Of a stretch of DNA of 39,376 nucleotides, positions 1-39,376 are shown piece by piece. This DNA is from Candidatus Levyibacteriota bacterium (GTDB lineage Bacteria; Patescibacteriota; Microgenomatia; Levybacterales; UBA12049), in contig JAUSEW010000005.1 of the NCBI GenBank assembly GCA_030651475.1, positions 1-39,376 on the forward strand, in the 5' to 3' direction. The first letter of the stretch is position 1, and the number at the start of each line of letters is the position of its first letter. The translations under genes were made by a program, and so were the position numbers. The notes beneath the pieces are model-generated. The model did not search any database. It was not told the DNA's origin and saw only the letters and a program-made list of their open reading frames with translations.

Positions 1-584
1 AATCCCCCGCCGATGACATCCGTTAGCCAGTGTTCTCCAAGGTAAATTCTCGAAACAAACATCGCAACATCATAAGCTATTATAAATCCTAAAATTATAG
101 TTTTCTTTAAATTTGATAATTTTTCCGATCGAAGGACAGTTAATCCAATAAGTATACTCAAGAATGCTGCTCGTCCCGCATGTCCCGAAGGGTAAGAATT
201 TTCCGCTCTTATATGAAATTGGGGGAAATTGATAATTCTTTCTGTTCTTAGCATAAACTCCGGCGGCGGAAAATGGCTGACGAAAAACTTTCCGTAAAGC
301 TCAATTAGATGAAAAAGCCCAAAGAATCCTAAAATAAATACTCCCCTTATTTTTCGCAAAAATACCAAAACTACTATTAAAGCTCCAAGCATTATTTCAA
401 AAGCGCCAATATCGCTCAAGAAGGAAGCTAATTCATCGAAGCGTCTGCTTATATTATCCTGAAGCCTAACCGTAGTATCGAAGTCAAATTGAGTAAAAGT
501 ATCCTTATGCACTAAATAGGAGAAGAAGACAAAGGCTGCAAAGGCTAAAGACCCCCAAACGAAGAATTTTATTTTGTTTTTCAT
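1..584 (-). CDS. PAP2-family membrane phosphatase, partial (C-terminus cut by window edge)
   Basis: My reverse-strand translation from ATG at 584: MKNKIKFFVWGSLAFAAFVFFSYL...ENSYPSGHAGRAAFLSILIGL...SRIYLGEHWLTDVIGGG. PSGHA and SRxYLGxHWxxDVxGG match PAP2 signature motifs. Not in the ORF track because it is open at the edge. Confidence 0.85.
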   Translation of the reverse strand, partial: MKNKIKFFVWGSLAFAAFVFFSYLVHKDTFTQFDFDTTVRLQDNISRRFDELASFLSDIGAFEIMLGALIVVLVFLRKIRGVFILGFFGLFHLIELYGKFFVSHFPPPEFMLRTERIINFPQFHIRAENSYPSGHAGRAAFLSILIGLTVLRSEKLSNLKKTIILGFIIAYDVAMFVSRIYLGEHWLTDVIGGG

Positions 585-597
585 CTGTACAAACGGG

Positions 598-1476
598 TTA
601 TAAATTCAGTCCCTTGAGGAACTTGCGGAATTCGCCGTTGATATCTTTATGCATGAGTCCGAATTCAACAACAGTTTTTAGATATTCAATTTTATTTCCC
701 GTATCATAGTACTTGCCATTTTGTATCTCACAAGCATAAACAGGATAACCTGTTTTTATCAAATTATCTATGGCAACGGATAGATACAGCTCGCCGTCTT
801 TTTCCAACTTTTGGTTACGCAGAATATCAAAAATTTGCGGAGGAAGAATGTATGCTCCGTGAGTTGCAAGATCCGATGGGGCGTCTTCAGGCTCGGGTTT
901 TTCTACAATTTTTTCGATTTTAAAAACATTTCCCTCAACAGAAGTAACTTTGGCTATTCCATATCTTCTTAAATCCTCTTTGTTCTTTATTCTGACTGCG
1001 GAGATAACCGCACCGCCATATTTCTCATAAACCTTAATCATTTGTGCAAGCCTAGGAGGAGTACTGTAAATAAACTCATCTCCCCATACTACTGCAAACA
1101 TTTCGTTATCAATTGCCGGCTCTGCCGAAAGAACCGGAGTCCCATTTCCATAAGGCCCTTTCTGACGAATATATATAAAGTTCGCCATTTCGGAAATTCT
1201 CTGAATATCTTCAAGCAGCTTTTCCTTGCCGCCGTTTTGCAGATTTTTGATAAGCTCTGCGTTAGGAACATCAAAATGATCTTCGATGGCTCTTTTCAAA
1301 GCTCCGGTAACAATAACCACATCTTCTATTCCGGACGCAACTGCCTCTTCAACTACATATTGAATAACCGGTTTATCTACTATCGGAAGCATTTCTTTGG
1401 GCATGGCTTTTGTTTGAGGAAGAAATCTTGTGCCAAATCCTGCCGCAGGAATAATTACTTTTCTAATTTTATTCAT
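598..1476 (-). CDS. galU: UTP-glucose-1-phosphate uridylyltransferase
   Basis: ORF with KVIIPAAGFGTRFLPQTKAMPKEMLPIVDKPVIQYVVEEAVASGI, classic GalU N-terminus. Confidence 0.95.
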   Translation of the reverse strand: MNKIRKVIIPAAGFGTRFLPQTKAMPKEMLPIVDKPVIQYVVEEAVASGIEDVVIVTGALKRAIEDHFDVPNAELIKNLQNGGKEKLLEDIQRISEMANFIYIRQKGPYGNGTPVLSAEPAIDNEMFAVVWGDEFIYSTPPRLAQMIKVYEKYGGAVISAVRIKNKEDLRRYGIAKVTSVEGNVFKIEKIVEKPEPEDAPSDLATHGAYILPPQIFDILRNQKLEKDGELYLSVAIDNLIKTGYPVYACEIQNGKYYDTGNKIEYLKTVVEFGLMHKDINGEFRKFLKGLNL

Positions 1477-1540
1477 GAGTATTAATTATACTACATACTT
1501 ACTCTTTACATGTCAACCGATATTTGATAATATATCGTTT

Positions 1541-1726
1541 ATGGCAACATCTCCTATTACTTTTTTAAAAGAGGTCCAAGACGAGCTTAGGAAAGTAGTT
1601 TGGCCAACAAAAGATGAAGTTATAAGACTAACCGGAGTGGTTATTTTGATCAGTCTTATTGTCGGACTTTTTTTAGGAGGCGCTGACTTTGTCTTTACGA
1701 AAATTATGGAAATATTTATAAAATAA
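1541..1726 (+). CDS. secE: Preprotein translocase subunit SecE
   Basis: Short single-TM protein [43 protein letters not shown] immediately upstream of nusG; start placed at ATG 1541 rather than 1430. Confidence 0.92.
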
Positions 1727-1728
1727 TT

Positions 1729-2292
1729 ATGGATAAGCAAATTGTAGAACCAGTTGTTGCTCTTCCCAAAGAGGGTAAATGGTACATCGTACACACTTAT
1801 TCTGGCCATGAAAATAAGGTTATGAAATCCTTGTGGCAAAGAATTGAATCAATGGGATTTGGAGATAGAATTTTTGAGATAATTGTTCCAACCCGTAATA
1901 CTATCAAGGTTTCTCAAGGCAAAAAAGAAACTGTCAAAGAAAAGATTTTCCCAGGCTACGTACTAATCAGAATGACACTTGATGATGAAACATGGCTTTT
2001 GGTCAGAACCACACAAGGAGTTACCGCATTTATAGGCGCGGGCAACAAACCAACGCCAATCTCGGAAAATGAAGTTGCGGCAATCCAGAAATTTATGAAT
2101 TTGGAAGAACCTCTGTATAAAACAGCCTTTGCCAAAGGCGAAGCAGTCAAAATTGTCGACGGGCCGTTCGCTGATTTCCTTGGCACAGTCGATGAAATAG
2201 ACGAAGCAAAAGGAAAATTAAAAGTATTAGTAAGTATATTCGGAAGGGAGACGCCTGTTGAATTAGATTTTCTTCAGGTGACTAAGCTTTAA
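1729..2292 (+). CDS. nusG: Transcription termination/antitermination factor NusG
   Basis: [14 protein letters not shown]...FPGYVLIRM...V.FIGAG.KP plus KOW-like [13 protein letters not shown]. Confidence 0.95.
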
Positions 2293-2304
2293 GAATTTTG
2301 ACCT

Positions 2305-2730
2305 ATGGCAGCTAAAAAAATAAAGACAATTATCAAATTAAATATCAAGGCTGGGGAGGCAACTCCTGCTCCTCCGGTTGGGCCTGCTTTGGGTCAGCAC
2401 GGACTTCCCATTATGGAGTTCGTAAAGGCTTTTAATGATAGAACAGCCAGCCAAAAAGGCACAATTTTACCTGCAGTTATAACAGTTTTTACAGATAGAA
2501 CATTTTCTTTTATCGTCAAAAAGCCGCCGGTTGCGGAAATGATTAAGAAAGCAATAGGGAGAGAAAAAGGCTCACAAAAACCAGGAAGAGAAGTCGCCGG
2601 AACCTTGACGGAAACGCAAGCAGAAGAAATTGCCAAAATTAAAATGGAAGATCTAAATGCCAATGATGTAGCTGCTGCGGTAAAAATAGTCAAAGGAACC
2701 GCCAGAAGCATGGGAGTAGAAGTAAAATGA
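2305..2730 (+). CDS. rplK: 50S ribosomal protein L11
   Basis: [39 protein letters not shown]11 signature. Confidence 0.97.
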
Positions 2731-2804
2731 TAGATCAAAAATCAAATCTCAAAAATATTTTTAAGATTTAATATTTAATTTTTAATATTGACTGAAAGGA
2801 ACTT

Positions 2805-3653
2805 ATGGGGAAAATTAGAGTAACTGCTCTGGGAGATGAAACTCTTGAGCAAAAACACAAACAAGAGACAAAGAAAAGAAAAGAGGGGAAAAAAGCCCTG
2901 TCTGCCGACAGGCAGGTTGTTAAAGGTGCTAAGGGTGGAGAACGAGTTGTTTCAGTTGGCCCTTCCGAAGAAGAATTAGCCAAAATGGAGGCTTTGGAGA
3001 AGGCTAAAACTGAAAAACCAAAGGAAGAAAAACCAAAGAAAACAGTCAAAGTTAAGAAACCAAAGCACGTCAGATCCAAAAAATATCAGGAAGTCAAAAA
3101 GCTTGTTGATCGGACGAAAAAATATAAACTGGCTGATGCTTTGGAGCTTTTGCCAAAACTGAAAATATCCAAATTCGATGAAACCGTAGAGCTCCATATC
3201 AATACCGCTTCTCAAGGAATATCCGGAACCGTTACCCTACCCCACGGAACAGGCAAAGCGATAAGGGTGGCAATTGCTGATGACAAAATAGTAGCGGAAG
3301 TTGAAAAGGGAAAAATTAATTTTGATGTGCTCTTGGCAGTTCCAGCAATGATGCCAAAATTAGCCAGAATTGCAAAAATCCTAGGACCTAGAGGTCTTAT
3401 GCCCAATCCTAAAAACGGAACGCTGACTGCTAATCCTGAAAAAATGGCGGAGAATTTTACCAAAGGCCAAATTCGCTTCAAAACCGAAGCCAAATCCCCG
3501 CTTATGCATTTAGTTCTAGGAAAACTTTCTTTCGGTCCAAAGAAACTAACGGAAAACATCGAGACAATAATTAACGCCATTAAAAAAGAGAATATAAGAA
3601 ATACTGTCTTGAAATCCACCATGAGTCCCGGAATAAAAATAGACCTAGGTTAA
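2805..3653 (+). CDS. rplA: 50S ribosomal protein L1 with ~75-100 aa Lys/Glu-rich N-terminal extension
   Basis: C-terminal ~200 aa match L1 (LLAVPAMMPKLARIAKILGPRGLMPNPKNGTLT); N-terminus is a long charged extension. Confidence 0.95.
   Translation: MGKIRVTALGDETLEQKHKQETKKRKEGKKALSADRQVVKGAKGGERVVSVGPSEEELAKMEALEKAKTEKPKEEKPKKTVKVKKPKHVRSKKYQEVKKLVDRTKKYKLADALELLPKLKISKFDETVELHINTASQGISGTVTLPHGTGKAIRVAIADDKIVAEVEKGKINFDVLLAVPAMMPKLARIAKILGPRGLMPNPKNGTLTANPEKMAENFTKGQIRFKTEAKSPLMHLVLGKLSFGPKKLTENIETIINAIKKENIRNTVLKSTMSPGIKIDLG
2897..2916. repeat. Palindromic element CCTGTCTGCCGACAGGCAGG inside rplA
   Basis: CCTGTC(2897-2902)-TGCC-GACAGG(2907-2912) hairpin, with alternative overlapping hairpin CTGCC/GGCAG; translated as LSADRQ. 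Confidence 0.7.
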
Positions 3654-3699
3654 CCATATTGTACTTTTTCAAAATTTATAATATACTTCTTGCATTAAT

Positions 3700-4698
3700 A
3701 TGAACGCTGAACGCATAGGCTCTCAAGGAATTGGTAATTTTGATGGCGCACCGAGAAAAGAAATAAAAGCTTTTCCTAGGATTGGGCTTATGTTTCCTGG
3801 ACAAAGCAGTCAAGAGGTTGGAATGGGAAAAAATCTTTTTGAAAATTCCCCTGCGGCAAAAAAAGTTTTTGAAGAAGCAAACGGAACGCTCGGTTTCAAT
3901 TTAGCAAAATTGTGCTTTGAAGGGCCTAAAAACGAGCTTAACCAAACTCATAATACTCAACCTGCAACACTTACCACAAGTATCGCAGCTCTTGAAGCAT
4001 TTAAGGAAAAATTTGGGATAGCGCCAGGCATTGTAGCAGCAGGACATAGTGTTGGTGAATATGCAGCTTTAGTAGCAGCAGGTTCATTAAGTTTCCCAGA
4101 TGCGTTGAGATTAGTAAGGAAGCGTGGACATTTTATGCACGAGGCAAGCATAAGGCAAAAAGGGTTTATGGCTGCTGTTATTGGCCTTGACGAAAGCGTT
4201 GTTGAGGAAGTTTGTCAACACACGGATGCTAAGATCGCAAACGTAAACTCCAGACAACAAATAGTAATAAGCGGACTTAATGAAGGCTTTGCTCATGCGT
4301 CAGATTTGCTAACGAGAAGAGGAGCAAGAATAATAAGGCTAGAGGTAGAAGGAGCGTTTCATTCGAGACTTATGGAATCGGCAGCAGAAGAAATGATAGA
4401 GGCATTACATAAAGTTAGGATAAATGATCCTACAATGCCTGTGATTGGTAATACGAGCGCACTACCGATGCATACATCTTCAGAAGTCCAAAAGGATCTA
4501 CAGAGACAAATTGTCGGATCTGTGAATTGGCTAGCGTCTATGTTAATAATGATAGACATGGGAGTAGAAGCAGTTATGGAAATTGGTCATGGAAAAGTTT
4601 TGACTGGTCTTGCCAGAAGAATCAATAAGGATCTCAAAGCATTCAGCGTTAGCAACGTTTTGGATATACAATCCTTAGCTTTAAATCCTTCGGTTTAG
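3700..4698 (+). CDS. fabD: Malonyl-CoA:ACP transacylase (FabD) homologue
   Basis: GLMFPGQSSQEVGMGKNLF, GHSVGEYAALVAAGSLSF (nucleophile elbow), LVRKRGHFM, VEGAFHSRLM (catalytic His). Confidence 0.92.
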   Translation: MNAERIGSQGIGNFDGAPRKEIKAFPRIGLMFPGQSSQEVGMGKNLFENSPAAKKVFEEANGTLGFNLAKLCFEGPKNELNQTHNTQPATLTTSIAALEAFKEKFGIAPGIVAAGHSVGEYAALVAAGSLSFPDALRLVRKRGHFMHEASIRQKGFMAAVIGLDESVVEEVCQHTDAKIANVNSRQQIVISGLNEGFAHASDLLTRRGARIIRLEVEGAFHSRLMESAAEEMIEALHKVRINDPTMPVIGNTSALPMHTSSEVQKDLQRQIVGSVNWLASMLIMIDMGVEAVMEIGHGKVLTGLARRINKDLKAFSVSNVLDIQSLALNPSV

Positions 4699-4723
4699 AT
4701 AAACTAACCCTTTTAATTCCTCT

Positions 4724-4751
4724 TGACTACGTAATTATTATCTGCTATATT
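4724..4751 (+). promoter_or_regulatory. Putative sigma70-type promoter for rplJL
   Basis: TTGACT (4724-4729), 16-nt spacer, TATATT (4746-4751), just upstream of the L10 leader motif. Confidence 0.55.
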
Positions 4752-4759
4752 TAGTTTTG

Positions 4760-4872
4760 TCCTAAGACAGTGAGTTCTGCAAAGCAGAATAAGTCTCACC
4801 GAGGAGCAGCCGAATTATAAATTAATAATTTGTAATTAGTAATTAAGGTGACGCTCTTAGGAGCGTTTTTTT
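4760..4872 (+). promoter_or_regulatory. Ribosomal protein L10 leader (autoregulatory RNA) with attenuator
   Basis: cctaagacagtgagttctgcaaagcagaataagtctcaccgagga resembles the conserved L10-leader kink-turn region; positioned directly before rplJ and ends in a terminator hairpin. Confidence 0.75.
4851..4872 (+). terminator. Attenuator hairpin abutting rplJ start
   Basis: ACGCTC-TTAG-GAGCGT followed by TTTTTT then ATG at 4873. Confidence 0.75.
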
Positions 4873-5430
4873 ATGGATACGAAAATAAATCAAGTCAGAC
4901 AGAAGAAAGAGCAAATTGTAGCAAAGATTGCGGAAAAAGTAAACCGCGCTAAAGGCATTATATTTGCTAATTATCAGGGAATGACTCATAAACAGCTCGA
5001 GGATCTTAAGAAAGAATTAAGAAAAAGCGATGCCGAGCTAGTTGTCACCAAAAACACGCTTTTGAAAATTGCGTTATCTAAATCTAACGACATGAAAGCC
5101 TCTGTTGAGGATCCAAAAGCTTTTCAAGGCGCAACAGCTACTCTTTTTTCTTTTTCAGATGTAATTTCCCCCATAAAAGCACTTGCCAAAGCCATAAAAG
5201 CGATAAATCTTCCTGAAATTAAGTTCGGATTTCTTGAGGGAAAAATGCTGACGAAAGACGATGTAATGAAATTGTCAACTCTTCCTACCAAAGAGATACT
5301 GCTTGCTCAAATCGTTGGAGGAATCAAAGCTCCTATTTTCGGTCTTCATAGAGCACTAAGCTGGAATATACAGAAGTTTGTTTTAACTCTAAAAGCAATA
5401 GGAAATAAAAATGTTGACGGTAGAAAATAG
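4873..5430 (+). CDS. rplJ: 50S ribosomal protein L10
   Basis: GIIFANYQGMTHKQLEDLKKELRKSDAELVVTKNTLLKIA; located before rplL. Confidence 0.95.
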   Translation: MDTKINQVRQKKEQIVAKIAEKVNRAKGIIFANYQGMTHKQLEDLKKELRKSDAELVVTKNTLLKIALSKSNDMKASVEDPKAFQGATATLFSFSDVISPIKALAKAIKAINLPEIKFGFLEGKMLTKDDVMKLSTLPTKEILLAQIVGGIKAPIFGLHRALSWNIQKFVLTLKAIGNKNVDGRK

Positions 5431-5535
5431 AAAGTAGAAGATAGAAATTTGATGCTGGAAAACAGAAGATAGATTTCGTCAATCTTCCATCTTCTACTAT
5501 CTATCGTCTAGTAAATAAAGGGGGTGAAATGTAAA

Positions 5536-5928
5536 ATGGCAAAATTAACTAAAGAAGAATTACTTAAATCAATTGAAGAAATGTCTGTTTTGGAACTTTC
5601 CGACTTCGTAAAAACTTTGGAAGAGAAATTCGGAGTTTCTGCTTCGGCTATGATGGCCTCAGCACCAGCTGCAGCGGCAACTGGAGCACAAGCAGGTGAA
5701 CCCGTTGAAGAACAAACAGTATTTAACGTTGTTGTTGCAAGTTCAGGAGCAAATAAAATCGCTGTTATTAAAGCACTTAGAGAATTAGTTCCAACATTGG
5801 GACTTAAAGAAGCCAAAGACCTAGTTGATGCTGCACCAAAAGAGGTAATGACGCAAGTCAACAAAAAAACAGCCGAAGAAGCAAAGGCGAAATTAATAGC
5901 CGCCGGCGCAACTGTTGAATTGAAGTAA
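5536..5928 (+). CDS. rplL: 50S ribosomal protein L7/L12
   Basis: [35 protein letters not shown]...[30 protein letters not shown]; start at ATG 5536 preceded by GGGGGTG. Confidence 0.97.
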
Positions 5929-5953
5929 TAATTAACGATTTTTATTATTTACC

Positions 5954-5985
5954 AAAAAAGATTCTCTCAAACGGGAATCTTTTTT
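5954..5985 (+). terminator. Rho-independent terminator of the rplJL operon
   Basis: AAAAAAGATTCTC-TCAAAC-GGGAATCTTTTTT. Confidence 0.85.
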
Positions 5986-6084
5986 GTTGGGTTAAAATAC
6001 CTCTTGACAATATTGTTATACTTTGTTATTGTATATCTAATTAACTAGCATATTGATTATTAAAAGTATATTCGTAAGGCTATT

Positions 6085-6291
6085 ATGATTCAAACTCTAT
6101 CAATCAACAATCTTCCAGATCTTCTAACAGTTCGCGAAGTCGCGCAAGTTCTTAGAGTTTCACCATTAACAATTAAACGTTGGGGCAAAAGAGGAAAGCT
6201 TCCGGCTATCAGAATAAATTCAAGAGGCGACAGAAGATACAAGAAAGAATCAATTCTCTGGCTTTTGGGAATTCAGCAAAAAACCGAATAG
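6085..6291 (+). CDS. Small helix-turn-helix DNA-binding protein (excisionase/AlpA/MerR-like)
   Basis: LLTVREVAQVLRVSPLTIKRWGKRGKLPAIRINSRGDRRYKKESILWLL. Confidence 0.85.
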   Translation: MIQTLSINNLPDLLTVREVAQVLRVSPLTIKRWGKRGKLPAIRINSRGDRRYKKESILWLLGIQQKTE

Positions 6292-6331
6292 TAAGCTATA
6301 CCCCCCTTCCGTATCCTGCTTGATGTTTTTG

Positions 6332-6374
6332 TTTTATCTTTTCTTCATCCGGATTTTCAAAATGTTCCTTTATG
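6332..6374 (-). pseudogene. Fragment duplicating the 3' end of galT
   Basis: ttttatcttttcttcatccggattttcaaaatgttc (6332-6367) is identical to 7068-7103 in galT; the match continues (ctttatg vs ttttatg). Confidence 0.7.
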
Positions 6375-6447
6375 TTTCAGTCCATTTATTGATTAGATAA
6401 GACTCTAATTTGCATAAACTTCTTCTTTTTAGTATAATTCCAACATT

Positions 6448-6807
6448 ATGTCACCAGAACGAGCTAAAGTATTTGTAGCCGAAGACAATGAATTCTGGCA
6501 AAAAATAATAAAAAGATCTCTTGCGGATAAGGGACATGAAGTTGTATTATCGGCAACTAATTTAGAGGATGCGCTTGCTGCAACAAGTAAGCTTGTAAAA
6601 TTAGGAGTGCAGGTAGCGATTATTGATGGAAATCTTAACGATTATGAAGCAAACGGACATGATGGGCAGATCGTTTTGGCAGCTATTCGTAAGGCAGCTC
6701 CACAAGTTAAGACAATCGGGCTTTCAGGAAATAGCGTTAGGGGAGTTAATGTAGATTTAGGAAAAGATAATTTCACTGATTTAGGAAAAACCGTTACGAA
6801 GATTTAA
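6448..6807 (+). CDS. Stand-alone response-regulator receiver-domain protein
   Basis: VFVAEDNEFWQKIIKRSLADKGHEVVLSATNLEDAL...VAIIDGNLND...VKTIGLSGNS, REC fold motifs. Confidence 0.75.
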   Translation: MSPERAKVFVAEDNEFWQKIIKRSLADKGHEVVLSATNLEDALAATSKLVKLGVQVAIIDGNLNDYEANGHDGQIVLAAIRKAAPQVKTIGLSGNSVRGVNVDLGKDNFTDLGKTVTKI

Positions 6808-6949
6808 TTCTTCTTTTTTCTCTGTCCAAACCGTCAGGCTAAATGGGGGTGCTTTGTGCTTTGGGGATGGTCCTCGGAAACCCTGATAAGACAACCCAGG
6901 AATAATATAGTTGGATAGATTAGACATATAAGTATAAATAAGCAAGCAT

Positions 6950-6985
6950 GACAACTTTTTTAGGCGACCGCTTAAAAAAATTGTC
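6950..6985. repeat. 36-nt imperfect palindrome, copy 1 (convergent gene junction)
   Basis: GACAACTTTTTTAGGCGACCGCTTAAAAAAATTGTC; near-perfect self-complement; shares ATGACAACTTTTTTAGGCGA with copy at 21011. Confidence 0.75.
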
Positions 6986-7031
6986 AAAGCACCACAAATT
7001 AATATGTCAAAATATTTGTTAATAAAACTTG

Positions 7032-7925
7032 TTAGACTCCCTTGCGGTAAGTGGCACTGTGGCTTGTTTTTATCTTTTCTTCATCCGGATTTTCAAAATG
7101 TTCTTTTATGAAATTTATTGTTTCTTGAGAATCTTGGGTATTTATAAATACTCCCGTACCTACTTCAAAACCTCCCAATGACTTGACTCTCGGAATAATG
7201 CGCAAATACCAATCCCCGCCTTGATAAATATAAAAATTAAATGGAAATTCATTACCGTGGCGAAGATCAAGTATCTGCACTAATCTTGACAGCGTAAAAG
7301 CTAAATCCGATACCTCTCCATCGCTAATCTCTCCAAATAGTCGTCCTCTTTTTCTCGGACTAATCCAAACTTCATCCGGCCATTGAGAAGTTTTGGGACA
7401 AAAAATTATAAATTCTTTTGTCTCTTGGGTAATTTGATCTTCGGAAACTGCTTCCGCTTCTTTATTTGAGGCAAGTGTGGGCACATCCATTTTTACGTCA
7501 GATGGGATAACTGCAAGCTGGGTATGGGGATGAGGCAGACTTTCTCCCCCACCCTCCCCATGATTATGGAAAATATACACCTGGCCTTTATCTTTATGAG
7601 CATCGTAACGCTGTCTGTAGGTATTAATTATGAGTTCTGCCGCAGATAAGGGAAGTTCGCCGAAATTTTTGTGGTGATCAGGAGAATGAACTATAACTTC
7701 ATGAATTGGAGCAAAGGGAAATTTATTCGGCAAAACACGAATCTGCCATCCGCTATCGTTATCGTTCCCGCCTACCCGATAAACTTCCTTTTCTTCTTTT
7801 TCTCTGCCCGGACAAAATGGACAAACCGGCTCAAATCCTTTTGCGATGTCCGGTCTTTTGGCGCGTCGAGGAGACAGAATAACCCATTTTTTGGAAATTG
7901 GATTTTGCAGAAACTGAAAGTCCAT
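7032..7925 (-). CDS. galT: Galactose-1-phosphate uridylyltransferase
   Basis: PISKKWVILSPRRAKRP, CPFCPG, FHNHGEGGGESLPHPHTQLAVIP (HPHxQ). Confidence 0.92.
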   Translation of the reverse strand: MDFQFLQNPISKKWVILSPRRAKRPDIAKGFEPVCPFCPGREKEEKEVYRVGGNDNDSGWQIRVLPNKFPFAPIHEVIVHSPDHHKNFGELPLSAAELIINTYRQRYDAHKDKGQVYIFHNHGEGGGESLPHPHTQLAVIPSDVKMDVPTLASNKEAEAVSEDQITQETKEFIIFCPKTSQWPDEVWISPRKRGRLFGEISDGEVSDLAFTLSRLVQILDLRHGNEFPFNFYIYQGGDWYLRIIPRVKSLGGFEVGTGVFINTQDSQETINFIKEHFENPDEEKIKTSHSATYRKGV

Positions 7926-7929
7926 AATG

Positions 7930-9375
7930 TTATCTTAACATTTCCTCGTACAATTTTTTATATAAAACCGCGCTTTTATCCCAAGAAAAATCAGTTTTCA
8001 TTGCCCGCTCTACCATTTTTTTAAATTTTTCCTTATTCTGCATTCTGCTTAAGGCACGCTCTATTGCTTTTTTCAGACGTATTGATTTCCCTTTTTTAAA
8101 GAGAAACCCATTTTTCCCGTTTAGAATAGAGTCCCTTAGCCCTCCAGTGTCACTTGCTATAGGTATCGTTCCATATCGCATTGCAATCATTTGTATCAAC
8201 CCGCATGGTTCGTAACGGGACGGAACTATTATAAAATCCGAACCTGCATAAATCTTATGAGCAAGCTCTTCATCGTAAACAACTTCTGCTTTAACCCACG
8301 TAAATTTTTTAGCTATTTTTAAAACGCTGGCTTGAATTTTTGGGGTGCCTGAACCTAAAATTATTATATTAACATTAAAATTGGAAATGTGATTAATCGT
8401 TTTTATCAAAATATCCAATCCCTTTTGGGCAGCCATTCGTCCGACAAAACAAAAAGTCGGCCTGTCTTCCAAACCCAAGCATTTCAATAAATCATCTTTA
8501 TTGTCTTTTTTTCCAACTTCCCAGTTATTAATATCAAATTTATGAAAAGCAAATTCATCTTTCGCCGGATCCCAAATGTCGTAATCAATACCGTTGAGAA
8601 TTCCCATAACCCTTCTGTCTTTCCCAAGTCCCTCCTGCTCTCTTTTGACAAGAAACGGGGAAATTAGACTGTGATCGCGTTCTGTTTGCTCAATTTCCTT
8701 TGCATAGGTTGGAGAAACTGTTGAAACCCTGGTCGCGTGAATAATTCCCTCCCCCAAAAAATTTATTGCCGTTGCTGGCTTATCTCTTTTCAATTCTTTT
8801 GTTTCCTCATCTTTCATGTGAAGCAGATCCAATACCTTCAGCGATCCAACACCTTGATACATAAGATTATGAATAGTTAAGAGCGTCGGAATCGATAAGT
8901 TTATTTTCTTTCTTAGAATTAAAGGAATAATGGCTGTATGCCAATCATTACAATGAATTAAATCAGGCGACCAATGATGATGCTCTGAAACCCAACCAAT
9001 AAAATGCCCAACTGCCAAATCAAAAGATGCAAATTGATTTATCTTGTCTCTTCCGCGTTTATAGCTAATGAACTTATGTCTCTTGTTATCTAGAAAATAA
9101 AAGGGGATTTTAGTCTGAGGCAATAATGAGGAATAGACCCCTATTCGATCTTCTTCGGATTCGAATTTCATTACAAATTCGCCCTCTTCTTTGAAGTTAT
9201 ACTTCTTTTTTATGTCATTGTAATATGGTATCACCACGCGCACATCTACTCCAATCTTACTTAAGGCCTTTGGTAAAGATTCCATTACATCCCCCAGTCC
9301 TCCCCTTTTATAAAAAGGCGCAGCCTCGTAACCCGTAATCAAAACATTCATATTCTCATGTCGCTTAACTAACAA
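7930..9375 (-). CDS. glgA: Glycogen/starch synthase-type glycosyltransferase (GT5)
   Basis: NVLITGYEAAPFYKRGGLGDVMESLPKALSKIGVDVRVVIPYY, PDLIHCNDWHTAIIPL, PSRYEPCGLIQMIAMRYGTIPIASDTGGLRDSI. Alternative start at 9351. Confidence 0.88.
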   Translation of the reverse strand: MLVKRHENMNVLITGYEAAPFYKRGGLGDVMESLPKALSKIGVDVRVVIPYYNDIKKKYNFKEEGEFVMKFESEEDRIGVYSSLLPQTKIPFYFLDNKRHKFISYKRGRDKINQFASFDLAVGHFIGWVSEHHHWSPDLIHCNDWHTAIIPLILRKKINLSIPTLLTIHNLMYQGVGSLKVLDLLHMKDEETKELKRDKPATAINFLGEGIIHATRVSTVSPTYAKEIEQTERDHSLISPFLVKREQEGLGKDRRVMGILNGIDYDIWDPAKDEFAFHKFDINNWEVGKKDNKDDLLKCLGLEDRPTFCFVGRMAAQKGLDILIKTINHISNFNVNIIILGSGTPKIQASVLKIAKKFTWVKAEVVYDEELAHKIYAGSDFIIVPSRYEPCGLIQMIAMRYGTIPIASDTGGLRDSILNGKNGFLFKKGKSIRLKKAIERALSRMQNKEKFKKMVERAMKTDFSWDKSAVLYKKLYEEMLR

Positions 9376-10591
9376 GCTGTCCTTTAGAGTTTTCTTCCAG
9401 CCATTGAGTAAGCACTTTATTTCCTAATTTATTTCTTATATCCAAAACCGTAGCGCTATCTGTTTTTGGAATTGTATTCCACTGATCTATAATTGCTTTG
9501 TATGCAGAACCCTCAATTCTTTGCTCTCTTGCGATTTTCAATCTCTCCTGTGCTTCACCTTCTGACATAACAGGCAAAACAACAGGAGCATTCGGGTCTT
9601 CCGGAACATATATATGAAAATGTACGGCCGTTCCAAAATCTTTATCTTTTGCTGCCAAATCAGGCCTGTGCAGCTTTTTTTCCATTTTGGGATTTTGCGC
9701 AAGCTTTTCCGTAGATAAAGTTCCTCCTTCGCTGACATCTTTAAGTCCACCAGCCCAATTTCCGCTATTATGAATTTCTCCTTTTCCGCCAAAAATTATT
9801 TGCCTTACTCCCAAAGATATCGCTGCGGCTTCTGTAACTTGCTGTACGTATCTCTGAACCATTACCTCATTTTCCATATCTGCTTGTTTTTCATGAACAG
9901 TCTGCCATTGTCTTGAAATTTTTTCTTTCGGATCAACAAGTATGTGAATCCCATTAAGATGAGGGTCTGTATTTACCGATACACGAAATCTGTCGCTTTC
10001 CCAAACAGTAGTGCTTGCTTCCGAAAGCTGTCCTTGGATTTCATTTATTCCATTCTGAAACAATTTCATAATGTTCGCAAGCTTTTTCCACTTCGGCATA
10101 TAACGTCCAAATAATTTTACTAATCTTGTTTCATCATAATGGGAATCAAGCGAATTTATTTCTGGAACATTTCTACTATTTGCATCTACGGGTTTTCGCC
10201 ACGAATCTGGATTTCGTGCATTTATTCCATATATATCTACAACGTCCAGATCACCAGTAGACGAATTTCCAATTCTGGTGTTTGCCCAAGGCTCATCTGG
10301 AGTCTGTCTGCTTTCGGCTATAACTTTTCCTGCTCCCAAAGCATAAACAAACTCACGAAGCGTTTCTTTTGTCTTATTAGTTACATTTTTTACGCCCTCA
10401 ACTCTTATGGAAATTCCTTCAGTAAGCGGTACATTTGGTTTTCTAGGAACAAAAAGCTCAATATCGTTAGTTCTAAATAAAATAATACCTTTCCCCCCTT
10501 CAGTTTCTATTTCTGTCTTAGCTGAATCAGCTTGTGGTATTTTCCCCACATTTTCTATACCAATTTCAGGGCTAACTACTCCATCATTCAT
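9365..10591 (-). CDS. Uncharacterised 408-aa protein; possible HIT/GalT-superfamily relative
   Basis: DPHLNGIHILVDPKEKISRQWQT...EIHNSGNWAGG...AVHFHIYVPEDP is reminiscent of HIT-fold motifs; no confident family. Confidence 0.5.
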   Translation of the reverse strand: MNDGVVSPEIGIENVGKIPQADSAKTEIETEGGKGIILFRTNDIELFVPRKPNVPLTEGISIRVEGVKNVTNKTKETLREFVYALGAGKVIAESRQTPDEPWANTRIGNSSTGDLDVVDIYGINARNPDSWRKPVDANSRNVPEINSLDSHYDETRLVKLFGRYMPKWKKLANIMKLFQNGINEIQGQLSEASTTVWESDRFRVSVNTDPHLNGIHILVDPKEKISRQWQTVHEKQADMENEVMVQRYVQQVTEAAAISLGVRQIIFGGKGEIHNSGNWAGGLKDVSEGGTLSTEKLAQNPKMEKKLHRPDLAAKDKDFGTAVHFHIYVPEDPNAPVVLPVMSEGEAQERLKIAREQRIEGSAYKAIIDQWNTIPKTDSATVLDIRNKLGNKVLTQWLEENSKGQLVS

Positions 10592-10594
10592 AAT

Positions 10595-11725
10595 TTAAAC
10601 AATGTTCAATATTTCTCTATATACCCTTTCGTATCCATCGACCATTTTCTCAACTGAAAAATTATCCTCAACATGCTTTCGGCAGGCTTGTCTCATTCTT
10701 ACATATTCTTCTTCAGATAATGAATTTAATCTTTGAATAGCCTCAACCAATCCCTCAATTCCTGTTTTTTTGATGATAAAATCTCCTCTTTTGTCCTCTT
10801 CCGACGAATTAACAACAAATCCTGTAACTCCATCTACAACAACTTCAGGTATCGCACCTCTCGCAAAGGCAATCACCGGTGTTCCACATGCCATCGCTTC
10901 AATCAATACTAGGCCAAACGGCTCCTCCCATTGAATCGGAAAAAGAAAAGCTTTTGCATCTTGATACAACTCTAACTTCCGTTCAAATCCGGCATGCTCC
11001 TCAAAAACAATCTCTGAAGTAAGATATGGTTTTACCTCTTTATCAAAAAAGCTCTGGTATTTTGCCCTGTCAATTATTCCCGATAAAATGAGCGGCACTT
11101 TTGCCATAGAGCAGGCCTTAACTGCTTCAGAGCAGCCCTTAAGCTCGTCCACCCGACTCAGCCAAAGAAACTTTTCCTGATTTGAATTCTGCGAAATTGG
11201 AAATTTGAAAACATCTATTCCATTGTAGATAAATCCAGCATTATTCTTAAAAAGTGAAAGTTCCTGAGCTTTTTTCGAAACATAAACAAAATTTTCATTT
11301 GGAGAAAACCCAATTCTCTCATAAACTTCATAAATCTTGGGCCTGCTCATAAAGTCTCTGTGCATTGTATAAAGAATTGGAATATTTACCTGACTGGCAA
11401 AATAAGACATTATAAAAGTCTTTAGAAAATTAATATGTAATATGTCAAATTTCTTCTCTCTAATGTCTTCTATAATTGCTCTAACTTCCAACAACGTGTA
11501 GGGATAAACGAAATGAAGATTAGATTCTTCTCCTAATGCGTCTTCCCCATTGCAGATTTCTATATGATGTTGTGCCGGAGTTTTGCTTCCCGTTGCGCAG
11601 TACAAAGTTACTTCGTGGCCTCTTTGCACCAAACCTTTCACTAGAAGATAAGTAAAAGCCTCTGTTCCTCCCAAAGCATCCTCCTCAATCTTCTTGGTTA
11701 CCACCCCCGCAATCGCTATCCTCAT
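10595..11725 (-). CDS. GT4-family glycosyltransferase
   Basis: MRIAIAGVVTKKIEEDALGGTEAFTYLLVKGLVQRGHEVTLYC...FLWLSRVDELKG...PIQWEEPFGLVLIEAMACGTPVIAFARGAIPEVV. ORF-track start is 11758; 11725 looks more natural. Confidence 0.88.
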   Translation of the reverse strand: MRIAIAGVVTKKIEEDALGGTEAFTYLLVKGLVQRGHEVTLYCATGSKTPAQHHIEICNGEDALGEESNLHFVYPYTLLEVRAIIEDIREKKFDILHINFLKTFIMSYFASQVNIPILYTMHRDFMSRPKIYEVYERIGFSPNENFVYVSKKAQELSLFKNNAGFIYNGIDVFKFPISQNSNQEKFLWLSRVDELKGCSEAVKACSMAKVPLILSGIIDRAKYQSFFDKEVKPYLTSEIVFEEHAGFERKLELYQDAKAFLFPIQWEEPFGLVLIEAMACGTPVIAFARGAIPEVVVDGVTGFVVNSSEEDKRGDFIIKKTGIEGLVEAIQRLNSLSEEEYVRMRQACRKHVEDNFSVEKMVDGYERVYREILNIV

Positions 11726-11795
11726 ATCAATTTTCAATCTCCATATACCATAATACACTAATCGTTGAAGAAAAAATAGATTTTAAAAGGAAGTT

Positions 11796-12980
11796 TTATT
11801 TTTTGATGTTATTGTTCTTAGGGTAAGTTGCAAATTTTTCGTATTTCTCTATAAATTTTTGCGCGATTATCTTCCAACTGAATTTTTCTACGGCGATTTC
11901 GCGCGCTTTTTGACCCATTTTGAGACGTTTTTCATCATTTTGAAATAGATAATTAACCTTCTCGGCAATATCCTTGGCATTTCTCGATCTGATAAATAAG
12001 CCATTCTTTCCATCTTTAACTGCTAATGGTATTCCTCCTTTGCGAGTCACAACTACCGGCGTTTCACAAGCCATTGCTTCAAGAATAACAAGACCCAAAG
12101 GCTCATCCCAAACACTTGGAGCAACAAAAACATCTGCTCTACTGTAAAATTTAACAAGAAATTTAGTATCGTTTCCCAAATGACCTATAAACCTAACATT
12201 TTTAATTTGCTCCTTACTTACAATTTCCTCCAAGTTTTTTCTTTCAGATCCATCTCCCAAAATCAACACTTCTCCTTTAATCTTTTTGGCAGCATAGATT
12301 AGATATTTAACGCCTTTGTAGGGAGTAAGTTTTCCGGCAAAAACAACTACTTTTTTGCCTTTAAGGTTAAATCTTTTATCTATATCCCCCGTGTCAACTT
12401 TTTTAAATTCATCAATGTCAACACCGCCGGGTATTACTCTTATTTGATCGCCAAATCCATCTTTAAGCACTCTGTTCATCCAATCTCTTGTCCAAAAGCT
12501 ATTTGGAATTATACGAACAGCCTTATGCAATGCTTCAGATGTTAAAAAGGGATAACGTTTATCTTGCTCCAAAGTCGGCAATTCTGAACCGTGAACTGTA
12601 ACAATGAAATTAAGACCGTAGGCAATTTTAACAAAACGGGCAATCCAGGAAAGGGGCATTAGATGATGTACATGGATAATGTTTGGCTGAAAATCATTAA
12701 CCGCCTGTATTATTTTTTCAAAATATGCAAGATAATTTGCCGAAAGATCTTTCCCGCCGACTTTGGTATAAAGCTTGCAGTCTGGCCATTCAGGATGACC
12801 TGTAAATGCAATTCTGACCGGTAAATTTACTTTATACATTTTTAAGCCTGGAATTTCACGTTCTTCCGGAGCAACCATTGCAACTTCATGGCTCTTGGCA
12901 ACTTCTTCCGCAAGCTCCCTTGCGTATGTTCCGGAACCAGACCCGAACAAAGGAAATGTCTGTAAATACAAAATTCTCAT
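11796..12980 (-). CDS. GT4-family glycosyltransferase
   Basis: MRILYLQTFPLFGSGSGTYARELAEEVAKSHEV...FAGKLTPYKGVKYLIYA...PSVWDEPLGLVILEAMACETPVVVTRKGGIP. Confidence 0.9.
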   Translation of the reverse strand: MRILYLQTFPLFGSGSGTYARELAEEVAKSHEVAMVAPEEREIPGLKMYKVNLPVRIAFTGHPEWPDCKLYTKVGGKDLSANYLAYFEKIIQAVNDFQPNIIHVHHLMPLSWIARFVKIAYGLNFIVTVHGSELPTLEQDKRYPFLTSEALHKAVRIIPNSFWTRDWMNRVLKDGFGDQIRVIPGGVDIDEFKKVDTGDIDKRFNLKGKKVVVFAGKLTPYKGVKYLIYAAKKIKGEVLILGDGSERKNLEEIVSKEQIKNVRFIGHLGNDTKFLVKFYSRADVFVAPSVWDEPLGLVILEAMACETPVVVTRKGGIPLAVKDGKNGLFIRSRNAKDIAEKVNYLFQNDEKRLKMGQKAREIAVEKFSWKIIAQKFIEKYEKFATYPKNNNIKK

Positions 12981-13045
12981 TCTCGTAATTATAACATAAA
13001 CAATAATACGTTAATATGAGAAATGGCTGAAAGAGAAAGGTTCAA

Positions 13046-13852
13046 TTATTTACTTAAAAATCTCTCTTTTAAAACCAGATAAATAAATTCCAGAAGCGTG
13101 AGCTGGCGTTTCCAGCGCCAGGGTTGGGTAATTAAACGAAAAAACCATTCAAGCCCAATTTTACTAATCCATTTTGGCGGCCTTGGAACTTCTCCGCTGA
13201 TGTAGTCAAAAGATCCGCCTACTCCCACCGCGACTTTGACCGGAATTTTAGCTAAATTTTCATTCATCCATAACTCCTGCTTCGGCGCCCCAAAGGCGAC
13301 GAACAATATGTCAATCATCGCTGAACCACGCTGATCAAAAACGCTGAACAACGCTGAATTATTCCGTTCCGCGCCTTTCTGCGTATTGTTCCGCGCCTTT
13401 CTGCGTTCATCCGCAAGAACAAAACCAGCATTATCCCACTCCTGACCAACAAAACCGATTTTAAGATTGGGGTATCTAGACAGCAAGCACTCGGCAGTCT
13501 TCTCTGCTACCCCAGGCTTACCACCCAAAAAGCCCACTGTTATAGGCTTTTCCGCAACAAGCAAACATAAGCTTTCTAGTAAGTCAACTCCCGTTACCCT
13601 CTCTTTTAATGGTTTACCCAAAACTTGACCCACAATTATTACTCCTATACCGTCTGCCAAGGCTATTTCTGCCTTATTTAAGACTTTTTGGTAATCAATG
13701 TTTTTGTCCGCCATTACCAAAATTTCAGGGTTTGGTGTCACAACAAAGTACTTTTTACCATTTTGCGCTAGGCCTTTTATAATATACTCTAGGATTTCCT
13801 CTTTAGAAGCGTCCGTTATTCCGACATTTAAGATATTTTTCTTGCTTAACAT
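13046..13852 (-). CDS. WecG/TagA/CpsF-family glycosyltransferase
   Basis: NPEILVMADKNIDYQKVLNKAEIALADGIGVI...FLGGKPGVAEK...ILFVAFGAPKQELWMNENL...VGGSFDYISGEVPRPPKWISKIGLEWFFRL. Confidence 0.9.
   Translation of the reverse strand: MLSKKNILNVGITDASKEEILEYIIKGLAQNGKKYFVVTPNPEILVMADKNIDYQKVLNKAEIALADGIGVIIVGQVLGKPLKERVTGVDLLESLCLLVAEKPITVGFLGGKPGVAEKTAECLLSRYPNLKIGFVGQEWDNAGFVLADERRKARNNTQKGAERNNSALFSVFDQRGSAMIDILFVAFGAPKQELWMNENLAKIPVKVAVGVGGSFDYISGEVPRPPKWISKIGLEWFFRLITQPWRWKRQLTLLEFIYLVLKERFLSK
13319..13420. repeat. Repeat cluster embedded in wecG/tagA-like gene
   Basis: Exact direct repeat GTTCCGCGCCTTTCTGCGT at 13366-13384 and 13388-13406, flanked by tandem CGCTGAA-type repeats; encodes ADERRKARNNTQKGAERNNSALFSVFDQRGSA. 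Confidence 0.8.
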
Positions 13853-14115
13853 ATCATTTTTATTATAAGCTTAATATTATTATTTGCAATGTCTTTGTTT
13901 TGCTCTTTTTGAATATTTAATATACTCAAAATCCCTTCTTAAATTTTCTATCTGCAAAGCCATAAAATAACTCAATTTATTTGTCTTTAAAAGATAAATA
14001 CTATAAATCTATAACTATATGAAAAGTTATCGTATCTTACCATTATTTGTGAAAATAAAAATATTAATGATAAATCTTATAGGATAAATTGTGCGTTGGC
14101 AGATTTTAAAATGTT

Positions 14116-15138
14116 TTATTGTCTGCTTATGCTCCTTTTGTATAATTCTATATTTTCCAAAGCAACACCTGTCCCCCGAGCAACGCAAAGAATCGCATCT
14201 TCCGCAACATGGCAAGGAACGCCGGTAAGTTTGGTCATAAGTTTATCGAGATTCTTAAGAAGAGACGTTCCTCCGCTCATAACCACGCCTTTGTCTATTA
14301 TATCTGAAGCCAATTCCGGAGGAGTTTGCTCCAAAACGCCTTTTACCGCCGAGATAATATTCAAAAGCGTAGGATAAATAGCCTCATTTATCTGAACTTC
14401 CGTAAGCTCGATTGTTCTTGGCAGCCCTGTTATATTGTCTCTTCCTCTAATCTCCATTTTCCTTTGCCCTTCCGAAGCAGAATTTTCTTCCCCTACGAGT
14501 GCGTTTGCTATGGCGATTTTTATTTCTTCTGCTGTTCTTTCTCCAATCAAAAGGTTAAATTTCTTTTTGGTGTAATTTGCGATTGCCTCATCAATCTTAT
14601 TTCCCCCTACCCGAACCGAATGATGAACTACCACTCCGCCAAGAGAAATAACAGCCGCTTCCGTAGATCCTCCGCCAATATCCACAATCATATGTCCTGC
14701 AGCTTGAGCTATGGGAATTTTTGCGCCAATTGCAGCTGCCAACGGTTCCTCGATAAGATAGGCTATTTTTGCTCCTGCAGCCATTGTCGCGTCAAGAACA
14801 GCTCGTCTCTCAACCTGCGTAACGCCGGAAGGAATGCACACCATTACCTCCGGTTTGAAAAATCTGGATTTACCGCAAGCCTTGTCCATAAAATAAGAAA
14901 GCATTGCCTCTGTCACAGTATAATCTGCAATAACACCATCCCTAAGAGGTCTTAAAGCTATTATATTCCCCGGAGTTCTACCTAGCATTTCTTTTGCCTC
15001 CTTACCTACCGCAATTACCCGATTGTCATCTGCTGTCACAGCAACAACTGTGGGTTCATTGAGAACTATTCCCTGGCCGGCAAGGTAAACTACCGTATTG
15101 GCAGTGCCAAGATCAATTCCGATTCTTTTTGAAAACAT
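14116..15138 (-). CDS. mreB: Rod-shape-determining protein MreB
   Basis: KRIGIDLGTANTVVYLAGQGIVLNEPTVVA...MIVDIGGGSTEAAVISLGGVV...VVMSGGTSLLKNLDKLM. Confidence 0.96.
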   Translation of the reverse strand: MFSKRIGIDLGTANTVVYLAGQGIVLNEPTVVAVTADDNRVIAVGKEAKEMLGRTPGNIIALRPLRDGVIADYTVTEAMLSYFMDKACGKSRFFKPEVMVCIPSGVTQVERRAVLDATMAAGAKIAYLIEEPLAAAIGAKIPIAQAAGHMIVDIGGGSTEAAVISLGGVVVHHSVRVGGNKIDEAIANYTKKKFNLLIGERTAEEIKIAIANALVGEENSASEGQRKMEIRGRDNITGLPRTIELTEVQINEAIYPTLLNIISAVKGVLEQTPPELASDIIDKGVVMSGGTSLLKNLDKLMTKLTGVPCHVAEDAILCVARGTGVALENIELYKRSISRQ

Positions 15139-15250
15139 ATCAGACTACTCCTTTAACCTATCACTTAAATTTTTAGCTTGAGCAAATTGATTATATCCCC
15201 AGTTTTTTTATCTTGCAATAGGCTATTTGAAAAATGTATAATAAGTAACC

Positions 15251-16432
15251 ATGTCAAGGCAGCTTATAACTTATATTGCAGTTTTCCTATTTCTGGCCAT
15301 CGGAACTACCATTGCCATCCTTTACGGCACAGGATATCGTCTAAATATAGGAAAGGGCAAGTTGGGTCTTTCAGGAACGGGTCTGCTCGTGGCAAAAAGC
15401 CAGCCGGACGGAGCATCCATATTGATAAATGACCATTTAACCACAGCAACTGATAATACAATAAATCTTGCGCCCGGAGAATATAAAATCAGAATTGTAA
15501 AAGACGGGTATTCTTCATGGGAAAAAACAATTCAAATACAAAAAGAGGTTGTAGACAAAATAGATGCTTTGCTTTTTAGCACCACGCCTAAGCTGGAAAG
15601 CATAACTGATATCGGCGTAGGAAATCCCGTAATGGATCCTTCTCGTACTCAAATTGCTTTTATTGTTGACAATCAGTCTCTTAAAAAAAGCGGGGTTTAC
15701 GTATTGGACATAAGCACAAGACCCATATTGACTCTTCAAAGCGCTTCGACTCAAATTGCAGATAATACCATTGGCAATTTTTCTCAAGCCAGTCTTTCTT
15801 GGTCGCCGGATGGAAAAGAAATTCTTGCAACAATATCTGCCGAGCAGTCTCAAACTACCTATTTATTTGAAGCTTCCGGATTTAACCAAAATCCCAAAGA
15901 CGTGACTGAAACCCTTACCAGCATTAACGCTTCTTGGCAAAAGCAAAAAGAAGATAAAGAAACATCCCGTATTGACGGCCTAAAACCAAAACTTAAACAA
16001 CTTATCTCTCAAAATTTCCGAATATTATCTTGGTCTCCGGATGAAACTAAAATTCTTTACACCGCCTCCCAATCCGCAACCATACCTTTAGTTATAATAC
16101 CTCCCCTACTGGGTACCGATGCTACTCCTGACCAAAGGGAAATAAAAAAAGATTCTGTTTATGTGTACGATATAAGCGAAGACAAAAACTATAAAATTAG
16201 TGGTGAAATGCTTGGCTTGAGCTGGTTTCCGGATTCAAAACACCTCATCTTTGTAAATAACCAGCAAATAAACATTATTGAATATGACGGCGGAAATAAA
16301 ACTACTATCTATGCCGGGCCTTTTATTGATAAATATGTATTCCCCTGGCCGGATGGATCAAGGCTGGTCATACTGACTAATTTCGGAAATCCCAACATCA
16401 CCCCAAATCTCTACACCGTAGGACTAAAGTAA
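15251..16432 (+). CDS. PEGA-domain protein with N-terminal TM and beta-propeller-like (TolB/WD40-type) repeats
   Basis: SQPDGASILINDHLTTATDNTINLAPGEYKIRIVKDGYSSWEKTIQI (PEGA); repeated LSWSPDGKEI / LSWSPDETKIL / LSWFPDSKHLIF. Confidence 0.8.
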   Translation: MSRQLITYIAVFLFLAIGTTIAILYGTGYRLNIGKGKLGLSGTGLLVAKSQPDGASILINDHLTTATDNTINLAPGEYKIRIVKDGYSSWEKTIQIQKEVVDKIDALLFSTTPKLESITDIGVGNPVMDPSRTQIAFIVDNQSLKKSGVYVLDISTRPILTLQSASTQIADNTIGNFSQASLSWSPDGKEILATISAEQSQTTYLFEASGFNQNPKDVTETLTSINASWQKQKEDKETSRIDGLKPKLKQLISQNFRILSWSPDETKILYTASQSATIPLVIIPPLLGTDATPDQREIKKDSVYVYDISEDKNYKISGEMLGLSWFPDSKHLIFVNNQQINIIEYDGGNKTTIYAGPFIDKYVFPWPDGSRLVILTNFGNPNITPNLYTVGLK

Positions 16433-16465
16433 ATGTGATAAAATACAGATAAAGTTTATCTCAAC

Positions 16466-16537
16466 GCCTCTATAGCTCAACGGATAGAGCAGACCCGTCC
16501 TAAGGGTACGATGGGGGTTCAATTCCTCCTGGAGGCA
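16466..16537 (+). tRNA. tRNA-Arg(CCU)
   Basis: Cloverleaf: acceptor GCCTCTA/TGGAGGC, D-stem GCTC/GAGC, anticodon loop GTCCTAA, T-arm GGGGGTTCAATTCCTCC; 3' CCA not encoded. Confidence 0.9.
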
Positions 16538-16548
16538 CAAAAAGCAAA

Positions 16549-16621
16549 CGGGGATTAGCGCAGTTGGTAGCGCGCACGGTTCGGGACCGTGAGGTCGGCA
16601 GTTCAAATCTGCCATCCCCGA
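16549..16621 (+). tRNA. tRNA-Pro(CGG)
   Basis: Acceptor CGGGGAT/ATCCCCG, D-stem GCGC/GCGC, anticodon arm CACGG-TTCGGGA-CCGTG, T-arm GGCAGTTCAAATCTGCC; 3' CCA not encoded. Confidence 0.93.
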
Positions 16622-16641
16622 CCCTTCGGCAAGCTCAGGGT
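16621..16641. repeat. ACCCTTCGGCAAGCTCAGGGT dispersed palindromic repeat fused to tRNA-Pro 3' end
   Basis: ACCCT/AGGGT stem; same family as 31373-31392 and 25683-25702. Confidence 0.75.
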
Positions 16642-16709
16642 CTTCGACACGAAAGCGAAAATTAATATTCCTCTTGCGCCTGTTGCCAAAACATGACATT
16701 ATAGAATGT

Positions 16710-17345
16710 ATGAAAAAGGTTGCAATTTGGGTTGGGGTTATAGTTATCATTACGGCAAGCATTTGGGGGTTGATTGCTCTTGTCAATTCACCTGCTCCAA
16801 CCTCAAGCATTAGTAATTTGCCTCCGGTTTCCAAAGACGATATAGCCACCGGACCAAAAGATGCCAAAGTTACGCTTGTTGAATATGCAGATTTCCAATG
16901 TCCGGCTTGCGCAGCATATCATCCTTTGGTAAAACAGCTTCTTTCGGACTTTCCTAAAGATATTTATTTTGTTTATAGATTTTTCCCGCTAACCAGCATT
17001 CACCAAAATGCCCTTCTTTCTTCTCAAGCGGGCTTTGCAGCTAATCTTCAGGGAAAATTTTGGCAAATGCATGATATGATTTACGAAAATCAAAAATCTT
17101 GGGCTACGCAAGGAAATGCAATGGAAATTTTTACAAGCTATGCCACAAAGATTAATCTTGATGTAGAAAAGTTTAAAAAAGATATCAATAGCGATGAGAC
17201 CAAAAAATTTGTCAATGATGAGCTCAATCAAGGCATAAGTATTGGGGTTAATTCTACTCCTACATTTTTTATAAATGGAAAAAAGATTCAAAATCCGAAC
17301 AGCTATGATGAATTTAAAAAACTCGTCCAGGACCAAATCAAATAA
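16710..17345 (+). CDS. DsbA-like membrane-anchored thiol:disulfide oxidoreductase
   Basis: N-terminal TM then DAKVTLVEYADFQCPACAAYHPLVKQL (CPAC active site) ... GVNSTPTFFINGKKI (cis-Pro). Start revised from 16674 to 16710. Confidence 0.9.
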   Translation: MKKVAIWVGVIVIITASIWGLIALVNSPAPTSSISNLPPVSKDDIATGPKDAKVTLVEYADFQCPACAAYHPLVKQLLSDFPKDIYFVYRFFPLTSIHQNALLSSQAGFAANLQGKFWQMHDMIYENQKSWATQGNAMEIFTSYATKINLDVEKFKKDINSDETKKFVNDELNQGISIGVNSTPTFFINGKKIQNPNSYDEFKKLVQDQIK

Positions 17346-17760
17346 TATCCTGTTTCTTGTAATTGCGCTTTCATTCCTGGGGTTTATAGACGCAAGCTAT
17401 TTAACTATTCTCCATTACGAAAATGCTATTCCTCCTTGCTCTATTGCTCAAGGCTGCGAAACTGTCCTCACGAGTCAATTTGCTAACTTAGCCGGTATTC
17501 CAATCTCTCTTATCGGAAGTGCTTTTTATCTTGCTGCTATAATCCTTTCTTTAATCTTTATTGAGACAAAACGACAATTCATATTAAAATTGATTTTCGC
17601 AGTAATTTTTTTGGGAGCAATCTTTTCGCTAGGGCTTATTCTAGTGCAGATTTTTATTCTGAAAGCAATTTGTCAATATTGTCTTGTATCGGATTTTATC
17701 TCTTTGATACTGTTGGGGATAGTTATTTTTGGAATTAAGCGTCGCCTATTTCGTCCTTGA
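17305..17760 (+). CDS. VKOR-family membrane oxidoreductase
   Basis: FIDASYLTILHYENAIPPCSIAQGCETVLTSQFANLAGIPISLIGSAFY...LKAICQYCLVSDFISL; paired Cys and CxxC typical of VKOR. Confidence 0.88.
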   Translation: MMNLKNSSRTKSNNILFLVIALSFLGFIDASYLTILHYENAIPPCSIAQGCETVLTSQFANLAGIPISLIGSAFYLAAIILSLIFIETKRQFILKLIFAVIFLGAIFSLGLILVQIFILKAICQYCLVSDFISLILLGIVIFGIKRRLFRP

Positions 17761-18205
17761 GATAAACATCTTGGAGATCTTTTTTGTCCCAATTAAAGAC
17801 TTCATCTTTATTAAAAATCAACATTTCTTCTTTTTTGGCAATCTCAACACTTTCCGACGCATGAACAAGGTTATATTGCTGGCTCATGGCGAAATCTCCC
17901 CGGATCGTTCCGGGCTCCGCATCTCTGGCTTTGGTAATACCAATCATTTTTCTGATAGTTGCAACAGAATCCTTGCCTTCCCAAAGCATTGCCACAACCG
18001 GATATGATTTCATATAAGATTTCAAACCTCCGAAGAATGGCTTATCTTTGTGGTGCGCGTACCATTCATCCAAAATCGCATCGGATAAGGAAAGCATTTT
18101 AATGCCGATAAGTTTTAAGCCTTTTCGTTCAAACCTATGGATTATTTCACCGATCAGGCCTCTTTGAACTCCATCCGGTTTTACCAAAACAACACTTCTC
18201 TCCAT
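17735..18205 (-). CDS. ndk: Nucleoside diphosphate kinase
   Basis: MERSVVLVKPDGVQRGLIGEIIHRFERKGLKLIGIKML...NLVHASESVEIAKKE (NxxHASD/E). Confidence 0.95.
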   Translation of the reverse strand: MERSVVLVKPDGVQRGLIGEIIHRFERKGLKLIGIKMLSLSDAILDEWYAHHKDKPFFGGLKSYMKSYPVVAMLWEGKDSVATIRKMIGITKARDAEPGTIRGDFAMSQQYNLVHASESVEIAKKEEMLIFNKDEVFNWDKKDLQDVYLKDEIGDA

Positions 18206-18211
18206 ACTTTA

Positions 18212-18284
18212 TTAGCGTTTAGTTTGGAAGCGTTTAGTTTTATTAGTTTTAACTATACGCTAGACGCTAAATAACTAGACGCTT
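18212..18284. repeat. Intergenic inverted repeat of the TAAACGCT/TATACGCTA family
   Basis: TTAGCGTTTAG(18212-18222)/CTAGACGCTAA(18260-18270) and AAGCGTTTAGT/ACTAGACGCTT form two nested arms; related to the 33-nt repeats at 33725 and 38436. Confidence 0.65.
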
Positions 18285-18305
18285 ATCTACAACTCTAGCA
18301 GTTTC

Positions 18306-19586
18306 TTAAATCTTTGTCAAAAGGGCAATTGTATTAAGCGAAGTCGAAGGAAAGTTGCCGATTACTGCCAGATTCAAACCTGCCTTTACAAAATACTTCT
18401 TTGCAACGCTATAAACTTCTCCTGCTGTTACTTTATCTATGTTTTCTATAAAATTATCCGGACTCTTAATCTTTTTCTCCAGCAGCTCCTGGGAAGCATA
18501 AAATCCTGCTACAGACCTGCTGTCTTCCAATTCCAGCACCAGATGTCCTTTTATATACTCCTTCGCCTTCGTTAATTCTTCATCCTTAATCCTTAATCCT
18601 TTATCTTTAATCTTTTTGTGTTCTTCAAGAATCACAGCAACTGCTTCTTCTGCTCTTTTTGGGTCAACTCCTGCAAAAGAAACTAAACTCCCAACGTCTT
18701 GATACTGATCAGAATTGGTTCTCACATAATAACCCAATCCCCTTTTCTCTCTTACTTCATGAAAAAGCCTGCTGCTCATCCCTCCGCCCAAAATTGCAGC
18801 CAGAACATCCAAAGCATATCTATCCGGATGCTCCATCGGAACAGTTCGAAAACCCAAGGCAATATGCACTTGTTCTGTCTTTTTCTGTTTAATAAAAACC
18901 TCGGGTTTTTTTTGGTTCTCCACGACCTTTTTATATCGCAACGTATCAAACCTTTGCATTCCCTTAAAGTATTTCCCAATAAGTTTTTCCGCTTCATTTG
19001 AAGTAATTCCTCCTGCTGCAACCACGGTTATATTATCCGCGCTGTATAAACTCGCCATATATTTAACAAAATCTTCTCTTTGAATTTTTTTAATGACATC
19101 TTTTTCTCCTCCAACATCCCAACCCATTGGCGTATCTCCATATAAAAGCCTTTCGTAAATATCGCCGATTTTCCTGCTCGGCGTATCCTCGTAGAGGTTT
19201 AGTTCTTCCGAAATTACTCCTTTTTCTTTCTCTATTTCTTTTGGGTCAAGCTTGGAATTGGAAAGCATATCGGACAAAATATCCAAAGATAGTTCTATTT
19301 TGTCGCTTGCTGATTTGATGTAAAATCCGGTTGCCTCCTTACCTGTAAACGCATTGCATTCTCCGCCCATTCCATCAATTAAACTTGTAATATCTATAGC
19401 TGAAGGCCGTTTTTTGGTTCCCTTGAAAGCCATGTGCTCCAAAAAGTGGGAAATTCCATTGTTGCTTCTTACTTCATAACGGCTTCCTGCACCAACCATC
19501 ACCAAAACCGTAGCGGACTCAAAAGATGGCATTGGAATGGTAATTATCCGAAGTCCGTTTGGCAAAATGCTCCGCTTGAACTGCAT
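18306..19586 (-). CDS. M16-family zinc metallopeptidase
   Basis: NGISHFLEHMAFKGTKKR (HxxEH), GGGMSSRLFHEVREKRGLGYYV. Confidence 0.94.
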   Translation of the reverse strand: MQFKRSILPNGLRIITIPMPSFESATVLVMVGAGSRYEVRSNNGISHFLEHMAFKGTKKRPSAIDITSLIDGMGGECNAFTGKEATGFYIKSASDKIELSLDILSDMLSNSKLDPKEIEKEKGVISEELNLYEDTPSRKIGDIYERLLYGDTPMGWDVGGEKDVIKKIQREDFVKYMASLYSADNITVVAAGGITSNEAEKLIGKYFKGMQRFDTLRYKKVVENQKKPEVFIKQKKTEQVHIALGFRTVPMEHPDRYALDVLAAILGGGMSSRLFHEVREKRGLGYYVRTNSDQYQDVGSLVSFAGVDPKRAEEAVAVILEEHKKIKDKGLRIKDEELTKAKEYIKGHLVLELEDSRSVAGFYASQELLEKKIKSPDNFIENIDKVTAGEVYSVAKKYFVKAGLNLAVIGNFPSTSLNTIALLTKI

Positions 19587-19704
19587 ACTTAACCCATTTT
19601 ACCATTTTTCAATGTATCGTGCCAAACTTTAATGAACAAACTCTTTCTGCTTGCGCTTAATGCTATTTTGTCCTATAATAACAACCTAATATTTATTTTT
19701 AAAA

Positions 19705-20940
19705 ATGGCTGTTGAAACATTAAAATCACCAACATCGCAATTAGACATACAAAAATCTGTTGATCTACCTATTCAAAGAGTTACCGTGGCAACTTCTTCA
19801 GAATTTGCAGACAAGAATCATTTAGTTCTTCTGATTGACGGTAAGCAAGAGATCTTAGTACTTAGACGGAAGCACTATGCAACAAACAACGTATCTTCTG
19901 CGATATTTAAAATAACCGGTATACATGAACTATATGCCGTCAGAAGCCTTGTCACCGAAGAAAGGAAAAATTTAAGAGTAAAAGCAAGTACCTGCAAAAA
20001 TGACAATGGAAGCGGCAGCTTAACCTATATGTTTGACCAAAAAAACTTCGTTTTGCTAATTAACGCTGTTCTGCCAGAGATGGAACTATTTAAGCCCATT
20101 CCCGGAGATCTGACTCTTCCAAATGGAAAGATAATACCCAAATCTAAACATGGTCTTGAAGATAATTTCCTGCATTACATTCTTAAAAAAGCAACGAAAA
20201 GGCCAGTGAAAAGATCAGAATTAGCTGCTAAGTTTCGTGGAGGCAAGTCCGAAGAGCAAGCATTGATTCGCTTTTATACACTAATGCATACCACAGACGA
20301 AAGGCTAGAGTCATTTAGATACCGTATTAGAAATACTGTCCCTCCTGGCGATACCATACGCCTCGGCAAACAACCCGAATATATATTGGAACCAATTTCA
20401 AATGGTCCAGATATAGTCAAAAGTAAGACATCTGCCCCCATTTTACCTCCCCCAAATAAAAACTTAACGTTGGGGGAACAAGAATTCATTGAAAAGGTCA
20501 AGGGGCAATTAGCATTAATTGCCACAGATGCTATATTGTCCCATATGCAGGCCGTACAAACAGAAAATCCAGGAAAAGAGGTTTTACGAACGGAAAATCT
20601 AGGACAAATTGAACCTAATCTTGGGAACTTTTTTCTACAATGGTTTTCTAAACGGCCTCATTCCAGGATCAATTTTTCCGACATAATTCAACATCAAGAA
20701 AATCAAGTAGAAAATTTCGAGAAGTTTTTTATCCGTTTTTTTAGGGAGGTTCTAGAAAGTGCCTCTGCAGCTCCAGAATATCAATCCACTCAAGGTTTGG
20801 AAGCTAACATTATAACTAACTACAGAGAGCTTAGGGAGAAAGGCTATACGGTAGAGGGAATTGTACGAAAAGTCTGCGGACATTTTCGCATAGAATACGA
20901 AGAGCCATCAAAACCAACTACATCTTCTCCGGCGAACTAA
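19705..20940 (+). CDS. Uncharacterised protein, possible winged-helix region
   Basis: 411-aa ORF, long and on its own transcription side; segment RLESFRYRIRNTVPPGDTIRLGKQPEYILEP resembles a winged-helix C-terminus but no confident family. Confidence 0.6.
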   Translation: MAVETLKSPTSQLDIQKSVDLPIQRVTVATSSEFADKNHLVLLIDGKQEILVLRRKHYATNNVSSAIFKITGIHELYAVRSLVTEERKNLRVKASTCKNDNGSGSLTYMFDQKNFVLLINAVLPEMELFKPIPGDLTLPNGKIIPKSKHGLEDNFLHYILKKATKRPVKRSELAAKFRGGKSEEQALIRFYTLMHTTDERLESFRYRIRNTVPPGDTIRLGKQPEYILEPISNGPDIVKSKTSAPILPPPNKNLTLGEQEFIEKVKGQLALIATDAILSHMQAVQTENPGKEVLRTENLGQIEPNLGNFFLQWFSKRPHSRINFSDIIQHQENQVENFEKFFIRFFREVLESASAAPEYQSTQGLEANIITNYRELREKGYTVEGIVRKVCGHFRIEYEEPSKPTTSSPAN

Positions 20941-21012
20941 TTCCTAGGAGATTTAAGCCATTTTTTATAATTATTCCGACCTAGCTACAAGAATAAATCA
21001 TACGATTTATAT

Positions 21013-21048
21013 GACAACTTTTTTAGGCGATCGCAAAAATTAGTTGTC
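21013..21048. repeat. 36-nt imperfect palindrome, copy 2 (convergent gene junction)
   Basis: GACAACTTTTTTAGGCGATCGCAAAAATTAGTTGTC; GACAACT/AGTTGTC outer arms. Confidence 0.75.
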
Positions 21049-21051
21049 CAA

Positions 21052-22779
21052 TTACATTTTTTCTGGCGCCTGAATGCCGAGAAGATTCAATCCATTTTTA
21101 ATAGTTTGGCCTACTACTTTGGTTAATAAAGTCCTTAATTCTTCATTTTCACTTCCAATTATCTTATGTTTTTCGTAGAAAAGATTAAATTTTTGCGCAA
21201 GATCAAAAAGATAATTGCAAAGAATATTCGGGGCAAAATTCTTCCCTGCTTCCTCCACTACTTCCGGAAACTTTATCAATGTCCGCAGCAACGAAACTTC
21301 TTCGGGTTTAAGATTCCGGAGTCGCTCCGCTCCCCAGAATGACGTCATTCTGGCTTGTCCAGAATCAATTCCAGTTTTTGCGAGCACGCTCTGCGTGCGA
21401 GCAAACGTATATTGAAGATATGGCCCCGAATTCCCCTGCATATTTAGAATTTCATCCCAATCAAAAACAATATCCTGCTCTGAATTTTTCTTAAGATCGT
21501 TCCATTTAATCGCTCCAATCCCAACCTCTTTTGCTACCAACAAGTCCTTATCTTTTGCCAAGCCAGCTGCTCTTTTTTCTGCTTCTGCCAAAACATCTTC
21601 GAGCCAAATAGTATTTCCCTTTCTCGTTGACATTTTTTTATCTTTGAACCTGTACAAGCCATGCTTGATATGGATTCTTTGTCCTTCTTTATACCATCCG
21701 AGCAGTTTTTCTACCTCAAACAGCTGTTTAAAATACAAAGATTGTTCCGCTCCTACCTCATTTATTACCACAACATCTTTTCCATATTTTTCCAGCCTGA
21801 ACTTATCTGTTGCCAGATCACGCGTAGCATAAAGAGTTGCTCCATCCTGTTTCATAATCATTAACGGCGGGTACTTGTCCTTCGGAAAGAATACCAATCT
21901 GGCTCCTTCACTTTCTTTCAAAAGACCTTTTTTTTCAAGATCGCTTATGACAATCCCCATTTTGTCTTCAAAAAATGACTCCCCGTATCCTGTTCCATTG
22001 TTTTCGGTAAATTTAACTCCAAGCTCCTCATAAATTTTTTTAAATTCCTTAAGCGACCAAACAACGCATTTTTCCCATAATCTTTTCGCTTCTATATCTC
22101 CGTCCTCAAGTTTCTTAAACCATTTCCTACCTTTCTCTTCCAAGCTGGGATTTTTTTCCGCTTCTTCGTGAAATTTTACATACAAATCCACAAGCAGTTT
22201 TATCGGGCGATCTGATTTATCAAGCTCTGATTCGTTTCCCCATTCTTTAATCGCGTAAATTTGTTTACCAAACTGCGTCCCCCAATCCCCCAAATGATTG
22301 TCCCGATAAACAGTCCAGCCTATTGCTTCAAGTAAATTGGCTATAGCGTCTCCAATAATAGTTGATCTTAAATGACCTACTGTGAATGGTTTTGCTATAT
22401 TTGGAGATGAATATTCTACTACTGTTTTAGTTGTTGTTTTTGATTGCGTCCCGAAATTTATTCCTTTATCAATCGCCTCCTGCAGCTCTTTAGTTAAATA
22501 TTCTTTTGACAACCAGAAATTAATGAAGCCGGGTTTCACTGCTTCAACTTTATCAATATTTGGCAATGTTGAATGTAAGCTATTTAGTTTTTCTACCAAT
22601 TCAAGAGCTAAATCAAAAGGGTTTTTCTTTAATATTTTTGAGGCAACTAACGCAACATTCGTTGAATAATCGCCATGCGCCTCGATTTTGGGATGTTCAA
22701 GGCTAATTTTGACATCTTTTATACCCATTTCATCCAAAGCCTTTTTCAGCGAAATTAGGATTTCTTCTTTTGCCAACAT
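21052..22779 (-). CDS. argS: Arginyl-tRNA synthetase
   Basis: VEYSSPNIAKPFTVGHLRSTIIGDAIANLLEAIGW (HIGH-type HVGH), MSTRKGNTIWLEDVL (KMSK-type). Confidence 0.96.
   Translation of the reverse strand: MLAKEEILISLKKALDEMGIKDVKISLEHPKIEAHGDYSTNVALVASKILKKNPFDLALELVEKLNSLHSTLPNIDKVEAVKPGFINFWLSKEYLTKELQEAIDKGINFGTQSKTTTKTVVEYSSPNIAKPFTVGHLRSTIIGDAIANLLEAIGWTVYRDNHLGDWGTQFGKQIYAIKEWGNESELDKSDRPIKLLVDLYVKFHEEAEKNPSLEEKGRKWFKKLEDGDIEAKRLWEKCVVWSLKEFKKIYEELGVKFTENNGTGYGESFFEDKMGIVISDLEKKGLLKESEGARLVFFPKDKYPPLMIMKQDGATLYATRDLATDKFRLEKYGKDVVVINEVGAEQSLYFKQLFEVEKLLGWYKEGQRIHIKHGLYRFKDKKMSTRKGNTIWLEDVLAEAEKRAAGLAKDKDLLVAKEVGIGAIKWNDLKKNSEQDIVFDWDEILNMQGNSGPYLQYTFARTQSVLAKTGIDSGQARMTSFWGAERLRNLKPEEVSLLRTLIKFPEVVEEAGKNFAPNILCNYLFDLAQKFNLFYEKHKIIGSENEELRTLLTKVVGQTIKNGLNLLGIQAPEKM
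21312..21366. repeat. 55-nt palindromic element inside argS
   Basis: Perfect 20-nt palindrome CCAGAATGACGTCATTCTGG (21334-21353) within GATTCCGGA...TCCAGAATC imperfect terminal inverted repeats; translated DSGQARMTSFWGAERLRN. Confidence 0.8.
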
Positions 22780-22845
22780 AGTTTTTTCAGTCTAGCATTT
22801 TATTTCGCTATTGACAAGAAATGTTTAAACTGCTAGCGTGAAATT

Positions 22846-23241
22846 ATGCCCAAAATACTTCTTATCGATGACGACCAAAGTTTAAGCACCATATTTCTAA
22901 CCGCATTCAAGCAAAACGGCTTGGATACTGTTTATGCAGAAACAGGAGATGAGGGAATCAAAAAGGCAAAAGAGGAAAAAATAGATCTTATTATTCTTGA
23001 CCAAGTTCTTCCGGACGGATCGGGAAATGACATTCTGAAAAAGCTTAAGGAAGATCCCCAGACTCAAAAAATCCCTGTGATTATGTTTTCGAATTTCAGC
23101 CAGGAAGAACTCGTTAATCAGGCTATAAATGCCGGCGCTTTGGACTATGTATTTAAATATCAAGTAGAGCCTCTTGATCTGGTTAATAAAGTAAAACGCC
23201 TGCTCGAACATCCTGAAGGAGGACCAACAAGGGAGGTTTAA
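22846..23241 (+). CDS. Response regulator receiver protein
   Basis: KILLIDDDQSLSTIFLTAFKQNGL...LIILDQVLPDGSGNDILKKL...IPVIMFSNF...YVFKYQ. Confidence 0.93.
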   Translation: MPKILLIDDDQSLSTIFLTAFKQNGLDTVYAETGDEGIKKAKEEKIDLIILDQVLPDGSGNDILKKLKEDPQTQKIPVIMFSNFSQEELVNQAINAGALDYVFKYQVEPLDLVNKVKRLLEHPEGGPTREV

Positions 23242-23250
23242 TTTAAAATT

Positions 23251-23646
23251 ATGGATACAATGCAAAATACAGATTACAAAAAGGTTTTAACAGAGGTTAT
23301 CCAAAAACAAATGATCATCCTCGGACCGACAATTACTCTCGCCAAGGCGAGAAATGTTCAAGGCCTTACTGTTGCGGATGACGGAACAATAACTGAAATT
23401 TCAGGCAGTCCGCAAGTGCTTATTCAAAGCCTGATTGACCAATTCGTCCAGCTATCCGGTTTGATTGTCAAGAAAACCATGGAACCTTTATTGGCAAATT
23501 TTCCTGATGGAGTTCCCGATGTTCCTGTAGTCTCTCCCGAAACTCAATCTGTGCCTCCTGCTCCCCCACTCCAACCTCAACAGCCAACACCTCCTCCGCA
23601 AATTAATCCGGATATGCCTTCTGTTAATCCCGGGAGTCAAACATGA
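23251..23646 (+). CDS. Uncharacterised protein with Pro-rich C-terminus
   Basis: ORF in four-gene operon; VLTEVIQKQMIILGPTITLAKARNVQGLTVADDGTITEISGSPQVLIQSLIDQF then PPAPPLQPQQPTPPPQ. Confidence 0.7.
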   Translation: MDTMQNTDYKKVLTEVIQKQMIILGPTITLAKARNVQGLTVADDGTITEISGSPQVLIQSLIDQFVQLSGLIVKKTMEPLLANFPDGVPDVPVVSPETQSVPPAPPLQPQQPTPPPQINPDMPSVNPGSQT

Positions 23647-23981
23647 TAGATCAAGCTAGATTAATCAATATTCTTGTTCAGGGAGGCTCGTTTGTCGCGG
23701 CATTCGCCGCAATTGCCGCAGGAGCAATTATGGCAAACGTCAGAAGCAAATTCGGCACAGGAATTTTGGCAGCAGGATTTAAGTCCATATCAACCGGCGT
23801 TTTCTTTATCGCCGGCGGTATTATTGTTGACGCCATGCAGACATATCTCCAATCTGCAGGTAATTTATTAATTCCGGTAGTTCTTTTAGTTCTCAAAGAA
23901 CTATTGTTCGTAATTGGAACCTATATAATCGTAATCGGCAGCAAAAAAACCGGAGATAGTCTTGAATCCTTAACTAAATAA
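23643..23981 (+). CDS. Small multi-TM membrane protein
   Basis: ATGA overlap with upstream ORF (23643-23646); three hydrophobic segments. Confidence 0.7.
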   Translation: MIDQARLINILVQGGSFVAAFAAIAAGAIMANVRSKFGTGILAAGFKSISTGVFFIAGGIIVDAMQTYLQSAGNLLIPVVLLVLKELLFVIGTYIIVIGSKKTGDSLESLTK

Positions 23982-23994
23982 AACACCTAACGAT

Positions 23995-25668
23995 ATGATT
24001 TTGGCCGCCTCTATTCTTCTTGTTGTCATATTTGGCATTTTGGCAATCGCTTTTTCCCTTAAAGAAGAAGCAACAAGGAAACTTTTGCTTGCGCAGGATG
24101 TTCTTCAAAAACAGAAGATTTATCAAATTTCCATCCTTAAAGAAATTCAGGACAGAATCGGCTATTCGCTTGATGTAGAAAAAGTTATTGATGTTATAAC
24201 GGGAAGTTTGAGAAATCTTTTTCCTTACTCTACCGCTTCTTCAGTGGTGGTAAAAGAAGACAAACTAATCTTTAAAATATATGTTGAAGAGACCGTCAGC
24301 CGATCTTTTATTGACGAGGTTAAAAAAAGTATGACTGCGTCTCTCTCCGCTCTCTTGGAACATTTGCCAAATGATTCCGATGAACTTTTATCCGGTGTGC
24401 CATTGTCGCAAGATAATACACTTGCGTTAGCATCCTTTTTTCATATTCCGCTTGTGATTAGCAACAAAGTCGTTGGATTAATCAATGTATCCTCTACTAA
24501 ACCGAATTTGTACAAGGAAAACGAAATGACAATTCTTTACCAAATTACAGAACAGGCTTCGAATGCGCTATCAAGACTGGAAACAGTACTTGAAGCAGAA
24601 AAAGCCAAACTTACGTCCTTAATAAGAGGACTTGCAGACGGAGTATTTATGCTGGATCAAAAAGGGAATTTAATTATCATCAACGACACGGCGAAAAAAA
24701 TGCTGAATATTCAAACCGATAATCCAACTCTCATAGAAGCCATTTCTTCCATACCCTCGCAATATCAAATGCTGTCAAAAATTCACGATGCAGTCGCCCA
24801 GAACAAAACCATAGAAGAAAAAGAGGTAATTCTTGGAGATAAAACAGTGCAGGTTTTTGTTTCGCCTGTTGCAGGCCCTTTACCTGCAGTTTCGGTTTTG
24901 CTGCACGATATAACTATAGAAAAAAATCTGTCACAGGTGAAAGAAGATTTTACCAATATTATGGTTCATGAGTTGAGAGCTCCGATAACAGCTATCAAAG
25001 ACTCCGCAGAAATTATAATTTCCGACAAATACAATCTTTCCAAAGATGAAAAAAGTGAATTTTTAGAGATCATAAATCAACAATCCAAACTGCTCTTAGA
25101 TCAAATTGCCTCAATTTTGGATGCCGCCAAACTTGAAGCAGGCAAATTTACTATTAAAAAAGCGCAAAGTGATATTTCAGAACTCATCCAAGAAGAGATA
25201 AAAACTTTTACTCCTCCGGCTGCCAAAAAGCATATCGATATTTCTTCCGATGTTCCGCAGGATCTGCCTAAATTTTATTTCGACCGAATACGAATTGCGC
25301 AAGTTTTAAATAATTTATTGTCCAACAGCCTTAAATTCACCCCAGATGGGGGAAAAATAAAAATAAGTGCCAAGCTTAACCCAAGTCAAATTGAAATTTC
25401 AGTGTCAGATACCGGAATCGGCATACCCAAAGATCAGCAGGAAAATTTATTTTCAAAATTTACGCAGGCAGATACCTCTTCACAGCATTTTACAAATACC
25501 CAAGGTACAGGACTGGGACTTTACGTTGTGAAAGGCATTGTAGAAGCGCACGGAGGATCTGTGGGTATTGAATCGGAAGAGAACCAAGGAACAACTATAT
25601 CTTTTACCATACCCATTGATTCTCCGTATCTAAACCCACATCAAACCCCTCACCTTACAATTAATTAG
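23995..25668 (+). CDS. Membrane-associated sensor histidine kinase (GAF/PAS-like, HisKA, HATPase_c)
   Basis: MVHELRAPITAIKDSAEII (H-box), LNNLLSNSLKFTPDGGKI (N-box), VSDTGIGIPKDQQENLFSKF, GTGLGLYVVKGIVEAHGG. Confidence 0.94.
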   Translation: MILAASILLVVIFGILAIAFSLKEEATRKLLLAQDVLQKQKIYQISILKEIQDRIGYSLDVEKVIDVITGSLRNLFPYSTASSVVVKEDKLIFKIYVEETVSRSFIDEVKKSMTASLSALLEHLPNDSDELLSGVPLSQDNTLALASFFHIPLVISNKVVGLINVSSTKPNLYKENEMTILYQITEQASNALSRLETVLEAEKAKLTSLIRGLADGVFMLDQKGNLIIINDTAKKMLNIQTDNPTLIEAISSIPSQYQMLSKIHDAVAQNKTIEEKEVILGDKTVQVFVSPVAGPLPAVSVLLHDITIEKNLSQVKEDFTNIMVHELRAPITAIKDSAEIIISDKYNLSKDEKSEFLEIINQQSKLLLDQIASILDAAKLEAGKFTIKKAQSDISELIQEEIKTFTPPAAKKHIDISSDVPQDLPKFYFDRIRIAQVLNNLLSNSLKFTPDGGKIKISAKLNPSQIEISVSDTGIGIPKDQQENLFSKFTQADTSSQHFTNTQGTGLGLYVVKGIVEAHGGSVGIESEENQGTTISFTIPIDSPYLNPHQTPHLTIN

Positions 25669-25682
25669 AATTCGTGCCTCAA

Positions 25683-25702
25683 CCATTCGGCTACGCTCAT
25701 GG
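25683..25702. repeat. CCATTCGGCTACGCTCATGG hairpin repeat
   Basis: CCAT/ATGG arms, same architecture as CCCTTCGGCAAGCTCAGGG; followed by palindrome GGCTATAGCC (25701-25710). Confidence 0.55.
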
Positions 25703-25752
25703 CTATAGCCCCTGGGTCTCAAGCTACTATTGTTTTTAAAACTCTTTATGTT

Positions 25753-26274
25753 TCAATCAGTCTTAATAACTTCTTGTTTAAATTGAGTGCTGTTTTGAAC
25801 TACATCCAATAAATTTATTAGTTCGTCTCTATTTGCTTCATGTTCTTCTATCGTTAATCCTCTGGAGTTTTTTCCTTCATTAATATATTGCATATTGCGA
25901 GTAATTTTAACGACATGATCAAGATAGAAAATATAAAGTTCTTGTCTCGAATGCGTTATTACTTTGCCATCATATTTAAAATGGTATCTGTCGATTCCTA
26001 AATCTGCTCCTCTAAACCAAGTATTTTCTAATTTTTTCTTACCCTCAAGAAACAATGGCTCATCCTTGAAATCACGTCTAACATCCTTATCCTTATCACC
26101 GAGTAATCTCATTGACTTAATCCAAATTTCTTTTGCTACTTTCATAGCATCTTCGCGGGCTTCAGGTGTTAAGAAACGTGTAACTGGAGCTTCCATCTCT
26201 TTTCTGTAGATGCTCTTTGTACCAGTTAGTTTGTCTACATTTTTTAAATGTTGCCCTACTCTTTCATCTGACAT
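25753..26274 (-). CDS. Uncharacterised 173-aa protein
   Basis: Intact ORF, no recognised family. Confidence 0.55.
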   Translation of the reverse strand: MSDERVGQHLKNVDKLTGTKSIYRKEMEAPVTRFLTPEAREDAMKVAKEIWIKSMRLLGDKDKDVRRDFKDEPLFLEGKKKLENTWFRGADLGIDRYHFKYDGKVITHSRQELYIFYLDHVVKITRNMQYINEGKNSRGLTIEEHEANRDELINLLDVVQNSTQFKQEVIKTD

Positions 26275-26413
26275 AGTTTTACTTTCTTACGTTTTTAACT
26301 TTGCTTATTGTTAATTCCTAAGATTATATCATATATGGTTCCAATGTTACCATGATAGAAAGATAATTATTCCTTGAAGAGATATCCTGGTTGGCTAGAT
26401 AGAGAACGGTTAG

Positions 26414-27283
26414 CTAATTGACTTGCCAAGTTTTTCCGTCGGAGATGACTTCAATTTCTCCTTTTTGATCTGTCCGTAGAATTTTTGCCTGAACTTTTCC
26501 CAAAAGATCCAGAACGAAAGGAGTCGGATGGCCGTAACGGTTGTTTTTGCCAACGGAAATAACAGCCACTTTTGGCTTTAATAAGTTTAAAATCTCCAAG
26601 GACAATCCTGTTTTGGAACCATGATGAGGAACTTGCAGCACGCTAAGATTTGTTAAGGAATATTGAGAAATAGCTTGGGAAAGTTCATCTGCCTGCGTAT
26701 CTCCTGTCAAAAGCAATTTAAACGAACCGTATGAAACCAGACTGATTAACGATGCGAATTCATTATTTTCCCCAATCATCCCGTTTGGAGATGTTTCCGC
26801 AAGAAATTCTTTCGTCGGCGCTAATATTTTTATATTTATCCCTCCGTTTGTTTTAAAAGAATCTCCGGAAAATAAATAATGCAAAGGTATTTTATTTTGT
26901 TTTACTTCATTGATAAGCTCTGCAAATCCTAACGCTTTATTGTCTAATTTTTCACTATCAAAAGATAGCACATTGTATCTTTTTAGCACATTGTGCAGTC
27001 CGAAAAAGTGATCCGTATGCGGGTGTGTCAGAATTACAAGCTCTATTGTTCTATCCCAAACCGGCATATGGTTTGACAAGCAGGAAAGTACGCTGTCATT
27101 GGGTCCGCCATCAACAAGAATATCTAAACCGTTTGGGGTACGGATAAAAATTGCGTCTCCCTGACCGACATCGCAAAAAACCACATGCAGCTTACCATCG
27201 TAAAATTTAATCCTCTGGTAAAATAACAAACCTGCCAAAAAAACTAATATTAATACTCCAAACCAAATTATTTTCTTGAACAT
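26414..27283 (-). CDS. ComEC-type metallo-beta-lactamase domain protein
   Basis: HVVFCDVGQGDAIFIRTPNGLDILVDGG...LVILTHPHTDHFFGL...LLLTGD...LQVPHHGSKTGLS. Confidence 0.92.
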   Translation of the reverse strand: MFKKIIWFGVLILVFLAGLLFYQRIKFYDGKLHVVFCDVGQGDAIFIRTPNGLDILVDGGPNDSVLSCLSNHMPVWDRTIELVILTHPHTDHFFGLHNVLKRYNVLSFDSEKLDNKALGFAELINEVKQNKIPLHYLFSGDSFKTNGGINIKILAPTKEFLAETSPNGMIGENNEFASLISLVSYGSFKLLLTGDTQADELSQAISQYSLTNLSVLQVPHHGSKTGLSLEILNLLKPKVAVISVGKNNRYGHPTPFVLDLLGKVQAKILRTDQKGEIEVISDGKTWQVN

Positions 27284-27284
27284 T

Positions 27285-28547
27285 TTAGTTTGCTTTTCCT
27301 TGTTTTCTTTGGAGAAAAAATATAACTAACGAAATTAGCATCAAATAATAGCCGACCGTAAACTGCCAGGAAAAGTTTGTGAAATTAAGAGTGCCGAAAA
27401 CTTGTGAAAAAACCGAAACAACCTTTTGAAAATATAACAACAGAGGCAAAGATAAATATAGAAATATCGCTCCTAACGGCTCAAAAATTATTCCTAAGAG
27501 TCCCCCTATCCCGCCTAAAGTCATCAGCACAGGCACTGTCCAAAGGACTAAACCATTGATAAAGATAGAAATAAATGAGTAGCTCCCAAAATTTGCCAAA
27601 AGAATCGGCAGGGTTGAAGTTTGAGCACAAATTGTAGTTACAACGTCTTCGCCAATTAAAGACTTGTTTAATAAGTTTTTGAGTTTTTTATCTCTGTCGA
27701 AAATTGGTCTAATGACGATAAGACCAAGTGTGGCCATAAACGACAGCTGGAACCCGACATCAAACAAAGTGCTCGGAGATATAAAAAGCATAATGTAGGC
27801 TGCGATAAATAAGCTGAATGAGGCAAGACGCTGCCTGCCGAGAATTTGAGCCAGGAAAGCCAAAATTCCCATAACGGAAGCTCTAATAATCGAGGGCTCT
27901 AGTCCTGCCAAAAGCGCGTAAAAGCAAATGCCAAGTATGCTTGCAATCAAAGCATATTGCCTTTTCAGAAAGAAACTAAAAATCGAAGAGAGAAATCCTC
28001 CCACCATAGTCACGTTCATTCCAGATGCGGCAACTACATGCAAAACTCCGGAAATCCTCAAATCGTTAGCAAAATCTTTGGGCATATTTTCTTTAATGCC
28101 AAAAACAATTCCCAAAAGAAGACTTGCAGATATAGGCGGGAGATTTTGTTCGAAGAATAAAGTTACTTTTTGGCGGACAAATCCTGTGACTGCTAACAGT
28201 AAATTTTTGCCATTTTTGTTAGCTTCGATTTTGGGGAAATACATTGCCAGAATAAGCTTTTTATTTTCTAGCACTCTCCTCTGAAGTTTGCCAGAGATAC
28301 GCACGTTATCTCCATAGCCAAATTGCGGATACATAGGAGCTGTGATGAAAATTCTTTCACCCGTATCTAAATGAGCAGATATTCTTTGTTGGTTGTAGGA
28401 AAATTGCGGAGAGGACAAAATCCTGGTTTCGAAGCTTAGGTATTCTCCGTTATAATGCTGCGGCTGATTTCTATAGAATAGATAAAACCTAAGAGTAAAA
28501 AACAACAATAGAAATACTAGTATCGCAACAAAGGCAGATTTGGTCAT
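27285..28547 (-). CDS. comEC: ComEC/Rec2 competence-domain membrane channel protein
   Basis: LRISGVLHVVAASGMNVTMVGGF...GLEPSIIRASVMGILAFLAQILGR...LYDVGFQLSF-like FDVGFQLSFMATLGLIVI. Confidence 0.92.
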   Translation of the reverse strand: MTKSAFVAILVFLLLFFTLRFYLFYRNQPQHYNGEYLSFETRILSSPQFSYNQQRISAHLDTGERIFITAPMYPQFGYGDNVRISGKLQRRVLENKKLILAMYFPKIEANKNGKNLLLAVTGFVRQKVTLFFEQNLPPISASLLLGIVFGIKENMPKDFANDLRISGVLHVVAASGMNVTMVGGFLSSIFSFFLKRQYALIASILGICFYALLAGLEPSIIRASVMGILAFLAQILGRQRLASFSLFIAAYIMLFISPSTLFDVGFQLSFMATLGLIVIRPIFDRDKKLKNLLNKSLIGEDVVTTICAQTSTLPILLANFGSYSFISIFINGLVLWTVPVLMTLGGIGGLLGIIFEPLGAIFLYLSLPLLLYFQKVVSVFSQVFGTLNFTNFSWQFTVGYYLMLISLVIFFLQRKQGKAN

Positions 28548-28556
28548 ACATAAAGG

Positions 28557-29189
28557 CTAAAACACCATTATCTTATCTTTTATTTGCCCAAAAACCTTCT
28601 CCGTAACTATCTTCTTGCTAAGTAATTCTTCTATCGCGCTATATGGCCGGCCGCTTATGATTTTCTGCGCTGTTGCAGGACCAACTCCTGGCAAAGAATC
28701 TGCTAACGCCTGCAAACTGGCTGAATTAATATTTATTCCGCTAGAGTTTGAAACAACATCTTGAGAACCTGCGCTTAAGCTGGTTTTATTTTCTCCAAGC
28801 TTGGGAACATAAATTTTCTGTCCATCAACAAGTTTTGACGCAAGATTAAGATTTTTCTCAACCCAATTTCTATCCGCATCATTAGAAAGTCCTGATGCTG
28901 CTATTAATGCATCTTGGGCTCTTGCGCTAGTTGCCAAAGAGTAAACACCCGGTTTTATCACTCCTCCTTCAATATCAACCATAATTTTAGCTTCGTTTGA
29001 CTTAACACCGGAACTCGCATCGCTATTTGCAGACTCGAAAATAAGCCCGCTAGCTTCAGGATTAGGCTTATCCATCAACGATATCAAACCATATGCAAAG
29101 AATATCAATCCAAAGAAACCTAGGCTCAACGGAATCCAGTACTGCTTTAAAAACGGAAGATATTTCTTGAGGATCTCGTGAAAATCCAT
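28557..29189 (-). CDS. comEA: ComEA-like protein (SLBB + helix-hairpin-helix)
   Basis: IMVDIEGGVIKPGVYSL...INSASLQALADSLPGVGPATAQKIISGRPYSAIEELLSKKIV. Confidence 0.9.
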   Translation of the reverse strand: MDFHEILKKYLPFLKQYWIPLSLGFFGLIFFAYGLISLMDKPNPEASGLIFESANSDASSGVKSNEAKIMVDIEGGVIKPGVYSLATSARAQDALIAASGLSNDADRNWVEKNLNLASKLVDGQKIYVPKLGENKTSLSAGSQDVVSNSSGININSASLQALADSLPGVGPATAQKIISGRPYSAIEELLSKKIVTEKVFGQIKDKIMVF

Positions 29190-29196
29190 AGAATAA

Positions 29197-31497
29197 TTAG
29201 GAATTTAACACAAAGTTTATAATTCTTCCTTCAACGTAAATAACCTTTTTAATTTTCTTTCCATCCAAATGTTTTTTAACATTAGCACTTAGCGAAGCGA
29301 AGTGCTCAACATCTTTTTGATTTTTTACGTCCGCACTTTTAATTTTTAGAATGTCCCTAACTTTACCGTTAACTTGAATTACAATCGTAACTTCATTTTC
29401 TACTAAAAGCTTAGAGTCATATGCTGGCCAAGACTGCTGATGAATAGAAGATTTTTCTCCTAGATTATTCCACAGCTCTTCGGTGATATGGGGAGCCAAA
29501 GACGCAAGAAGCAAAACTAAAGTTTTGCAGTATTTTATATTTAAAATTTTGTATTTAGTATAAAAATAGTGAAGCTCGTTATAGTATTCCATCAAGTGAG
29601 CGATCGCAGTATTGTAATTTAAATTTTCCATATCCTCCGTCACGCTTTTGATAGTCTTGTGCATAAAAGTATCCAAAGCAGGATCCGCATCTTTTCCCTT
29701 AATACCTGATGCCAATGCCCACACCCGCTTTAAAAATCTGCTCATTCCTTCAATTCCCGAATCCCTAAAGTCTCCGCCCATACTGAATGGCCCGGTAAAC
29801 ATTAGATAGCAACGCAAAGCATCCGCGCCATATTTTTTGATATAGGCATCAGGCACAACCACATTGCCCTTGGATTTGCTCATCTTTGCACCGTCTTTGA
29901 TGATCAGACCATGGGCATAAAACTTAGTAAATGGCTCATCAAAATCTATAAATCCCAAATCGTGAAGCGCCATTGTGATAAATCTTGAATACAGAAGATG
30001 AAGTACCGCATGTTCCGGTCCTCCAATATACATATTAACCGGAAGCCATTTCTTGACCCGAAGCTCGTCGAAAGGTTTATTATCAAACTCTGTATTTACA
30101 TAACGAAGAAAATACCAAGCACTATCTAGGAATGTGTCGGAAACATCTGTTTCTCTTGTAGCAGGACCTTTGCAATTCGGGCAATTTGCTTTGTAAAATT
30201 CCGGATGGTTTGCGAGAGGAGACTTTCCGGTACCTAAAGGCTTCCAGTCTTTCACATCAGGCAGTAAAACAGGCAATTGCTCTTCGGGAACAGGCTGCCA
30301 ACCACATTTTGGACAATTAATCATCGGAATCGGCGGACCCCAATAACGTTGTCTTGAAATCAACCAATCCCGAAGATGGTAATTTACAACTTTTTCGCCA
30401 ACTGGCTTTGCGGAAAGCGAAGTTTTCTCAATCGGAATTTTGTACTTTTCTGCAAATTCCCTATCTCTCTCATCCTCGGCTGGAACTGCCATAATAGCCC
30501 CAGTTCCATAACCCATTAAGACATAATCTGCAATCCAAACCGGAATTTTCTTTTTTGTCAACGGATTTATAATGTATTCTCCCGTAAAAACTCCTGTTTT
30601 CTCCCTTCGTCTTTCTTCATCGGACTTATTAGTTGAAATTTCAATATAATCTACAACGTCTTTTGATTTGAATTCTTTTGCTTTTGGGTGTTGAGGGGAA
30701 AGTACCAGAAATGTAGCGCCGTCCGCAGTTTCAGGCCTTGTTGTAAAAACATCTATTCCACCGAAGTTAATTATCATTCCTTCCGATCGCCCGATCCATT
30801 GTTTTTGGGCAATTTTGATTTTTTCTGCCCAATCAATCTCATTCAAACCATTAAGTAATCTATCAGCATATTTGGTGATTTTGAAAAACCATTGCTCCAA
30901 CTCCTTCTTCTCAACAATCGAAGAGCATCTTTCACATTTTTCGTCAATCACCTGTTCGTCTGCCAAAACGGTTTTGCAGGATGGACAGAAATTAACCGGA
31001 GCCTTCTTACGATAAGCCAAACCGGCTTTAAAAAGCTGAATAAAAAGCCATTGAGTCCACTTGTAATATTTAGGATCATAAGTTTCAACCGTTCTTGACC
31101 AATCATATCCATTACCCGTTGCTCTTAATTGCCTGTAAAAATTCTTCTCCGAAATCTTTGCCTGCTCTTTTGGATGGCGGCCGACCTTAATGGCGTAATT
31201 TTCCGAGTGTATTCCGAATCCGTCAAGCCCGATTGGTTCAAAAACATCATTCCCCTGCATTCTCTTGAACCTGCCGTAAATATCAGCGCCTGTAAAAGCA
31301 TACATATTCCCAACATGCATTCCCTCTGCCGATGGATACGGAAACATCATCAAATTGTAAAATGGCCTATGGCCCTGAGCTTTGTCGAAGGGTTTATCCA
31401 AATTTGGAGAATAAATCTTGGTTTCCTCCCATTTTTTCTGCCATTTTTGTTCGATTTCAGTTGGGATATATTTCAAATTATTTTTACTTTTAGCCAT
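29197..31497 (-). CDS. leuS: Leucyl-tRNA synthetase
   Basis: MMFPYPSAEGMHVGNMYAFTGADIYGRFKRMQGNDVFEPIGLDGFG, KMSKSKGNVVVPD, LAPHITEELW. Start moved from 31515 to MAKSKNN at 31497. Confidence 0.95.
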   Translation of the reverse strand: MAKSKNNLKYIPTEIEQKWQKKWEETKIYSPNLDKPFDKAQGHRPFYNLMMFPYPSAEGMHVGNMYAFTGADIYGRFKRMQGNDVFEPIGLDGFGIHSENYAIKVGRHPKEQAKISEKNFYRQLRATGNGYDWSRTVETYDPKYYKWTQWLFIQLFKAGLAYRKKAPVNFCPSCKTVLADEQVIDEKCERCSSIVEKKELEQWFFKITKYADRLLNGLNEIDWAEKIKIAQKQWIGRSEGMIINFGGIDVFTTRPETADGATFLVLSPQHPKAKEFKSKDVVDYIEISTNKSDEERRREKTGVFTGEYIINPLTKKKIPVWIADYVLMGYGTGAIMAVPAEDERDREFAEKYKIPIEKTSLSAKPVGEKVVNYHLRDWLISRQRYWGPPIPMINCPKCGWQPVPEEQLPVLLPDVKDWKPLGTGKSPLANHPEFYKANCPNCKGPATRETDVSDTFLDSAWYFLRYVNTEFDNKPFDELRVKKWLPVNMYIGGPEHAVLHLLYSRFITMALHDLGFIDFDEPFTKFYAHGLIIKDGAKMSKSKGNVVVPDAYIKKYGADALRCYLMFTGPFSMGGDFRDSGIEGMSRFLKRVWALASGIKGKDADPALDTFMHKTIKSVTEDMENLNYNTAIAHLMEYYNELHYFYTKYKILNIKYCKTLVLLLASLAPHITEELWNNLGEKSSIHQQSWPAYDSKLLVENEVTIVIQVNGKVRDILKIKSADVKNQKDVEHFASLSANVKKHLDGKKIKKVIYVEGRIINFVLNS
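31373..31392. repeat. CCCTTCGACAAAGCTCAGGG repeat inside leuS (- strand reading)
   Basis: ccctgagctttgtcgaaggg on +; translated as FDKAQG. Confidence 0.75.
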
Positions 31498-31552
31498 AAA
31501 GCGAGTATAACACATCCTTGCGTTTTTTTACAAAATTGCCTACTATGGAATA

Positions 31553-32188
31553 GTGAAGCTTCTTAAGGAATTTTTTATTTTGCTTCTGTCTTTTTCAGCT
31601 GTCTACGTATTGCAGTTAAAAACCATGTCTTCATATATCGCTCCGCTAATTGGCCTTCTGATAGTTTTATACTTAATTCTTTCTTTCAGGAAAGGTTTTG
31701 CCAGCCTTTTTACTTTGGGAGGGAATAGCATTTGGGGGATTTTTACCATCAATACCATCATCCTCCTAGTTATTTTTGGCACAGGATCCATCTCTTCAAG
31801 TCTTTTCTTTCTTCTCTACTTTCTGCTTTTCGGGATTGCATTTGTTTTCGAACCCGCATCTGTTTTCATATTCGTTTTGGGCTCAATTCTTATTTTCCTG
31901 CCGGATGCGCTCCTAAATGACGTATTGGGAAATTTCATAAGACTTGGTTCTTTGATTTTAATCTCCCCCATTGCTTTTTTCTTTGGCAAAGAATATCGGA
32001 AAAATGACGAAGAAGAAGAAAAATTGGAAGACATTGAAGAAAGAACCAGAGATGCTGCAGATACAATCGCTCACGATGTAGAGCAAGTGCTCAAAAAAGA
32101 GAAAGGCAATCTGGAACCCGAAGATCTTGAGAAACTCAATGATATTTTGGTAGAGACAGAAGATCTGCGGGCAGAAACGAAAGAATAA
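31553..32188 (+). CDS. Multi-TM membrane protein with charged C-terminal coil
   Basis: GTG start; hydrophobic N-terminal 150 aa, then EEEEKLEDIEERTRDAADTIAHDVEQVLKKE. Confidence 0.7.
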   Translation: MKLLKEFFILLLSFSAVYVLQLKTMSSYIAPLIGLLIVLYLILSFRKGFASLFTLGGNSIWGIFTINTIILLVIFGTGSISSSLFFLLYFLLFGIAFVFEPASVFIFVLGSILIFLPDALLNDVLGNFIRLGSLILISPIAFFFGKEYRKNDEEEEKLEDIEERTRDAADTIAHDVEQVLKKEKGNLEPEDLEKLNDILVETEDLRAETKE

Positions 32189-32193
32189 ACGAA

Positions 32194-32931
32194 ATGAAAC
32201 TAACCATATTCCTCATATTTTCTACCTTCTACCTTCTACCTTCTATAACGCCCGCCCTGGCACAAACTATGTCAAACACTAACTATACGCTGCAAATGGG
32301 CAACCTTAATATGACTGCGGGTAAGCCAACCGGACCAAGCAACAAATTAAATTTAACTGTCGGACAAACCGCACCTGGCCTTTACAGCAAATCAGGTGTA
32401 AATTACAAAGTCCGAGCCGGATTTCAGTATATAAAATCTATAATTGCCTTTGCATTTTCTATTTCTGAAACTAATATTAATTTTGGCACTCTTTCCCCAA
32501 CCACTCCGGCAACAAGAACCAATAATCTGACCATTTCAAACGGATCCGCAAACGGATATCAAATAACCGCTTTTGAAAACCATCAGCTTAACGTCCCTTC
32601 AACCGGTTCAATAATTCCCGACACAACTTGTGACGACGGAACCTGCACGGAAAGCACGTCTGCTCTTTGGAATAATACTTTAACCTATGGATTTGGTTAT
32701 AGATGCGACAACGTCAGCGGAACCGATTGCGCCAGCGGATTTACAACCTCAAATTATTACAAACAATTTGCAGATAATTCTGTTTCAGAAACTCCTCAAG
32801 CAGTGGTAAGCGGAACAAATGTAGGCAGAAGTAAGCAAGTGCAGGTAACTTATAAAGTCAATATTTCTTCGTCCCAGCCTCCGGGAACTTATACAAACGT
32901 CATTACGTATATCGCAACACCAACCTTTTAA
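32194..32931 (+). CDS. Secreted surface protein ending in ITYIATPTF
   Basis: Signal peptide MKLTIFLIFSTFYLLPSITPALA; beta-rich domain; C-terminus GTYTNVITYIATPTF. Confidence 0.75.
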   Translation: MKLTIFLIFSTFYLLPSITPALAQTMSNTNYTLQMGNLNMTAGKPTGPSNKLNLTVGQTAPGLYSKSGVNYKVRAGFQYIKSIIAFAFSISETNINFGTLSPTTPATRTNNLTISNGSANGYQITAFENHQLNVPSTGSIIPDTTCDDGTCTESTSALWNNTLTYGFGYRCDNVSGTDCASGFTTSNYYKQFADNSVSETPQAVVSGTNVGRSKQVQVTYKVNISSSQPPGTYTNVITYIATPTF

Positions 32932-32932
32932 T

Positions 32933-33955
32933 ATGAAAATTTTTTACTTTTTATTTATGATTTTAAATTTTGCATTTTTAATTTTTAATTTTGATAAAGC
33001 TGCCGCAGCAGGCTTATCAATAGGCATTTATCCTCCGTTAATACAAATCGAAACCTTACCGCCTGCAAATGTAAATTCCAAGATAACCATCCAAAACTTA
33101 GGCGACAATCCTGTTGATTTAGAAATAACTCTTAAGCCATTTATTGCCTCTAAAGATCAAAACGGACAAGTTGAATATATTCCCCAAGATCAATCATTTG
33201 GCGAAGACCCTCTGATTCTCCAAAGAGTACAAATTATTGACGAAGGAAAAACAATTAAAAACATCACTCTTGCTCCGCTTCAGAAAAAAGATTTAACTCT
33301 CAATATAAATATTCCTTCCGAGGAATCTCTAGGCGACTATTACTTTTCCGTTATATTTTCCGCCATTCCCGAAGCTCAAAATACAGAGGCTAATCCTTCT
33401 TTGCTTGTCAATCAGTCCCAAAGTGTAGGAGGAGTTGCGACAAATGTGCTTCTTTCCGTTTCATCCGAAACCAAAGAAACCCCTCAAGGCGTTATCGAAA
33501 CATTCTCGTCTCCAATATTTTTAGAAAAGGGTCCTGTTCCTTTTACCGTAAGCATTAAAAATACCGGACGCTATTTTATAACTCCTCAAGGTTCAATTCT
33601 TATCAAGAATATCTTCGGACAAACGGTAGGAAAAGTAAATCTTCTTCCTGTAAATATTTTGTCTAACTCAACACGCTTGCTCCCCGATGAACTGCAGTCT
33701 CCTGAATCAAATCCATCCACGGCAGAACTAAACGCTAAACGCTATACGCTAAACGCTACTAAAGCTTTCTGGCCGGAAACTTTTCTTCTTGGTCCATATC
33801 AAGCCACACTTAATGTGTCTTTATCTGATCAAGGACCGATATTTAAAAGAAGCATCTACTTTTTTGCGCTTCCATTGCAAAGCCTAATTGGTTTAGCAAT
33901 AGCTGCTATCGTCTTTGTTTTGATACGCAGCAAAATAAGAAAAAGAAATGCTTGA
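32933..33955 (+). CDS. DUF916-like membrane-anchored beta-sandwich protein
   Basis: Signal peptide; IGIYPPLIQIETLPPANVNSKITIQNLGDNPVDLEI; LGDYYFSVIFSA; C-terminal TM plus RSKIRKRNA. Confidence 0.7.
   Translation: MKIFYFLFMILNFAFLIFNFDKAAAAGLSIGIYPPLIQIETLPPANVNSKITIQNLGDNPVDLEITLKPFIASKDQNGQVEYIPQDQSFGEDPLILQRVQIIDEGKTIKNITLAPLQKKDLTLNINIPSEESLGDYYFSVIFSAIPEAQNTEANPSLLVNQSQSVGGVATNVLLSVSSETKETPQGVIETFSSPIFLEKGPVPFTVSIKNTGRYFITPQGSILIKNIFGQTVGKVNLLPVNILSNSTRLLPDELQSPESNPSTAELNAKRYTLNATKAFWPETFLLGPYQATLNVSLSDQGPIFKRSIYFFALPLQSLIGLAIAAIVFVLIRSKIRKRNA
33725..33757 (+). repeat. Exact 33-nt repeat, copy A
   Basis: GAACTAAACGCTAAACGCTATACGCTAAACGCT, identical to 38436-38468; translated ELNAKRYTLNA. 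Confidence 0.95.
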
Positions 33956-33980
33956 CAATGAATTATTATTGTTACATACT
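33952..33980 (+). promoter_or_regulatory. Putative promoter inside end of upstream gene
   Basis: TTGACA (33952-33957), 17-nt spacer, CATACT (33975-33980); start codon of next gene at 33999. Confidence 0.5.
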
Positions 33981-33998
33981 GGTAAAAATGGCTATTTC

Positions 33999-35450
33999 AT
34001 GAAAAGGTCGGTTTTGTCATTGGTATTAGTTTATATTTTTATTCTGTTCTTTTTGTCTGCAAAAAGTTCCTATGCTGCGACTCTTGCCAGTGTATCAGAC
34101 ACTATCACAACATCTCGTCCTTCAGCTTCCGCGCCTTTAACTGCAAACCAAGCTGCAAGCGCATCCCAAGTAACTGTAGTTGATAACGGATCAATATATC
34201 TTGCTTCGGACTCGGCGACTTTTCGGCCTGATACAGGAGAAACTATTGATACGTCCAAAAATGTATCCTCTATGTCCGCCCAAATCTCCGGGACTCCAAA
34301 TACCCGTATTGTTTATTTTACAAATACGATAACCAATACACATCATGCAGGCGACCCTGTGGTTGTACCTACAACTGCAATGCACACTATTTCCTTTAGG
34401 ACAGTCGCAGCTATTCCAACGTCCGGCAAAATTACAATTACCTTTCCTGCTCTAACAACCGGTGACGCAAATAATGCCGCTTCCCCTTCTGCCACAACTT
34501 TCCAGCTTAATGCGCTCTCGGACACCAATGTCAAAATTAACGGATTGTCAGGAGCTGCGACATTTACAGGCACCTATACTGCTCCTACCAACGGCACATC
34601 GCCAACTATCGCGTTAGCTTTAACTTCAACAACCACTATTGCAGCCAGCACTACGGTAACCATTCTTCTTGGCTGCTCGGCAAATTCAGGCGCATCCTGT
34701 ACGACTCAAGTTCCAACCATTATTAACCCAACTAAAACAGCAGCTGCAGGCACAGCAGATTCTTGGGCGCTGACAATTACTACTACTGATGTAACAAATA
34801 GCATTGACCTTGATAGCGCAAAAATTAGGATTGGAACCGTTGAGTCAGTCCATGTCCAGGCAACAGTTGATCCGACTCTTACGTTTACAATTGCCGGAAT
34901 TGCCAATAGCACAGCTATAAACAACGGCAATACTACGGGATGTACGAATACGGAAACAACCAATACAGGCATCGCTTCAACTGCGACAACTGTTAATTTA
35001 GGCAATCTTTCCAGCGGGGCAATCAATATCTCTGCCCAGCTGATAACAATTTCCACCAACGCGCAAAACGGTTATAGTCTTACTGCGACTTCTTCCGGCC
35101 ATTTGATTAACCCTGCGACCGGCTTTTGGATAGCTGACTCGACAACTCCAACCGTTATGACTGCAGGGACACCTTGGTTTGGCATACACGCATGCGGACT
35201 TAATGTGGCTTCTGGCACTTGGGCAACAGGCGCAACCGGAGGAGGAGCAAACGCTAAATACGGCTGGCCAACACAAGCTACATCCGTAAGTCTTGCTTCC
35301 GTAGCAACAGGACCAATTGGCAATACTGCTTCAACAGGCGGAGTCGGGGCCGGATTGACAAGCGTTGAGTATGCTTCAACTGTTGATGTAAGCGTACCAG
35401 CAGGAATTTATTCGTCAGTCATTACGTATGTAGCAACACCAACCTTTTAA
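33999..35450 (+). CDS. Large secreted Thr/Ser/Ala-rich surface protein ending in ITYVATPTF
   Basis: Signal peptide MKRSVLSLVLVYIFILFFLSAKSSYA; Thr-rich beta repeats; C-terminus GIYSSVITYVATPTF. Start revised from 33948. Confidence 0.75.
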   Translation: MKRSVLSLVLVYIFILFFLSAKSSYAATLASVSDTITTSRPSASAPLTANQAASASQVTVVDNGSIYLASDSATFRPDTGETIDTSKNVSSMSAQISGTPNTRIVYFTNTITNTHHAGDPVVVPTTAMHTISFRTVAAIPTSGKITITFPALTTGDANNAASPSATTFQLNALSDTNVKINGLSGAATFTGTYTAPTNGTSPTIALALTSTTTIAASTTVTILLGCSANSGASCTTQVPTIINPTKTAAAGTADSWALTITTTDVTNSIDLDSAKIRIGTVESVHVQATVDPTLTFTIAGIANSTAINNGNTTGCTNTETTNTGIASTATTVNLGNLSSGAINISAQLITISTNAQNGYSLTATSSGHLINPATGFWIADSTTPTVMTAGTPWFGIHACGLNVASGTWATGATGGGANAKYGWPTQATSVSLASVATGPIGNTASTGGVGAGLTSVEYASTVDVSVPAGIYSSVITYVATPTF

Positions 35451-35655
35451 GAAAGTTGGGGAATTTCTAATTATTAAACAAATATACAAATTACAAATAA
35501 CGAAATCAAAATAAGCGAAGACACAAAATTTTCGCAGATTGCGAAGAATCAGGAAAAATATTAAAGTAATAAGAGATGCTAATAACCGAATTGCCGCTAA
35601 ATAAAAACTATGAACCGGCAATAAGAAAATTTTCGTGTCGGCGCTTAATAAGCAT

Positions 35656-36621
35656 ATGAAAAATTTTAAAATTAAAATTGGATTATTGGTAGTATTTGTT
35701 TATTTGTTTATTGGGTTATTGTCGCCTAAGGCGACTGCGCAAGAAGATATTAGGACAATGACGATTGTTCCTCCGACGGTTGAACAGAGTCTGGATCCGG
35801 GAGGAAAAGCCGAAGGCACAATGAAAGTTATCAACGACAGTAACTCTCCTCTATCTTTCACTGTTTCCGTTAACGATTTTATCGTCGAAGATGCCAAAGG
35901 AACTCCAAATTTACTTGCTCCGAATACTCTTTCCAAGAAATTCAGCGCGTCTTCCTGGATTGGAGTTACGCCAAGCTCGTTCATAGTCCCTCCTCATGAC
36001 AAACAAGTTTTAAATTACTATATCCAAGTTCCCTCTTACGCCAGGCCAGGAGGACATTATGCATCGGTTGTCTTTACTCCAACAAACAATATCGGAATAC
36101 AAGGAACCGGAGCATCTGTTGAAACAAAAGTGGGTACTCTTTTCTATATTTCCGTAAGCGGCACTATCAACGAATATGCCATGATAACCAAATTTCTCAC
36201 AAACTCATTCCAAGAATACGGTCCTGTAAGTATAGCAACGACAATTAAAAACTTTGGAGATCTGCATATTAAACCTGCAGGACAAATAACTATTTATGAT
36301 ATGTTTGGCAGAAAAATTGAAAGCTCAACTTTCCCTAAATTCAATATTTTCCCTCTGGCTTCGCGAGACTATCAAAACAGCATTGGAGCCAAAATAATGA
36401 TCGGACGCTTCAGAGCCAATATCCTAACAAGCTACGGCCAAAATAACAATCTTCCGCTGATTGCAAATGTCTATTTCTGGGTTTTCCCATGGAAGATAGC
36501 CTTAATAATTATCCTTGCAATAATCGCTATAATTTTGGGGACAAAGTATTGGAAGAAGAAATCAAGTAAAGAAGAGGACTCTGTCAAAGACGAGGATCAA
36601 CCTCAGATAATCCACCATTGA
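35656..36621 (+). CDS. DUF916-like membrane-anchored protein
   Basis: MTIVPPTVEQSLDPGGKAEGTMKVINDSNSPLSFTVSVNDF...PPHDKQVLNYYIQVPSYARPGGHYASVVFTP; C-terminal TM and KKKSSKEEDS tail. Confidence 0.75.
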   Translation: MKNFKIKIGLLVVFVYLFIGLLSPKATAQEDIRTMTIVPPTVEQSLDPGGKAEGTMKVINDSNSPLSFTVSVNDFIVEDAKGTPNLLAPNTLSKKFSASSWIGVTPSSFIVPPHDKQVLNYYIQVPSYARPGGHYASVVFTPTNNIGIQGTGASVETKVGTLFYISVSGTINEYAMITKFLTNSFQEYGPVSIATTIKNFGDLHIKPAGQITIYDMFGRKIESSTFPKFNIFPLASRDYQNSIGAKIMIGRFRANILTSYGQNNNLPLIANVYFWVFPWKIALIIILAIIAIILGTKYWKKKSSKEEDSVKDEDQPQIIHH

Positions 36622-36632
36622 AATTCTAAAGA

Positions 36633-37511
36633 CTAGTATCCTACCCACCACCAATCGTGGAGCAATTTTGGGGTTTGATTAAAAGAATCAGTTGCAGTCC
36701 TCCGCACAATTCTATAAAGAAAAGTAAATTTCTCCGGCCATAGTCTTATAATAAGTATAATAATCAGGATAAGGATTGGAATTGCAATCCAAAGCGGTCC
36801 AAACGATATGAAAGTGAAAAACCTTATAATTTTGGACAATATGTCTTGCAAAAATGCCAAGATTTGCTGCCATAAAGAAAGAGATTTTAATTCAACTTTT
36901 TTCGTAGGCGTCAGAGATTCTTTGTCTTGATATGTTGCTTTGGCGTAAATCTCATATGTCCCTGCCGCAAGAGATGGAACTTTGAATGAATAATATCCTT
37001 TGCTGTCTGCTCTGGTAGTTAAAATCTGGCCGTTACTTAATTTAAGAGTTACCGTGGCTCCTGGCATGGTGTAACCGAAAGCCGTGACTGTTTGCCCTTG
37101 CGCAACCTCGTTTCTGCTTAATGCCAGCGTCGGAGGAAGAAAAAGATTATTCATCGTAATGCTTCCTGTTGCAGGAGGAAAAGAAAAACAGGTCGTGGAA
37201 TCCCCAACTCTGGCGAAATCAACCGCCTCAAGACAAAATCCAGAAAATCCTTTATTTATGAGAACTTGGGAAATAAAGAAATTACCATTCGCATCTGCTA
37301 CAGCGGATCGTATAAACGTACCATCCGACGAAGTTAAGATGATAGATGCGTAAGGAGAGACAAATCCGGAAACATTAAGATAGAACTCACCTACGGATGC
37401 TGATACCCCGGTTTCCAAACGGCCTGTTGGATTTTGTATGATTTGAGCGTGAGCCTTGCCTGTAACGGCTAAAGAGTAAATCAAAAATAACAGTAAAAGT
37501 AATTTCCTCAT
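36633..37511 (-). CDS. Signal-peptide, two Ig-like (carboxypeptidase-regulatory/bacterial Ig type) domains, C-terminal TM
   Basis: IILTSSDGTFIRSAVADANGNFFISQVLI and VTLKLSNGQILTTRADSKGYYSFKVPSLAAGTYEIYAKAT; TM FGPLWIAIPILILIIILIIRL. Confidence 0.75.
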   Translation of the reverse strand: MRKLLLLLFLIYSLAVTGKAHAQIIQNPTGRLETGVSASVGEFYLNVSGFVSPYASIILTSSDGTFIRSAVADANGNFFISQVLINKGFSGFCLEAVDFARVGDSTTCFSFPPATGSITMNNLFLPPTLALSRNEVAQGQTVTAFGYTMPGATVTLKLSNGQILTTRADSKGYYSFKVPSLAAGTYEIYAKATYQDKESLTPTKKVELKSLSLWQQILAFLQDILSKIIRFFTFISFGPLWIAIPILILIIILIIRLWPEKFTFLYRIVRRTATDSFNQTPKLLHDWWWVGY

Positions 37512-37835
37512 TACTATCATTCTATGCATAAAGAGATAAAGAAAACAACGCCTTGAAATCTTATTTTTAGTTTATGTCTTCTTTGCAGTCTAAACAAAAA
37601 TTCTATTCCTCGTAGCGCTTAAGAGTCTTGAGTGATAACTTAAAAATGAAGTCAAAAAATTTGTCTTATCGAATTTTTATCTTGTTTAAAGTTTTTTATA
37701 AACGAAACGTGAAATTTAAAATTTTTTAATTTTCGATAGACTTTTTTAAAACTGGAGGAAGAAAAATAAGAAACTCAAAAAGCAATTTTGTGACAAACAC
37801 ATCAAAACGCATCATTGGTTATTATAGGTTCTTTA

Positions 37836-37990
37836 ATACATTATGATATGTTTATATATAGATTATGTTTTCTGAAAATACAAACATTTATCGAATAAGC
37901 TGTAAAATTATCGTGAAAACCCACATTTTCGTACTTTTTCACACAATTTTTCCTTAGCTCGCAACAGTGTATTAAAATATCATAATGTAT
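37836..37990. repeat. 14-bp perfect inverted repeat pair in AT-rich intergenic region
   Basis: ATACATTATGATAT (37836-37849) and ATATCATAATGTAT (37977-37990), 127 nt apart. Confidence 0.7.
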
Positions 37991-38049
37991 CATTTCATCC
38001 TTACTCTAGGCTCTTGACAATATGTGATAGAATTCTCTACTCTAATTGT

Positions 38050-38163
38050 ATGGCAACAAAATTAATCTTCATTAATACTCCAGATAATCTGTATAATCCG
38101 TATAATCTCGTAGCTCGCGCTCACTTTTCACAAAAAGCAGTTAGGGAAATAAAATGCAGTTAG
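38050..38163 (+). CDS. Possible 37-aa upstream ORF overlapping the start of the SAM-domain gene
   Basis: MATKLIFINTPDNLYNPYNLVARAHFSQKAVREIKCS*, stop at 38161-38163 overlaps ATG at 38154 in another frame. Weak evidence. Confidence 0.25.
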   Translation: MATKLIFINTPDNLYNPYNLVARAHFSQKAVREIKCS

Positions 38164-39376
38164 TAGAACAATTCATATCGTTTTTAAAGAACCAAAAAAA
38201 CCAGCCTTCGAAAGCTACGGTAAAAAATTATAAAGCAGATGTAAGTCAATTTATCAGATGGTTTGAAGAAAGATTCAAAAACTTATTTGATCCGAATAAA
38301 GCAACTTTTCAAGTCGTAGGTCTCTATAAAGAATCCCAAAGTTTCTCTGCCAGCTCTATCGAAAGACACTTGTCTTCTCTTCGTAAGTTCTTCAATTTCT
38401 TAAAGCTCGAAGGCATCATCTCCCAATCTCCCCTCGAACTAAACGCTAAACGCTATACGCTAAACGCTGACCAGTATCGCATCAAGGACTTCAAAGATTT
38501 TCTTTATGTGTATAACGCTTCACATCTTACTATCAAAAACTATATCATTGATGTTAAGCAATTTTTCAAATGGGCAGAGGAAGTTACCGATAGTAAAAAC
38601 GAATGGGACCTACGGAAAAAAAATGTCTTAACCAAGATTGACAGCAGCTTTATTGAGGAATATAAAAACCGTCTTTTGGAGCAAGAATTTCTTCCTTCTA
38701 CTGTAAACCGCAAGCTCTCATCTTTGAGAAAATATTTTGCTTGGGCACAAGCCGAAAACTTACTAAGAAACGGAATTATTGAAGTTAGAAGTGAGACGTC
38801 TTTGACCACGGAAAAAGGAAGTCTTGATAATTTGATTTCCGACAATCAAAACGTCAAAGATTCAAAGTCAAGAATATCCAACTTCCCACATCAAAAATTC
38901 CAATCTCAATACTCCCCCCTACCTCCTATCCGCCTCGCGCAGAAAGTCTTTAATGTTTTTGAGCTTGTTTTTGATTATCTTGTAATTTTCCCACTGGCGA
39001 AATTAGGAGAAACATTTGACTATGTATTTTGGCAAATTCAAGGCAAACCAGTCTTCAAGGCTACAAGGTCACACCTTGTAGGCTCGTCTACCTTCGACCC
39101 TCTATCTTCTATCATCCGCAGAGTTTCTAACATTTCCAAAGAGATGTACGCTCCTCTTTCCATCTCAACCAAAAGTTTCCCGTGGCACAGAAAAGCCTGG
39201 CACCATCTGCGTCATACTAGACCGAACTGGTACAGAACATATCATTCTTACCCGATTACCCACTATTTTCACCTCGCAATTCTGATTATTTTCATGACCG
39301 CTGTGGGATTTGCGATGTACAATGCTTTCGCAAAAGGCCCGCAGCAAAGTCCCACGTTCGCAGCTGCGCCTGTCGC
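38154..39376 (+). CDS. Membrane-anchored protein with two tandem phage-integrase SAM-like (core-binding) domains, partial at window edge
   Basis: Open frame with no stop to window end (absent from ORF track). MQLVEQFISFLKNQKNQPSKATVKNYKADVSQFIRWFEE...SIERHLSSLRKFFNFLKLEGI and TIKNYIIDVKQFFKWAEE...STVNRKLSSLRKYFAWAQAENLL; TM YFHLAILIIFMTAVGFAMYNAF. Confidence 0.85.
   Translation, partial: MQLVEQFISFLKNQKNQPSKATVKNYKADVSQFIRWFEERFKNLFDPNKATFQVVGLYKESQSFSASSIERHLSSLRKFFNFLKLEGIISQSPLELNAKRYTLNADQYRIKDFKDFLYVYNASHLTIKNYIIDVKQFFKWAEEVTDSKNEWDLRKKNVLTKIDSSFIEEYKNRLLEQEFLPSTVNRKLSSLRKYFAWAQAENLLRNGIIEVRSETSLTTEKGSLDNLISDNQNVKDSKSRISNFPHQKFQSQYSPLPPIRLAQKVFNVFELVFDYLVIFPLAKLGETFDYVFWQIQGKPVFKATRSHLVGSSTFDPLSSIIRRVSNISKEMYAPLSISTKSFPWHRKAWHHLRHTRPNWYRTYHSYPITHYFHLAILIIFMTAVGFAMYNAFAKGPQQSPTFAAAPV
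38436..38468 (+). repeat. Exact 33-nt repeat, copy B
   Basis: GAACTAAACGCTAAACGCTATACGCTAAACGCT; same frame as copy A, ELNAKRYTLNA. Confidence 0.95.
39061..39081. repeat. CTACAAGGT-CAC-ACCTTGTAG hairpin inside the SAM-domain gene
   Basis: Perfect 9-bp arms; translated KATRSHLVGS. Confidence 0.8.

Follow-up and report, generated by a model that had tools for sequence, protein, structure and literature searches.

Results

A 33-nt sequence shared by two unrelated genes of the window (the whole stretch of DNA analysed, 39,376 nt from a Candidatus Levyibacteriota bacterium) belongs to a family of tandem heptanucleotide arrays, with unit CTAWACG, which is dispersed over the genome, lies both between genes and in frame inside core genes, and recurs in distant phyla. 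On balance, these arrays are probably the outcome of short-range copying and 7-nt slippage of a dispersed tandem heptamer, followed by selection for stop-free sequence at tolerated sites.

The two copies in the window

The 33-mer (GAACTAAACGCTAAACGCTATACGCTAAACGCT) is identical at 33/33 positions in its two copies, with 0 matches expected by chance and none in 100 shuffles, and the sequence differs on both sides of the two copies, as the preliminary description had reported. Tandem Repeats Finder resolved it into 4.3 copies of the heptamer CTAAACG, in the irregular unit order A-A-T-A, the third unit having T for A. The family as a whole can be written AACTA(WACGCTA)nWACGCT, with the 5′ boundary AACTA conserved in this taxonomic order. 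The copies and their host genes are:

32933..33955, plus strand: host gene 1, WxL-interacting protein type (PF06030), 340 aa
33725..33757, plus strand: copy 1, encoding ELNAKRYTLNA; exact match, in the WxL-interacting-type protein; orthologues without the peptide
38154..39376, plus strand: host gene 2, two phage-integrase SAM-like domains; extends past the contig end
38436..38468, plus strand: copy 2, encoding ELNAKRYTLNA; exact match, at the junction of the two SAM-like domains; orthologues without the peptide

Both copies are read as E-L-N-A-K-R-Y-T-L-N-A within long ORFs. Residues 95-105 of the SAM-type protein form the peptide, which does lie at the proposed domain junction, between Phage_int_SAM_1 (4-87) and Phage_int_SAM_4 (111-198); in the WxL-interacting protein (PF06030, formerly DUF916) the supposed loop corresponds to a linker C-terminal of the Pfam domain, variable among 29 orthologues. 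The two coding copies are 33 nt long and one-armed, having no palindromic partner.

In six-frame translation only the LNAKRYTLNA frame of the repeat is stop-free, and the T-containing third unit keeps it open. The shared frame of the two copies is forced, since the other five frames hold stop codons, and any genic survivor of the sequence must take this one strand and frame. Agreement in frame therefore cannot count as separate evidence for a function.

Copies elsewhere in the genome

We searched, and sampled in stretches, the genome to which the window belongs (G000, 911 kb in 36 contigs). The 32-base core was found at 4 loci and an exact 30-mer likewise 4 times; TsaD and a DUF2298/LysM membrane protein hold the two exact copies outside the window. 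A relaxed search gave about 16 loci with degenerate forms, versus 1 match in the reversed control. Further in-frame copies were present in LepA, in a FAD amine-oxidase-type protein, at a second place in the DUF2298 gene and, with both inverted arms, in a GT4 glycosyltransferase. Some intergenic copies of the family form hairpins about 70 nt long, and the window has one of them:

18214..18283, no strand assigned: intergenic hairpin of the same family as the 33-mer, AGCGTTTAGTT-N4-AGCGTTTAGTT ... AACTATACGCTAGACGCT-N4-AACTAGACGCT

It lies directly upstream of a nucleoside-diphosphate kinase ORF (17735-18205, minus strand), and a promoter and terminator scan at this 18.2-kb hairpin gave none above shuffles. 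We also observed that the second heptamer copy of the DUF2298/LysM gene (L001, G000:C4:12298 region) is broken by a CCCTTCGG...GCTCAGGGCGAG palindrome-like repeat, two repeat kinds being nested in this ORF.

Orthologues and structural context

For each window gene, about 29 relatives were compared, and all lacked ELNAKRYTLNA; the nearest orthologues are about 50% identical, and those of host gene 2 are mostly longer ORFs, of about 400 to 3900 aa. In both genes the array site is a hypervariable linker whose length is roughly unchanged among orthologues, and several orthologues carry other heptamer-type peptides there, e.g. KFEIRNSKFEI and ILNTKYEILNTK. The preliminary description had taken the repeat for a small mobile or templated element inserted in coding sequence. 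The dispersed, copied and tolerated character of the repeat was borne out by the many copies and by the orthologues lacking the peptide; its insertion was not, at least in the two window genes, in which the array apparently overwrites the linker and does not lengthen it. The pattern that would have refuted the earlier reading, only two copies in the genome and the peptide in every orthologue, was not seen.

The array region of TsaD exceeded that of solved structures by about 18 residues, part of them contributed by an AAATCCT array next to it. By the same comparison the excess was about 17 in a DXS, 5 in a PurM and about 2 in a DapF, and in LepA the region was shorter by 1, with the caveat that the native loops of distant homologues may differ from the ancestral loop in length. 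Given this range, from -1 to about +18, the array often replaces native residues rather than merely interrupting them.

Arrays occupy orthologous sites in several genera. A second site of TsaD has them in three genomes (G057, G020 and G024), where the TsaD of the window's own genome has a different heptamer array (LKIENLKLKI); a UvrD-like helicase (G047, G020) and DnaX (G111, G273) give further cases. A MurC-type array site is common to G006, of the same family as the window's genome, and a Ca. Levyibacteriota record (L022, L077). Similar arrays in other genera also occupy different genes. As a separate observation, a spermidine-synthase-like ORF (L334, in G178) reads LDAKRYTLNA at a position where such enzymes presumably have a DARRYL-like motif, and the repeat may there have landed in native sequence that was already similar.

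Distribution beyond the genome

Copies were found far beyond the two in the window. A search of relatives, covering 147 genomes, found the strict 19-mer form in 11, counting the window's own, and the 32-mer was present in 15 of 374 genomes of the class when up to 3 mismatches were allowed, while a GTDB scan gave at least 116 stretches with family arrays. Omnitrophota, Atribacterota, Patescibacteria, Bacteroidota, Planctomycetota and others are represented among the GTDB matches listed. Core genes hit in other Patescibacteria were TsaD, DnaX, UvrD-like and RecG. A viral contig of 23.9 kb (IMGVR_UViG_3300031651_000021; L316, L317) contains at least 5 arrays of the family, some directly upstream of ribosome-binding sites and start codons. 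We found no description of the CTAWACG family in Patescibacteria or Omnitrophota in the literature.

Paired arrays

Inverted pairs within 70 nt have a strong polarity: among the matches listed, AGCG was on the left and CGCT on the right in 44 pairs, and the reverse order was seen in 1. A bias in that direction was also seen in other heptamer families (16 versus 6). Unrelated sequence often separates the arms, and two arms of one element matched each other no better than arms taken from different elements did (17.19 versus 17.23 of 21 positions, p = 0.71), which led us to reject a hairpin kept by pairing or by arm-to-arm copying. Both arms of the DnaX pair have changed from CG to GG/CC-type units; this two-arm change is only an anecdote, because same-element arms are not more alike in general. 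A role as terminator was likewise rejected, as there was no clear excess between convergent genes (0.18 versus 0.13, among the matches listed). In three records (L103, L117 and L128, from Omnitrophota bin C20_maxbin.118 and similar), a small palindrome of AAGTCG..CGACTT type makes up the loop that separates the inverted arrays, so that the arrays flank an inner hairpin.

Dominance of period 7

In the 281 kb sampled from the window's genome we counted 51 period-7 arrays, versus 1 to 13 arrays for each of the other periods from 5 to 12, 1 period-7 array in a codon-shuffled control and 0 in 100 kb of E. coli. Many of the sampled stretches had been picked for the CTAWACG family, yet this family makes up only about 8 of the 51 arrays, and many different heptamer units coexist in the one genome. 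By naive ORF calling, 46/51 arrays were within ORFs of at least 90 aa, with an ORF fraction of 0.91. All ten array-bearing ORFs that we tested matched Pfam families (10/10), and in both proteins compared with structures the arrays were in loops (2/2). The relatives had the same period bias, with arrays in ORFs, called in the same naive way, in 15/35 cases for random stretches and 46/69 for orthologue loci, the two orthologue sets overlapping at some places; period 9 was also raised in the orthologue loci. An AACTGAT-type array is present in relatives. Arrays with other units in the window and in the rest of its genome include:

18572..18612, minus strand: TTAATCC array, in frame in an M16-like protease ORF (KDKGLRIKDEE)
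32216..32247, plus strand: TTCTACC array, in frame near the N-terminus of ORF 32194-32931
32941..32995, plus strand: TTTTTAA-type array, in frame near the N-terminus of host gene 1
G000:C18:70815-70841: AAATCCT/AAATCCG array in TsaD, in frame (NPKSEILNPK)
G000:C11:13722-13748: AAATCCT/AAATCCG array in a penicillin-binding protein, in frame

If the sampled density holds genome-wide, this genome of about 0.9 Mb would have about 150 intragenic heptamer arrays, with rewritten loops in TsaD, LepA, the penicillin-binding protein, glycosyltransferases and others, and such arrays would be a continuing source of protein sequence change in Patescibacteria. No description of such a heptamer density within genes was found in the literature.

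Discussion

Origin of the arrays

By the origin that we favour, copies would reach new intergenic and genic places by copying at the DNA level, possibly by template switching or by short-patch illegitimate recombination where replication or repair leaves gaps, and the length of the arrays would be shaped by slippage in steps of 7 nt. Such copying would swap out a short native stretch, with an arbitrary change in length, and selection would retain only the in-frame, stop-free copies in a tolerated loop or linker. The peptide LNAKRYTLNA would have no selected function, and it would be common to unrelated proteins because selection leaves one strand and one frame. The conserved AACTA boundary and the 44:1 polarity are not predicted by plain template switching. 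By constraining the mechanism, this polarity of the paired arrays also bears on why prokaryotes favour repeat units of length 7.

It is possible, albeit unlikely, that the paired arrays are instead functional elements, i.e. regulatory hairpins of 5′ regions or mRNAs, of which the coding copies are accidental by-products. Among the GTDB matches listed, only 28 of the 142 placed arrays are in ORFs, although ORFs make up about 85% of the sequence; the window hairpin precedes the kinase ORF, some viral copies precede ribosome-binding sites, and the polarity of the pairs is fixed. A maintained hairpin is, however, not what the equal likeness of same-element and different-element arms suggests, convergent genes show no clear excess among the matches listed, and the four hairpins of the window's own genome have folding z-scores of only -1.8 to -4.9.

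We consider it quite unlikely that the arrays come from a telomere-like end extension, in which a templated TTTAGCG-like heptamer would extend broken 3′ ends on the G-rich strand before joining, leaving head-to-head (TTTAGCG)n...(CGCTAAA)n pairs, single arrays being one-sided events. This model would predict the AGCG-left/CGCT-right polarity seen among the matches listed, towards which the other heptamer families also lean, and filler at a repaired break could account for the replacement of native sequence. If it were true, the arrays would be break scars with a fixed polarity across phyla, giving in-frame peptides in core proteins after selection. Nevertheless, unrelated sequence often lies between the arms, many different heptamers occur within one genome, and 13 of 16 array-bearing genomes have no RVT_1 reverse transcriptase, which leaves end extension without a candidate templating enzyme; for the same reason, we rejected a dependence on reverse transcriptase. 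Two RVT_1 genes do occur in the window's genome (G000:C27:652-1272 and G000:C6:49135-49755, in open frames of 385 and 372 aa), and they possibly belong to diversity-generating retroelements. DGR-type adenine mutagenesis was considered for the variable sites and discarded: the middle site is almost only A/T and the other two are about 90% A, in a count biased by the seed pattern.

A purely local origin, by which each array would come from in-place slippage of a native heptamer and the sharing would be coincidental, is very unlikely overall. Many other arrays of the genome have different units, and slippage with a period of 7 is a proposed process in prokaryotes (Mrazek 2007, as relayed in PMC4679880); some AT-rich arrays may have such an origin. 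For the CTAWACG family it is strongly disfavoured, in view of one 32-mer with the irregular unit order A-A-T-A at four loci and of one common heptamer at about 16 loci.

Mobilisation of a REP-like element by a RAYT (Y1_Tnp) transposase is highly improbable. Two Y1_Tnp genes in the genome and the hairpin form of the intergenic copies speak for it, but a family array was in the flanks of only 1 of 30 Y1_Tnp loci examined, and the array-bearing genomes G057 and G151 had no Y1_Tnp match. We rejected this route because the Y1_Tnp loci do not have the repeat at their flanks. REP sequences with RAYT transposases are likewise short dispersed hairpins, mostly intergenic; the present family differs from them in its tandem heptamer structure and in showing no association with Y1_Tnp genes. 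Scarcely credible, finally, is an ancestral or convergent protein motif under peptide-level selection. It would account for the same peptide and frame in both genes, but what the copies have in common is their DNA, which is also found between genes; five of its six frames are closed by stops, and the peptide is missing from orthologues.

Comparison with known repeats

Heptanucleotides are the most abundant class of long repeats in prokaryotes (Mrazek 2007, as relayed in PMC4679880 and PMC4692102), and the same work, as cited there, proposed slippage tied to a 7-nt polymerase contact (Mrazek et al. 2007, via PMC4679880, PMC4692102). The arrays described here are alike in having a 7-nt tandem unit, a length beyond chance and the commonest period. 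Units in multiples of three are reported as those likely to occur in coding regions (PMC4679880), whereas the scarcity in coding sequence to be expected of a 7-nt unit was not observed in the sampled genome, 46/51 arrays being in ORFs; for the CTAWACG family alone, the GTDB matches listed are mostly intergenic. Moreover, one family is here dispersed as near-identical copies. What is new is the CTAWACG family, its penetration into core coding sequence and its polarity; the heptanucleotide repeat class is known.

TAACTGA heptamers of Beggiatoaceae, Cyanobacteria and Bacteroidetes are mostly intergenic and often directly upstream of start codons; some copies lie within ORFs, where a single orientation is permitted, and these are found mainly at the ends of proteins or in hypothetical ones (PMC4679880). 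Both they and the present family are heptamer families common to distant phyla, but here the unit is CTAWACG and copies are inside core enzymes. Cyanobacterial STRR sequences are reportedly the subject of an older literature (Mazel 1990, Vioque 1997). Unlike the present family, the GGGAATC-type heptamers of Xanthomonas and Nostoc are G-quadruplex-type units, under-represented in coding regions (PMC4692102); they too form degenerate heptamer arrays, some in inverted pairs.

Rickettsia palindromic elements, of about 150 bp, lie in frame in unrelated genes (PMC10969869). The preliminary description had compared the 33-mer with them, and only the in-frame behaviour is alike, namely related peptides in unrelated genes of a small genome. 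Instead of a discrete palindrome of about 150 bp, we found one family of tandem heptanucleotide arrays of about 20-75 nt, which in genes mostly have a single arm and in many cases take the place of native sequence; the coding copies in the window are 33 nt long, and hairpins elsewhere measure about 70 nt.

The leucyl-tRNA synthetase ORF of the window (29197-31515, minus strand) reads KPFDKAQGHRPFYN near its N-terminus, and its FDKAQG-type peptides are presumably those of another short coding-inserted repeat.

Follow-up and report, generated by a model that had tools for sequence, protein, structure and literature searches.

What is the function of a gene that encodes two DNA-binding-type domains of a tyrosine recombinase, no catalytic domain and a membrane anchor? 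Such a gene lies at the end of the window, the whole stretch of DNA analysed here (39,376 nucleotides), which is the entire contig C21 of a Candidatus Levyibacteriota genome (0.91 Mb in 36 contigs). The original prediction described an open frame running off the contig end, with tandem integrase-SAM units, no catalytic domain and a transmembrane (TM) helix, and all of this held in the ORF scan and in Pfam and AlphaFold analyses. Here we show that this architecture is conserved, that the gene is split in other families and that repeats accompany it as a single-copy element. We did not find a SAM-SAM-TM-fibre architecture described in the open-access literature searched, a scope that excludes most subscription papers.

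Tandem core-binding domains on a membrane anchor

The first 407 codons of the gene occupy 38154..39374 (+), where the open frame is cut by the contig end. Two core-binding (SAM-like) domains, at 38163..38414 and 38481..38756 (both +), matched PF02899 with 51.2 and 41.1 bits, well over the cut-off of 22.3 bits (hmmscan, E=2.7e-23 for the ORF). An AlphaFold run on a 26-sequence alignment yielded two four-helix domains (AF2 helices 2-12, 20-41, 52-61 and 66-85, and 110-119, 124-145, 164-176 and 181-200), followed by a disordered stretch at residues 213-250, a long helix and a TM helix. The domain blocks were mostly at pLDDT >=90, with lower confidence in the B-C loop of the second domain and in the flanks. 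Top Foldseek matches in the PDB were recombinase N-terminal or core-binding domains (5vfz, 3nrw, 2a3v and 4a8e; probability 0.95-1.0), with E-values of just 0.1-1.1, modest because SAM domains are small. Structure prediction, originally proposed as a check of the N-terminal units, recovered core-binding folds by both routes. A tyrosine recombinase is expected to have a core-binding domain, and by Pfam, AF2 and Foldseek the window ORF meets this criterion. It is also expected to have a catalytic domain with the RKHRH pentad and tyrosine, a criterion unmet in the window ORF and in full-length relatives: none was found in the ORF or in any of the relatives examined, among them full-length proteins of 1,352-3,903 aa. 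A catalytic RHRY domain in full-length sequences would have refuted the original prediction, and the relatives show none.

The ~130-aa linker described originally needs correction, as it contains the predicted long helix (residues 257-295; 38922..39038, +; AF2, pLDDT about 79-90), which is missing from several split forms. A conserved basic/aromatic juxtamembrane motif follows at 39186..39251 (+; consensus HHxRYTRPxWYKxYHSY, alignment A1), and then the TM helix at 39252..39329 (+; residues 367-392, hydropathy core 374-392), supported by the AF2 helix and hydropathy. The N-in topology is inferred from the positive-inside rule, from sequence alone.

In XerH, a four-helix bundle (aA-aD) inserts into the DNA major groove (PMC5241119). 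Relative to Xer N-termini, the SAM domains retain the arginines of helix D (R71, R77; R186, K187, R192) and add K-N in helix B. Across 26 homologues, R71, R77 and R186 are conserved in 100%, K187 in 96% and R192 in 88% (K in the rest); K24/K128 (92-96%) and N25/N129 (96-100%) stand where Xer has V/A. Mean net charge is +3.9 and +3.6 for the two domains versus +3.4 for Xer. The comparison set comprised 17 Xer N-termini, 16 of them from one XerC/D-like group and mostly from the same genomes. Xer-like basic positions and charge support DNA binding but do not show it; binding remains an inference from the sequences.

The exported part is the start of a giant fibre

The region after the TM helix, originally described as the Ala/Pro-rich start of an exported part, proved to be the beginning of a giant fibre. 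Relatives of the window ORF at E<1e-20 occur in 20 of 36 same-family genomes and in six of nine genomes from other families of the order. The search of CPR genomes for SAM-SAM-TM proteins suggested at the outset found the family class-wide. Across the phylum (287 genomes), the SAM form was confined to the class, the single match outside being a 292-aa frame of ordinary Xer length. Viral contigs gave only two weak matches, and the one inspected was an ordinary integrase; a viral origin of the gene was rejected on this basis.

Full-length relatives measure 1,000-3,900 aa (for example L054, 1,421 aa; L043, 1,412 aa; L036, 3,787 aa; L037, 3,903 aa), and split forms reach 7,471 aa. After the TM helix come an SFQGRLTD domain, GIGTTSP-type repeats and a conserved end, SLIYITP...NWWIVN, with Peptidase_G2 or S74 domains in some members. 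The C-terminal end folds like the phage tailspike ends 9k4a and 7eea (probability 1.0, E about 0.01). From this tip and the chaperone-like Peptidase_G2/S74 domains of some members, we infer that the fibre is probably trimeric. The SFQGRLTD domain matches NCBIfam Bdello_MAT_N weakly (30.8 bits in L043, 14.7 in L053), and the criterion for a mosaic adhesive trimer (MAT) fibre, an N-terminal domain over the curated cut-off of 60 bits, is unmet in both. A further MAT criterion, a trimeric beta fibre, is supported here only by the same inference from tip and chaperone-like domains.

Many relatives are draft genomes, in which many fibres are cut by contig ends. In the window genome, a fibre C-terminus of 134 aa lies open at the edge of contig C23, with an O-antigen-ligase-like gene further on, as downstream of the fibre in relatives. 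The window gene was therefore probably broken by an assembly gap; that the C21 ORF and the C23 end are one gene is likely, the link itself being inferred. The cut ORF could also be taken as an assembly artefact or a decayed recombinase, an explanation all but excluded by the relatives, which occur in dozens of genomes, show strongly conserved residues and synteny, and include full-length members.

Other features of the fibre genes were recorded in passing. In a split form (L175 and G050:C32), the open frame of ORF2 reaches 7,471 aa, one of the largest encountered. An Intein/Hint-type segment lies within the fibre gene L052:2-2620 (PF14890, E=7.6e-17), and similar segments were seen by eye in L174, L186, L188 and L193 (HNFVGNGILAHNT). 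Small four-helix-bundle-type genes sit beside or within fibre genes in L058, L044, L101, L189, L186 and L188 (by eye).

The second domain is usually divided between two genes outside the order

Outside the window's order, the SAM-fibre gene is usually in two pieces, always broken at one loop within the second SAM domain. About 20 split loci from other families of the class have an ORF1 (155-199 aa) that runs to about profile position 147 and an ORF2 that starts from about 161, placing the break between helices B and C, with the TM helix and fibre on ORF2. Profile matches of the ORF1 ends and ORF2 starts map this loop to 38589..38642 (+) in the window. The half-domain of ORF2 was matched at E<1e-4 in about two thirds of split loci and weakly in the remainder, and ORF2 frequently has a conserved start, M-x-x-L-P-x-I-S-P-E. 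The natural reading, which is inferred, is that the two proteins must associate to complete the second SAM domain.

Programmed frameshifting or bypass was rejected as a general explanation, since the two ORFs vary in relative frame and spacing (an in-frame stop, an overlap or as much as 1 kb between them) and ORF2 carries a conserved start of its own. Genetic recoding was rejected as well, as the junction stops include TAA, TAG and TGA. An Rfam scan of the junctions returned no family, just tRNAs. Between the ORF1 stop and the ORF2 start, four loci (L094, L095, L098 and L100) have a stem-loop whose apex, UCU-GGGGG-AGA or similar, is conserved; z-scores of the junction stem-loops were -2.9 to -5.4, without an Rfam family.

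Reduced forms also exist, among them single-SAM forms (L211-L213) and, in family f15, fibre-less SAM(-SAM)-TM proteins of 203-322 aa (L103, L226, L227 and L228). L226 and L103 lie at the same LeuRS/O-antigen-ligase locus, and L227 adjoins LeuRS.

An unrelated DNA-binding fold occupies the same place

A search with A2, a profile of the fibre end, recovered fibres across the phylum. Among 16 non-SAM fibres with a readable N-terminus, ten carry a MerR-type helix-turn-helix before the TM helix, seven by Pfam (L164-L168 and L177 over the cut-off, L170 borderline at it) and three by eye (L181, L182 and L185); the domains are in tandem in L167 and L168. A DNA-binding domain is absent in four (L171, L172, L183 and L192), and two were undetermined (L173 and L184). 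Two genomes, G076 and G107, encode both a SAM and a MerR fibre. The MerR domains have a different fold, unrelated to the SAM domains, in the same cytoplasmic place, and the fibres have the C-terminal tip in common.

The original suggestion, a cytoplasmic DNA-binding-type module connected by a single TM helix to a domain at the surface, is supported and extended by the full-length relatives, the MerR domains in the same position and the retained Xer-type basic positions, with DNA binding itself still inferred. A recombinase piece recruited as a module, also proposed originally, fits these data.

A single-copy repeat element precedes the gene

Upstream of the window gene, alignment A3 revealed three direct repeats with a 9-bp period (GATAATCTG / GTATAATCC / GTATAATCT; 38083..38109, +), which form the sole such site in the genome, even with 1 mismatch (0.34 expected), and a conserved tail with the consensus GAGGCT (38107-38115, +). 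They follow a promoter-like pair at 38014..38043 (+), TTGACA (38014-38019) and TACTCT (38038-38043), 18 bp apart; the window's -10 match is weak, and a consensus scan did not list the pair. Just before the pair, the same alignment shows ACTCTAGG (38003-38010, +), and further upstream lie direct repeats, TATCA-N5-TATCA, with a 10-bp period (37978..37992, +; a single site in the genome). This layout, from TATCA-N5-TATCA through ACTCTAGG, TTGACA, a -10-like hexamer and the repeats to GAGGCT, precedes nearly every SAM-fibre gene of the family and order. There the 9-bp direct repeats (GTATAATCC) number two or three; class-wide, the period is 9-10 bp. L058 and L044 retain the element despite intervening sequence with a small gene before the fibre gene. 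A motif similar to TATCA-N5-TATCA also precedes the MerR fibre of L182, and a shared regulator is possible.

A strict repeat pattern matched exactly once in 18 of 60 relatives' genomes, each time at the fibre gene (control, 0). In 281 class genomes a class-wide strict pattern gave 18 matches against about 1.8 expected and 1 control match, and all 18 lay just upstream of SAM-TM genes. A matrix trained solely on the window's family and order detected repeat pairs at 18 of 21 other SAM loci (p<0.05 each by shuffling; shuffles preserve dinucleotides just approximately) and at one of ten MerR-fibre loci. Three of four fibre-less SAM-TM members have the repeats (L103, p=0.003; L226; L227), which were not detected at L228, a fibre-less form with a single SAM domain. 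Most fibre-less members keep the repeats and MerR fibres mostly do not have them, so the element follows the SAM-TM module, not the fibre. Repeats near MerR-fibre promoters are merely suggestive, such as the AATCTATG repeats of L166.

In L052, L107 and L109 the repeats are absent upstream, though present within the ORF start. They lie inside the first codons in L107, L108, L109, L175 and L199, where they encode YNLYNLE, and within the ORF1 start in family f8, as the same peptide; selection therefore acts on the nucleotides. The element is likely to be transcribed. The SAM loci are orthologous, so the conservation of the repeats shows the element to be important but does not alone establish binding by the SAM domains. 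GTATAAT in the repeats resembles Xer half-sites, which is a lead only; a dif-site search for comparison with the repeats gave matches no better than the control.

Could RNA polymerase or some other factor instead read the repeats, as elements for promoter function or pausing (-10-like TATAAT) or as a signal in an RNA leader, with the SAM domains acting elsewhere? TATAAT does occur within each repeat, the repeats lie just downstream of the conserved TTGACA, and in some loci they are inside the ORF. Against this stand the three copies with a 9-10-bp period plus a conserved tail, the single site per genome, and their absence from nine of ten MerR-fibre promoters yet retention at three of four fibre-less SAM-TM genes. 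We consider this explanation unlikely.

The genomic surroundings raise another possibility. Across the family, the recurrent order is LeuRS - (WxL-like and DUF916-like surface proteins) - fibre - O-antigen-ligase/TPR - M23-like peptidase, partly kept in split members; neighbour names were assigned by eye, without profiles. In the window, a cluster of secreted WxL-like and DUF916-like surface proteins, conserved in relatives, lies just upstream of the fibre gene (32194-37529, by eye). The protein might be a nucleoid anchor or a handler of com-imported DNA, tying the chromosome or incoming DNA to the attachment site, as the original prediction entertained. Basic recombinase domains at the membrane favour this, as does comEC-comEA-leuS adjoining the fibre locus in several relatives. 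However, the com genes lie on the opposite strand behind leuS and are not beside many loci, leaving little support for handling of incoming DNA. Genome-wide anchoring is disfavoured by the lone repeat site of each genome, which stands at the promoter of the gene itself; nucleoid anchoring is still possible, with the genome-unique repeats favouring action on the own gene. Overall, this alternative also seems improbable.

A third alternative is that the SAM domains no longer bind DNA and serve as a protein-protein module, an assembly platform or cytoskeletal anchor, with the split domain as a docking device between adaptor and fibre. The helix-turn-helix of RodZ, which binds MreB, is a precedent. 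In its favour, about 20 loci divide the second SAM domain between two proteins at a single point, and the window contains a gene identified by eye as mreB (14116-15138). Against it stand the retained Xer-type basic positions, the presence of MerR DNA-binding domains, of a different fold, in place of the SAM domains, and the genome-unique repeats, which stay with the SAM-TM gene even when there is no fibre. We regard it, too, as unlikely.

A membrane-tethered protein that may act on its own promoter

We therefore lean, by a modest margin, towards a membrane-tethered DNA-binding protein with a giant outer fibre that acts on its own promoter, as autoregulator or as a tether of its own gene; DNA binding, the identity of the binder, trimerisation, autoregulation and signalling are all inferred. 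In this model, two core-binding domains from an Xer-type tyrosine recombinase, without the catalytic domain, would lie in the cytoplasm, and the single TM helix would serve as a signal anchor for an external phage-tail-like fibre, which is probably a trimer. The most likely target of the tandem domains would be the GTATAATCC repeats that closely follow the promoter-like element in front of their own gene. The protein may thereby regulate its own synthesis, keep its gene at the membrane during fibre synthesis (transertion-like), or both; proximity to the membrane would help such a large protein to be inserted co-translationally. A precedent is membrane-bound VtrA/VtrC, for which capture of a target gene at the membrane is described, and holding of this kind has been proposed for VtrA/VtrB (PMC9977878). 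In most other families of the class, the second domain would be shared by a small cytoplasmic protein and the fibre protein and be complete only on their association. A response to what the fibre touches is possible, and host sensing is speculation.

Several points count against the own-promoter reading. There are no binding or expression data, and another protein may read the repeats, or they may function in RNA or as -10-like (TATAAT) elements for polymerase. The element does not extend to the MerR fibres, a fibre trimer mismatches MerR dimers, and some tip-sharing fibres have no DNA-binding domain (L171, L172, L183 and L192). L228 does not show repeats, and L052, L107 and L109 have no upstream copies. 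A bolder version, in which a giant adhesive fibre is the regulator of its own gene, its cytoplasmic end binding the genome-unique repeat at the promoter, and a small cytosolic partner completes the DNA-binding domain, coupling synthesis, membrane insertion and perhaps host contact, is one we would at present sooner doubt than accept.

Host attachment and self-regulation are almost unknown in CPR bacteria (Patescibacteria). The fibre described here is conserved across the class and has a proposed DNA target that can be tested; if the inferred binding holds, it would link a surface structure directly to DNA. Recombinase DNA-binding domains are reused here at the membrane. The two-gene forms provide a DNA-binding domain that is split in nature, and the occurrence of two unrelated DNA-binding folds at one position makes the DNA-tethering idea directly testable in vitro.

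Comparison with known systems

The SAM domains have the core-binding fold and basic positions in common with Xer and RitA tyrosine recombinases, and RitA likewise has two sequential core-binding domains (PMC8138268); unlike these, the window protein has no catalytic domain and is membrane anchored. The fibre C-terminal domain is like the tips of phage tailspikes and tail fibres, with the difference that its gene belongs to a conserved locus on the chromosome. MAT fibres of Bdellovibrio (PMC10769870) are similar in the weak Bdello_MAT_N match of the fibre N-terminal domain, in repeats, in Peptidase_G2 or S74 chaperone-like domains and in variable tips. However, no cytoplasmic DNA-binding part or TM anchor is described for them in the relevant sections of that paper, whereas the window fibre is anchored in the cell membrane.

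The closest layout is that of transmembrane transcription regulators (ToxR, CadC, TcpP and VtrA/VtrB; surveyed in PMC10269533), which have, as here, a cytoplasmic DNA-binding domain, one TM helix and an outer part. Neither 'integrase' nor 'SAM-like' occurs in the main text of that survey. Here, by contrast, the DNA-binding part is a recombinase core-binding pair, the outer part is a fibre of 1,000-7,000 aa and one domain can be split between two genes. The published definition, a predicted DNA-binding domain and >=1 predicted TM region (PMC10269533), is met by the window ORF. By this definition the architecture is that of a transmembrane transcription regulator with a new DNA-binding part and a new outer part, its regulatory role being inferred only from the conserved promoter-proximal repeat.
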